Source of the DNA: Owenia fusiformis
Lineage: Eukaryota > Annelida > Polychaeta > Sabellida > Oweniidae
Assembly (NCBI GenBank): GCA_903813345.2
Contig: CAIIXF020000009.1
Location: 16,085,759-16,149,758 of the forward strand
DNA: 64,000 nucleotides
Reading direction: 5' to 3'
The notes under the pieces are model-generated. The model searched no databases. It was not told the origin of the DNA and was given only the letters and a program-made list of their open reading frames with translations. Position numbers and translations under genes: made by a program. Below are positions 1 to 64,000 of the stretch, one piece after another (the first letter of the stretch is position 1; every line of letters starts with the position of its first letter).

Positions 1-461
1 TTTTAGATCAAATTCAATCTATGTTGAAGGACTTGTTACATTATATCATTGCTAAGAACCCCTGGCACTATATAACTGCATTTTGGGTATGTAGGTTGGA
101 AAATAAAAAAGTTGTAGTGTCTTGAAAAAAAGTGGCGCTTTTTTTGACCCACCCTATAAAATAGGTGAGACTTAAAAATGACTAAATTTGCATATTTTTT
201 TCCTATTAATTGCAATATTTCTGAGACTAATACAGATATCGGCCTATAACTTTAGGATATTATTCATCTTTGGACAAAGAAACTTTTGAATTGTAAAAAT
301 ACAAGATACAGACTGACTGCAGCTAAACCTAATGAAAGCCTACAATAGAAGTGGACTCATAAGGCTAAGTTTTCTTAAAATTTGAACACCAAAAGGCCTA
401 GGTCAAAATCTAGGTCAAATTCATAATTTTTCCTTATTTTTGCAAACTGAACAGTAAATAC

Positions 462-1229
462 CTAGAGAATATATATAATTCATTTATACTACCACATTTC
501 GACTACTGTGATACAATTATATATGATAAGGCATCAACTTCAAAACTATTAACATTGGATAGACTTCATTATCAAGCAGCTTGCCATGTGTCAGGAGCAA
601 TACACGGTTCAAACACATCGAAAGTTTTATCATTACTCAACTGGAAAACGTTCACTTCCAGGAGAGAATAACATCTTAAAATTTTTGCTTTCAAGGCTAG
701 ATACCATTGTTTCCCTCCTTTCATTTGTGATTTAGTTAGTTCATACGAGAATATTCCAAATCGGCCCCTAAGACAACCAAGGCATTATAGAATACCCTTT
801 CCAATCAGTAATTCGTTCAAAAAGTCAACCATTATCAGGGCTCTGACCCTGTGGGATGACATACCATACGAGGACAGGAAAGGCCAACCAATATCTAGAT
901 TTAAAAGTTTAGTAAGAGGAAATATGAGCCCTGACTCCAGAGTATCCACTACTAAAATGAATATGACAATGCCAAGGAAAATCGAAATTCTGTTCAATAG
1001 ATTTAGAGCTGGACTGTTTCTAAAAGCACATTTATATTCCCATAACTTTGTGACAGTAAATGACCCTTTCTGCGTATGTGGTGACATACAACAAACAACG
1101 CATCACTTTTTATTAAACTGCCCTCTGCTGCAACAAGAAAGATGCACTCTCCTAGCAGGACTAAAAACCTTAGGATTTTTCAATCGTTTCCAAAATTGAA
1201 ACTCTTATGAAAAAATTCAATTTTTATTA
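462..1229 (+). pseudogene. LINE reverse-transcriptase C-terminus, part 1
   Basis: The translation starts LPHFDYCDTIIYDKASTSKL, continues LDRLHYQAACHVSGAI and LLNWKTFTSRRE, then after an in-frame stop at 669-671 resumes with TLWDDIP and FRAGLFLKAHLYSH, and ends with the zinc-binding motif CVCGDIQQTTHHFLLNCPLL. This is the 3' end of the ORF2-like protein of a non-LTR retrotransposon, the region after the polymerase. It is 5' truncated, contains at least one stop codon after RRE and another at 1198, and is interrupted at 1229/2550 by a Helitron. Clade not resolved. Confidence 0.75.
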
Positions 1230-2549
1230 TCCCACCGAACGAAGTTCGAGGGGGATATAGAAAAGCCGTCCGTCCGTCCGTTCGTCCGTCCGTTCATCCG
1301 TCCGTCCGTTCGTGTGTCCGGGCAATAACTCAAATACCGGTTGACGGATTTCATTCAAATTTTATAGGCTTATGCCTTACGGGTGTAGGACCTCTGCTCG
1401 AGAAGAAATTTTCAATATGGCTGCTTAATTCAAAATGGCGGCCATTTTTCAGAAAAAATATAATCTTTAATAACTCAAATACAAGTGGATGGATTTGGTT
1501 CAAATTTTATAGGCTGTTGCCTTGGTACAAAGCAGCCTTGCTCAAGAAGACATTTTCAAGATGGCCACCAAATTTCAAAATGGCGGCCATTTTCGTAAAA
1601 ACAGCTTTATCTTTGATAACTCAAAGACCATTGAATGGATTTGGTTCAAATTTTAGATGCTGATGCCTAGGGACATAGGAGCTCTGCTCGAGAAAGGATT
1701 TTCAAGATGGCAGCTTAATTTTAAAATGGTGGCCATTTTTCGTAAAAAAAACGTTATCTTTGATAACTCAAATACCATTGAATGGATTTGGTTTAAATTT
1801 TAGATGCTGATGCTTAGGGACATAGGAGCTCTGCTCAAGAAAGGATTTTCAAGATGGCAGCTAAATTTCAAAATAGTGGCCATTTTTCATAAAAAAACAT
1901 TATCTTTGATAGCTCAATTACCATTGAATGGATTTGGTTCAAATTTTACATGATGATGCCAAGGGACATAGGAGCTCTGCTATAGAAGGGATTTTCAAGG
2001 TGGTAGCTAAATTTCAAAATGGCCGCCATTTTTCATAAAAGAACGTAACCTTTGATAACTCAAATACCAGTTGACGGATTTGGTTCAAATTCTATATGCT
2101 GATGCCTAGAGACAAAGAAGTTCTGCTCAAAAATAAATTTTCAAGATGGCCACTGAATTTCAAAATGGCCACCATTTTTGTAAAAAAATGTAAGTAATGA
2201 TAACTCAAATACTAGTGGATGGATTTGGTTCCAATTTTATATGCTGATGTTTAGGGAAAAAGGAGATCTGCTTCAGAAGAAATTTCAAAGGCAATAGCTG
2301 AATTTCAAAATGGCTGCCATTTTTCATTAAAAAAGTAATCTTTGATAACCCAGCTACCATTGGAAGGACATTCTCTGCTAAAGAAGAAATCTAAAGATGA
2401 CAGCTGAATTTCAAAATGGCAACCATGTTTCATAAAGACATAATCTTTGATAATTCAAATACCAGTGGATGAATTTGGCTCAATTTTTGTTATCAAAACA
2501 TGTTTTGTTCGGTGGGATTTGCTACTCCGTGGAGTTGCTGTTTTTCTAG
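1230..2549 (+). mobile_element. Helitron copy 1, non-autonomous, tandem-repeat type
   Basis: 5' TCCCACCGAACGAAG, 3' hairpin ACTCC-GT-GGAGT (2524-2535), then TGCTGTTTTTCTAG, inserted between A (1229) and T (2550). These are canonical Helitron features (TC...CTRR, A^T). The 5' end also pairs with an internal TTGTTCGGTGGGA at about 2503-2515, an asymmetric inverted repeat. The body holds a CCGT/CCGTT microsatellite (1266-1318), then about ten units of a 117-bp repeat with AAGATGGC and AAAATGGCGGCCATTTT. No RepHel protein. Resembles bivalve pearl / DINE-like elements. Confidence 0.82.
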
Positions 2550-2818
2550 TTATTATTATTTGGAGACAGAAATCTCACAGTAACTGATAATGAACAAATT
2601 ATCCATATAGTTAGCCATTACATCTGCCAGGCTCCCCCCCCCCCGAAAGCTTCTAACATTCCCTGCCATTAATATTATGTACCTTATCTATTGTATTTTC
2701 ATTGTTTCCATTTTTATATGTTTTGTATATTGCCGACAATGTTGAAAAACGTAGGCAATAATATTGTAATGTATTTTATGTTATATATGGAATAAATGAG
2801 AAATTGAAAAAAAAAAAC
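2550..2818 (+). pseudogene. LINE part 2: last codons, 3' UTR and poly-A
   Basis: Directly after the Helitron the frame LFGDRNLTVTDNEQIIHIVS continues the LINE C-terminus (usual pattern 'LLYGDPNL...I...V..YI'). It is followed by a 3' UTR with AATAAAT near 2790 and an A-tract at 2808-2817. It rejoins part 1 when the Helitron is left out. Confidence 0.7.
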
Positions 2819-2939
2819 TTTCGAAATGTAGGTCAAAATAAAAAGTTCTCCAAATTTAACGTATGAGATGTGAATTAAGGGTAGAATTTTCTCAGGAATC
2901 CTAATCTGCAAACCAAATTTCAATCCGACTTCGGTTTGG

Positions 2940-3119
2940 ATTTGCGAACAAATAGTACAGAAGCCAACAGAATTGTCGATCTAATTCCTCCCTTAAGTTA
3001 CAGAAACAGTATTTCGAAAAACAGTTAAAATCTGCACTTTTAACCCATACGGTTTCTGTAACTTAAGTGAGGAATTAAATTGACGATTCTGCTGTCTTCT
3101 GAGCTATTTTTCGCAAACA
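2940..3119. repeat. Foldback, about 75-bp arms
   Basis: ACAGAAGCCAACAGAATTGT to AAGTTACAGAAAC pairs with GTTTCTGTAACTTAAG to CTGCTGTCTTCTG; the TTTGCGAACAAATAG and CTATTTTTCGCAAA flanks extend the stem. Loop of about 40 bp. MITE-like, lies 135 bp before NOL11 exon A. Confidence 0.6.
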
Positions 3120-3254
3120 AGTACATATTTTAAAACATATGATACTACACGTTTGTGTGAAAAAATGTCGTGAGGATTCCACCTTACTTCCAGATTTCCC
3201 TTCCTCTACACATGTTAAGAATCTAAAGTTTCTATTCTATTTCTATTTGTCTAG

Positions 3255-3496
3255 ATGGAATTGGTGTATGGGACTCAAAGTATGGTACTTTACAAGAGTG
3301 GACCGTATTTCCTGATCCAACCAATAGAGGTCAGGCCATATACAAACAGGATCACAATCTGTATATACCAAGTAGCAATGCATTGTGGGTGTGTGATTAT
3401 GAGAATAAAGAGAGTAATCTGAAGATGTCATTGGGAAAGTACCCATCCACAGATACTAATGCATCACTTACAGCAGTTTGGGATGTAGAAGATATG
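3255..3496 (+). CDS. NOL11: NOL11 exon A (first exon in the window)
   Basis: 242 nt, preceded by a pyrimidine-rich acceptor ending CTAG and followed by GTAATAAC. The first two bases finish a codon begun in an upstream exon, and the next 80 codons are open. The peptide begins GIGVWDSKYGTLQEWTVFPD and ends in TAVWDVEDM, which looks like blades of the N-terminal WD40-like propeller of NOL11. No upstream partner exon was found in 1-3254, which is LINE, Helitron and a foldback. Confidence 0.82.
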
Positions 3497-6400
3497 GTAA
3501 TAACTTAAGAAAATTTTTAGTATCATTGGAATTTTAGTTTACTCTTTACCTTCAGCATGCTGACTTATTTTGGCCATTTTATCGCAAGTGACTGACTTAT
3601 TTTTATTTAAATGATATACTTGACATATGATAAATATCTCCATAACTACTGAATGAATCTTGATTAAATTTACATAAGAGGAAGATACATTGTCTGTTAC
3701 TGTGATCATGTATATTCAATTTATTTTTTAATAAATAAACAAAACTGTGCATACTATACTATGAATACTCCTCCGGAAACCACCACTACACACCTGGGAA
3801 GACTCAACGTCTGGTCAGAATCCAAAACTGCAGCGATCTAATGTTCAACTTTTCATTTGAAATATTCTAATTTCTATTGTCAATGTCCATTATCAGCTTC
3901 ACAAAGCCTGAAGATCTCAAAATCACAGTCCATTAATCCTTCACATTTTCATTATCCCAACAAACGAAGTTCAGTAGGGATAGAGTCCATTCGTCCATCC
4001 AGGAGATAACTCTTAATACGGACAGATTTGCTTCAAAATTGGTGGAAGGATATATATTGGTGAATAGTTTTACGCAAACATTTTTTCAAGATGGCAACTG
4101 GCTACTTTAGAAATGGTGGGAAAATTTTGCGAAAAATCTTTAGTTTTTCATTTTAAAGCAAAGAAATGAATATTATTGTTTGAAATTTTGATAGTATTCA
4201 CCTTTCCCCAGAGTCAGCTCATGAATATTAAAATTAGCAAACCTGAAATCTCTGACGTCAGAGTAGGGCAGATTTTCGCCTGAAAATCTTAACACATTAG
4301 ATGTCAATGTGAATCGTAAAGGGAATGGGTTAATTTTACTGTCAAATTATGTTGAGTATTAATAATATTAATGATAAATGGAATGGAATTCAATTATAAT
4401 TATACTCACGTCTATATTCCCCCTTCTTTATTTATATTGTTCTGGGGAATTAAATGAATAGAGACATATTGATGTGAAGAGTCCAATGTTTCCTGTACAT
4501 TTTCAAATTACGCCGACTGTACAAAACCCCATGTTTAGTTCTTGACTGTCAAAATGTCAACATCCCATGGTAATCTTAAGTTTGTGTAATATTTCAAATG
4601 GGGTGAAGAAGGCTTAACCTTGAATTAGAAAAAGTATTCGACTCTCAAATCTGGGCCAACGGTGCATTACTTTCACTTACGTTCAGCCACCTGTTATACC
4701 ACATGACAATGTAACTTTTTATGTCTGCCGAAGAATTTGACAAAGGTTACGTGAGTGATGACTAGTGAGTGATGATGAGGCCGTTCATGTATGCTTTGAG
4801 ACATTGTACCAGAGTTGCTTGTTTTACACACGATTGTCTATTTGAAGAGACTTATATCTTGAAAGGCCCATGGGCGTTCTTTTAAATATTGAACTTTTTA
4901 GAGAACTTTCAGGATAATTAGATATGAGTTCTATGTAGTTCTATCCAAAAATAGTAAGTATTCGGTTTGCCCAAGCCCAAGTTAATTTGTTTTGGTAATT
5001 TCTATAAAGTCTATCATTACTTATTACATTAAGCATGCTGAAGATATTGAGAAAAGTAATATGTTTTCTCTGCCATGAAATAATAGTTGATTGAAATACA
5101 TTTAGATCGAGAGAATCGAGTGAAATTAAGCGAGAAAAATCCCAAACTTCCAAAAGATGATGTCTTTGGATCTTTGATAATATTACTCTTCAATCACATT
5201 GGGACGGACGTCTGATAGCATTAATTCTGGGCCAATTTCGCCTGCTAGAACATTCAAGTAACGATTTTTAGGATCTAAGAGAATTGACTTTATCAACATT
5301 TGATAGGAGGTATTACCAGATCTTACTCGGTGGTAGGTTGGTTGTATGTAGCCGGGTAGACTTTACGCGCATGTAATCGAAAAGTAATAAAATGTTTTTT
5401 TGATATTTCATATGTTAATATATTCAAGAATGAGACAATCATTTGGCAATACATTTATGGTGACCATTTTGAGATATGAGTTCTATGTTGTATGACTCTC
5501 ATCATGTGAATCATCATTATCATGATTAGCATGAGTGAGTACAACATCATTATGAATGTGTGGGTGCATCATCATCACTATTAGCATGTTTGAGTAAAAG
5601 CATGTGTACCTCAATATTATTGGTTTGTGTGAGTGTATGTATTTTAAAGACACTGTCAAATGTTACATTTATAACGCATTTATTATATATTTCAGATCAA
5701 TCAGAAAGCCCCAAATGCCAGCTGCATTGACCTTCTGCAACAATTGATAGACCCAAATAAGGTAAATAGTAAAATATAAAATTGTTGCATATAATAGCAA
5801 TAATAACAAGACATTTAAGATTGCAAGCAATCTCATGGAGGCCCTCAAGCATTTTAGGAAACTTAATTTGAAGGTCCAAAGGTCAAATCTCAATGTTGAG
5901 GGCAGACATAAACTTCTGAGGTGATTTCAAAATCAAGTAAAGGTGTGAGGTTCCATATCCATTCACCAAAAGGTATGACCCCGCGATGGTCCATTTAAAA
6001 ACTTGTGATTTTGTTCTAAATAACACCATAGTTGGCTTCTAGGGTACCTAGTATGCCATTATTTGGTAACAAAATATAGAGGAGGAGTTCAACTTTCATT
6101 TTGATTACGAAAATAGCGATGTAGGTCAAAATAGTTCCAACATGAGCATGTTTACTACGCGTGTGACCGTCATCTCAGAATTGACCAGATGGTATCAAAC
6201 GCGAGTTACAATAAATGCGTATCATAGTTGGTTATGAACGCCATATGTGCAAAGTAGTGTTAAGAATTTTCGAATTTCCTATTGGATTACGGTACATAAA
6301 CCTTAATGTAAGGCCTAAAATTGTCTGCTACTTGGCCAGAGACCAATATTCTAGTAGAATTTGAAAGCAGGGTCGATATTCTTAGTCAGCTTAGGCCACG

Positions 6401-9400
6401 CAATGATTTTAATTATCCCATCGAACGAAGTTTGGAGGGATATAGGGAACGCCTCCGTCCGTCCGCCGTCCGTCCGTACGTACGTCCGTCCGTACGTACG
6501 TCCGTACGTCTGTACGTACGTCCGTCCGTACGTCTGTACGTACGTCCGTCCGTTCGTCCGGGCAATAACTCAAATACCGTTAGCCCGATTTTGTTCATAT
6601 TTTGTACACATATACCCTATGGGGGTAGAAGTTCTGCTCGAGAGCCGATTTTCAAAATGGCTGCTCATTTAAAAATGGCGGCCATTTTAGTGCCGATTTT
6701 ACAGTAATTTAGGTGCAATATGTAAAACTGTAGTAGCAATATGTTTTAAATGTAAAAAAAATTATATAGGACATTAATGTAGCTAGAAATGTAGATATTA
6801 AAAAAGCACATGGCAGCCATCTTGAAAAATGGCGGCCTTTACTCGTTATTTTACGATTTTTGCTGTAACTCGAAAAGTAGTGGAGCGATTTTGTTCATAT
6901 TTGGTATGTGAATACTATAAGCATGGCACACTGTCTAATGACACTTCTGGTAGAAGGCAGCCATTTTGAAAAATGGCCACCATTTTAACTTATTTTACTA
7001 AAACTCGAAAAGTAGTGGAGCGATTTTGTTCATATTTGGTATGTGAATACGTATAAGCATGGCACACTGTTTAATGACACTTTTGGTAGAGGGCGGTCAT
7101 TTTATAAAATGGCCGCCATTTTAACGTATTTTACTATAACTCGAAAAGTAGTGGAGCGATTTTGTTCATATTTGGTATGTGAATACTGTAAACATGGCAC
7201 ACTGTCTAATGACACTTTTGGTAGAAGGCGGCCATTTTGAAAAATGGATATTTTGAAAAATGGCTGCCATTTTAACTTATTTTACTATAACTCGAAAAGT
7301 AGTGGAGCGATTTTGTTCATATTTGGTACGTGAATACGTATAAGCATGGCACACTGTCTAATGACACTTTTGGAAGAAGGCGGCCATTTTGAAAAATGGC
7401 CACCATTTTAACGTTTTTTACTGTAACTCGAAAAGTAGTCGAGCGATTTTGTTCATATTTGGTATGTGAATATTATAAGCATGGCACACTGTCTAATGAC
7501 ATTTTTGGTAGAAGGTGCCCCTTTTGAAAAATATTTGATGGGATTTGCTACGCTTTGGGGTTGCCGTTGTTCTGGTTCACTTTCAAACCTTCTGTGCGCA
7601 TCAGAATGGTCATAAGGGGCCCATGGAGGGTATTAAATGAAAGAAACCCTGCTTTAATTCCATCAAAATTACTAGGGGTGGGACGGATAACCGAAATACC
7701 GAAAAACCGCGGTTCATAGCCTTCGGATCGGTTTTCGGATCACGGCCCTACTTTCGGATCAGCTTTTCGGATCGTTTTCGGATTAATATTTCATTGGTCA
7801 AGTATCAATAAAACAGTTAAAAACACTGTTTTACAGCAACATTTTTGATATTCCTACGTCCCTACCTTGTCTGTCTTGTCTGTTGCTAGCTCACTCGTTT
7901 ACTAGATTCGTTTCGTATCCGCGTATTCGTATCCCTCGGTAATCAATCATGTGGTCCCTGGTACTATATTCTTTAGTCATGTATTCTAAATAATATGTAT
8001 TGTTCATGAAATACTATAACATAAAATTCCATCTATAAAATATTGTTATAACGTGGCATGATTGATATAAAGATTTGCGCAAATTTATATTTGCGCAGGT
8101 TCGATATAGGGTATTATTTTGTGCGCACCCACAATACATTCAAATATGGCGTCTGGATCTCAAATTCCCGTTTTCCCAAAAGAAATGAAGATTAAGAAAG
8201 TGACAGTCAGCAGTGAAGTCAGAGACAAAGCAGCTAATCATGTCAATCAATACAAATCCTTTAAATGAATGAACCGAACCGAAAAAAACCGAACCGACGG
8301 CTGATGATCCGAAAAACCGAACCGAACCGAACCGAAATGAACCGTCCCATCCCTAAAAATTACATGATTTTGAGGGTCCACATCTCCCTGAAACTGCTAC
8401 AATGTAGCAATTTTTCATTTTTATAGGCTAGTGTAGATACACGTGTCAGGTCAACATAAACAGTAAGCATGTGTGATTTTTAAATTGCTACATCTTTGGG
8501 GGAAAGTGCCATTTTCTTAGATTAGGTAGTAGATAGTTGAAAGCTAATTAGAAGTAACAAATGCTTTGGCAGAATAAATAAGGAAAAATAAATAAAGAAT
8601 AAATAAAGAAAAGGTGAGAAAGCTAAAGGAGGCCTCTTTCAGAGGGCCTCATGAATGCTTCCTTAATAACAGCTTTAACAGTCTTGTCGATGCGATGGTG
8701 GTTTATATTCTCCTTTTAGATAATAGTTTCACCCATATTAATAAACAAGTATTCAATGACTTATTATGTCACCACCAAAAGTGGTGACATATTGTTATGG
8801 TCTCCGTTTTTTTGCGACGGCGGTTGGTGGTTGGCGTCCGGCGGTTGGCGTCCGGCGTCCGGCGTCTGTAACAATTTCTTACAACTTCCTATAACTTAAC
8901 AAATACTGTTTAGACTGACTTCAATTTTTTTCTAAATCATCTACATGTTGTGACATATTGTTATGGTCTCCGTTTTTTTGCGACGGCGGTTGGTGGTTGG
9001 CGTCCGGCGGTTGGCGTCCGGCGTCCGGCGTCTGTAACAATTTCTTACAACTTCCTATAACTTAACAAATACTGTTTAGACTGACTTCAATTTTTTTCTA
9101 AATCATCTACATGTTCTCGGAAGTTCAAATCTGACTTTAGATTTGACATTTGACCTTCAATGACCTTCTCAAGGTCAAAAAGGTCTTTTTTCAACTCGCT
9201 TCACATTGACTAAATTTTTTTTCAAAATCATCTACATGTTCTCAGAAATTCAAATCTGACTTTAAATTTGACATTTGACCTTCAAATCTGACTTTAGATT
9301 TGACATTTGACCTTCAATGACCTTCTCAAGGTCAAAAAAGGTCTGTTTTCAACTTGCTTCAAATTGACTAAAAAATTTTTTCAAAATCATCTACGTGTTC

Positions 9401-12400
9401 TCAGAAATTCAAATCTGACTTAAGATTTGACTTAAGATTTGACATTTGACCTTCAATGACCTTCTCAAGGTCAAAAAGGTCTGTTTTCAACTTGCTTTAA
9501 ATTGACTAAATTTTTTTTTCAAAATCATCTACGTGTTCTCAGAAATTCAAATCTGACTTAAGATTTGACTTAAGATTTGACATTTGACCTTCAATGACCT
9601 TCTCAAGGTCAAAAAAGGTCAAAAAGGTCTGTTTTCAACTTGCTTCAAATTGACTAAAAAAAATTTTCAAAATCATCTACGTGTTCTCAGAAATTCAAAT
9701 CTGACTTTAGATTTGACTTAAGATTTGACATTTCACCTTCAATGACCTTCTCAAAGTCAAAAAAGGTCAAAAAGGTCTTTTTTCAACTTGCTTCAAATTG
9801 ACTAAATTTTTTTTTCAAAATCATCTACATGTTCTCAGAAATTCAAATCTGACTTTAGATTTGACATTTGACCTTCAATGACCTTCTCAAGGTCAAAAAA
9901 GGTCAAAAAGGTCTGTTTTCAACTTGCTTCAAATTGACTAAATTTTTTTTTCAAAATCATCTACATGTTCTCAGAAATTCAAATCTGACTTAAGATTTGA
10001 CTCAAGATTTGACATTTGACCTTCAATGACCTTCTCAAGGTCAAAAAGGTCTGTTTTCAACTTGCTTCAAATGGACTAAAAAATTTTTTCAAAATCATCT
10101 ACGTGTTCTCAGAAATTCAAATCTGACTTTAGATTTGACTTAAGATTTGACATTTGACCTTCAATGACCTTCTCAAAGTCAAAAAAGGTCAAAAAGGTCT
10201 TTTTTCAACTTGTTTCAAATTGACTAAATTTTTTTTTCAAAATCATCTACATGTTCTCAGAAATTCAAATCTGACTTTAGATTTGACATTTGACCTTCAA
10301 TGACCTTCTCAATGTCAAAAAAGGTCAAAAAGGTATTTTTTCATCTTGCTTCAAATTGACTAAATTTTTTTTCAAAATCATCTACATGTTCTCAGAAATT
10401 CAAATATGACTTTAGATTTGACATTTGACCTTCAATCACCTTGTCAAGGTCAAAAAAGGTCAAAAAGGTCTTTTTTCAACTTGCTTCAAATTGACTAATT
10501 TTTTTTTTCAAAATCATCTACATGTTCTCAGAAATTCAAATCCTTTGAGAAGGTAAAAAAAGGTCAAAAAAGTCTGTTTTCAACTTGCTTCAAATTGACC
10601 AATTTTTTTTTTCAAAATCATCTACATCTTTTCAGAAGTTCAAATTTGACTTTACAAGTTCTCAGAAATTCAAATCTGACTTAAGTTTGAACTCATAATA
10701 TTGTGAGCAACTAGGTGGTGACATTTTGTCATGTTAATGCCTTGTTTTTATTTATTGTAGACATCATCACCTGAAGAATTCAAAGATGTATTTGCTCAGT
10801 TCTTTAAGATGAGCCATAAAGAATCAAACAGGCATTTATTGTCTGCAAAGAATGTTGGGATCCTCCTGAATCGCATCATTGGAGAAAGGGGTTTTCTAGA
10901 ACATACAAGGTTACAGTTCAAACAGTTACTGGACAAAAAAACAATTGGATTTAGGTGAGAAATGAAATTCTAAGTTGAATTTTATTTTGGAAAACCGAAT
11001 TTGGAAATATACCCTATTCTTTGTGAATTGTGTTCATATTATCAAATTTTTCATATACTGTAAAACACTTTTAATTTGCGGGAGCAATTTTCGCGGATTT
11101 GTACATTTGATTCTTTTCGCGTATTCATGTTTTCGCGATTTACCACCAAAATACGCAAATAATAAATCAATTCTGCGTTGTAAAATAAATGTTAACAAAG
11201 TTAATTGTCAAATATTGCATTGAAATGTGAAAAGGAATAAAACCTGTTTCGGAAAATATTTAGTGTAAGATATGATTGTTTTGGATTAATACTCTAATTG
11301 GTTGTATCTTGGGGTATTATCTTGTTAATTAACAAGATACGATTGCCACCTGTTGTTTTCGATTGAAAATAAAACTCATGATAGGTTATAATTATATAGG
11401 TTATAAACATAATCCTAGAAATAAACTTACAAACTTTCTTGTCATGAGTTAATACCCGTTGATTGGAAAGTGTGAATGGAGGAATGAAGTCCCAGGGTAA
11501 AGAATAATTTCAGCATTTTACCTTAACTTTAATATTTACTATGACGATTTCTTAACCCATTACTTTATCGTTTTACCTTTTATTGTTTAAAACATAGCAT
11601 GCAGTATTACAATAGACAAATATATTTCAACATGACTTCTAAATTTGTTTTCACGTTTGTTTTGTAATTGCATACAACACTTGAATAAGTGCAAAATACA
11701 TTGAGAATTATTGTATGTTAGTATATTTTATTCTACATTCACGATACCCAGGAAAAAATGTAATGTCAAATTTTTAATTCGGGGGTTCCTGAATTCGCGA
11801 TTTTACACTCTCGCGAACATACGCGAATCCAAGATGCTCGCGAATTTAACATGTTTTACATTAACTGAAGTAATTAAAAACAAGTATTATATGAGTAGTC
11901 ATCATGCCTCCTTTGGTGTGTCCATAGCCTTTATAAATGGAACAAAATATATAATGTAAAATCTAAATGAAATCTAAAATTGAAGTTAGACCAATGTTAT
12001 GGAATGTAATATCTACATATTTATTGTTGGACCACTTACACAATAGCATATCTAATTTTACTTACCATGTATTTCAGTGTGTGTCCTCTTCTATTTGAGA
12101 GACTAATGGAAAGGAACAGTCTGGAACTGATGAGTTTCTGTTTGGAAAAAGTACAGAATATTCCAGAGGGAGTTGCCTTGCAATGTTTGCAGTACTTCCT
12201 CAGGTTTGTAGTTTTGCATTGTTTTCATAGTTGCAACATCAGAACAGTATAAAAAGAGTGAATGTTTATAGATCATTATGTTGTACAGTGTACATGTATA
12301 TAATTTTGCAATAGTTTATTAAAACTGATTGTTATGTTATGATATATTTATTTCCATATTATGATTACAAGTACAAATCTACATAGTGACCACATTGTTT

Positions 12401-15400
12401 AACAGAGATTGTATGATGACCATTTAGCAACTGAGAAGAAGAAATCTTGATGGAACTTTGAAAGTGACACTTTGCAATAAAAAAATTGATATTTTCTGTC
12501 TTAACTGCATAAGGAAGTAAAGACAATAATGTCATATTCTTTTTATTTGTCCATGGATTTCAATGAAATTTGCAAGGATTATAGTTTCAACATATTTGAA
12601 TTTATTTCTGAAATTTCAGCATCAAGTGATTCCATTGGTCATTCTGTTGTTGTCATAGCAACGACAGTAGCGCAAAGACAGGGCAGGTGGAATAAAAGCA
12701 CTTCATTTTACATATTTCAAATATTTTAAAAGGAGATTGTACCATGTTTATGACTTAAATTGGATACTTAAACATCTTTATAACTATGAACCTGAAATGC
12801 TTTGCCAATTTATCAATTTATTCTACATAATATCCTCAATTTTGACCACAAGCACCGTGCCTCCTGACCTGACCCATTCTTCAAGTACTTCGCTGAATCC
12901 CTCACAACTTATTTCCTGAACTGTTAAACAAATCAGAATTCCCAAATGCATGTCATCTGAAGTCCCGTTTCAATTCAGCATGCAGTTAGAATAGAATAAA
13001 GAAAACAAGTAGATATCACTTGGTGCTATGGTCAGGTGAATAAGTGGATGCTTGAGTTGCTCTAACCCCAACTGCTCACTATGTGATCCTGTTTTGCAAA
13101 GGTGCCTTTTTGAAATTTGAAATAGAAATGAATTATGACTGATTGGTATTTAGCTATGACACGCAGCAAAAAATGTTGTTACGGAAATGCACCAAGAAAG
13201 CTTCTAAAATGGAGTCAAAATTGGTTTACCATGCCAATATTACACAGAAACTACCTGCAATTATTCCTACTGCCCTGTCTTAGCTTTACTCATGTTGCTA
13301 TGACAGCCACAGAATTGACCCATCGAATTCCTTTAAGCTGAAACTTTAAAAATAAATTTAAATATAAAGACTCCTAGACTTCCACAAACGAGAACATTAG
13401 TTCTGACCTTGCAAACTCATAACGTTCCTTGCACTCAAACCACGATTCTCACATTGCGGACGTGAAATCTTTAGTCGAGCACCACCATTTCCTAGCTCCC
13501 TAATATATTTCTCCACTCGCGCAAAGAGATCCATGCTCGCTAATCACTTGCACTCTGTGTGCAGGAGTGGAGAAATATGTTCGGGAGCGAGGAAATGGTG
13601 GTGGGCGACTAAAGATTTCACGTTCGCGATGAGAGAATTGTAGTTGGAGTGCAAGGAACGTAGTTCGCGAGGTCAGAACTGATGTTTACGTTGGTGGAAG
13701 TCTAGGAGGCTCTTGAATATGCAGTCCATATGTTTTGACATGCGCAAAGCTCTACTTAGTGATATTTTCATTTCAAATATGGCGGTCATTCTGATGTCTT
13801 ACAACTCTTACAAAAAATCCAGCCAGTGTACATTTTTACCTTCTGTGAAATAATAAGTGGAATTATACGGTCGTTATGTGTTTTTTTTTTCATTTTGCAG
13901 TGTAATTCTATGTGTTGAGTTCAAACTTCAGCAGAAGCGCATCCATTCGATTATCGAGTGAATTAGATAACAGATTTTTGAAAGCCCATCTGCAGCTAAG
14001 GATATAAAAACTTGTATTACCATGCTCAAAAGTGCGGCTGTGCACCTCAATGTCAAGATAAATGAATGAAGTGTCTAAAACTTGTACCTAATCCACCAAA
14101 AGCAGCTTGACATTCACGCATACATCAGGCCCGTAAGACACTTCATGCGGTTTTTAATAGAGAAAATAAAATTGTCATTTTTTTCGCGTAAATCAAATCG
14201 GGCAAGTCAGGGGGGGTCAGTTTCTCTCTATATTAAGGCCACTCAGCCTTTTTTGTAGTATTTTATTGTTTTCATATTGTTTTTATCGTACCTAAAAAAG
14301 GTACGATATTGTCGTCAGCTTGACGGGCGGGCGGGCGGCGTCTCACTTTTCAGCTTGTCTACAGGTTTCCAGCCAAACCATTTGACATATTCATCTGAAA
14401 TTTTCAGGAATGTTTCTACATATCAAAGTTAAGAACTGATTAGTTTTTGGGCATTCTGGGTAAATTTTAAGGTGGCCATTTTGGATTTTCCGTCCTAAAA
14501 TCTTCACTTTCAAGACTTGTCTACAGGTTTCCAGCCAAACCATTTGACGGATTCATCTGAAATTTTCAGGAATGTTTCTACATATCAAATTTAAGAACTG
14601 ATTAGTTTTTGGGCATTCTGGGTAAATTTTAAGGTGGTCATTTTGGATTTTCCGTCCTAAAATCTTCACTTTCAAGACTTGTCTACAGGTTTCCAGCCAA
14701 ACCATTTGATGGATTCATCTGAAATTTTCAGGGATGTTTCTACGTGTCAAAGTTAAGAACTGATTAGTTTTTGGGCATTCTGGGTAAATTTTAAGGTGGC
14801 CATTTTGGATTTTCCGTCCTAAATTCTTCACTGTCACACTGCTGTGTTTTAGGTACGATATTGTTCATGTCTGTGCCTTGTTAGACTAAATATTGTATGG
14901 GCAATTTGGAGAAACATTGGAATAGGGAGGGTGTGCTAGAAGGCAATAGAATCAATTTAAAGATATTCTGATTTTTTAATCATTTTCTTCTAAGAGGAGC
15001 GAGTGGGCAGCACAGGAAGATTTTACTAATTCCAGATGCTGTCTGGTTAATTCTGAGCATTTTTAATGTGTTTGAGTAAATAAATGCTTTAGTTTTTGGA
15101 ATGTGGTGTCAGAATTGTTTATGATTTCATTATGTCACTTGGTGATTTCTGGGTACTTTTAAAGTGTTTGAAATTAACAAATGCAACATCCAAACATTTC
15201 CAATTGTTTTGTGGGGGTGTGAGGAGTGCCCCCCCCCCCTCCCCCTAGAAAATGTTACACTTTTGAGATGCTATTTTGTGCTTTCTGGGCACTTTCAAAG
15301 TGTATGAGTCAATAAAATGTGTTTCAATTTTCTGGGGGGTGTCAAAGAGGATAAAAGGTCGAGGTGGGGTGGGGAAACAGAAACATTGACCATTTCAAGG

Positions 15401-18400
15401 TGCTATTTGATGATGTCTGGGCACTTTAAAAGTGACTCTGAGATAATACATGAAATTCATTTTTTTTTTCAATTGTTTTGTGGGGGCTGTGATGGGTGAC
15501 CAACTCTCCTAGAAAATCTTACAATTTTAAGATGATATTTGGTGCTTTCTGGGCACATTTAAAGTGTATGAGTCAATAAAAAAATGAACAACAATCACTT
15601 TTTTTGTTAATTTTGGGGGTGTCAAAGGGGGGGGTGCCAAAAGGGGAGGTAGGGTTGGGATTTCAGAGGGGGAGCAAGTGTTTGTCCCCCATATCTGTCC
15701 AGATCCCTAGAAACATTGACCATATGTGATATATTTGATGAAGTTTGGGCACCTACAATGTGTCTGAGACGATACATGAAATAAGTTCAGAATTTTTGTC
15801 AATTGTTTTGTGGGGGATGTGAGGGGTGGCCTACTTCCTAAGAAAATTTTATACAATTTTAAGATGCTATTTGGTGCTTTCTGGGCACTTTTAAAGTGTA
15901 TGAGTCAATAAAAAAGATTAAATCATTTTTTCTATTTTTTGGGGTGGGGTGTCCAAGGGGGGGGGGGGTGCCCGAGGGGGAGGTGGGTGAGGATGCCAGA
16001 GGGGGAGCAAGTGTTAGTCCCCCAGAAACATTGACTAATCAAGGAGCTATTTGATGATGTCTGGGCAATACAATACATAAAATAAATTCAGAACTTTCAA
16101 TTGTTCTGTGGGGGTGTGAGGGGTGGCCCACTCCCCCTAGAAAATTTGGCAATTTTAAGATGCTTTCTGGGCACTTTCAAAGTGTATGAGTCAATGGAAA
16201 AAAATTTCCCAAAATATTTTTTGGTGGGTGTCAGAGGGGGGTCCCACCCATCGACCCCCAACCCCTCCCCCCATGTGACGGCCATGTACATGCTTAGCAA
16301 TCATAGCAAAATGATCTTAATTTTGGAATTTCGTTTCGAGAGCTAGTAATGCTTGCTACGTGTCTTCATCATATGTGTTCATAAGACTTCATGCATGCTC
16401 AAGACATAATCATTACCTGATTGTATTTATAAAATAACTTCGCCCATGCGCTTTATAGAATTTAGAATTAGAATTAAGAATTTATTAAGGCACGGCCACT
16501 GTGTTATCAGGGCATGGCCAGACTACAATTATACAAACTACATTTATACAGTTACATTTATACAGTCACATTAATCTACAAAGATATTGTGTTGGAATGG
16601 TTGCGATGTCATATATTTCTTTTCTTAAACACATGTCAATGAAATGCAGGACTTCCTCCATGTTTGATTTGTATGACATAATGTATTCACTTTTCCCCAA
16701 AGTCCAAAGTGTACTCATTTGACCGCTGCGCTGATTGGTCGATGAAAATCAATGACGTCAAAGCAGGGCAAATTTCGCGCCAAAACTTCAATTACTATTA
16801 GATCCCCGAATGAGTGAAATAGATCTCATTATAAAATGATAACAAAACTAAGTGAAATATATTTTTCTGACTATTTTGCCTTAACCTTAGTCTTAAATAC
16901 ACCATCCGGTAAATCAAACCATAGAAATAATTGTGATAAGAGTGCTAGTCTTTTAACAAAGTGAATCCAATTACGCAAACCAAAGATTGACAATCATTCG
17001 AACAATAACTATACTGTACGTATGGATTAGGAATAAACATTTATTCAATTAAATGGTTCATTATGTTTCTAATAAAAAAAATATGGAGAACAGTTTTAAA
17101 TGTCAGGTCGTCAACTTGCATTTTTCTCATCGGTTTGCCCCTTGGCCAAAAATTCTTTTAAAATAATGCAGTTTTTCACCATTCTGAGCACTTTTCGCAT
17201 GATTTTTTGCCAAAACTGTCCAAAAGCTCCCCCTTGATAGAACCGCCCCGGCGAAAAAGCATGGAATAATTCCTGATTATTCGTGAATTATTCATCAATA
17301 TTCATGTAAAATATTCATGAATAATCCACCAATGAAGAATAATTATTCATGAACTATTCATGAATATGCGTGATCATCAATTTGGACACTTCCCCAAAAT
17401 TCTTCAAAACTGAATTACTGGAATATTCATGAATAAACTTTCAAGGACCCGTGAAGAATAAACAAGAACAAAAAAGAAAGAAATATCAAGGAATTTTTGA
17501 AGAATAAACATGAATTTATATTCCTTTTTATTCTTCACATTCTGATTCAGCAAAAATCATGAATTCTTCAAGCATATGCTTGAACATCAATTTGGATATT
17601 CTTCATTATTCTTCAAAATCCTTCTATGTTCATCATTTATTACTCATTTTTCATCATATGATAACTAGCACACCTGCCATGAATTATTCAAGAATAAAGA
17701 TGAATAAAAATTTTAATTGTCGTGGAATTTTATAAGAATAAAGAAGGAGAAATTTTTATGAATCTTTAAGAATACACAAGAATGAGCATTCATGATTTTT
17801 GACGAATAAACAAGAATTAATATTCTTCTTTATTCTTCAAATTTCTAGTAAGCAAATTCATGAATTATTCAAGCATATGCTTGAACATCAATTTGGACAT
17901 TCTTCATTATTCTTCACAATCCTTCTATGTTCATCATTTATTCCCCAAATTTTCATCATATGATAACTTGCTCACCTGCCATGAATTATTAAAGAATAAA
18001 GATGAATAGAAATCCTGATTATCAGGAATTTTTTAAGAATAAAGAAGGAGAAATCTTTATGAATCTTTAAGAATACACAAGAATAAACGTTCATGATTTT
18101 TGACGAATAAACAAGAATTAATATTCTTCTTTATTCTTCAAATTTCTAGTAAGCAAATTCATGAATTATTCAAGCATATGCTTGAACATCAATTTGGACA
18201 TTCTTCATTATTCTTCACAATCCTTCTATATTCATCATTTATTCCCCAAATTTTCATCATATGATAACTTGCTCACCTGCCATGAATTATTGAAGAATAA
18301 AGATGAATAGAAATCCTGATTATCAGGAATTTTTTAAGAATAAAGAAGGAGAAATCTTTATGAATCTTTAAGAATACACAAGAATAAACATTCATGATTT

Positions 18401-21400
18401 TTACGAATAAACAAGAATTAATATTCTTCTTTATTCTTCAAATTTCTAGTAAGCAAATTCATGAATTATTCAAGCATATGCTTGAACATCAATTTGGACA
18501 TTCTTCATTATTCTTCACAAACCTTCTATGTTCATCATTTATTCCCCAAATTTTCATCATATGATTACTTGCTCACCTGCCATGAATTATTAAAGAATAA
18601 AGATGAATAGATTATCAGAATTTTTTAAGAATAAAGAAGGAAAAATCGTCATGAATCTCTAAGAATAAACAAGAATAAACATTCTCGTTTTTGAAGAATA
18701 TATATTAATAAATATTCTTCTTTATTCTTCAAATTTCTAGGAAGCAAATTCAAGAATTATTCAAGCATATGCTTGGACATCAATTTTGATATTCTTCAAT
18801 ATTCTTCACAATCCCTCTATGTTCATGATTTATTCCTCAATTTTCATCATATGATAACTTGACACTTTCCATGAATTATTCAAGAATAAAGATCCTTATT
18901 ATCAGGGATTTCTTAAGAATAAATGAGAAATCTTCATGAATAAACATTCATGTTTTTGATGAATAAACAAGAATTAATATTCTTCTTTATTCTTCAAATT
19001 TCTAATCAAATTGATGAATTATTCAAGCATATGCTTGAAAACTAATTCTTAAATATTCATCGGTAATTCTTCAATTTTCAAACTTCCAGTCACTATTGAG
19101 TTCCCAAGAATAAAGATGAATAAACATTCAGGATTATTATTATCACTTTAGAATAATGAAGAATAAATTCTTCATGAATAAACAAGGATTCCTTTATGAT
19201 TTTTAAGAATGAAAATATTTTAAAGAATAAATGATAAAAACTTACCTCATTTCTTTTTACTGAGTTATTCATGTATATGCATCATGGGTAGTAATCAGAA
19301 AATGCTTCATTATGCATCACCTCAATTTTTTATCTGATGTTTGCACTTTCCCTGAGTTTCTCAAGAATAAATATGAATAAAGAATAAACAATTCAATTGA
19401 AGTTACATAGAACTGCTTTATATTATTCTTAACAAATACTGTCAAACTACAAAATGAGTGTCCTTCTACAGGAAAGTTACAAAGTTACAAATACAAGTGT
19501 CTTGTCAAGTTGCAAATACAAGTGTCTTACGCATCTACATTCTATTTTTTAAGCGTAATGCCTTTTGAATGTTAGCAATTTTTTCCTTCGTAATTTTTGG
19601 AGAAGTCTTACAATGTCTTTCCACTAAAGTTAGCACTCTGTTAACATTAGTCTGGTCTAGTGGGGGTCTAGAGCTCTCTGAACGACTTGATTTTTTCCCG
19701 GTGACACTATGGAGTATCAACTCTTCTTCTGTGAAAAAATAGCTTACCAGCTTTTTTGTCACTGAACGGACATCACTTGCTGGTAGATGCTTAATAACAT
19801 CATAAGCAATGTCATTTTCGTCCATATGCATTGCTTTTCTTATTTCAGCAACTTGGTTCTCGAGGTCCTTTACTCTCCTCTTTAGGCTTCTAATAGTTCT
19901 AGCAGACCTATATTGAAATAAATTGGAGACATTCAAAATCACAGGTATTTTTTCATACTTTTTTCTGAAAGGTAAACATGGTCATGCAGGGGTTTCAATA
20001 AATATGTTTTCAACAGGCTTTTTTGGCGATTTCAATAGGCTGGAACTTATTTCACCAAAATTGCTAAGGACAATGAATTTTTTTCTCAATATTTGAACAG
20101 GCATACTTGTGATTTTTTGCCGTCTGCCTGACTCATTATGAAAAGGCCAGAGGGATTAAAGAAGTAGTTTAAGTAAACCTCTTTCAGTAACTAGTAATTT
20201 ATGCTTGAGTTAACAACGTGAAATAAATAGGTAAAAATTATCTTACTTGTTCCCAGAGTTTGGGGGATTTTCTTCTTCCAAGTCTTTCAATGAATGCTCA
20301 TCTTGGTTGGTTTTAATTTTTTCCCTTGATGCCTTTGCAGATCTGTTATAAATAAATTGGTGGCATATTTAAAATCTGAGGCATATTTTAATTTTATACT
20401 TTATTTCTGAAAGGTGAAACATGGTCATGCAGGAGTTTCAATAAATATGTTTTTAATAGACCTTTTGGCAATTTTAATAGGATTTCACTAAAATTGGTAA
20501 TTTCTCAAAATTTGAACAGGCTTAATTGTGATTTGAAATGGTTTTTTGCCATCTGCCTTTGACTCATGGTCAAAATGGCAGAGGGAATTCTTTGAAGTAT
20601 GGTAGTTAACTTAAAGGGGCAATAAGGCTTGTAGAGAGAAAATAGGAAAATTTCAACTTTTTCTGAGCTATCAAGGCAACATTTGGCTTAACATCTTCTT
20701 TGACATACCTATTTTCTTAAAATGTATGGATAAACTATCAATTTCAGCATTAAGAAGTGTAAATTCAGTTCAAAGCTAAATGGGACGTCCACTTTTATAT
20801 TTTTAAGATCCACCATGTTTCAAGAGGAATATCAGCTGAAATAATGTTTATCTAGAGACTAGCGGGTTTCATTGTAGATAATAAAAATAGATGTTAGTCT
20901 TGATGAAGTATCCAAACTTAAATATATTTTGACACTGGTCCATGATCGTTAAATAGCCCCTCTGCACTAATTGTTGCACCTAAATTATGCTTGACTTAAC
21001 AACATGAAATAAATAGGTAAAAATTATCTTACGTGTTCTCAGAGGCTGAGGCATTTTCAGAGGCTGAGGCATTTTCTGGCGAACTAGCCATATCATCTGT
21101 GTCACTCGATGAATGCTCATCTGTCATGTCTGTCTCCCTGTCCCCGGCATCTTCAATGCAACCACCTCGGTTGCGTGCGATGTTACCCCAATATGCCTTG
21201 ATTAGACATATAATCTCATCTTGGGTTAAATTCTCATCAATGTACTTATCTGTCTTTTTGGCAGCTTGTACAAGCTCTGCATCGGACAATGATGCTAAAA
21301 TAATAAGAGAAATTTCTCAGTCTAAAACTCAATCAGTCTCTAACTATAATGTTAGCCTGTAAGCGCAAGTCTTCAGTGATCAAAATAGAATAAAATCAAC

Positions 21401-24400
21401 AACCCCAAAATTTTACGGGTGACAAAGTTTTTCATCCGTCAAAATAACCTACCTGTCAATATTTCGACAGATTAAAATTAGTTCCCTTCGAATGATGACC
21501 TGCAGGCCCTTAGCCAGGATTTGCCAAGGGGGGGTTCACTTTTCAGAAAAATTCCAGGGGGGTTCACGTTGACAAAGTTGACCCAAAATCACATGAAAAT
21601 GCTCAGAATGGTGATGCATGATTTTGAAAGAATGTTTGGCCAGGGGGGGGTCCGAACCGAATCGACCCCCCCCCCTGGCTACGGGCCTGACCAAAAGGTC
21701 AAAAGTCAATCACACGAGTCGCAACTGACAGAGAGAGAAAAGTTGTTGGGCCAAATGTGTTACAGGGCCTCAATTAATGTGCCTTTATGTCATTAAAAGG
21801 CCTTTAAGGGCCTCATTTTTAAAGAAACTGACCCTAAATTTTCAAAATTTTGAATTCTAACAGTCTTGCTTACCTCCGATCCCCAAGCAAATAGCGTCGT
21901 GTTCTTTAGCTTTCTTTCCAGCACCAAATCTACAAACGACAAATTCACCTAGTTCTGGGCATGTTCCTTTAGATCTATTGACAAGATTCCTGGCAGGCTC
22001 GATACTTTGTGTAAAATCTTCCACCCAAAGTAGCAATAAATAGTCTGTTTTCTCCGCCATCTTCTTCGAAAATTCGCGCGTCTGAAGATTGACGTAATGA
22101 AATATTAACCAATCAGCAGCAATGATGCTGTACCCAGGATGCATCGGGGAAGTGAAAGAAAATGGCAAAATTTACTCTGTGATTTTGTATCGGATTTGTT
22201 AAATATTATTATTGATGTGCATACAAACGTAAATGTTATCCTATTTTCGGTATAAATACGTACAAAACTACAGTATAATAAGAGTAAAACAGTCTGATTT
22301 ATGGAATTTACATTAAAAGTAAAGGCGCGACGGTGTAATTTCGTTTAGTTGAGGTTTCAATTTAGACAGATTAACTACTTCCGGCAAATCCGTAAAAACA
22401 ATTTTAGATCAATATTTTGATTAAAAATAACAAATCAGGTTAGTAAATTCAATCTATTTCCATGCATAGATGCCGGCAAGATTATTTTTTAGAAGGATAG
22501 CTCAATATTATATTATTCAGATGGGACGGTCCCCTCGAAAAAAATCAAATTTAAAATTTACGTCAACGATCACGAGTCGGGGGGGGGGGTGCCGCTGAGA
22601 CTCAAAATATCTACCCACATCTTGGGATTTTGTTCTCTAAAAATGAACCCGGTTTTCTTTCAAAAATAGACCCACTTCAAGGTAATTTTTAAAACACAAG
22701 ACCCACTTCCGGCGATTTTTTTCAAAAACAATACCCAGTTTTAGGATTTTTCCAAAAATAGACCCATCTCTAGGGATTTTTTCCCAGATTTTTTTTATCA
22801 AAATGAAACCTCAATCTAGGGTTTTTTCTTCAAAATGGGACCCACACCTAGGGATTTGGCGAAAGAGTGACCCATTTTAGTGGCACGTCCCCATATATTA
22901 CTCGAGTCTCTAGCTTACAGCTAGATGTAACTTGATTGATTTCGTATGTTTTCCTGAAAAAATGTCATACACGCACCTTGAACTCATTTTTAATAGTTTC
23001 TATAAATATTTATAAGAATATTAATCATATTGATGTAGAAGCTTTGCTTGTCTGAATTTAGATATTTCAAAATTTCTTTTCGGAAAAACATTCAAACTCA
23101 ATGGATCCGCCATTTATACACCTCAGTGACCTCATTCGCAGAAAAATGGTGGCCATTTTAAAATGAAATTTCGTTTTGCGAAATTAAATGCTAAATACAC
23201 TCGATTAAGACGGGGATATGAGCTGATTTTCTGCAAATGTATGCATAAAGGTATGTTTCATATAATAATGACGAAACAACTGTGCGTGGTCACCATGCAT
23301 TGGCAAATATTGAATACCACAGCTGCTGTAACAGTGGCTCAAAGCCAGATCATAGAGAAGGCTTTGGAACTAAGTAACCCATATAGATCTAGCCAATATA
23401 TGGGGGTTGGTTTATATCCTTTCTTTGAGGTGCTTTAATGTCACCTAGGTGGTCTCTAGTGCTGGTTTTGTCTCTTGTACATTTAGTTTTGCGATTAGCT
23501 ACTCTTGTGGTTTGTAGAGTCCTTTTTTGTTTTATATAAAATCCTGTACAGGTTGGCTAAGATCATATTCATAACTGCGATTGTTATTCACATTGTCGTG
23601 CAGCCATTTCAAAAAAATATGAGACATCTCATATCAAATCATATCTCATTCGAAGCGTCTTGTTATTCTTTAACTTTCTTATCACTAACGAATCGTATAC
23701 AAACAATTAGACAAAATAGTGATATATATTCAATATTGGTGGAAGGCTGTCCAAATCTGAATGTGCTTCTGTGATCCGAGAAATGTGAAGTCAGCATTAC
23801 AATTATATTTGAATACACAGGATCCCAGAACAAGATTCGGTGTCTCATCTTGAGGAATATTTATTGAGCTTCTGATCCCTACTACAAAAGAATTTTGCTG
23901 GCATCTATGTTTCCATGTACGTTTTTACTGAAAATACATGTCGCATTTCTAAATTGACTTTTTCCTAGAAATTCAAAATTTTGAACCTTAGTCTACAGCA
24001 CATACAGGGAACAGATAGTACACTGACTGAAATTCTCTGTTCTCTCTGTACCCAGTAGGTAAATTTTGTTCGGTGTACTAAAACTATCTGTTCCCAGGCC
24101 TATGGTCTACACAGCCCTAAAGGCTAGAGTTGGAGGAAATGTAAGTTGGTAGTCGACTTTTTGTGATTTTGATGTCATTTCTGCATTTCACAATCCACAA
24201 TCGTGTGATTCATAATTGAAAATTAACATGTGACTCTATTGAGCGTTGCAACAAAATTCACCCTGACCTTTACACCAGATTCAAATTTGTCCCACTCACT
24301 TTCGATTTATATTTCTCACATGACAAAACAATAATCAAAATCAAAAAAGTAGGAGATATATCTAATTTGGTAAATTTTGTATCAGGATTTCCCATCACAA

Positions 24401-27400
24401 AAAATAATGACTGCAGACTTGCCAACCTAAAATGAAAAATTTGCGTGAGATTTTCAAAAAATTGCGGTACTTTTACATGAGAGTTCTCCAAAATACGGTA
24501 GTTTTTGCGGGAGATTTTTGAAAAAACTAGAGTTTTTTACGCGCGATTTTTGAAAAACTGGAGTTTTTAAGGGAGAGTAGTTTTTAAGTAAATTTTATAA
24601 AAAGTGGTAGTTTTTGCGGGAGATTTTTGAAAAAACGGAAGGTTTTGCGGAGGATTTTTTAAAATACAGGAGTTTTGCGGGAGATTTTTGAAAAACGGGT
24701 GTTTTTGTGGGAGATTTTAAAAACGGCGATTTTTATGGGAGATTTTTGAAAAAAGGGAGTTTTTACGGGAGAGTTTTGATAAAACAGGAGTTTTCGTGGG
24801 AGAGTTTTGAAAAAACGGCAGTTTATGTGGGAGAGTTTTGAAAAAAACGGCAGTTTTTGCGGGATATGATTTTGAAAATAAACGGAAGTTTTTGTGGTAG
24901 ACTTTTGACAAACGGTAGTTTTTGCGGGAGATTTTTGAAGAAACTGTAGTTGTTGCGGAAGAAAAAATGGGAGGAGCAGATTTTATTATTCTAGAAGCTG
25001 ATTAAACATGCGTAAAATGCATGGGGCGTGCTACCACTGATCATATCAGACTAAATCATGCAAAGTATGCAAACTATAGACTCTAAAAAGTAGTTCTTAT
25101 CATTTCCATCCCGTTTTGAACGATATCGCCGATTCATACATGAATCTGTGACATTAAGGATGCAGTACAGGGTTAGCGTAGCTTACGTTCCAGATATTAG
25201 ATTATGCTCATATTTTTCGCACTGTATCACAATGATGTTATCATTAGCCAAGTGCAATATAAAGAGGACTGACCAGCTGGTTACTACAAGATAAATTATT
25301 TACATTGACGGAATTTTTGAAAAAGATTTCTATGCATTTTTCATTTTCGGGTCACAGTTTCTTCATAAATATTGACTATGTCCAATAGAAACTTCATCTA
25401 CCGACAGAAATATAAACCATCTATATTACGGATCCATAAAAATGATAAATGGCATGCAAACAGTTAAAAATGTATAAACATATATAAAATGTGCAAACAG
25501 ATAAGAAAATTGTTGAAAAAATGAAACGGTCCCCGAGTTTGCAAAATGTAACGCCCAATGCGGAAATCGAACCGAAGACCTTTCGTTCCCAAGAGAGATT
25601 TTAGTAGAAATACGGTACGGGAGTGTTTACGGGAGAAAACGGTACAGGAGTTTTGTTATTTTTTACGGAAAAACAAAAAATTTACGGGAGATTCCCGTAA
25701 AAAAACGGGAGGTTGGCAAGTCTGGACTGCAAACTTACATTTCTGCTGAGAATAGATATATGAGACTGGCGCCAAATTTTGCTCCCCAACTTCTTACTTT
25801 CACTGTGCAGCTTGTGGATTGATTATATACATATCATCATAAAAATTTGTCTTTTTTATTTTGCAGTTAATAGCTTGACTCACCATTTATTATGAATGAA
25901 TGTGAGAATACAAACCAAAACAGTCCAGGTTTCTTGGTTCTGCAGGAAAATGGAAAGAAACAATTTGAGTGCAGGGAATGTAGGCGGACTTTTACAAATA
26001 AAAGAAACATTGAAATGCATCTACATTCAAGTCATGGCTATTGTAAGTTTCCATTTTTGAAGTTCAAAAAGTGGTTTTTGAAGGACTTTTTGTTGGAAAA
26101 TTGTGAATTTGTTTAAAACTAACTTTTAGAGGCCACACGTATCAATCGCCCATATACAAATGCATGTAGCATTCTCACATAAATAGTCATCATAGTAGTC
26201 ATATACTATCAGATACATGAAGATTGATCCACTAGAACTGATGAATATTCAAGTTCAAAAGAACCTTTTTCTATACTTGCTATGGTATCTGACCCGATGT
26301 AGCCACCTTGTGGTGAAATTGGTAACTACCTACTGGCATCTGGGTAATTAAAACTCGATGAATTTTATAATTTATTTTTGAATCCATTTCCCATTGTGGA
26401 GTTAACAAATATATTTTCTTACAGCTTCACCAGTGAAGAAGTATAAATTGTACGAAAACAAACCAGGATTAAAAGAGAATGTACCAAGGAGTACCGTTTG
26501 GTATAGAGCAAATAGGAGTAAATTGGAGAAAGAGCAGGAAGGTAAATAATTTAGATTTATGTAACCTCATCTTTTAAGCTCACATGGGTCACGGGCTTAT
26601 CTACCTTGATCCAATCTTATGTTACTATTGTTTTAGTATAGGATTCCCTAATATATAAATATGCTTATTCGGCAAGTTTGAAAAGTGCAGCCCCTCTCTA
26701 TAGGGAAAACCTCTGAACAAGGAAACTTTCCTCCAGTCTCAAGAGCATTCCCTGTTCGCAGGTTTTACTGTACATATAATTTAATTAAATTGTGCACTTT
26801 TCAGGTACAGATGATCAAGGGCCAGATGGAGAACGTCAAAATGATCAGAAAGATTCACAGGATGACATCACCCCTGAGTATTCAGACAAGGCCTATACAA
26901 TTTCTGAAAAAAGTGAAACCACTAGTATTGAACTTGAGAATTCTATTGCTATTTCATCACTCGTGGGTAATGGTACTGTAGTCCAATCTGTCACTCAATT
27001 ATCAGATTACAATCATGGTGACAAGATTGATGAAAGTTCATCTGCAACTGACTATGTTAATGGTAGCGAGCCATATGGCAAACTTGATATTGACTCAGAC
27101 TCAACATCTATGAACTCGCATTCAGAATTGGACTCTGACGGTTATGAAAATATATTTTCTGACTCTGAATTTGATTCTTATAGTGATTCAAGCATATACA
27201 GTTGTTCATCTGATTCGGAGACTGAACGCACATCCTGTTCAGAAATTGAAAATGACTCACTTGATCTTGACAAAGATATAATTGGCAGTGATGTGTATTT
27301 AAAGATACTGTCATGTTTTATTCGCAATGAACTTTCAGCTACAGCTTGCAAAGATGTGTTACAAACATTTCAGAAACTAACTCCAGAATCTCAGGTTTGG

Positions 27401-30400
27401 AATCAAATATCATATGACAAGATATGGAGCATAGTGGATAATGTTACCAAGCAAATTCATTATTGCCCAGATTGTAGCAGGATATTTCCCGAGGATGACG
27501 TTGACTGTGTGGAATGTCCGTGTGGTGGTCTAAGATATATTGGTACAGCAGAGGAACAGAGAAAAGCTAATCGACAACCATGCAAAAAGTTTGTGTTTCT
27601 TGATCCAAAGAAATACATAAAGGACCTACTTGAGCTACCAGGTAAAGTATTATTGGAATGTTTCAGTTCAATTGAATAATTTGGCATTATTTTCTAAAAT
27701 CCTACTTTTCAAGATGGCCACTGAATTTCAAAATGGCGGCCATTTTCCCTTAAAAAAACGTAATCTTTGATAACTTAAATACCAGTGAACGGATTTGGTT
27801 CAAATTTTATATGATGATGCCTAGGGACAAAGTAGATCTGTTCGAGTAAGAATTTTCAAGATGGCAGCTGAATTTCAAAATGGCGGCCATTTTTCGTAAA
27901 AAAAATAATCTTTGATAACTCAAATACCAGTGAACGGATTTGGTTCAAATTTTATATGCTCATACCTAGGGACACAGTAGCTCTGTTCAAGAAAGAATTT
28001 TCAAAATGGCCACTGAATTTCCAAATGGCTGCCATTTTTATAAAAGAAAGTAATCTTTGATAACTCAATTGCTAATTGACGCACAAGACTGTGGGTCCTT
28101 TATTACATTGTCCTAATTATCTTTTACAGGAACTTATTTTATTTATCTTTTACAGGAATGTGGGATGGCCTACAGAAAAACAAAGGAGTCATACTCGAAC
28201 GCTATGAAACTAGTGATGGGGTACTAAAAGATGTTACAGATGGTGAGGTCTACAGAAACCTAATAAAAACTGGATTTTTATCAAATCCTCACAATATTAG
28301 TGTCATGATGAATACAGATGGTGTTAACCTCTATAAATCAACAGGTGTTGAAATATGGCCGATTTTCCTATCAGTGACTGAACTCCCTCCTGCAGAGAGG
28401 TTTGCTCGTGAAAATATGATCCCAGCTAGTTTATGGCAAGGAAAGGGTAAGCCACCTTTCCAACAGTACATGGAAGTATTCTCATCGGAAATGAACAAAC
28501 TATATACAGAGGGCATAGATATTCATGTAAATCAAGAAATGATAAATGTGAAAGTAGTAGTCATTACATCACCAGCAGACCTACCAGCTAGGGCAAATAT
28601 GATGAACATGACATATTATAACGGCCAGTATGCTTGCACAACTTGTGAAATACCAGGCAAAACTGAAGTACAAGGTGGTGGACACACTAAAGCATTTCCA
28701 GCCCAGCACACCTACAAATACAGAACAGACAAGGAGATTCGCGATTGCATGACAAAAGGCCAAGAGAAAAAAAGAATCCTGGGTTTTAAAGGTAAATCTG
28801 GGCTCTATGATCTGAAAGGAGTGGACTTGAGCAAACTTTGCCCACCCGACTACATGCACTGTGTCTGTATGGGTGTAATCCCAAAAATTAATAAAAGGTG
28901 GTTTTCTTCTGAAAACAGCAATGAAAGTTACCATGTTGGTAAAGAAATAAAAGAAATTTCAAGAAGAATGCAGTATATTAAGCCACCAAACATGATAGAA
29001 AGGTTACCACGAAACCTGGAGAAACATTATTTACACTTCAAGGCAACTGAAAATCAAACATGGATGCTTTTTTATGCAGTACCTTGCCTCGAAGGAATCC
29101 TCCCTAAGAAATACTTGGACCATTTCAAAAAACTCTCTGAAGGCATACACATTTTGCTTGGTGACAGTATAACTACAGAACAAATTAACAGAGCAGAACT
29201 TCTCCTCAAAGAATTCTACGTTGAATACCCCAAGCTATATCCCCCTGGAGACTGTACATTGAACTTGCACTACATTGGAGCCCATTTCGGATATTGGGTC
29301 CAACAATTGGGACCATTGTGGAATTGGAGCTGCTTTCCCTATGAAGATTCAAATGCACATATATTAAAAATGTGCCATGGAACAGGGGATGTAACAACAC
29401 AGATAATGAGGCAAAAAACAGCTGAGATTAAAATAAGGACACAAAATCAACCAGTCAAAATCAAAGAGTTGAATACAACTGAGGAAAAACTTAAAATACA
29501 TGGTAAAACAAGGCCATTATCTGATTCTGATCATGATCTGGACTCTGTGCCTCAGAACTGTACATCAGTGGCTTCACGAATCTCCATAAATGGAGAGATG
29601 TTCTACTCTGATGAGTATGCACGCATGAAGAGGAGAATTTGTAACTGTGTGGAATTAAAAAATGGAAAACGTGGTTTCATTAAGAGGTTTGTTACTGATG
29701 GCAAAGAAACACATTTTGCAGTAATTGATATGCTCAGAGTGCAGAGAGGTTCAACTTATGCAAATAAAGCAAAACCTTCAGGGAAAACAGAGCTGTATCA
29801 CATAAGTGAGCTAAAGAGAAAACTTGTTTTAGTTCAGTGTGGAGAAAATATGCAAATGTATGTTCTAGCAATGCCTAATGGCATTGGACGCTCCGTTTTC
29901 AAATAAAGCATCTGTTCGGGCGATAACTGAAATATTTTCCATTGTGTTCCTTACACCATATTGAACATAATATTCACATGAAATTGACTTTTATAAAGTT
30001 CTTATGCATTGACAATAATCATAATTCTTGAATATTAGAATATTTGTAGAATATTTTCCAGGACTTAGATATTTCACTTTATTCTGAAAAAGCTCTGCAA
30101 GTGTTGCCAGGATGAATATATATTGAATATTAAATACACAGTAAAATAATTTGTATCTTTAATACAAAATAATGTTTTATTTTGAATAAATTCTGTAAGT
30201 GTTCTTAAACCTAGTACATAGCGTTCTTGAACCTAGGTAAATAACAATTTTATGTAATAAAACATACTATAACATACTAGTATGTTGCTGTTGGATTCAA
30301 ATACAATTTCTTACAATATACTTAAATACTTTTTGAACTATAATTCAGAATTCCTGTTATTCTGAAGATAATTCTTGAATTTATATATATATATAATAAT

Positions 30401-33400
30401 AATATGTATAAAAGTCAAAATTCTTAGTGTACATACTAAATATAATAAAATAATTTGAAATAAAAGCAGAGAAATTCTTCCTACATGTTTCTTTATTTAA
30501 ACATCTTTCTTGAAGATTTTTAAATAAAGAAACATGTAGGAAACATGTGGTGAAAAAGTGAAGAATATCTGAGAACATATTTTTTAGTTCTTCATTATTA
30601 TTCAAATATCCTTCAAAGAAGTAGGTGAAAATAAGAAGAATTTCCAAGATTACCAATAATTCAAAATGTTCTTTGTTATTCTTAAGATATTCTTCAAATA
30701 AGCTGGTGAAAAATTGAAGAATATCTAAGAACACATAAGTTCGTCATTATTATTCAAATATCCTTTAAATAACATGGTGAAAATATGAAGGATTTCCAAG
30801 ATTACCAGTAGTACAAAATGTTCTTTATTATTCAACAAATATTCTTCAAATAAGGTGGTGAAAAATTAAAGAATATCTAAGAACATAGAAGTTCTTCACT
30901 ATTATTCAAATATCCTTTAAACAAGGTGGTGAAAATATGAAGAATTTTCAGGATATCGAACAATACAAAATGTTCTTTATTATTCTTCAGATATTCTTCA
31001 AATGAGGTGGTGAAAATGTGAAGAATATCTGAGAACATTGTAGTTCCTCATTATTATTCAAATATCCTTCAAACAAGTTAATGAAAATATAAAGAATCTC
31101 CAAGAATACCATAACTACAAAATGTTCTTCATAATTCTTCAAATATTCTTCAAATGAGGTAATGAAAAATTGAAGAATATCTAAGAACATAGAAGTTCTT
31201 CACTATTATTCAAATATCCTTTAAACAAGGTGGTGAAAATATGAAGAATTTTCAGGATATCCAACAATACAAAATATTCTTTATTATTCTTCGAATATCC
31301 TTCAAATGAAGTGGTGAAAAAATGAAGAATATCTGAGAATATTTTAGTTATTCATTATTATTCTCTCATTCCTTAAACAACATGGTGAAAATATGAAGAA
31401 TTTCCAAGATTTCAAGAAATAGAAAATGTTATTCATTATTATTCAAATATTCTTCATTCAGGGTGGTGAAAATATGAAGTATTTTGAAGAACATGAAACA
31501 TTCTTTATTTTTCTTCAATTATTCACCATAGAATTTGAAGAATATTCAAGAACATAAATTATTCTTTATTATTCTTCAAAAATACAAGAATATGGTTAAA
31601 TCTTTATTCTTCACAATTTATCTCGATATTACAATATTCATCACACCTGAATATTCATGAATAATTCATGAATATTCATATCACAAGAATATCATTTCGC
31701 CGGGGCGCTCCCCAGGTAAATCCTGACTACGGGCTTGAATTGTCGGAGTTTCTCTCTTGTAGGTCTACGTCCAAAAATATCCTGAAAGTTCTCTAAAAAG
31801 TTCAATATTTAAAAGAACGCCCATGGGCTTTTCAAGAGATAAATCTCTTCAAATAGACGATCGTGGGTAATAAAACAAGCAAATCTGGTACATTGTCTCA
31901 AAGGATACATGAACGGCTTTAACATTGTTCAATGAAATAAGTCATCCCTCACGTAACCATTGTCAAATTCTTCGACAGACATAAAAGTAACCTTGTCATG
32001 TGGTATAATAGGTGGCTGAACGTAAGTGAAAGTAATGCACCGTTGGCCCAGATTTGAGAATTGAATACGTTGTCTTCAGGGTTAAGCCGTACCCCCTTCT
32101 TCAACTTAAGATTACCATGGAATGTTGACATTTTGACAGTCAAGAACTAAACATGGGGTTTTGTACAGTCGGCGTAATTTGAAAATGTACAGGAAACATT
32201 GGACTCTTCACATCAATATTTCTCTAATCCTTTGATTTCCCAGAACAATATAAAGAAGGGGGGATATAGACGTGAGTATAATTATTAAATTCCATGACAT
32301 TTATCACAATGATATTATTACTACTTAACATAATTTGACAATAAAAGTAACCCGTTTCCGTCACGATTCACATTGACTTCCAATATGTTAAGATTTTCCC
32401 ACGAAAATCTGCCCTACTCTGACGTCTGAGATTTCAGGTTTGCTAATTATAATCTTCATGAGCTGACTTTGGGGAAAGGTGAATAGGAACTTGTTTTCCT
32501 CAGTCATGCTAGAAAAGTCCTTATTTGACGTTTGAATTTTATCTAATAATATAATGCGCTCACTTTCGTAGATTTTGCATCTCATAACAAAGTGCAGCTC
32601 ATCTTCAACACAATTATCTGAACATATTGTACATATGCATTCATCTACATTTTTATTTTTGTATCTTCCTGCTTCAACCTCTAATGAATTTTATAAGAGT
32701 GCAGAAATTCGTATTTTTAATCAAACCAAATTGGGAACACACAATAACAGTTAGAGAAATCTGCCGATCAACAGAAGCTCACTTCAAAAAATCAAAAGCG
32801 GACTGACGGCGTATTCGACCATTCTGGGATCTTAGATTTTTAGTATAGATAAAGTATTTGGAGATCTTTTGAATGAGGCAATTCTCTAATTCGAAAGACA
32901 ATCGTATCAACTTGAACAAAAGTTGAGTTTTGAAGAAAAATTCTAACATGCGCAGAAGACCCATTTTCGTAATGCCATATTGACTATGTTGAAACTATAA
33001 TCCCTGCGAATTTCATTAAAAACCATGAAAAAATAAAAAAAGTTACGACATCATTGTTTTGCAATAGACTTAAGTGCCAAGACCGTATAAGGCTTTGGGC
33101 TGGCTCAGAATAAATTACATGGTGGCCACTTTTCTCTTCAAAGTGTTGTATTTATTTATCTACTTGTTTTATATTTATCCACAGAAAGCAGGATTCTGAC
33201 TTCAAAGGTGATAAAGGTAAGCTGAAGGAATATGAGAAGATAACTGAACTTGCTGCTACTGATTTATCTTGCCCCTTTGAAGAAAGCAAAGCCATTGCAA
33301 TGTATCCTTTCTAAAAAAAGACTGAACCTACTTACTTATATATTCAATTTCAATTTTCAGTATTATTTAAAGGGCTAATAAGCTCTCAAAATAAGTGTGA

Positions 33401-36400
33401 TCCATTCCAATATTATTTAAGTGTTTAATTAGAAAGATCGACTGGGTTACATATGCGATCGATTGATGCATAAGCAAACATATTCATTTCAATATGGAGA
33501 CCTCCACTCTGGCTCAGAATTGCATAAGTCGCAGTATTGCCTTCTTTATTGTACTGCGCATCTGTGCATAATTAATGAGTGACGTCACATCAACAGAGAT
33601 CTGGGATCAAATTTGACTGTGAGAAAAAAGAAAAATGGAAAGTAAAATTTAAAGATTAGAGCACACCAGCACAAAAATCTTGTCAGTTATCGCTATTTCG
33701 CATCAAATAGACTGTCAATGTAGGATTTAAGATTGTTTAACATTTGTTTCATTTATTTCGTACTTACATACGCACATACCTTGAAAAGAATGAGGTTTAA
33801 ACACCGATTTTGACTTTTGACAAAAATCATGAAAAGAGAGAATGAGGCAACTAGTATGAAACCATGACATGAAATTGTGAATTAAAAAAATATTATTGTG
33901 GAATTATCTTATTACACTTCTGTGTATTAGTGTCTAAAGGTAATACCTCAGAATTCAAGTTAAACAAGTGAAAACTGATTGAAAAAATCATGAAAACATA
34001 AACCGGAAGTTGTGAACGGAGTTACTGAGCAAAATTGGAAATGGAAATTTATTTTTTAATTTGAAATTAATATCGCTGTTAACACCAAAGTTCATACTAT
34101 ATATGGTAGGAAATCATTAAAAACAGTAAAAGGACAAACTCAGTACATAAAAGACTGGATGTATAGTTGTTATATGCCACTATTATCAATTAAAAAGTCA
34201 TTAAACATCATAAATAAATTCCTATCTCAGAATTTTTAGATGCTATTTTCATAAAAAGTCTCTTCAAAGTCAGTAGTCAAACTGTGACGATATTTTTGTA
34301 TTCATCAGGGGAATTTCACTGTCAAACCTATTATGTCACCACCAAATAGTGGTGACATATTGTTATGGTCTCCTTTTTTTGACGATGGTTGGCAGTTGGT
34401 GGTTGGCGTTTGGCGTCTGTAACAAATTCTTACAACTTCCAATAACTTAACAAATGCTGTTTAGACGGACTAAAATTTTTTTCAAAATCTTCTACAAGTT
34501 TTCAAAAGTTCAAATCTGACTTTATATTTGAGATTTGACCTTCAATGACCTATTCAAGGTAAAAAAAGGTCAAAAAGGTATTTTTCCAACTTGCATCAAA
34601 TTGACAAATCTTTTTTTTCAAAATCATCTACAGTTATCAGAAGTTCAAATCTGACTTTAGATTTGAGATTTGACCTTCAATGACCTTCTCAAGGTAAAAA
34701 AGGTCAAAATGTAATTTTCAAATTGACCAATTTTTTTCAAAATCATCTACAAGTTCTCAAAAGTTCAAATCTGACTATAGTTTTGACATTCAATGACATT
34801 CTCGAGGTCAAAAAAGATTTGACCTTCAATGACCTTTTCAAGGTCAAAAAGGTTTTTTCAGCTTGCTTCAAAGTAACCAATCTTTTTTCAAAATCATCTA
34901 TGAGTTATCAGAAGTTCAAATCTGACTTTAGATTTGAGATTTTACCTTCTATGACCTTCTCAAGGTCAAAAAGGTCTTTTTCAACTTGCTTGAAATTGAC
35001 CAATTCTTTTTTCAAAATCATCTACAAGTTCTCAGAAGTTCAAATCTGACTATAGATTTGACATTCAATGACATTCTCAAGATCAAATAAGATTTGACTT
35101 TCAATGAACTTCTCGAGGCATTCTTAAGGCTTAAGGCATTAGTGATGCAAATACATGATTAATCATTTTGTTGATTCATTGAATGTTCAGTTGATAATTA
35201 ATATTTATAGTTAGTGGGTTAACTACATTTGGAGTTCGCTTTATGATGCAAATGTCCTCTTTGGCATGGAAGTATCCTAGTGTAATAGAAACAATTTTAT
35301 CCAAAGACACAAGCTAGATGACTCTTTACATTGAAAATAAACACATTTTTCAAAATGGCCACAAAAAATACAACAGAGACTGTATTTTTGCTTCTATGCA
35401 TGCTATAATGATAAGATTGGTACATAAATCTACATCTTTGTTGGTGAAGAATCTGTTTAATAAGGTTTCGAGTCTTGAAAATCAAGGACTACCACTTCGT
35501 ATTCAAAATATACACCTTTTTCAAAATGGCTGCCAGAAATACAACAAAGATGGTATTTTTACTTCTATTCGTGCTACAAATGGTGTCAAAGTATGCATTG
35601 TGCGGTTGTTGAATCCATTTAATACGGTTTTGTATTTTTAATAATAAATATCTTAACTTTTTTGTAAATGAGGGGAAGTTGTTTGTAAAATGAATAGGGG
35701 GAGTTTTTTCATGCATTTTGCTTATGTTTTTGTCGTAATATGAACAAAAGCTATAAAATCTAATTTTTTTTCTAGTTTTCGCAGCTATTAAGAAAAAGGC
35801 AATTGAGGCAAAAAAATAAAAATGGTGCATGTGAGATTTGACATTTCTCCACATTTAACTGCAAATTACACAACAAATGGGACTGATTGTCACCATGCGT
35901 CATGAAAAAGGCAAGTTACATTCAATTATTTTCCTAAATACTGTTACTTATACCAGCACGCCGGCTTGAAGTTGGAGATTAACCACAACACAAAACAGTA
36001 TATTTGAACTTAATCTCAGCTCAAAAGCCAGCTGTGTTTTACCATCATCATTTTTTCAGACAACCTCCTAAAAATTAATTGTAAATACCATTTATATATG
36101 CCTACATGTAACATGATATAAGTGCTTTATTTTATACGTAGTCTAGATGTCATTTTATGAATTTCTGTTAAACCGCAACATATACCCACTAGGGTGTCTA
36201 GGGGCTTGTTTTTATAGTGTATATTATATAAGAATTATGAAATAAATAAATTGAATTGAAAATTGAAATCTAGAGGTTCTCAGAAGTTCAAATCTGACTT
36301 TAGATTTCACCTCCAATGACCTTCCCAGGGTCAAAAAAGGTGCTTCAAATTGACCAATTTATTTTTCAAAATCATCTACAAGTTCTCAGAAATTCAAATC

Positions 36401-39400
36401 TGACTTAAGATTGAACTCATAATATTGTGAGCAACTAGGTGGTAACATTTTGTCATGTTAATGCTTTGTTTTTATCTGCATATGATCGTGTTATAGCTAT
36501 TGAACTTTTAATGATTCTTGCAGGGAACAGGTATTACTCTGTATAAAATTTAATATTTGCATATGATTCCACCAAACATAGTTTGAGTAAGGATATTGAA
36601 AATTGTCCATCTATCTATTCTTTTGTTTGTCCATGTGTCCATGGTGATAACTCAAATAATGGTGCAAATTTATACCTATGAGGGGTGATCCAAAAGTCTT
36701 GGATGCTCTACTCTAACTTTGCTATTTCTTAATGAAATTACATGGAACTTTCAGATCATAAAGATCAACATCTTAACGACATTGTGTATATGTTTCACCA
36801 GAAAATAATTCATTTTAGGTACTTTTCTAGATATTTCCTAATATGGGGGCGCTCCCACCTAGAACTGTATTTCAAAATACAAATCATGTCACAACTGTTA
36901 TTAGGTGCAGGTACACAACCCAACAACAACAATCTTGCAACCCTGCTTTCAACTTGGGGAAAAGGAAAATTTCAGACAGGGCCATCAATTGATATCTTTT
37001 ATTGTCTCAATAACCATGTCATGTAAATGACATATCAGTCACTTCAGTGTACAAAAAACTTCAAACTACAACTACATATTACAAAACTACTTTACATCAG
37101 TTTCACATGTCAGGGTATGATATCAGTGTGGTGTATCCATAATACATGCGTTTTAAAAAATGTTCTTCAAGTATTCTTTGTTTCGCTTTGATTTCTCTCA
37201 TGTTCTGCATTTCAGCAGCCATCTTGGCGCACAAATGATACAAGAATGAGGCTTGCTTGTCTGATGTCATTTTCTTAGAATTTGACATATACGGCCATTG
37301 TCATATGTGATTCCATGATTAAAACACAACTAATTGATCGCCTGATAACAAAGGAAGTAAACTAACATGGTTTAACATTCAAATTTCATAGAAAGATAGT
37401 GGTCTAACGAAACAAGTCAAATGGTGGCAACATTAACCCTTAAATGATCAAAACCAATAAAAAGTTTCAGATTTTCTTTGAAAAATGTGACTGTCCGTGT
37501 GTTAATTGATAAAGAATCCTATAGAGCATCAGAAAGCTCATGAAACTCATATTTTCTGAATGCTCAAGCCATCAACTATTCAGAAATGACATAAAAGGCT
37601 GAAAGTTGCCATGTACAAATACCATTCCAGGTGGCAGGATCCCTATATTAAAAACTATCTAGAAAAATACATAAAATCAATCATTTCTCCATGAAATCAA
37701 TACACAAAGTAGTTAGTTTGTTGGTCTTTATTATTGGAAAGTTTCAAGTAATTTTACAAAAGCCAACAAAATTAGTGCAGGGTGTCCCAAGACTTTTGGA
37801 TCACTTTTTGATAATACTGTTTATAGAATTTGGTTCAACCTTTTTAGGCTAATGTCTTATTAGCAAAGGACCTGTTAAAGTAGGCATTTTCAAGATAAGC
37901 ACTCATTGTGCCCTCATTGAAATGACCATCATTTTTATTTAAAATATGACCTTTGATAACTTAAATACCAGTTGATGGATTAAGTTCAGACTTTCTATCG
38001 TGATGATTTGTGTACTTAGTCCTCATCTCTCGTATGCAAACATATATGTATGAGTATTCCTTAATAGTAAATCAGCAATCATATCATCAAGTTACCATTT
38101 AATGATATCTTTCTGCTGGAAAGTATGCGAAAATTGGAGTACTCAGAGGCATTGGTAAGTTTTGATTATTTTTGTAAATTTCTCTCTCAAGAAGTGGTGG
38201 CAAAAATTATTAAGTTTTGACAATATTCAATTGGTGAAAGGATGGGTATTGATATGGCGAACTTTTTGAACACACGTTTCTCTTAAACCAGTCATCAAAA
38301 AATTCTAAAAAATTTACACAGTGTCAATTTAATGGTCATCTTTTGAATGGTAACAATATAATTTGAAAAAGTATATACTTTCATCTATATTGTTTTAGAG
38401 AACATATAAAACACTTGTTTTGTTCTTGGTATCATGTTTCCAGAGTGAAATGAAACATCTTTCCTAACCTCATTGGAACAAAATGACATAAACACAACAT
38501 GTCTCTCAATATTAAGGAAATTTTGGTTGATTTTAAAAAAGTATCTTGTTAATGAAATAAAAGGTTTATCTTGATTTGTATCTATTTTAGGGGGATTTTG
38601 TTTTAATTTTTTGAATACTTTTTTAAAATCAACCAAAAATTCCTTTGTGTAACTATATAGGTCTAAAAACATGTCATATATGCTATTTTGTTTCAACAAG
38701 GTTCGGAAAGACATTTTATTTCATTCTCAAGAATTGGTAGAAAGGAGCAAAAACAATTACACTAAAAAAAACAAAAAATCTTAACAAAAACAGTTATAAA
38801 ATTATAAAATATTTCTGTATAATTTTCGCATTAAATTTTTGTAAATTAGTCAACATTACATAAAATACTGTGTTTTTACAGAATGTTATCAATGATTGGT
38901 TTAAGAGAAAAACATTGTTGAATTCAGTTCTCCATATCGATACCAATCCTTTTATTGCATTAATGCATTGTGTGATATTCCAAACAATTTAAACTAATTA
39001 CTTCCTACCTCATTATCTTTATTCTTTGATATTCCTCACATATTCACAAATATTTTAGTGTGGGACCATATTGTCAGCCTAGGCCCGTCCATCCGTCTGT
39101 CTGTCCATCCGTCCGTACGTCCGGCAATCAAATAGTTTCACGTGTACTTTGTTGTAAAAGCCTATGTTATTGTTAACAGTAGTTATCCCAACGAACGAAG
39201 TTTAGTGGGAATATAGTGAAGCCCTCCGTCCGTCTGTCCGTCAGTCAGTCAGTCCGTCCGTCTGTCCGGAAGATAACTTGAATACTTCACACAAATAAAA
39301 CTTTTCCAAGATGGCCGCCAGTATTAAAATGGCGGGAATTTTTTGCAAAAGTCTCATGTTTTTCATTGGCTCACACAGTGAGCCTATGGGATCGACCAGG

Positions 39401-42400
39401 CGTCCGTCTGTCCGTTGGTCCGTCCGTCCGTCTGTCCGTCCGTCCGTCCGTCTGTCCGTCCGTCTGTCCGTCCGTCAACATTGGCTGCACAAATTAAAAC
39501 TGCTATTTGGATTGAATCATATCAACAGTCATTTTATGCATATCCATAATGCCTATTTGACCTATCATCGCCATTTCCCAAGTTTGCCCCGTTTCCGAGA
39601 AATTGCTGATTTTGACGTCAAAAAGTCAAATTTTCTGTAAATACTAGACACTTTGTTGAAGTAGAACTTTCAAATAACTTGTAGTAGTTGCTGTATATAT
39701 GCAACTTATGTGCTCTGAAGATTTCAAAGCACTTGGAATTACAGTTTTTGGTGTTTACTCTATAAAATTTGACAAAAAGTAGGACTGTCAATTTAAGGAA
39801 ACTTTCTCATGTATAAAGTCAATGGCAGGTTTTGTGATTGACAAGTTTCTCAAAGTTTGCCTTATACTTGATTATTTCTGGCAATGAATTACATCATAAC
39901 TAGATTTAAGCATTCCCTACATATTGTTCAATATATGTCAGCATCAAATTTTTACCGTTTTTCAACTTGCTCCAATTTGACCAATTTTTTTTTTGAAAAT
40001 CATCTACAAGTTACCAGAAGTTCAAATCTGACATAAGTTTTAGGATTTGACCTTTACTTGACCTTCAGTGACAAAAAAGTTGATTTTTCAAATTGATTTT
40101 TGGATGTAAATTTTGGCCAGCTTAATCACAAAATACCTTACTGAGCTCTAAATAAGCAAAATTTTAAAGGTTAAAGGTCATCAAACTAGGTCACACAACT
40201 GTGCTGTCTAGGTTTCTCAAAGTTCGAGACTACAAATCCAAATCAATATTTTTGTTTGAAAGTCAGGATAAACATTCCTCTGAAGGTTCCAAACTGTGTG
40301 AGCACAGTACCATGGGTCCTATTTTTTGATCTCTAAGTATTGCTATATTATACTCAAATTGAAGGAATTTCAGAGAAGATCACAATTATGGTATTGTTTT
40401 TCTGATTTGTGCCACAGAAAATTCAAAATGGCTGCCTAGAGCAGGTATTCGCTATTACTTAGAGTTATCTTGAAAGTATGGTAACATGACACTACAATGA
40501 TCTCAAATATCTATTGAAGGGAAGAGTAGATGGTTATTATTATATTGTGACTGTACAGATTCATAATTTATATTTAGTGTTCATTGGGATTTGCCACTCC
40601 GTGGAGTTCCCATTTCTAGTTATATTAGTGATAATTTTGTTAAATGAAATCAGCTCATAAAAAAACTCATAATCACTTTTTTATTGTCGGCCATTTTGGA
40701 TTTTTCAGTCCTAAAATCTTTTCTGTAAAGTTTTGTCTAAGCGTTTTCAGGTAGATCAATTTCAAATTTTCAGGGATGATTCTTCTTATGAAAATCTCAA
40801 ACTGACTAAGTTTTTGAGCATTCATCTTTTTGAAAATACTATGGCAGAGAAGCATCAAATATAAGAGCCCACATACTTTATTAGCCAAACAAGAAGCAAT
40901 CCAAGATATACAAATGTCATTTATGTACAATAGGAATATATTTTCCCATACATTATTGCACAATGATCTTTTTATTTCTTTTTTTAGGTTTTACTGACGA
41001 AATAAAATAATGAAATGTATTTTTTACCATTTTAGCTTATCTTGAAACATATGCACTATTTGCTTGGGAGTCTATCTGCTGAGATGGCAACTACTCAAAG
41101 ACACAACACAGCTGCCCCCTCCATGCTCCAGGTAAGAGTTGTGAGTCCAGTCTAAGCTTGTATATAATGTATGATAAACATACCTAATATCTTCGAAATG
41201 AAGAAAACGTATTTTACTATTCTGTAAAATTCGAAGTCTCCGATACTACCCAACGTAAATCCTTCCGGACTTGTTTTTCATAACCATTTGGACTCATTTC
41301 GTAGGAGAATGAGATGAAACATCCATCAGAATGGCTAAAAAGGGAATATAATTCAATCGTTTAGAAAAATACATATACTAACTTCTACCTAAAACATTCT
41401 TTTTCATTCCCACATATCTATTTTGGCGATCGTGCCATCAAAGTACATATTTATCGGCATTAAATAACAAAAATGCCAGAAATATGCTCTTAATCTGCAT
41501 TAGTGTTATTTAACTATGTTTAAACCAAAAAATCATTTTATAACGTGGAACAATATTCACTACATTAAAGATCGTGTTAATATTTTAACTATCTGTACCC
41601 TCAAATTTCCATAAATGACCGTAATGTTAAAAGTTGAGTTAATGGCGAATGGTCCTTATTATGACACGGACTTGTCTTATAATCACTAGGTGAACGACTG
41701 CGAATTGTACACAAAGTGATAAAAATAACGGTTGGGAATTGTCTTCTAATGGTATTTATACGTTCCCAGAAACAAGTGCCACAAATGCACTTTTAAAAGT
41801 GCAGATAAAAATATATTCTTTGAACACTTCAAGAGGGACCATCCCTCCGATTTATTCAGGCTTGACGTCCCTTTTCGTGATAAAGGCATATGGCGTTACA
41901 AAACACAGGATTATGGATTCCGGATGTGTGATAAATTAGGCTCAAAGCCATATGATGAAATTAAACTCGCTATAGCTAATAACGTTAGTACCGTTCAAGG
42001 CCATGTGTCAAATGAAAAAGATGATGGAATCCATGTATGTGCGGGCATAGATCGTATTTCGGCGATCAATGATGTTTCTGCATATTCTTTTCAAAATACA
42101 TTTCGGACTAAAATTATTATTATCCGACCAAACGAAGTTCGAGAGGGATATAGGAAAGCCGTCCGTCCGTCCGTTCGTCCGTCAATCCGTCCGTCTGTCT
42201 GTCCGTCTGTCCGTCCGTCTGTTTGTCCGGGTGATAACTCAAATACCGTTTCACGGATTTGATTCAAATTTTATAGGCTTATGCCTTATGAGTGTCGGAC
42301 CTCTACTCGAGAAGGAATTTTCAATATGGCCGCTCAATTCAAAATGGCCGCCATTTTTCGTAAAAAATGTAATCGTTGATAACTCAAATACAAGTTGACA

Positions 42401-45400
42401 GATTTGGTTCAAATTTTATATGCTGATGCCTAGGGACAAAGGAGTTTCGCACAAAAAGAGATTTTCAAGATGGCCACTTAATTTCAAAATGGCGGCCATT
42501 TTTCGTAAAAATATGTAATCTTTGATAACTCAAATACCAGTGAACGGATTTGGTTCAAATTTTATATGATGATGCTTAGGGACACAGTAGCTATGTTTGA
42601 CAAAACATTTTCAAGATGGCCGCTTAATTTCAAAATGGCGGCAATTTTTCGTAAAAAACGTAATCTTTGATAACTCAAATACCAGTGAACAGATTTGGTT
42701 GAAATTTTATATGATTATGCCTAGGGACACAGTAGCTCTGTTCAAGAAATAATTTTCAAGATGGCGGCTGAATTTCAAGATGGCGGCCCACATTGGTAAA
42801 AAACGTAATCTTTGATAACTCAGAGACCAGTGAACGGATTTGGTTCAAATTTTATATGATGATGCCTAGTTCACAATGGTATAAACTAACTTTGTGCCAA
42901 ATTTCATGCTTCTATCACAAAGTGCACAAACATTTCAACATTTACACTAGCTATAATAAGCATAATATGTTTTGTTCGGTGGGATTTGCTACTCCGTGGA
43001 GTTGCTGTTTTTCTAGTTATTGTAAGTTTACAGTAAATCCTGCCTTAGGCGACACCCTAGTATGTATCCAACAGACTGACTAGAAGTCAGTCTGTTATGA
43101 TGTACTACTTTCCTGTGGAAATTGCAGTGAAATTTTTTGCACAAAATTATCAATTAGAGGAACCATTTCTTCAATAAAATAAACATTACAAATTTTCAAT
43201 TAAATAGTAAGGTCAATTAAATGCAATAAAAAGTAACACAGCATATTGTCAAGTGGAAATGAAGCTAGTTGAAGTAACAAATGTGCAAATTAATTTTACC
43301 AATCAGCCATTTTGAATAGGACTTCCTATGTAAACAAATATTTCATATTACCAAACTTTAACATAGGTGCCTTATAGTCTGAATATAATTCAGACTAAAT
43401 AGGATATAGTCTAGGCGACACCCTCTCGTATTTAAAAGAGTCAAAACACGAGAACCCGAGTCAAAACCTATATAGTTTAGGCCATTTAAAACAGGTGACA
43501 GGTGAGTTAAGGAGAAAGTCTAAAGAAGAATCTGAGGCAAAAACCTGCATACTGTGAGGCAAATTATGAAATTATAACAAATAATAATGAATCAAATTGT
43601 TAATAATCTAGGGGCAAACCAGTAGATTTTTAGCAGTAAATAACGATTAAAACTGATTATTTCTTCTCAACTTTCACAAACTTCTTGCTTAGCATTAATA
43701 TAAGCATGGAAGTCAGTTTAAAGCCAATAAGGGTGTTTTAAAGTCTTATTTGAGGCAAACTTATGCTCACATTTTTCATAGGCAAATTATAAATAGCGAC
43801 GAGTGAAGTCTTTAAAATAGCGAAGAGGCAAAACACAAGAAAAAGTAAAAAATCAACTTTTCTCTCTACATGCATTCTTGCCCCTTGAAATAAAGTCTTA
43901 TTTGAGGCAAACTTATGCTCACATTTTTCATAGGCAAATTATAAATAGCGACGAGTGAAGTCTTTAAAATAGCGAAGAGGCAAAACACAAGAAAAAGTAA
44001 AAAATCAACTTTTCTCTCTACATGCATTCTTGCCCCTTGAAAGTATCAAGTAAAGAACACGTATCTGTAATGATTCCCTAATTCAACCTTGACAAGTATC
44101 TCTTAATACGTTTAATTAATGATGATCATTTAGATAGTATCACTCAGACAACTTCTTCCACTGTCCTCATCCACTCTGATGATTTGTTGGAAATCTATAA
44201 AGTTTGTGGAGCTGTTCCACACTTAAAAATGGTTCATTGTGTTCCACAAGTCAGAAACGTTCCAATAACACAAGTCAGAAACGTTCCAATAACAAGTCAA
44301 CATCATTAACTGGAATATTTAGGTCACGTCCAAATGGTTAAATCTAAAAAATATTCTTTCGACAATTGCTACTCATTTAAATGTACAAATGGTTATGAAA
44401 AACAAGTCCGGAACGATTTACGTTGGGTAGTATCGGAGACCGTGAAATTGCCATCAGTAAGTTTCTTGAATGTAGGCTAAGATTTAGAAAACAAAAGGAT
44501 CTAGTGCACCCTCCATTTTAATCTCCCCATGAACAAAAATAAATTTATCTGATTTTTCAAAATAAATATACTGCTTTTTGTTATTATTACATTTATGTGT
44601 ACACTAGTATCTTGTTGACCTATATTCAGGACTGTATCGATGAATGGGCCACTTATTAGCGCCAATATTCAATCATAAAGTGTACAGGGGTAGAGATGCC
44701 AAACCAGGAAGTCTTTTTGTGTCTGTCAAAATCCATTTGCATCCTACACATCCCTACATCTTATCCAAATATGTTATTAATTAATGAAACTTAACAGTAT
44801 AATCTTTGGATTTACAAATTTGTATGGGATTTCATTAGTGTATAAGTTGCTTTTGAAGCATTTTTCTGTAGCCATTTTGTAGGGGAAAAAATGATGAAAA
44901 AATGTATTATCTTTTAATTTGAAGTATGACCTGAATTGATTGCAAACTTTATATTTGCTCATCTGATGTGATATACCATTTGTGTCATATTGTGAAATCA
45001 TTTAATTTGCAATCGATTCAGGTCATAGTGTATTTTAGGTATTTTTTTGTGAAAATCAATAGAAACCAATGGCCTCCATTGGAATCTGATGATATCCCCA
45101 TGTTAAGTCAATGGAGCACATCCAATGTCAAGTCAATACACCCTTGCTGAACTTAACGACCTCAACCTCAGCCCATGTTGGTCAAAACGCTTAAATATTT
45201 TCCTAAGTATTATGTGACATTGTATTCTTTATGTTACACCTAAAGATGATTCATTTTGTTCATGGGGTAATCATAATAGAAATTGCACTAGACCCTTTAT
45301 ATAACTTATTTTGTTTTTGCAGGTTGTACAATGGATGTGCATAGTTCTAGATGCCCACTTTACTCAGTTTGTCATTTCTAGTGATGCCAGGAATATATTG

Positions 45401-48400
45401 GCAGACCTACATTCCATCTCACAGGAACAGGTACTGTTAATTTTAGTTTCTTATTATTTTACCAAATGAAGTTTCGCACAGATATAGAAAAGCATGCATT
45501 TGTCCTTCCATCTTTGGTTTGTCTGTCTGGGCGATAACTCAAATACTTATTGAAAGATTAAAATTCGATGCCTTATGGCCATAGGACCTCTGCTCAAGAA
45601 GGAATTTTCAATAAGACTGCTCAATGCAAAATGGCAGATGTCTACATTTTCATGAAATAAGATGTAATTTTTGTAAATAATAATATGGCCACTTCATTCA
45701 AAGTGGCTGACTTTTTTGAGAAAAATTTGATCTTTGATGACTTTAAGAGATCAGGTCTTCCAAAAGAATTAGAGTAAGCCCCCTGACATTTTTTGGCAAC
45801 CGATTTTATTTGCTAAGACTAAGGACAGGAAGTCCTCTGCTCAATAAAACATCATTATTTATAAATTCAGATGAAAAAGTTGCAAAAAACATACATTTCA
45901 ACATTATCAGTCATATATACAGTAATTTAGGTACAATGTGTAAAACTGTAATAAAAAAATATATAGCTCATTGACAAAGCTAGCCTTGCCCAAGTCGGTA
46001 TTTTTACTTATCTGATCTTGAATTATTACCGCCTTGTACAATCCAATACATCTCCGCTGTTATTATGCTGAAATATTCAACGGTTTCGAGATTTCCATAA
46101 TACCTACGCTATCAGGGGTATCGCGAAACCTTATTGATTGACAGATATCGCGTGGACACGACGTGTGTCTTCAGGCTGAATGACCAATCAAAACGTTATC
46201 GGGTTGAGCTGCATAAACAAACAAACTTCCCACCTACGACTTGAAATTCAATGATCTGATCGAGTGTTTCTTTAGAGTTACAATATATTCTGTAATTAAA
46301 TGTACATCGGAAGGTAAGAGTCATTAATATAAATTAAATCATGCGATTCAATGTTGATTTAAAACTGATTTCGCGATGAAAATGCATGAAGACCTAGTCC
46401 AATGTAGCGGGTCATGTTGTCGTCGATCGGTGATTGAATCTCAGCCTACATGTTCAGCGATCGTTTCAACGTTTGTATTGTTGAAATCTTCTCACCTTTG
46501 ATTATCCGATCGATGCCCCGGCATCAACTAAACTCTCATTGATATTTATCTGATAAAATATTTGTATTTTCATGATGAATTCGTGCTCATATTCTTGCAA
46601 GATTTGTTCATGAAAAGTCCCGGTGAAAAGTGTACTTGTTTTTGACCTTGCATAATAATGAGCTAACGCTACAAGGCCGTCGTTGATTGGTCAAATTTTA
46701 CCGATTTACTACATCAACAAACTGTCGGTAAAGCACGTGGCTTTCTCTTTGGTACAAGGCGGTCATAATAGAAATCAAGACAAGTAAAAGAGACCGACTT
46801 GGGCAAGGCTATGACAAAGCTAGAAATGTAGATATTGAAGAAACACATGGCAGCCATCTTGAAAGATGGCAGCCTTTACACGCTATTTTACGATTTTTGT
46901 TGTAACTCAAAAAAGTAGTGGAGCGATTTTGTTCATATTTGGTATGTATATATTTGGTACTATAAGCATTGCACACAAGTACCATGCTAATGGATGAGGT
47001 CAATAGATGCAAGGTTATGAATAACAATTTAATGGATGAAGAATGTAGGGTAGGGGGGCTGAATTAAGATCAAAAGCTATTTATGCACAGGAGGGAGAGA
47101 GAAGTACTTAATATTTCTTAAATCTAGAAAAATGTAAAGGCAAGAAAAAGATAATGAATGGGTGTAGAAGGCATGATGGGAAAGTTGTGACAAAATTAAA
47201 TGAAATAATGAAAGAACAAGTGCAATATTTTAATAAGGTTTATCAGGCTAAACCAAAGTTTAATAAAACTGACTTGGACAGATTTCTTGACATAGATATT
47301 CCAAATTTGGCTAAAGAAGAAGCACAAAAATGTGAAGGGAAAATTACATTGGATGAATGTTCTAAGGCATTAAAAGATATGAAAAATGATGTTTCACTGG
47401 GTAGTGATGGGTTAACCACAGGTTTTTACAAATGTTTTTGGAGAAAACTAGGGGCATTGGTAACTGAAAATTTCAACATCGCATTTGGAAAAAAACACTA
47501 AGTCCCACTCAAAGACAGGGCATAATTACGGTATTATATAAACGAAAGGAGAGAGGGAAGTGTTAGATAATTGGAGACCAATATCGTTAACAAATACAGA
47601 CTATAAAATATTAAAGTCGCCATCTAAAATTTGAAAATATTTTTTTATCATTCATTTACCATTTGTCAGGACTTAAAAAGTGATTTTAGAGATTTATGGA
47701 AAAAAAAACTTTTTTAGAAAAAAGTTGTGAGCATTTCATTTCTCAAATATTCAAATTTCCCGCCATTTTTCAAAAAAAGTTGAAATTTCTTAATCATCAA
47801 ATATTTCTTAATGCATTTCAAAAAAGATTATCTTTTTAACACCAATGCAAAGATTGAACATAAGACACACTATTTCAATAATAAAATGTCATATTTAATG
47901 GGCCACTTCAATGTTTTAGCTCATCAAAAATATTTTGAAACATTAGTGATGTCACTAAGGTAACAAAAACTTTTTGAAAAAAATTGAATTTTTTTTTCGA
48001 TGTCAATCTTTTCTAAATATGCTAGACTTTCATAAAAAAACAATGTTGATTGTCTAACCAGGTTAAAAGGAAGAATAAATTATGTTTTAGATATCATTGT
48101 ACCATTGGTTTCTATGAGAACTAAAATTTTGAAATGCATTTTTCTCAGAACCATTTTCATGCACTGATAAGTTCATTTCTCGCTTGTTTATCAACCGATT
48201 TTCTTAATTTTTTCGGCAAAAAACATGGGAGGATGAATGCTATGCATTGGTATGAATTGTGGCTAATTAAAAGATATGAGTGACCTCTAAAAGTTGGTTT
48301 TAAATAAATTCACAAATTTTGGAACAAAAAGTCTATCAAAAACCACGTTTTGAAATTAAAAAAAAAAGTTTCACATATCACACTTTGCTAACATTGGGTA

Positions 48401-50540
48401 AGACTACAATATAAGCCAAAGTGGTTTAAACTTTACATGGGGCCTTTAACAAAAGCTTTGGCCAAAAGGATGAAACTAGTTATATGTAAAGTAATTACAT
48501 GAATTAACTCAGACCAAAGTGGTTATATTCCTGGGCGATCAGCTGCAAACATATTACAAATAGTTGATGATACAATAGAATATATTGAAAACATTAATGA
48601 AAGTGGTTTATTAGTGGCAGTAGATTCTTCGGGTACGTATAATAATATAAATAAGGACTTACTAATAGACAGTTAAAGATATTTCGGATTTGGTGAGGAT
48701 ATGATTTCATGGGTTGAAACTGTTAAGAAACCAAAAGTTGCATAAACTATGCAGGGTGGTTGTCAGAATGGATTTCTTTGGATTCAGGCATAAGACAGGG
48801 GTGCCCTTTGTCACCACTATGTTTTTTGTTATGTGTTGAGCTGGTTGCCTCAAAGATAAGACAAAATAATGAAATCAAGGGAATTAAGTTACCAAATAAG
48901 TCAGAATTAAAAATTGCTATGGATGCAGATGATTTAACACATTTCTTAAAAGACAAAGATTCATTAGTCAAGGTGATAGATACAATTAATGAGTTTAGAA
49001 TATTCTCTGGGCTTAGTATAAATAAAAATAAGACAGAGGCAATGTGGCTTGGAACAATGAAACATTCACAAGAAAAAAGGGTTGATATAAAATGGAAATT
49101 GCATCCAGAGAATAAAATTAAAATTTAAGGAATAGTATTTTCTGCATCAAAAAAAGTGATTGAAAATATGGATAATCTATTACCAAAATTAGATAAAATT
49201 GAAAACATTATGAAAAGTTGGGTACGAAGGAATTTAACAATTTTTGGAAAAGTGACATTGGTTAAATCATTAATGATGTCACAATTTGGATATAGGCGTT
49301 CATATTACCGGAAGATTTCCTAAACCGTCTTAATACACTTTTTTACGAGTACATCTTTAGGAAAAGTGGTTTTAAAGAATGTGAAATTAAGAAACAACCG
49401 GAGAAAATTAAGAGAGATTTTAAAAAAACAGGTAAGATATGGCAAGCATTTTCGAAGGGCTATATCTTTATTTCGAAGAATACTTAAACCACAAAAAGAA
49501 ATGGTTCTGTTAGATCCATGTCTTATCTTCAATAAATGACATTAGGATGATAATCAAGTTGATTGGATTATCTCTTAAGCTGTCCCTAATCCACCCATCC
49601 TCACCAATTTTCCCTAATTCTGACACAATTTTCAACAAAAATGCAGGCCTTTTTAATAATTTTTAGTGCAAAGTTGTATTGAAGTTTTAGACATGATTTA
49701 AACTGTAAAGGGGAAAAGTTAATTGTGAACCTACTTTTTGATAATTTTTTCGTAATATATTCATAATTTTTTCTGATATTAGCTTGGGACCAAGTTATAA
49801 ACATCGCAAAAGTCAATGTACGGAGCCCGATGCAATATTGGAAGAAAACATAAAACCAATGCTGACTGCATACTTTTCATTCAATGTACCAAAAAGCCAA
49901 ATAATCCTCTTTGCAGTGGAATATCATTGGTTCAAAGGGAGTCATCTCTAACATGTATTAACAGGGGTATTGATCGTAATATCCCAGGTGAAATGTTGAC
50001 TTTGTTTACAGTTTATAGAAGGCGGGAATACAGTCATGTTCGAATTCATATTATAACTGTCAAAACATAAAAATGTCTTTTGGATATTAATAATTTAGTA
50101 GATGCAGGAATTTGAATTTAACAAAATGAAGTTTCCCCAGGCTTCAGATTTCAGATTTAGCGGGATGAAATCGATATCAAACCTGATATCATCCTGCTAA
50201 TTCTAACATCATCCCTGATATCAATCCCTATCCCAAATATGTAATTTTGTAACACTTGGTGTTATAAACCTGATATTGCTCTGATCATGGTATAAATGGT
50301 TATACATGTAGCTACCATTTTAGAAAAAATAGTCTAGTAAGGAATATACCTTATATGTAAATAAATGATATACAATATATAAATACTATATGAGATATTG
50401 TTCATTTCATTTTACAGATGCAGTTCTGGGATGACTTGCAAAGTTTAGAAGGAGTACTGTCACAACTGAAGAAAAAATCTAGTTTACCACAAAAACAGAC
50501 TATGGGTATTTACAGAATAGAAATGCTTCACATACCATGA
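3255..50540 (+). CDS. NOL11: NOL11, nucleolar protein 11: 3' nine exons, gene continues upstream of the window
   Basis: Nine exons were joined by hand: 3255-3496, 5696-5761, 10761-10954, 12078-12203, 33185-33301, 38076-38154, 41036-41131, 45323-45430 and 50418-50540. Codon phase is continuous at every junction and the reading ends in TGA, giving about 385 residues, roughly the C-terminal half of a family that is about 700 residues long in vertebrates. The assignment rests on remembered family features: an N-terminal beta-propeller-like stretch (GIGVWDSKYGTLQ), then an alpha-helical C-terminal domain with a CPLLFERLMERN-type helix, an FNDIFLLESMRKL helix and a terminus close to the vertebrate YSIEVLELF ending. 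Known role: NOL11 is a nucleolar component of the t-UTP/UTP-A part of the small-subunit processome, needed for pre-rRNA transcription and 18S processing, and binds UTP4/Cirhin. Introns are 1.1-21 kb and full of transposons. The start codon and first exons are not in the window. Confidence 0.85.
3953..4175 (+). mobile_element. Helitron 5' fragment
   Basis: TTATCCCAACAAACGAAGTT, a short CCGT-like stretch and one diverged internal unit (AAGATGGCAACTGG). No 3' end. Confidence 0.6.
4197..4918 (+). repeat. Dispersed 0.7-kb repeat, copy 1
   Basis: Shared, in opposite orientation, with 31775-32495. Begins TATTCACCTTTCCCCAGAGT and ends AGAGAACTTTCAGGATA. Contains TGACGTCAGAGTAGGGCAG. No clear inverted ends and no coding content. 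4919-5695 shows only low-complexity TCATCATTATCATGATTAGC-type sequence. Confidence 0.65.
5696..5761 (+). CDS. NOL11: NOL11 exon B
   Basis: 66 nt, phase 0 at both ends, after TTTCAG and before GTAAATAG. Encodes INQKAPNASCIDLLQQLIDPNK. Support comes from frame continuity with exons A and C, not from similarity of this short piece alone. Confidence 0.72.
5762..6415. other. Intronic stretch with no feature seen
   Basis: AT-rich NOL11 intron 2 sequence between exon B and Helitron copy 2. No repeat, frame or motif that I could support. Confidence 0.5.
6416..7575 (+). mobile_element. Helitron copy 2
   Basis: 5' TCCCATCGAACGAAG after A (6415), 3' CTGG at 7572-7575 before T. A CCGT/ACGT microsatellite spans 6457-6558. 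The tandem units here are about 143 bp (AACTCGAAAAGTAGTGGAGC ... AAAATGGCCACCATTTT), different from copy 1, so the array turns over independently of the ends. The 3' hairpin is degenerate. Confidence 0.78.
7673..8355. mobile_element. hAT-type MITE with a perfect 8-bp target duplication
   Basis: Inverted ends TAGGGGTGGGACGG and CCGTCCCATCCCTA, flanked by AAAATTAC at 7665-7672 and 8356-8363. The subterminal regions are CCGAA/TTCGG-rich repeats (ACCGAACCGAACCGAA near 8320). The 8-bp duplication and end sequence fit hAT. A deletion derivative: only a 40-codon frame remains (8146-8268). Confidence 0.85.
8146..8268 (+). pseudogene. 40-codon remnant in the hAT MITE
   Basis: ATG with CAAATATGGC context, then MASGSQIPVFPKEMKIKKVT and a stop after QYKSFK. 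Probably the deleted N-terminus of the parent hAT transposase; the rest of the gene is missing. The similarity is assumed from context, not recognised directly. Confidence 0.4.
8356..8761. other. Intronic stretch with no feature seen
   Basis: Between the hAT MITE and the tandem-repeat element. Short AAATAAAGA runs at 8575-8610 and an imperfect AGGCCTCTTTC/AGAGGGCCTC hairpin at 8630-8652. Confidence 0.45.
8762..10751 (+). mobile_element. Hairpin/tandem-array element, AGGTCA type, copy 1
   Basis: Opens with hairpin TGTCACCAC-CAAAA-GTGGTGACA (8767-8789), then a GGCGTCCGGCGTCC-rich block, then about nine units of 130-165 bp (CAAATCTGACTTTAGATTTG, TGACCTTCAATGACCTTCTC, AAGGTCAAAAAGGTC). It closes with AGGTGGTGACATTTTGTC. 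The right edge is set by comparison with copy 2 (34329-36475), which shares sequence up to TTGTTTTTAT. The first 166 bp are exactly duplicated (8785-8950 and 8951-9116). Ends 9 bp before the NOL11 exon C acceptor junction. Confidence 0.75.
10761..10954 (+). CDS. NOL11: NOL11 exon C
   Basis: 194 nt, phase 0 in and phase 2 out, after TTATTGTAG and before GTGAGAAA. Encodes TSSPEEFKDVFAQFFKMSHK and so on to LLDKKTIGF, a helical segment leading into the conserved CPLLFERL region. The acceptor lies only 9 bp from the end of the tandem-repeat element 8762-10751, so the element supplies the pyrimidine tract. Confidence 0.82.
11056..11863. mobile_element. 0.8-kb MITE with TACTGTAAAAC ends
   Basis: Left TACTGTAAAACACTTTTAAT then TTGCGGGAGC; right GCTCGCGAATTTAACATGTT then TTACATTA, an imperfect inverted repeat of about 28 bp bounded by TA. 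CGCGAA/TTCGCG motifs lie near both ends. Tc1/mariner-type by the TA boundary. Lies between NOL11 exons C and D. Confidence 0.6.
12078..12203 (+). CDS. NOL11: NOL11 exon D
   Basis: 126 nt after ATTTCAG and before GTTTGTAG. Read with the split serine from exon C it gives SVCPLLFERLMERNSLELMS followed by FCLEKVQNIPEGVALQCLQYFL. This matches the conserved NOL11 block in which CPLL, an acidic helix and 'IPEG' are followed by a cysteine-leucine helix. It is the most diagnostic exon of the set. A 21-kb intron follows. Confidence 0.88.
12204..13367. other. Start of NOL11 intron 4, no feature seen
   Basis: AT-rich, only short frames. No repeat family from this window was recognised here. Confidence 0.5.
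13368..13712. mobile_element. Foldback MITE, 165-bp arms
   Basis: CTCCTAGACTTCCAC through AACGTTCCTTGCACTC to TATTTCTCCACTC pairs with GAGTGGAGAAATAT to GTGGAAGTCTAGGAG. Nearly the whole element is palindromic, with a loop of about 45 bp near 13515-13560. CpG-richer than its surroundings. No target duplication identified. Confidence 0.7.
14285..14880 (+). mobile_element. Hairpin/tandem-array element, GTACC type
   Basis: Hairpin ATCGTACC-TAAAAAA-GGTACGAT (14285-14307), a GGGCGGGCGGGCGGCG block (14323-14339), three 162-bp units (CTTGTCTACAGGTTTCCAGC ... GGTGGCCATTTTGGATTTTC) from 14354, and a closing arm TTAGGTACGATATTGTTCAT. Same plan as the AGGTCA-type element but a different sequence. 13713-14284 before it shows nothing recognisable. 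Confidence 0.7.
15000..16280. repeat. Diverged tandem array, about 180-190-bp units
   Basis: About seven units with TTTCTGGGCACTTTTAAAGT, GTATGAGTCAATAAA and GTTTTGTGGGGGTGTGAGGG. G- and C-runs vary most. No terminal structure seen. Confidence 0.65.
16281..17103. other. Intronic stretch, little seen
   Basis: 16686-16800 (CACTTTTCCCCAAAGTCCAA ... AATGACGTCAAAGCAGGGCA) resembles the start of the dispersed 0.7-kb repeat. 16440-16500 resembles an inverted LINE 3' tail. Otherwise nothing. Confidence 0.4.
17104..17243 (-). mobile_element. MITE interrupted by the large transposon, left part
   Basis: On the minus strand this reads GTTCTATCAAGGGGGAGC and continues through GTGCTCAGAATGGTG, matching the internal part of the MITE at 21503-21689. 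Its outer end is worn. Confidence 0.7.
17244..17256 (+). repeat. Left terminal inverted repeat of the large transposon
   Basis: CGCCCCGGCGAAA, an exact inverse complement of 31695-31707. The outermost CG probably belongs to the target-site duplication. Confidence 0.8.
17260..19440. repeat. Left subterminal array, about 300-bp units
   Basis: Six or more units of about 300 bp, shrinking to about 260 bp towards the inside. Each carries the palindrome CAAGCATATGCTTG (near 17570, 17870, 18170, 18470, 18762 and 19024) and many GAATAAA/TTTATTC and CATGAAT motifs. The central copies are nearly identical and the edges diverged. By analogy with En/Spm subterminal motifs these are candidate binding sites for an element-encoded DNA-binding protein, possibly the BEN protein. 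Confidence 0.8.
19535..19907 (-). CDS. BEN gene exon 4 (coiled coil and BEN domain)
   Basis: 373 nt including the stop codon. The acceptor on the minus strand reads CAATATAG before GTCTGCTAG. Encodes SARTIRSLKRRVKDLENQVA (heptad-like), then the BEN domain. This exon carries the recognisable fold; the other three are assigned by frame continuity. Confidence 0.82.
19535..22060 (-). CDS. BEN-domain protein of the large transposon (4 exons, 305 aa)
   Basis: Exons on the minus strand: 22060-21874, 21294-21033, 20342-20247 and 19907-19535. Every junction has GT-AG signals and keeps frame, giving 305 residues ending in ...RLKNRM. The chosen ATG (22060-22058) lies in AAGATGGCG, a good initiation context; an in-frame ATG at 22168 would add 36 residues. 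The N-terminal 62 residues (DYLLLLWVEDFTQSIEPARN) form an unnamed globular segment. Residues 64-180 are acidic and Ser/Asn-rich with a SENASASENA repeat. Residues 186-208 look like a coiled coil. Residues 222-305 match a BEN domain: LPASDVRSVTKKLVSYFFTE, then HSVTGK, PPLDQ and a closing basic helix. BEN domains bind DNA or protein in chromatin factors and some viral and transposon proteins. Divergent from the transposase gene, it may bind the element's subterminal repeats; that role is inference. Confidence 0.8.
20247..20342 (-). CDS. BEN gene exon 3, a duplicate of the end of exon 2
   Basis: 96 nt, minus strand. Encodes SAKASREKIKTNQDEHSLKD followed by LEEENPPNSGN. Its donor context (AATAAATAGGTAAAAATTAT, read on +) is the same as that of exon 2, and both peptides contain DEHS followed by acidic and Ser/Asn-rich sequence, so this is a tandem exon duplication. 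Confidence 0.7.
21033..21294 (-). CDS. BEN gene exon 2
   Basis: 262 nt, minus strand. Encodes SLSDAELVQAAKKTDKYIDE, continues through NLTQDEIICLIKAYWGNIAR, then an acidic tail with tandem ENASAS. Acceptor TTTTAG, donor GTAAGATA. The intron before it holds the 187-bp MITE at 21503-21689. Confidence 0.75.
21503..21689. mobile_element. 187-bp MITE, CAGGCCC...GGGCCTG
   Basis: Inverted ends CAGGCCCTTAGCCAG and CTGGCTACGGGCCTG with G- and C-runs inside. Lies in the first intron of the BEN gene. No target-site duplication could be recognised. A second copy of the family is the one split by the large transposon. Confidence 0.75.
21874..22060 (-). CDS. BEN gene exon 1
   Basis: 187 nt, minus strand, ATG in AAGATGGCG. 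Encodes MAEKTDYLLLLWVEDFTQSI followed by a GTCPELGEFVVCRFGAGKK segment. Donor GTAAGCAAG. The upstream sequence 22061-22170 is CpG-richer and contains CCAAT-like ATTGGTTAA on the minus strand, consistent with a promoter. Confidence 0.72.
22061..24408. other. Intergenic region between the divergent transposon genes
   Basis: Probably holds the promoters of both genes. 22520-22910 is a minisatellite of degenerate 38-45-bp units (AGACCCA, 8-15 nt, TAGGGATTTTT). 23100-23160 has an isolated AATGGTGGCCATTTT copy. 23161-24400 shows short frames only and no recognisable protein. Confidence 0.5.
22530..22910. repeat. Minisatellite with ACCCA / TAGGGATTTTT units
   Basis: About eight diverged units containing AATAGACCCA and AGGGATTTTTTC, bordered by a G-run near 22580 and by GTGGCACGTCCCC near 22890. 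The borders look like the edges of a mobile element, but no clear terminal inverted repeat was found. Confidence 0.55.
24414..25724. mobile_element. 1.3-kb element with CAGACTTGCCAACCT ends and an internal minisatellite
   Basis: Inverted ends CAGACTTGCCAACCT and AGGTTGGCAAGTCTG (one mismatch allowed), flanked by the direct repeat GACTG at 24409-24413 and 25725-25729. 24430-24960 is a minisatellite of about 30-40-bp units (GGGAGATTTTTGAAAAAACGG, GTTTTTGC), resuming at 25600-25710. The centre, 24970-25600, is unique AT-rich DNA. Nested inside the large transposon, between its two genes. No intact coding region. Confidence 0.75.
25867..26042 (+). CDS. Transposase exon with start codon and C2H2 finger
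   Basis: The ATG at 25892 is preceded 25 bp upstream by a good acceptor (TTTTTTATTTTGCAG, ending 25866), so a 5' non-coding exon probably exists upstream. Coding part is 151 nt. The finger motif FECRECRRTF...HLHSSH is complete. Donor GTAAGTTT. Confidence 0.75.
25892..29906 (+). CDS. tnp2/Transposase_21-like transposase (4 coding exons, 951 aa)
   Basis: Coding exons 25892-26042, 26425-26541, 26805-27641 and 28156-29906 join in frame through GT-AG introns to 951 residues. Residues 27-48 are a C2H2 finger (C27, C30, H43, H48). Residues 150-250 are very acidic and serine-rich. Residues 310-329 form a Cys-rich zinc ribbon. The catalytic region follows: NTDGVNLYK with D423, WPIFLSVTELPPAERFAREN, SPADLPARA with D510, a C529-x2-C532 pair, and PPDYMHCVCMGV with D600 and H603. 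These are the landmarks of EnSpm/CACTA (tnp2) transposases; the aspartates are candidate DDE/RNase-H-fold metal ligands, while the matching glutamate was not identified. The frame is open throughout and could be functional. It has the same orientation as NOL11, so chimeric splicing with host exons is possible. Confidence 0.85.
26425..26541 (+). CDS. Transposase exon 2
   Basis: 117 nt between TTTCTTACAG and GTAAATAA. Encodes a basic linker beginning SPVKKYKLYENKPGLKENVP. Supported by frame continuity on both sides. Confidence 0.75.
26805..27641 (+). CDS. Transposase exon 3 (acidic region and zinc ribbon)
   Basis: 837 nt between TTTTCAG and GTAAAGTA. Asp/Glu/Ser-rich from about 27080 to 27290, then a helical stretch and the CPDC...CVEC ribbon. 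Ends in KDLLELP with a split glycine. Confidence 0.82.
27690..28075 (+). mobile_element. Helitron internal-repeat fragment in transposase intron 3
   Basis: Three to four units of the 117-bp Helitron repeat (AAAATGGCGGCCATTTT, GATAACTCAAATACCAGTGAACGG). No Helitron ends are present. Younger than the large transposon, since it lies in an intron of its transposase gene. Confidence 0.7.
28156..29906 (+). CDS. Transposase exon 4 (catalytic domain)
   Basis: 1751 nt, one open frame of 583 codons including the stop. Starts just after TTTATCTTTTACAG. Carries all tnp2 catalytic landmarks and a C-terminal region with LNLHYIGAHFGYWVQQLGPL. A second copy of the acceptor, ATCTTTTACAGGAA, occurs 26 bp upstream and would shift the frame if used. 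Confidence 0.9.
30450..31640. repeat. Right subterminal array, about 150-160-bp units
   Basis: Repeated blocks with the core TTCTTCATTATTATTCAAAT, followed by CCTTCAAACAAGGTGGTGAA and GAAGAATATCTAAGAACATA. Cores lie near 30590, 30750, 30900, 31045, 31200 and 31350. The unit differs from the left array in length and sequence, although both are rich in GAAGAATA/TATTCTTC. Positions 29907-30450, between the transposase stop and the array, are AT-rich with no other feature seen. Confidence 0.75.
31695..31707 (-). repeat. Right terminal inverted repeat of the large transposon
   Basis: TTTCGCCGGGGCG, exact partner of the left end. Just inside are ATTCATGAATAATTCATGAA-type repeats, as at the left end. 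Confidence 0.8.
31708..31737 (-). mobile_element. MITE interrupted by the large transposon, right part
   Basis: On the minus strand CAAGCCCGTAGTCAGGATTT, then ACCTGGGGAG, matching the terminal 30 bp of the MITE at 21503-21689. Together with 17104-17243 it rebuilds a 170-bp element. Confidence 0.75.
31775..32495 (-). repeat. Dispersed 0.7-kb repeat, copy 2 (inverted)
   Basis: Reverse complement of 4197-4918 with high similarity over its length. It truncates the minus-strand LINE that follows, whose frame runs from SSMTEENKFL into repeat-encoded residues. Confidence 0.65.
32498..32990 (-). pseudogene. LINE ORF C-terminus, minus strand, frameshifted
   Basis: Minus-strand translation gives GRYKNKNVDECICTICSDNC, VEDELHFVMRCKIYESERII and LLDKIQ...SSMTEENKFL, the typical C-terminal zinc-knuckle block of a non-LTR retrotransposon (C-x2-C...EDELHFVMRC). 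Upstream parts (FEFEKYL/IRLSFELENC-like) lie in other frames up to 32990. Truncated at 32497 by the dispersed repeat. Sits just upstream of NOL11 exon E. Confidence 0.7.
33185..33301 (+). CDS. NOL11: NOL11 exon E, with U12-type donor
   Basis: 117 nt after TTTATCCACAG. The first base completes the split arginine from exon D. The peptide KQDSDFKGDKGKLKEYEKIT continues to CPFEESKAIA and ends two bases into a codon. The donor GTATCCTTT at 33302-33310 is the textbook minor-spliceosome 5' site, and no conventional donor keeps the frame to the next exon. Confidence 0.85.
33311..34328. other. U12 intron interior, no feature seen
   Basis: AT-rich, no frame above background, no repeat family recognised. 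Confidence 0.45.
34329..36475 (+). mobile_element. Hairpin/tandem-array element, AGGTCA type, copy 2
   Basis: Hairpin TGTCACCAC...GTGGTGACA (34334-34357), four to five array units to about 35110, and a right end at 36270-36475 matching copy 1. 35110-36270 is inserted or unrelated DNA, with two CAAAATGGCNGCCA units (35340-35540) and a terminal TTGAATTGAAAATTGAAA. Confidence 0.7.
36679..37811. mobile_element. 1.1-kb mariner-like MITE, TA-flanked
   Basis: The ends GGTGATCCAAAAGTCTTGG and CCAAGACTTTTGGATCAC are the cores of inverted repeats of about 85 bp; TA lies at both outer edges (36677-36678 and 37812-37813). TCCAAAAGTCTTGG is typical of mariner termini. Inserted in a worn Helitron fragment (36574-36670 and 37814-38035). 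A 61-residue minus-strand frame (37288-37103) is not a recognisable transposase. Confidence 0.65.
38076..38154 (+). CDS. NOL11: NOL11 exon F, with U12-type acceptor
   Basis: 79 nt, before GTAAGT. The first base completes the isoleucine codon split by the U12 intron, then NHIIKLPFNDIFLLESMRKL and EYSEAL follow, corresponding to the conserved NOL11 'SETFLLPHLK'-type helix. The branch-point consensus TTCCTTAAT lies at 38057-38065, 11-12 nt before the CAG acceptor, the spacing typical of U12 introns. Confidence 0.87.
38215..38975. mobile_element. Foldback element after NOL11 exon F
   Basis: CGTTTCTCTTAAACCAGTCA pairs with TGATTGGTTTAAGAGAAA, and GGAAATTTTGGTTGATTTTA pairs with TAAAATCAACCAAAAATTCC. 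Most of 0.75 kb is an imperfect palindrome. Begins about 60 bp after the exon donor. Confidence 0.55.
39186..40619 (+). mobile_element. Helitron copy 3, carrying a nested hairpin element
   Basis: 5' TCCCAACGAACGAAG after A; 3' hairpin ACTCCGTGGAGT, then TCCCATTTCTAG before T. CCGT microsatellite 39227-39268. Interrupted by the hairpin element 39368-40310. Confidence 0.75.
39368..40310 (+). mobile_element. Hairpin element, GCTCAC type, copy 1
   Basis: Hairpin GGCTCAC-ACA-GTGAGCC (39368-39384), CCGT microsatellite (39400-39475), AT-rich body including one AGGTCA-type unit (39958-40075), and closing arm ACTGTGTGAGC (about 40293-40303). Nested in Helitron copy 3. Confidence 0.55.
40786..41020 (-). 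repeat. Dispersed repeat related to the foldback at 61533-61925
   Basis: Shares ACTATGGCAGAGAAGCATCA, AAGAAGCAATCCAAGATATA and TACATTATTGCACAATGATC with 61737-61865. Its end (GACGAAATAAAATAATGAAA) lies about 15 bp before the NOL11 exon G acceptor. A single GTACC-type array unit precedes it (40680-40785). Confidence 0.6.
41036..41131 (+). CDS. NOL11: NOL11 exon G
   Basis: 96 nt, phase 0 at both ends, after ATTTTAG and before GTAAGAGT. Encodes LILKHMHYLLGSLSAEMATT followed by QRHNTAAPSMLQ, equivalent to the NOL11 'LFLKYLYFLY' helix. The acceptor is about 15 bp from the end of a dispersed repeat (40786-41020), and a 3.2-kb TIR element begins 104 bp after the donor. Confidence 0.85.
42123..43016 (+). 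mobile_element. Helitron copy 4, nested in a TIR element
   Basis: 5' TCCGACCAAACGAAG after A, microsatellite 42160-42228, four to five 117-bp units, internal TTGTTCGGTGGGA, 3' hairpin ACTCCGTGGAGT and CTAG before T (43017). The 3' 45 bp are identical to copy 1. Lies inside the 3.2-kb TIR element 41236-44440. Confidence 0.8.
43741..44042. repeat. Exact tandem duplication, 152-bp period
   Basis: AAGTCTTATTTGAGGCAAAC ... TTGCCCCTTGAAA occurs twice with no difference that I could see, so it is recent or an assembly duplication. Confidence 0.8.
44441..45322. other. Intronic stretch, short inverted repeat only
   Basis: TGAATTGATTGCAAACTTTA (44932 onward) mirrors TTTAATTTGCAATCGATTCA (45001-45020), and flanks (ATACCATTTGTGTCATATTG) lie between; a small foldback at about 44840-45060. 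Otherwise nothing. Confidence 0.4.
45323..45430 (+). CDS. NOL11: NOL11 exon H
   Basis: 108 nt, phase 0 at both ends, after TTTTTGCAG and before GTACTGTT. Encodes VVQWMCIVLDAHFTQFVISS followed by DARNILADLHSISQEQ. The VVQW...LLDAHFT pattern is a strong NOL11 C-terminal signature. Confidence 0.88.
45465..46960 (+). mobile_element. Degraded Helitron, split by a 9-bp-TSD MITE
   Basis: Starts with ACCAAATGAAGTTTCGCACA, followed by GGGCGATAACTCAAATAC and diverged 117/143-bp units. At the right it resumes with CAAAGCTAGAAATGTAGATA, the sequence seen at 6781-6800 in copy 2. No hairpin or CTRR end. Interrupted at 45981-46811. Confidence 0.6.
45981..46811. mobile_element. 831-bp MITE with a 9-bp target duplication (Mutator-like)
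   Basis: The ends TAGCCTTGCCCAAGTCGGT and ACCGACTTGGGCAAGGCTA start inverted repeats of about 60 bp reaching GCCTTGTAC. Flanked by TGACAAAGC at 45972-45980 and 46812-46820. A 9-bp duplication suggests Mutator/MULE; other families making 8-9-bp duplications are possible. Inserted in a degraded Helitron. No intact frame. Confidence 0.82.
47060..47614 (+). pseudogene. L1-like LINE reverse transcriptase, part 1
   Basis: The frame holds LAKEEAQKCEGKITLDECSK, ALKDMKNDVSLGSDGLTTGF and YKCFWRKLG, then after a frameshift LDNWRPISLTNTDYKIL. This is the start of the reverse-transcriptase domain of an L1-type non-LTR element (usual SPGSDGLT.EFYK). 5' truncated; stops at 47501 and frameshifts make it dead. 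Interrupted at TTAA (47611-47614) by a MITE. Confidence 0.8.
47615..48445. mobile_element. 831-bp TTAA MITE inside the LINE
   Basis: Flanked by TTAA (47611-47614 and 48446-48449). Ends AGTCGCCATCTAAAATTT and, inverted, AGGCCCCATGTAAAGTTT. Leaving out the element and one TTAA rejoins the LINE frame as DYKIL-TKALAKRMK. TTAA specificity points to piggyBac or Kolobok. AT-rich, non-coding. Confidence 0.85.
48450..49580 (+). pseudogene. L1-like LINE reverse transcriptase, part 2
   Basis: Continues with SDQSGYIPGRSAANILQIVD, a damaged AVDSSG where AFD is expected, GIRQGCPLSPLCFLLCVELV, DADDLTHFLKD where (Y/F)ADD is expected, FSGLSINKNKTEAMWLG and SWVRRNLTIFGKVTLVKSL. Several stops and frameshifts; the catalytic motifs are altered, so it is not active. 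49581-50417 shows nothing else. Confidence 0.8.
50418..50540 (+). CDS. NOL11: NOL11 last exon, stop codon
   Basis: 123 nt after TTTTACAG. Encodes a 40-residue tail beginning MQFWDDLQSLEGVLSQLKKK and ending MGIYRIEMLHIP, then TGA at 50538-50540. The end parallels the 'GLYSIEVLELF' terminus of vertebrate NOL11. A possible polyadenylation signal AATAAA lies at 50784-50789, about 245 bp downstream. Confidence 0.87.
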   Translation: MQFWDDLQSLEGVLSQLKKKSSLPQKQTMGIYRIEMLHIP

Positions 50541-50849
50541 CAGTGGTATGAAAGTGTTCATACCTATGTATTCCAGACTTTCATTTCCATTTTTCTGGAA
50601 TAGATTTTAGCAGGGAATACCTTGTGAACAGGGATACAATTAGAAATTACTGTTCAATGTGAGCAGAGTGATTTAAATCATGGGCTTTCAATTCTAGTTG
50701 AAGGCCCATGTTTAAATGGAATGTACATGATATTCAGTGGAAATCATTTCAACTATGAATACAATGATACTCAACCAGGCAAAAATAAAAAATATCAATG
50801 CAAGTGAAATCAATGTTTACTATTTCTTTATTCTGTGGTGGTTGGTTAT
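50541..50849 (+). terminator. NOL11: NOL11 3' UTR and likely polyadenylation region
   Basis: AATAAA at 50784-50789 in GCAAAAATAAAAAA is the best polyadenylation signal after the stop; an imperfect GGGCTTTCAATTCTAGTTGA/AAGGCCC hairpin lies at 50680-50708. The cleavage site cannot be fixed from sequence. Confidence 0.45.
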
Positions 50850-50965
50850 TAACCCAGCAAACAAAGTTCAGTAGGGATATAGTGAAGCCCTACATCCATC
50901 AGTCAGTCCATCTGTTACTAAGATGGCCGCCGTTTTAATAATGGCAAGTGAAATTTAGTTTTTTA
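50850..50965 (+). mobile_element. Helitron 5' fragment downstream of NOL11
   Basis: CCCAGCAAACAAAGTTCAGT, AGGGATATAGTGAAGCCCT and one AAGATGGCCGCCGTTTT unit; truncated. Confidence 0.55.
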
Positions 50966-51866
50966 TTCAAAACATACAGTATTTCTGTTTCACATACATT
51001 CTGTTTTTCAGCCTGAGACCCAGGCGCTGTGTATGGGGGTTGGGTAAACTGGAATTTTCAAACATACACCTTACATTAAAGATGCACAAAAATCATATTG
51101 AATTTAGGTACACCATTGGTTAAAAGAAATGTTGATTGAAAGAGCAGCTAAGAAAACTGACAAATAAGGGCTGACTGACAAAAATACTGTAAAATAATTA
51201 AAAATCTAACTGGAACCAACAGGATGAGGATTTGTCAAAACAACCAGGATGCCCAAGAATGTATTAAAGAAGCAAAAAGTTAATATGAGAAATGGAGCAA
51301 GAAATATTGTGACATTTGACTTTCCAACATTAAATAGAAACATATACGTATCTACATGATCTCAAAGGAAAAAAAACTGAAATGGACCATATGAAAATCA
51401 TTAAAATTGAAATGTAAGGCATGGTTTTTGCAAATCTTATGGATAAATATGATGGCTTCCTGGATGAAAAAAGTGTCCCACTTTTCAAATTCGAGGCACC
51501 CAATTTGAAAACCTGGAATACATGTTAAATAGGAATTCTAAGAGATGGCATATTTTGGGTAAGAATCAAAATGGTTGCACCTGGAACATGGAAAGTGTAA
51601 AAAGTTGCTATATGACCTCGGCTAATTAAGGAAGGGCTAATTTATAAAATGAAGGCATTTTTCTGCGATCCAAGTCCATGTCAAGGCCAGTGGTATATGC
51701 TAAATAGCTACCATGTGTCTGTAAAGGGAGATATGGAATGTTCATATATGTAAAAATAGTTTTCCTCATTTCACAAATATGCACTTGTAAATGATTTTAA
51801 AAAAAGTTGAAATGTAGAAGTAAGTTGAAATGTGGTCTTGAAAAATTTTGAAATTTGACCTTTTTT
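50966..51866. other. Intergenic, no feature seen
   Basis: AT-rich, short frames only. Confidence 0.45.
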
Positions 51867-52400
51867 AGCTCACATGGTGAGCTTTTGCAATCACTCACTT
51901 GTCCGTCTGTCCGTCCGTGCGTCCGTCCGTCCGTCAACAATAGTGGCACATTTTAAAGCCTCTGTCAACAGGATTCCTTTTGGTTATTTCTGTTCAACAT
52001 CAATACAGAAAACTCCCATATGCCCCTGGTTCAAAAGCTTGGCTATTTTCAAAATGGCCACCATTTTTGTCACGCAAAATACACTTTTGTAAAAATCAAT
52101 GTCAATGTAAAGAGTAGTTGTATGAAATAAATTTGTTACAAAAAATCAGCAAAAAATTATATCCATTTTTTGATTTTCAGCCATTTTAGTTAACATTGAT
52201 TTGTCCATCTGTCTCGCAAAATCCACTTTTCCGTCAACGATAGTGGCCCGTTTTAAAACCTCTGTCGATAGGGTCCCTGTTTTAAGTTATTTCTGTTAAA
52301 CATCAATACAGAAAACTCCCCTATGGCTCCTGGTTCAAAATGAATATAGAAAATGTACTCAAATATAAAACACAACTGTCACAATCATACTAAGGATTTT
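51867..52400 (+). mobile_element. Hairpin element, GCTCAC type, copy 2 (partial)
   Basis: Hairpin AGCTCAC-ATG-GTGAGCT (51867-51883), then GTCCGTCCGTGCGTCCGTCC and two diverged body units with AGTGGC and CAATACAGAAAACTCCC. A right end was not found. Confidence 0.5.
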
Positions 52401-53050
52401 CAAAATGGCTGACATCATTTTATTTCATGCTGAAAATTGCAGAAAAGTTCCATTTTTGCACAACGCCTTACCTAGATTTTTACATATCTCAAAAAAGAAC
52501 CTTAGAAGTACATTATTCCCTTGGTACATATGAATTTCTAGGAAAGAACCAGGTGTTATGTGAACAAAGTAAGACTTTATCATGACCTTCCTCTCTCTAA
52601 AAAGAAGTATGTCAACACAATTGAAAACATAACTAATCCCTACTCAATGACTATTGAAATATGACTATTTATATGTACAAAATATTAATTCAATGTGTAG
52701 AGTGACACAATCAAACAATGGGATATCTGCCAAGTTGGGTTTACTAGTATACATTCTGGAGACATTTTCTGAGACTGATGAAAAATTCACATTTTCACAG
52801 AAAGTGATACATACCTCCCAAATCAACCAAAATATACTTAAATCAGTAATCTCGAATGTTTTTTTATTGCTATTTCTTGAAAATATACATATTTATCTAC
52901 AATTTGATCCTACAAATCAAGGAAATTAACGACATTGCATTTTTCAAAAAAAATGTTCAGTGACCCCAGGGGTGTCTATAGCCATTCGTTCATTATCGAC
53001 AGATAAGCCTCTTACTTAATCAAAATTAGTACGATATACATGGTAACATA

Positions 53051-54740
53051 CACTCCCCTCCATAAGTTTGGCAACCTTAGCTCCCCCATTGAACCACGTG
53101 TTAAAGCCTCTACGTTTGAATTTTTATTAACTTAACCTGCTACTTTTCTCAATTTTTTTCCTCAATTACAATAGGTCGAAAATTGATGATTAAGTTGATG
53201 AATTTTTGAAAATTGACATTCCCATGTTAACCAATGGGTGATCCCGACAAATGATTATCCTGAAAATGAGTAGACAAGACTTTACCGACACAATTTGATG
53301 ACAGAAATCCAACATGTCCGCCTTAAAATTTACCCAGAATGCCCAAAAATTAGTTAGTTCTAGATGTTCATACTAAGAACCACCCCTGAAAATTTGAAAT
53401 TGATCTACCAAACGGTTCACATGAAAACGCGTAGACAAGACATTGGGCAAGATTTTAGGACGGAAAATTCAAAATGGCTGCCTTGACATTTACGCAGAAT
53501 GCCAAAATACTAATCAAATTTAGATTTTCATACTAAGAATCATCCCTGAAAATTCGAAATTGATCTACCAAACAGTTCACCTAAAAACGCGTAAACAAGA
53601 CTTAACAGGCAGATTTTAAGACTGAAAATCCAAAATGGCTGCCTTGACATTTATCCAGAATGCCAAAACACTAATCGGATCTAGATTTTTCATACTAAGA
53701 ATCATCCCTGAAAATTTATATTAATCAACCAAACGGTTCACCTAGAAATGCGTAGACAAGACTTTACAGACAAGATTTTAGGACGAAAAATCCAAAATGG
53801 CTGCCTTGACATTTACCCAGAACTCCAAAAACTAATCAGATCTAGATTTTCATACTAAGAATCATCCCTGGAAATTTGAAATTGATCTACCAACCGGTTC
53901 ACCTGAAAATGCGTAGACAAGACTCTACAGACAAGATTTTAGGACGGAAAAATCCAAAATAGCCAACAATAAAAAAGTGATGATGAGTTTTTGCTGATTT
54001 CCTTTTACAAAATTATCTCAAAGACATTCAAAGTGGCTGACACGACTGAGCTAACAGGTCCAAAACCTAATCAGATGTAGAATGAAGTGAGCTGAACGAG
54101 ATATTAAAGTTTTAAAAGCAATTGTAAGCCGTTTTTTTAAGTTTGCAGACAAGGATTTTAGGCCATTTTAGCATTTGGCTTCAAAATGGCCGACATGAAG
54201 TAGGTATCGAGTTAGTTAAAAAAATTTCATGCACATCTGTATGCACTCATACGTTATCCCTGAAAATTTGAAGGTGATATCTGTAGCGGTTTTGGAGAAA
54301 ACTGCCGGACGTACGGACGGACAGACAGACGGACGGAGGGACGGACTATGTGGTGGGGACATAAAAATGACTTTGAAGCTCTGTAACTTCAGTATTCATC
54401 AAGTAAACTAAACACTTAGTGTGCAAAAAAGATTCAATTTTTCTATTATGAAAATATTTTTTGCTGAATCTTTTACTGAACAGATATTCTGATTACTGAT
54501 TTGCCCCAAACCCACCATTTCCCATTGGTTTACATGGGAAAGACGATTTTCAAAAATTCATCAAATTTATCATCAATTTTCGACCTATTGTACTAGAGGA
54601 ATAAAATTGGGAAAATTTAGAGGAATTAGAAATAAAGTCAAGTTACGTTTCCATTAGTATTATAAGTAATTCAAACGTAAAGAGGCTTTAACACGTAGTT
54701 CAATTGGGGAGCAAAGCTTGCCAAACTTATGGAGGGGAGT
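53051..54740. mobile_element. 1.7-kb Tc1/mariner-like element with 200-bp inverted ends
   Basis: Left CACTCCCCTCCATAAGTTTG, right CAAACTTATGGAGGGGAGT, with similarity continuing through ACGTGTTAAAGCCTC and ACAATAGGTCGAAAATTGAT for about 200 bp. TA lies at the outer edges. The interior is filled by an inverted GTACC-type repeat array (53265-53960) and a (ACGG/ACGGACAG) block (54310-54345) ending GTGGTGGGGACATA, i.e. a hairpin/array element inserted in reverse. No transposase. Confidence 0.65.
53265..53960 (-). repeat. Inverted GTACC-type array, about 160-bp units
   Basis: Five units with GCGTAGACAAGACTTTACAG, GATTTTAGGACGGAAAAATC, AAAATGGCTGCCTTGACATT and AAGAATCATCCCTGAAAATT; reverse complement of the array unit at 14354-14840. 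Confidence 0.7.
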
Positions 54741-55105
54741 TATGTGAGTTACTAAAATTATACATTTATGGAAAAAATTATCAAGGTTTGGAGGACAAAA
54801 TAGATACGGAAACAACAACGCACAGAAAGCGTTAGTTTACGTACTTTCCGTATTGCTGTCTGTTAGACATACGTAATTGGTACACTTTTACTCCATCAAT
54901 ACGTTACGGATTTTGATATACGGGTAGCTAAAACGTTGTGCGAAACATGTACATGTACTCTGTAATTATTGTGATACCATTCCATACAGTGTAAATGATT
55001 TGAACATACCATTTAAAAACTCGATTTATGGCAAACATAAACAAAATCATTCACCAAATTTAAGTCAAATTATACACAACACACTGTGCTTGTTCATATA
55101 GAGAT

Positions 55106-55589
55106 ATACTCCCCTCCATAAGTTTGGCAACCTTAGCTCCCCCACTGAACTACGTGTTAAAGCCTCTTTACCTTTGAATTTTTATTTACTTAACCAGCGA
55201 TGAAATTTTTCAATTGAATTTGCTAACTTTATTTAACAAAAAATTTATGTGTTTCTTCAGCTTCAACAAAGTTATAGGGCTTTAAAGTCAAAATTGTTTT
55301 TCAAAAAAACTCTCCCATTGAAATAACACAAGAGGCGAAAAATTATTTTCAAAAATGACTTTGAAGCGCTGTAACTTTAGTATTCATCAAATAAACAATT
55401 TTCGACATATTGTGATTAAGGAAAAAATTGAGAAAATTTGGAGGTATTGGAAATAAAGTCAAGTTAAGTTTCCATTAATATTTAAGTTATTTCATCGCCG
55501 GTTAAGTAAATAAAATTTCAAACGTAAAGAGGCTTTAACACGTAGTTCAATGGGGGAGCTGAGGTTGCCAAACTTATGGAGGGGAGTGT
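55106..55589. mobile_element. 480-bp foldback of the same Tc1-like family
   Basis: TACTCCCCTCCATAAGTTTG and CAAACTTATGGAGGGGAGTG, arms of about 120 bp, TA at both edges. 54741-55105 before it is shared, inverted, with 60236-60352 (ACGGGTAGCTAAAACGTTGT, GCGAAACATGTACATG). Confidence 0.7.
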
Positions 55590-57240
55590 ACCTTTAGAAC
55601 TAAAAACAATATAATCGAAGGATAAAATGGGATACGTAAATTACCAACGTAGAAAAGCCTCATTTTCCGTGTTTTCCGTTTCGCTTCACCTATAAATAGG
55701 ATAGTTTCTAATTAGCAGAAAAAGCAATGAAATATAGTCCTACCATCTTTTATTTACCTTTTAATTTGGGCTAGAGTTGCATTCACTTACATGTTAAAAT
55801 CTTGGAATAGTGCCTTAATTTCATGATTTATCAAAAAGTGTTACTTGAATCAATATTAAACTTGAATGATATACCATATGATGACCCTGTTAATGTACAT
55901 GTTGTGATTAAACATGCTGAAATGTTGGTTGTGAAACAGGGTTTAGGTTTTCATTTACATTAAATTTTGGTACAAACTTCATTTTTATATCACATTGATT
56001 TAGGTTTCAAGATATATGTTGTTGTTCTATACATTTGATGTACATCATTCCTATTCTTTATTCTTCTTTAGTTCACTTGCACTCAATACGTGATATCATT
56101 CATAAATAACATTAAAATCTTGGCTCTTTTCATATTGTTATGTCTTTTCTATCAGGAAAGTTCCAAGTCCCATAAAGGAGGGCTTTAAAGTCCAGTATAT
56201 TCTACTTTATTACATAATCTGCTTGCCTTTCTATTGGTTCAAATGTTGGTTCCTTATGGGAATCAATATTTGCCTCCATTTAAAGGAGGTTTAGGAAGTC
56301 CAGTAGATTTAATTTGACATTATCTTTAATTTGTTCATTATTGGTTTATTTATTGGTAATTATGGGAAATTATTATTCGCCTCCTTTTTGGAATCTTCTC
56401 TGTGGAACTTTCCATACTTTCGGTCTCTTCTTGATTATCATCTCAGAATATCATCTTTAGAACAGTTATTATCAACGATCACGACACAACGTAGGGAAAT
56501 ATGTAAAATATTGTTCTTGGATTGAATTTTTACTTGGAGTATTGAAAATAAACTTTTAGGCCATTTACTTACTTTTCATGTTACTTTATTAGAACCTGGA
56601 ATAAACTGTTTCAGTTGACATATAACTAATCCAAGGTTTTAAAGAATTTTAGCATTGCATCAATGGAGATTTGGCCCAAGTTTTTTTAAAATGTCATGAA
56701 AAATTATTCAAATTTCATAACTGTGCAAATCAAAGCTATTATAGGAGAAAACATTTAACTGAATTCATATATGCCATTTAAAAGAAGGAAATGTAAATCA
56801 TTCATCTTTTAAAATAACCCGAAAACGAGATTTTACGATATTTCAAAAGCCACATGGAAACTATACTATTGAACTGACTACGCATAAATCTGGTAAATAC
56901 GTTTTAGTAGATGGGTTGTCTGCATTTTAGGGGATCTGGACTTCAATCTATGATGCAAACGTTTCCTTTGACATGAGAGTACCTTAGGACCATAGAAACA
57001 TATGATACGATTGGTGCCTAAATATACATTTTGTGGTTGAAGAATCAATTTTGTGTGGGTTTGAGTCTTGAAATGAGAAACTTCCTTTTTATTAATATTA
57101 AAAAATATGCCTTTTCAAAATGGCTGCCAGAGATGTAACAAAGATGATATCTTCACTTGTATGCATGCTACAATAGTAAGTCATTGATGTCCAAGTATAC
57201 ATTAATGGGTGGTAGAATCCATTTGATAAGGTTTATAGTC
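55590..57240. other. Intergenic, little seen
   Basis: 56155-56320 has two related blocks (GGGCTTTAAAGTCCAGTATA, GGAAGTCCAGTAGATTTAAT). From 56920 the sequence resembles the CAAAATGGCTGCC units at 35230-35540. No coding region. Confidence 0.4.
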
Positions 57241-57245
57241 TTTAT

Positions 57246-57330
57246 TTTCCCAACGAAGAAAATTCAGTGGAGATATAGTGAAGCCCTCCGTCCGTCAGTC
57301 TGTCAGCCCATCGTCTGTCTTATGTATGAT
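57246..57330 (+). mobile_element. Helitron 5' fragment
   Basis: TTTTCCCAACGAAGAAAATT, GATATAGTGAAGCCCTCCGT and a short CCGTCAGT microsatellite; no body or 3' end recognised. Confidence 0.5.
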
Positions 57331-58689
57331 TTTGCAATTATTTTCAGATTCCTTCAAAGTATGGCCATATGTACTCAATTAAATTGAAGATGGTGTTAAT
57401 TTTATGACTAATGCCTCAAAAATTCAAAATGTCCCAGAGAAGGGGTTGATTAGCTATTACTTACTAGACATGCCATCAAGGTATGGTTACATTATATTAA
57501 GTTAGATCTCAATTTTTTGTCTAAATATGATTTTTAGCATTGACTAAATGGTCACAAAAATGTTAAAATCAGCGGAAATTCTGATATTGTAAGTATGTCT
57601 ATTAGTTAACAAACATTTTCACTTTTTATTGAAAATGTATGCCCTTTTCTCAATGGATGTGGAAAATATTACAACAAATTATATCTAACAAGGGCTCTTA
57701 AACTTCTTCAAAAGCAGAATAGTTTGAAAGTGTAGTTTTTAATATCAATTTGCGATGGAAACTATGCTGAAAACTATGGATAGCATGGGAGATGTGGTTT
57801 TCAACTTCAGCGCATTTCAAATGCCGTCCCCTTTTAAGTAATTGTTGATATAAAGTGAAGAAACTTTTGATACGTTTTAATTGAGAAAAAGAGGAGATGA
57901 AGAGGGTTCTGCAATACTGTCATAATATGCAGCCCTTGAAATCTATTCCGATCTTCAAGATTTTCTCTCGCCAGAAGGTTTCTGGCCCCTTCTAACTATA
58001 GGTACATATGTATGTCTGTCCTGCGTGGTTTCTATCTATCACATTTCTCTCTTATGTATGTTGCATTGCAACAACTAAAGTTGCACTACCATTGCAGATG
58101 CATGTTTATTGCAAGTTACTAAAGAGACTCTGGTCTTTCTCGTGAATTTGAGTAAAAGGAACACTGAAAAATAAATACACATTTGCTGTGTTAAGGCGAA
58201 ACGCTTATTTTTAAGGCTCATTATCCAATTAGATAGATGTGAGTAGTAACAATCTTTATTTCTGTCATTAAAAATTCAAATTCCAATCTAACTGATGTTG
58301 AATTTGGAATCGTCATGAAAAAATACATCAAGAAATGTGGTTTTGAAATGAGTCCATCAACTTTAAAAGGTCAGGGAGATTCCCCATAGTCCCCATGTTG
58401 TAAAACACAAAAAGTGAAATATCTTTTCTTGTGTCACAAGTTGTGCAGATAATATTTTCTTTTACTGGAGATATTTTAATTTGCACTACTATCAGATACA
58501 AAAGAGTAATATGAAATCTGAACCACTAAAAATAAAGAATATTCAAGTTTAAGGGAACTTTGTAATACCCCGCAATGTCATTTCACCCGAAATAACCGCC
58601 CGGTGGGGAAATGGTAACTACCTACTTGCATCTGAGTAATTAAATAGATTTTTCATTCCCAAAAATGTAGATTTTGAAGTCAATTTTAT

Positions 58690-59400
58690 GAAATATTTTG
58701 CCCAGAAGCAAAGAAACTTTTAGCAAAGATACAATTTTTGTTAGCAAAGCTACAATCTTTGTTATCAAAGGTACAATCTTTGTCAGCAAAGATTCAATCT
58801 TTGTTATATTTCAGCTGCATATAAAGACCTATTTAAATGGATTCTACAAGTACCCAATATTAACGTATACTTTGACACCACTCTTACCATTGTAGCATGC
58901 TTAGAAGCGAAGATATCATCTTTGTTATATTTGTGGCAGCGATTTTGAAAAATGCATATATTTTGAATATAAAGTGCAAGTGCTGAATTTACAAGACTCG
59001 AAACCTAATTAATTAGATTCTACAACTACATTAATGTATTTTTGACGCCACTCTTATAATTGTAGCATGCATAGAAGCAAAACTATTGTCTCTGATGTAT
59101 TTTTGGCGGCCATTTTGGAAAATGTGTATATTTCCAATGTCTTCGGATAAATTTGTTTCTATTGCCCTAAGGTATCTCCATGCCAGAGGGGACATTTTGT
59201 AAGGTAAGATATCTTAATTTGTAAGTATTCGTAAGGTAAGATATCTTCTTTGTTATATTTCTGGCAGTCATTTTGAAAAACGCATATATTTTGAATATAA
59301 TGTCGAACTTCTTAATTTTCAAGACTCAAGATCTAATAAAATAGATTCTACGACTACATCACTGTATTTTTTGACACCAATCTTATAATTCAACGATTTA
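58690..59400. repeat. Diverged units related to 35230-35540 and 56930-57240
   Basis: Repeated TTTTGAAAAATGCATATATT, TTGAATATAA, TAGATTCTACAACTACATTA and GACACCACTCTTACCATTGT. A TTTGTTA/CAAAG(A/G)T microrepeat occupies 58720-58800. 57331-58689 shows nothing recognisable. Confidence 0.5.
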
Positions 59401-59439
59401 GATGTAACCCTCTGTCTCGATACAGGGGGTTCTGGGAGA

Positions 59440-59637
59440 TTGCAGTTCACTCATACAGTTCCCTTTGTTTTAGGCATTTTATTAGCAAATAGAGAGGTTT
59501 TGCAAAACGAATTTGACGAATCTGTAAAAACGAATCCGTATCTCGTTACGTTTACGGATACGTATTTCGATAATTCTCGTTTCGCAGTTCGTTTTTTTGA
59601 AGTACGTAAATATAAACGCATCTCAATCCGTGTTTAA
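59440..59637 (+). other. Open frame in an ACG-rich palindromic block, probably not a gene
   Basis: 65 codons. The DNA is rich in ACGTA/ACGAAT/TTCGT and partly self-complementary (GAATCCGTATCTCGTTACG, TACGTATTTCGATAATTCTC), so it is more likely a MITE interior than a coding exon. Confidence 0.25.
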
Positions 59638-60351
59638 CAGTAGTGAAAACTGGGGTTAAATAAAAGGCTTCATCTAACTAAGATTTCAAAACACCATTGG
59701 GAGTGTCAGCTTTCAGAAACATGACTCCAAAAGTATTTTTGGTGAGTGCAAAAATACATATTAACCCTTTCATCCCTCAGGGGTCATTTTTATTAATTTT
59801 ATGACATAAATTTCAAAAAAGATTATCTCTACATTTACAATAACCAATTCAGTGTCAAATTATACTTTGGGGAATATTTAAGGGTTTGAACACAGATAGG
59901 CTGAAATAGTGGTCATTAAGTGACGTGCAGTGAATAAATAAATAAAAAAATGTGTAATACATAATGTGGAGTGATTCCAATAAATCTTGAATTCTATCCC
60001 ATGGTAAAATATATGACCGTCTAAAATCACTTGCCATACTGCACATAGACCTTTAATTTCATGTTTTTGCAGCTGTGTATATTTTGGCAATAATTCAAGA
60101 TCAAATAAGTAAAAAATAGCGACTTTGACAAGGTAAAGGCATTCGGAAACCATGCGCTTTCACATAAGCCACCCCCGTTTCCTCATACATGGGCTTTAGT
60201 TGAAAACCCATGCCTCGTATTAACTAAGGAGGGGAGCAAAGTAACATATTTGATCACATCAATTTTGATGGTTGTATGGAATGGTATTGCAACAATTACA
60301 GTGTACATGTTTCGCACAACGTTTTAGCTACCCGTATCAAAATCCGTAAAG

Positions 60352-61000
60352 CTACGTTCACACCAACGCCGCTTTGATGGCGCTTTGAGGCGGCTTGTAA
60401 AGCGGCACCAAAGCGTAACAAAGTTTGATTAAGCCTTGTTCACACCAACGGCGAATGCCACGCTTTAAATCGGCGAGCAAAGCGCCGTCATTTTTGTCAT
60501 TTTTGTTCATACCAACGCCGCTTTGATGGCGCTTTAAAGCGGCTTGTAAAGCGGCACCAAAGCGTAACAAAGCTTGATTAAAGCGGCGGGGTCGTGATAG
60601 GTCTTTGAAAAGCTCGGAGTAAAGCGGGATTTTCGGCAAGAGCACCAAAAATTTTTTAACTGTTTAAAAATTTTGGGCGCTCTGTTACGAATTGATTAAA
60701 CACCGAGAGCGTATCATAGCTTAACAAACCATAACAAAGCTCAGAAAAGCTTGATCAAAAGCGTAGGAAAGCTTAACAAAGCTCTGATAGGTTCCTCACG
60801 CTTTGATCCCGCTTTGACCAGGCTTTGTTACGCTTGAAATCACGCTTTGATAAGCTTTGATAAGCATTACTACGCTTTGAGGCGATTATGACGCTTTAAA
60901 TCAGGCTCTGATACGATTGCCAAGCTTTGTTGTGCATTGTTACGCTCTGTTAAGCTCTGTCAAGCATTGGAAAATGTCGAGATCGACGATTTCATGCCGC
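60352..61000. repeat. AAGCG/CGCTTTGA-rich block
   Basis: A 65-bp block TTCACACCAACGCCGCTTTG ... ACCAAAGCGTAACAAAG occurs at about 60359-60424 and again at about 60509-60570, followed by about 400 bp of AAGC(G)TAACAAAGC/ACGCTTTGATAAGC variants. Much richer in C and G than its neighbours. Possibly an expanded mobile-element end (TTCACACCAACG), but no partner end was found. Confidence 0.55.
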
Positions 61001-61015
61001 TTTTGATCCAATGAC

Positions 61016-61024
61016 TATATAAAG
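61016..61024 (+). promoter_or_regulatory. TATA box, TATATAAAG
   Basis: Good TATA element 47 bp before the ATG at 61071, with a short leader expected to start near 61046. A second TATAAAAG occurs at 61307-61314. Confidence 0.4.
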
Positions 61025-61070
61025 ATGCAGTAGATCCATAAAACCATTGCATCTTTGACTCGAGAACACG

Positions 61071-61253
61071 ATGACAGAACAACAAGATCCAGAAATTCCA
61101 GATGGACCAAAGCATGACCTATCTGAAGAAGACATGATGTTTGTCGCACGGCGTGATATAGCGTGTAGAAACTTGTCAAGCGTAACAAAGCCTAGCAAAA
61201 CGTTTCAATCCTTGATTAAAGCGTCTCAATACGTTGGAAAGCTTAAAGGGTGA
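61071..61253 (+). CDS. Possible small protein, 60 aa, unknown
   Basis: I do not recognise it. Encodes MTEQQDPEIPDGPKHDLSEE, then DMMFVARRDIACRNLSSVTK and PSKTFQSLIKASQYVGKLKG: an acidic, proline-containing N-terminus and a basic helical C-terminus. No signal peptide, membrane segment or cysteine pattern. In its favour are the TATA box at usual spacing, a clean start and non-repetitive composition next to a repeat block. The last third overlaps AAGCGT-type repeat sequence, which argues that part of the frame is repeat-derived. It could be a real short gene, an exon of a mobile element or chance. Confidence 0.3.
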   Translation: MTEQQDPEIPDGPKHDLSEEDMMFVARRDIACRNLSSVTKPSKTFQSLIKASQYVGKLKG

Positions 61254-61532
61254 CGCATATCGTTTAGCAAATCGAACGCTCGTTTCTGGTGTTGCTCACC
61301 GTTTAGTATAAAAGGCCCGATCCCGGAATAATACTCAAGGGTTCACAGGTTCGATGTCGTTGTGTCAACACCTCTAACTGTTATATAGCATAAGTATATT
61401 ATAGATCGTCACACATTTATAAAAGGGTGATTTTTATTTTGACAAATCAATTCCAAATTTATGGGTGAAGTTTCAGGATCTTCTATTTGTGTATAATAAG
61501 GAAAAATTGGAATCTAAATTTCCCCATAATGT

Positions 61533-61925
61533 AGAGTCCATTTCACTGCTTCATTTCGTCAGTAGAACGGCAAAAATAAGAAATTGGGAGACCATTGTGC
61601 AATAATATATGGAAACGTATATTCATAATGTACATGAATGACATCTGTATATTTCAGATTTTTTAGTTTTTTGTGCAATAAGCCTGTGCCGTCTTGTAAT
61701 TTGAAGAATTTCAGCCATGTTAATCTTATTGAAAATAACATGGCGGAGAAACATCCAAATATAAGAGGCCACACACTTTATAAGCCAAACTAGAAGCAAT
61801 CCAAAATATACAAATGTCATTCATGTACATTATGAATATACTTTTCCATATATTATTGCACAATGGTCTCCCAATTTCTTATATTTGCCGTTCTACTGAC
61901 GAAATTAAGCAGTGAAATGGACTCT
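61533..61925. mobile_element. 393-bp foldback, 123-bp near-identical arms
   Basis: AGAGTCCATTTCACTGCTTC ... TACATGAATGACAT (61533-61655) pairs with ATGTCATTCATGTACATT ... GAAATGGACTCT (about 61810-61925) with only a few differences. The loop holds ACATGGCGGAGAAACATCC. A relative lies at 40786-41020. Confidence 0.75.
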
Positions 61926-61995
61926 AATAGCACACAGCTTGGCATATGAAATATCCTACAAATGAAACAAAGCAGTTCTAATACAAGGATTTATA

Positions 61996-62217
61996 TTGGA
62001 TGTTGTACATGTACTGTTTGAACGCAATCACTCTATGGATAACGTTTTCAAAATCATTATAAACGGATTACTTTATCTCAAAGACAATTTCAATAAACTG
62101 GATTTTACAGAACTCCCCTTATTTCTTAAAAATGGACTGATCCAGTCGATATGCCTGGAGCCGCCATATTGTTTTTATACGGGATGCTTATCGGAACCCT
62201 TTAAGAGTCCTTCATGA
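61996..62217 (+). CDS. Possible exon, LRR/F-box-like N-terminus, uncertain
   Basis: 73 codons. From the second ATG at 62035 it reads MDNVFKIIINGLLYLKDNFN, KLDFTELPLFLKNGLIQSIC. The pattern 'hydrophobic helix, then LP..LK..LI..IC' resembles the start of some leucine-rich-repeat or SOCS/F-box proteins of invertebrates, but this is only an impression and no continuation was found. The frame ends in TGA after FKSPS. It could be a gene start, a pseudogene or chance. Confidence 0.22.
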   Translation: MDVVHVLFERNHSMDNVFKIIINGLLYLKDNFNKLDFTELPLFLKNGLIQSICLEPPYCFYTGCLSEPFKSPS

Positions 62218-63718
62218 AAGTGTAACAAAGAGTGTCAGATATTAATGAAAGCGTCTGACCTCGTGTCAGACCTTCATGCCAGATCGTAGCAAATCTTGAG
62301 ACATCTTAACGAAGCGTGTCAAGTGGTAATAGACCGTGAAGAGACTGGGGTCACCTAAATCCGCCTTTGCAAAAATGTGAACGGTTCATAATTAGAGTCG
62401 TTCGTGTTACTTTTGGGAGTTTTCAAACCTGGATTTAATTGTTTTTATCAGAAGGGTTCCTCGTTATCAATTGTAATATGAAAGATTTTGACCCAGACTG
62501 ACACAATAGAAATTGCAACACTGGAGGATGGTAATGGCGTGAAATTGTATTTAAATCAAATATTATTCATATATGTGGACCTTATTTACAAAAGGTGGAG
62601 TGGAGTGTAGTACCAAGTCTGGTCAATAGAGGGAACATTAATCTGTCCCCGGGAGGATTTTCCCCGGGAATGTTACTATAGGTGAGTAGTGTAATCAACA
62701 AACGGCGCCCTTTTCAATCCCATCATGCATATCTTACTTCAAATATATACGTTTTCTGATTGGTGAATTTCTACTTGGGAATGCACCTAATTAGTTTTGG
62801 CATGCAGCTCAATTCGATATCAAGGAAATTGTAATCGAGCTAATTTGTGCGTCCCTCGGTTAGCTAACAGCAATCAAGACCATCTGTACACCCCAGCAAT
62901 ATTTTGGTTGATGGATAAATGAGAAATACGTTTTTATTTGTGAAGTGACTATAGGATTGATAAACCTGGTAACATGAAACTGCATCATATTCCATTGTCT
63001 TTGTAACCAGACATATAAAACAGTTTTATATGTCTTTGTTGTAACATGAGGAATGTATGTAATATTTGTAAAGTGAAAATTAAAATACAATCATTCAATT
63101 TGTCACTCGCGGTAATTTAGAAGATGTACAATGTACTATGATTGGTCTCAAACCCAGGGGCTCCAAGGGGGAAAAATGAAACATTTATTCAAAGTTGATG
63201 AGGTCCCCGATGAGGTCTCGCAAAAACAATGTAATATTTGACATTTATCCTTTAGAAATAACGTAGTGTCACTACTTGGTGTTACTATAGCTGTACCATC
63301 GATTCTGTGAATAAGGTACGAATGAAATTGTGGTCCAATGCATTATTTTAAGGGATTGAGTACCTCTGAGCAATGTTACACTCCCAGGGTTGCAATCGCA
63401 TTCAATTTTCAACATTTGCAAAAGCAAAAAGGGAACGCCGCATATGATATATCTCATGCGTCGGACAAGAATATCGTCTGGTTCCAGTGAAGATGACCCA
63501 CTGACGTATAATCTACGGGGCGGTCCAGATAAAATCAAGAGGGGCAAACCGATGAAAAAAATTATTGGCCTCTGTACTAGATCCGATCATTGGGTTATTA
63601 GCAGAACGGACAATTACAAATGAACGGGTATTTTGAAAAAAGTACAGGCGAATGGACACCTTTTCTATAATTTATTTTAACATTTGTTTTTAAAAGGATA
63701 CATTATTTTTCAATATCA
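62218..63718. other. Intergenic, no feature seen
   Basis: 62660-62690 has a short GGGGAGGATTTTCCCCGGGA hairpin. Frames near 63390-63620 (ARG/LYS/SER-rich) are unrecognised and not supported by splice signals. Confidence 0.4.
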
Positions 63719-63775
63719 TACATCCCTCTATAGGTTTGACAGCCTTAACTCCCCAACGTTTTTTATTTTCTGCAC
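63719..63775. mobile_element. End fragment of the Tc1-like family
   Basis: CATCCCTCTATAGGTTTGAC, AGCCTTAACTCCCC: a diverged left end of the family at 53051 and 55106. Its partner is outside the window. 63776-64000 shows nothing else. Confidence 0.45.
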
Positions 63776-64000
63776 CTCCGAACTGTCCCAATATTCTCGA
63801 AGAAGATATCAATTTTGTGTTCCATAAAGTTAAATTCAATTTTCTCTTTATTAACTTATATTTTTGTTAGAACTTCGGATGGAGGTTACATGATTTGTGG
63901 CAATTTCCCACTTATTGTAAATGGCGAAAACTTAGAAAAGTGAGGAATTGGACATCTGCAGCCCTACATATATTTTTTTCTCTTCACAATTCAAACATGA

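Follow-up and report, generated by a model that had tools for sequence, protein, structure and literature searches.

A young CACTA-related transposon of Owenia fusiformis carries a tnp2-type transposase gene and a BEN-domain gene, a putative transposition partner

Structure of the element

A transposon of 14,460 bp, with borders at 17246 and 31705, lies in the 64-kb window (the whole stretch of Owenia fusiformis DNA analysed here). As an earlier note on this DNA had stated, two divergent multi-exon genes with unbroken frames are found inside it: one on the + strand for a predicted transposase of 951 aa and one on the - strand for a predicted BEN protein of 305 aa, each with four exons. The exons of both genes were predicted from splice signals alone. 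The features, in window coordinates, are as follows.

17244-17245, no strand: left target-site duplication, CG, 2 bp (CG on both sides; empty sites)
17246-17256, + strand: left TIR, 11-bp CCCCGGCGAAA; identical terminus in 10/10 left-end genome matches
17257-19395, no strand: left AT-rich subterminal region, inner limit set by eye
17493-18893, no strand: left tandem array, 301-bp unit x4.7
19907-19535, - strand: BEN exon 4, predicted; helical segment, BEN domain, stop codon
20342-20247, - strand: BEN exon 3, splice-signal prediction
21294-21033, - strand: BEN exon 2, predicted; acidic/serine-rich linker
22060-21874, - strand: BEN exon 1, predicted; start codon
25892-26042, + strand: transposase exon 1, predicted; start codon, single C2H2-like finger
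26425-26541, + strand: transposase exon 2, splice-signal prediction
26805-27641, + strand: transposase exon 3, predicted; acidic region, CxxC pairs seen by eye
28156-29906, + strand: transposase exon 4, predicted; most of the Transposase_21 domain, stop codon
30547-31494, no strand: right tandem array, 152-bp unit x6.2
31695-31705, - strand: right TIR, CCCCGGCGAAA read on the - strand
31706-31707, no strand: right target-site duplication, CG, 2 bp (CG on both sides; empty sites)

BEN exon 4 has an alternative acceptor at 19964.

The matching ends reported earlier are real, but the limits then given, 17244 and 31707, both take in the CG duplication. Since empty-site alignments contained a single CG in 4/4 cases examined, this duplication is 2 bp, not 3; elsewhere, the genome also contains the joined flanks uninterrupted, as part of an abundant repeat. 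Among the 8 copies of the window element's family (family 1) with undamaged ends, 5 have a matching 2-bp duplication and 3 do not. The plant-type CACTA start of the TIR is absent, the ends being CCCCGGCGAAA in family 1 and CCTTGGTGAAA in a second family (family 2, described below). The plant-type 3-bp target duplication is also absent, and 2 bp are found instead (CG in family 1, AT and TA in family 2). A CCC start of the TIR, a trait of animal TRC elements, is present in family 1; family 2 starts with CCTT and keeps CC alone. The ends had been called unusual; however, a CCC start and a 2-bp duplication were already reported in 2006 for animal CACTA-related elements (PMC1636069, in the parts available).

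The transposase matched Transposase_21 (PF02992; E=2.8e-15, 56.6 bits, cut-off 28.6) and the family-1 partner matched BEN (PF10523; E=2.6e-10, 40.8 bits, cut-off 23.2), which bears out both domain assignments of the earlier note. DUF1258, of the Mirage group of CMC, scored 28.3 bits in family 1 and 37.3 bits in family 2 (cut-off 33.1), and was outscored in both by Transposase_21 (38.0 bits in family 2). In exon 4 of the transposase, D54, D141 and E298, the putative D-D-E catalytic triad of an RNase H-like fold, are invariant in 3/3 sequences, as are 78 other columns. The zinc finger of exon 1 gave Pfam matches below the cut-off, and the finger stretch is conserved in family 2. Outside the genome, no transposase relatives were detected in the viral contigs scanned with the transposase alignment. 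To our knowledge, the BEN domain is restricted to animals and viruses; together with the introns and the genome size, it is the ground for calling the element animal. COX1 was not detected in the assembly. The solved chains nearest to the BEN protein by sequence are 4ix7 (E=0.0068), listed as RE55538p and presumably Insv, and 7yul of BEND6 (E=0.016). Structure models of transposase exon 4 (pLDDT 37, 3-row alignment) and of the BEN exon (pLDDT 58, without alignment) were unusable.

Copies in the genome and age of the family

The left 51-mer of the element has 10 exact copies in the genome, and the right 51-mer has 15 matches (10 exact, 4 with one mismatch and 1 with three). Reversed patterns, searched as a control, gave 0 matches; thus, the copies of the ends are beyond chance. 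Nine left/right end pairs in correct orientation were found, spaced 14,454-14,460 bp, apart from two longer copies of 16,019 and 18,594 bp with later insertions. Copies with non-coinciding ends, or never carrying the BEN gene, were looked for: in 498 Mb, all nine full-length copies have the same ends (the right end is damaged in one), and all nine contain the BEN gene.

The eight predicted exons of the two genes are letter-identical in 9/9 full-length copies, and only four internal substitution columns occur among seven aligned copies. The nine evidently stem from one very recent source, and therefore their common possession of the BEN gene counts as a single event. The window copy is intact and very young, and probably autonomous. 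Given exons without a single difference among nine copies, the system is likely to be working still, or to have worked until very recently. Non-autonomous relatives of 3.92 kb have the right end in common and contain neither gene, which fits the expectation for elements served in trans; a 2-bp duplication was found in 1 of 2. Borders, duplication, copies and Transposase_21 all indicate one mobile unit, as first proposed, which by its sequence is a cut-and-paste transposon and belongs with the CACTA-related (EnSpm/CMC) elements of animals.

A second family and other BEN loci

In family 2, the transposase is 41% identical over the catalytic exon, and the left end is homologous to that of family 1 (CCTTGGTGAAAAAGAATGGAAT vs CCCCGGCGAAAAAGCATGGAAT). 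Its duplications, AT/AT and TA/TA, are 2 bp in 2/2. The divergent layout is the same, and a partner gene, its product 35% identical to the family-1 BEN protein, has the same place and orientation. This partner scored 14.5 bits against Pfam BEN, under the 23.2 cut-off, and slightly higher against DUF4806, likewise below its cut-off; a whole-genome search with DUF4806 had no match, and its control also matched nowhere. Nine coding changes were counted in the exons compared in family 2, 8 synonymous and 1 changing an amino acid; the BEN gene alone has 3 synonymous changes and 0 amino-acid changes.

Transposase_21 exceeded its cut-off at 14 loci. BEN lies within 15 kb at 11 of these, which belong to just two families, and no BEN match was found beside the other 3, all of other lineages. 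The chance of a BEN neighbour is about 0.001 per Transposase_21 locus. This count used 20 BEN loci; three weak ones (C3:1248107, C2:10998504 and C3:122131), none of them near an unpaired transposase, were omitted here and in the motif ranking below. On C2 and C3, BEN-related pieces occur on the same strand as those of the transposase, and the divergent layout is thus not universal. The C2 locus (L022/L023), a possible third family, was not counted as evidence of layout: a pogo-like frame (by eye) separates BEN from a 33% transposase, and both genes have the same strand.

Subterminal arrays and their palindrome

Repeat-rich subterminal regions, a CACTA/EnSpm trait, are present, and the long arrays of the earlier note were recovered as the 301-bp and 152-bp units listed above (4.7 and 6.2 copies). 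Within the element, TGAAGAAT occurs 26 times and TTCNNGAA 13 times in the first 2150 bp, and TGAAGAAT 18 times in the last 1160 bp. Under a second-order model the excess of TGAAGAAT is smaller (expected 3.8 and 2.6, maxima 10 and 7, observed 26 and 18). As a general binding site TGAAGAAT was ruled out, because family 2 is without it.

The null model for the motif, a first-order Markov chain, is blind to tandem duplication, and several arrays are of common ancestry. In this ranking of 64 half-site palindromes, TTCNNGAA comes first at the left end of family 1, at the right end of family 2 and in the non-autonomous family; at the two opposite ends of families 1 and 2 it comes third. The middle of family 2 also ranks it fourth (7 vs 3.6). 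Of 7 further BEN loci, 5 have it as the top palindrome, and the other two rank it 5 and 54. At C10, the array that accompanies the second BEN gene again has it first. Beyond the array of three BEN genes, a CC..GAAA terminus was seen by eye. The motif clusters sit at the ends and are absent from the stretch between the two promoters.

Possible role of the BEN protein

The BEN protein is probably a TnpA-like transposition partner, obligatory or helper, that binds the end arrays. The conserved pairing in the diverged family 2 and the concentration of the palindrome in arrays beside BEN genes support such a role. The tnp2-type transposase would cut and join at the CCCCGGCGAAA ends, leaving the 2-bp duplication. 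Its divergently transcribed partner would bind short palindromes in the subterminal arrays, with the core TTCNNGAA, mostly TTCATGAA in the window element's clade; the family 2 protein would be expected to favour TTCTAGAA. Both ends and the transposase may thereby be gathered into one complex, as TnpA does for TnpD and a Myb-like protein for Harbinger. The sequence itself establishes the borders, the target duplication, the copies, both genes, the pairing in two families and the clustering of the motif; binding of TTCNNGAA by BEN, contact with the transposase and the need of transposition for BEN are what we infer. Short palindromes are bound by other BEN domains, namely CATG by NACC1 (PMC11472053) and TCCAATTGGA by Insv (PMC6911014).

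The main rival explanation, possible but on balance unlikely, is that BEN, instead of serving as a transposition cofactor, counteracts silencing or regulates expression by binding the arrays and keeping the element unmethylated or open, like VANC for VANDAL. VANC targets are often tandem repeats that vary considerably among related elements (PMC5735166), a pattern matched here by arrays that differ between families while the short motif persists. Most of the BEN proteins known so far are connected with chromatin (PMC11472053), and maize TnpA, which is required for transposition, also reactivates a methylated promoter (PMC1636069). However, the motif clusters lie at the ends rather than between the promoters, which end-binding fits somewhat better. 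The two roles are compatible. A broader conjecture, which we regard as rather doubtful, is that of an ancient animal lineage in which BEN and its own TTCNNGAA arrays co-evolved as a chromatin platform (boundary or anti-silencing function together with end-binding); part of the animal BEN/DUF4806 repertoire would then be transposon-derived, in the way that Harbinger gave rise to Myb/MADF genes.

It is improbable that BEN is a repressor limiting transposition or copy number. Insv and ELBA BEN proteins repress targets and act as insulators (PMC6911014), and only 9 full copies were found, but youth explains this low number equally well. Least credible of all is that a host gene, captured as a passenger by a single copy, was then amplified with it: the single recent source of family 1 would allow it, but in family 2, with its diverged transposase and different ends, a homologue of the BEN gene has the same position and orientation and nearly all coding changes are silent, and three further BEN genes adjoin TTCNNGAA arrays with CC..GAAA termini.

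The end-binding partner proposed here seems new. No CACTA/EnSpm element with a BEN gene was found described in the titles and abstract beginnings searched, or in passages of PMC11075544 and PMC5704228, all sources outside Repbase and most subscription journals. The earlier note knew of no described element with this exact set, and this agrees with the search as far as the partner is concerned; the class of element is already known (SmTRC1, PMC1636069). An animal CACTA-like counterpart of plant TnpA was likewise not recognised in the accessible literature, a question that becomes testable with a BEN partner and its candidate site. BEN domains, familiar from chromatin factors of the host and from viral proteins, gain a home in mobile DNA, which is also a possible source of them. 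With identical exons in nine copies, the system could suit a cell assay.

Comparison with known systems

Plant En/Spm elements have repeat-rich subterminal ends, as the window element does, and use a transposase, TnpD, with a separate protein, TnpA, that binds the subterminal repeats. The maize element is alike in its tnp2-type transposase and its two element-encoded proteins; unlike it, the window element has neither a CACTA TIR nor a 3-bp duplication. The second protein of En/Spm arises by alternative splicing of one unit (PMC1636069), whereas BEN comes from its own divergent gene. Insv/BEND6-type proteins are closest to BEN by sequence, yet these are host transcription and boundary factors and not transposon-borne.

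In Harbinger3_DR, similarly, a short subterminal motif is recognised by a DNA-binding partner that is separate from the transposase (PMC9710019). In PIF/Harbinger, however, the transposase belongs to another superfamily and the partner is Myb/SANT/MADF instead of BEN. VANDAL elements are Mutator-like elements of plants, and VANC is not known to be a BEN protein. VANDAL21 of Arabidopsis resembles the present system in its extra DNA-binding protein, VANC, and in tandem-repeat target motifs that differ between relatives (PMC5735166); it differs in that the proven effect of VANC is loss of DNA methylation.

Among animal elements, SmTRC1 and the TRC group share Transposase_21, the CCC start of the TIR and an internal tandem-repeat region, and a 2-bp duplication flanks part of the copies in both cases (7/14 in SmTRC1, against the 5/8 given above) (PMC1636069). 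The integral copy of SmTRC1 measures about 4.7 kb; a single transposase ORF is predicted in it, and alternatively spliced transcripts yield further ORFs (PMC1636069). The available parts of its description contain no BEN gene (PMC1636069), whereas the window element carries one.

Structure of the element

The transposon of the window occupies 17246-31705 (14,460 bp) and contains the following features, the exon borders of both genes being predictions:

17246-17256 and 31695-31705: terminal inverted repeat CCCCGGCGAAA, 11 bp, perfect, with CG beside each copy
Left array: 301-bp unit, 4.7 copies
Right array: 152-bp unit, 6.2 copies
Plus strand: transposase gene, 951 aa, four exons (borders predicted)
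Minus strand: BEN gene, 305 aa, four exons (borders predicted)

In Pfam, the transposase matched Transposase_21 at 2.8e-15 and the partner protein matched BEN at 2.6e-10. These are the assignments proposed in the earlier note, and the two multi-exon genes, transposase (+) and BEN (-), are oriented apart as it described. Its span of 17244-31707 takes in the flanking CGs.

An inner insert (24416-25722; ends GACTTGCCAACC / GGTTGGCAAGTC) lies between the divergent genes, with a 31-bp minisatellite within and, by eye, about 8 similar bases on either side; it moves along with the element, because element copies match across it. The last transposase intron is largely filled by a 145-bp tandem repeat (2.5 copies, 27706-28068). 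At 672-1199 of the window, an open frame resembles, by eye, a non-LTR reverse transcriptase in its C-terminal part.

Genome copies, insertion sites and age

In the assembly searched (G000; 498 Mb, 525 contigs, here numbered C), the left 51-mer was detected 10 times as an exact copy and the right 51-mer at 15 places (up to 3 mismatches), and the reversed-pattern control for both gave 0 matches. The ends pair into nine full-length copies, referred to as family 1, with lengths of 14,454-14,460 bp in seven; the other two (16,019 and 18,594 bp) are enlarged by insertions. All nine share the ends of the window element, one right end being damaged, and carry both genes with the eight predicted exons letter-identical, in agreement with the earlier proposal of a single large transposon. 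At the tenth left end (C7:32808690), the matching stretch is just 1,413 bp. Later insertions are located in the copies at C1:26120971-26139564 (fetched loci L003/L004) and C9:20332428-20348446 (L015/L016), about 4.1 kb in one copy and 1.6 kb, at two places, in the other; at the joint of the 4.1-kb insertion the BLAST pieces overlap by 9 bp, as expected from a 9-bp target duplication.

Both ends are undamaged in eight of the nine copies. A 2-bp duplication flanks five of these (CG, TG, AA, TC, CT), and no matching duplication is present at three (TG/TA, TT/CT, AT/TA). The window copy was inserted in an abundant dispersed host repeat (flanks 17095-17245 and 31706-31860); by eye, a stretch related to this repeat also lies within the element, at about 21500-21690. 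When the two flanks were joined around a single CG, 40 matching places resulted (40 of 1,728 candidates scored): the element-bearing locus itself and 39 that span the junction at 80-93% identity. In all four empty sites aligned among the 39, the junction reads ACCG/CTCCC, with one CG. These single-CG empty sites thus fix both the element borders and the 2-bp duplication.

For age, an alignment was made of the seven family 1 copies that lack large insertions; its 14,468 columns contained 7 substitution columns and 17 indel columns. Three substitution columns represent the damaged right end of a single copy, and the four internal substitutions are each private to one copy. Seven indel columns form one 7-base difference in the window copy only; the remainder fall within an AT repeat or short homopolymer runs. 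In translated searches, one TAA appeared within the BEN exon 2 and 3 matches of each copy, which extend beyond the exon; the exon proper is open. Judged by these sequences, family 1 appears to have undergone a burst very recently.

A second family and non-autonomous relatives

Translated searches identified transposase relatives at C4 and C12, 47-48% identical in the best stretch and 41% over exon 4. BEN matches, obtained with the window BEN protein as query and not the Pfam model, are located on the opposite strand, about 5-6 kb from the transposase. These family 2 elements measure 10,052 and 9,617 bp, with ends CCTTGGTGAAAAAGAATGGAAT and CCTTGTCGAAA and duplications AT/AT and TA/TA. The joint left-end pattern occurs at 17 places (control 0), and an N-terminal zinc-finger stretch is common to the transposases of both families. 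The family 2 partner is 35% identical to the window BEN protein and (at L019:3764-4168, a fetched locus) falls below the Pfam cut-off for both BEN and DUF4806, the DUF4806 score being slightly higher. DUF4806 is a BEN subtype according to a zebrafish paper (PMC11075544). With scores between BEN and DUF4806, the family 2 protein is a possible bridge between the two.

The two family 2 copies differ by 34 substitutions (ungapped columns). With two exons per gene compared, 9 exon substitutions were found, 8 silent and 1 changing an amino acid, an indication that the proteins have recently been under selection. At C2:30969501-30978500, a third copy has BEN and the finger exon; the catalytic exon was absent from the fetched stretch.

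Six right-end matches without a family 1 left end belong to a related non-autonomous family. The two that were extended (3,924 and 3,923 bp) share 99.7% identity and the left end CCCCGGCGAAATGAATG and matched neither the transposase nor the BEN protein; one has the duplication AT/AT, and the other is flanked by CA/CT. Such relatives look like elements served in trans.

Pairing of transposase and BEN

Of 14 Transposase_21 loci over the cut-off in the assembly (15 when E up to 0.01 is allowed), 11 lie within 15 kb of BEN, the per-locus chance being about 0.001; these 11 are 9 + 2 copies of just two families. The unpaired loci (C3:7962796, C3:7824841, C10:31238999) belong to other lineages, and BEN was not found in about 9 kb upstream at two of them (L040, C3:7953501-7963500; L041, C10:31229801-31239800). 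Thus, BEN is a property of the clade of families 1 and 2 rather than of all tnp2 elements. One of the L040 and L041 transposases adjoins, by eye, a gag/protease-like frame. At degenerate or odd C2 and C3 loci, transposase and BEN sequences lie on one strand.

Subterminal arrays and the candidate motif

Family 1 has 26 sites of TGAAGAAT within its left 2,150 bp, 18 within its right 1,160 bp and none in the intervening 11,150 bp; a first-order Markov model predicts fewer than 1 per array, and a second-order model 3.8 (left) and 2.6 (right). It is absent from family 2. The 64 possible NNN-NN-NNN palindromes were ranked by excess over the first-order model. TTCNNGAA ranks first in the family 1 left array (13 vs 2.1 expected), the family 2 right array (13 vs 0.7) and the non-autonomous family (64 vs 3.1), and third, with 4 sites each, in the right array of family 1 and the left array of family 2. 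The middle of family 1 has 9 sites in 11,150 bp, outside the top six, and that of family 2 has 7 vs 3.6 expected, ranking fourth.

The fixed motif was examined at seven of ten further BEN loci, of which those at C2, C3 and C10 had been fetched earlier for other purposes. In the BEN-side arrays of these three, whose limits were chosen after the per-kb counts were known, it ranks first of 64 (30, 18 and 13 sites vs 0.6, 1.6 and 0.8), and the comparison stretches contain 0, 2 and 1 sites over 13.5, 9.5 and 1.8 kb, respectively. The DNA separating array from comparison stretch was excluded at C3 (2 kb, 2 sites) and C10 (2.5 kb, 13 sites); the excluded C10 stretch is itself an array, that of a second BEN gene (terminus 2728 to gene 4743), where the motif is also first (13 vs 1.3). 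Among four loci fetched for the motif test, it is first at two (10 vs 1.0; 23 vs 2.0), fifth at one (3 vs 1.5) and absent at one. It is the top palindrome at five of the seven loci, which are not fully independent, since some arrays share ancestry with the family 1 array; the C12:9406973 array hardly aligns with it. By eye, a CC..GAAA terminus lies beyond the array at C12:16773602, C12:9406973 and the second C10 BEN gene. The two different BEN genes of this C10 locus (L035, C10:31365501-31372500), up to 2.4 kb apart and sharing about 53% and 36% identity with the window BEN, both adjoin a TTCNNGAA array, one ending in the terminus-like CCCCCAGCGAAA.

The motif centre is TTCATGAA in family 1 and TTCTAGAA in family 2. 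The BEN domain of human NACC1 reads CATG (PMC11472053), the centre of the family 1 motif, and Insv reads TCCAATTGGA with variants TCYAATHRGAA (PMC6911014).

To judge by the footprints, the family 1 transposase would cut the element ends and join them into a 2-bp stagger. BEN would most likely bind the numerous palindromes of both arrays and bring the ends together. The role of BEN may also be regulatory, like that of VANC, the anti-silencing protein of VANDAL elements of Arabidopsis, in addition to or in place of end assembly. Motif clusters are missing between the two promoters, and this speaks for the ends as the DNA that BEN would bind.

Comparison with known systems

The earlier note set the ends apart from the usual CACTA. 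SmTRC1, which defined animal CACTA-related elements, already combines Transposase_21 with ends that begin CCC and, in 7 of 14 copies, a 2-bp duplication (PMC1636069), so the ends and duplication of the window element are ordinary for animals; family 1 shares all three features, the duplication again in part of the copies. Transposase_21 and DUF1258 (Mirage) group together among RNase H-like families (PMC3985635). Harbinger has a transposase and a DNA-binding partner with a subterminal site (PMC9710019); family 1 resembles this scheme, with BEN as the partner and its binding putative. Among the papers listed from a limited literature, judged by titles and the start of abstracts, no description of BEN paired with an EnSpm/CACTA-type transposase was found. 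The element belongs to an already known class, and its BEN pairing appears to be new.
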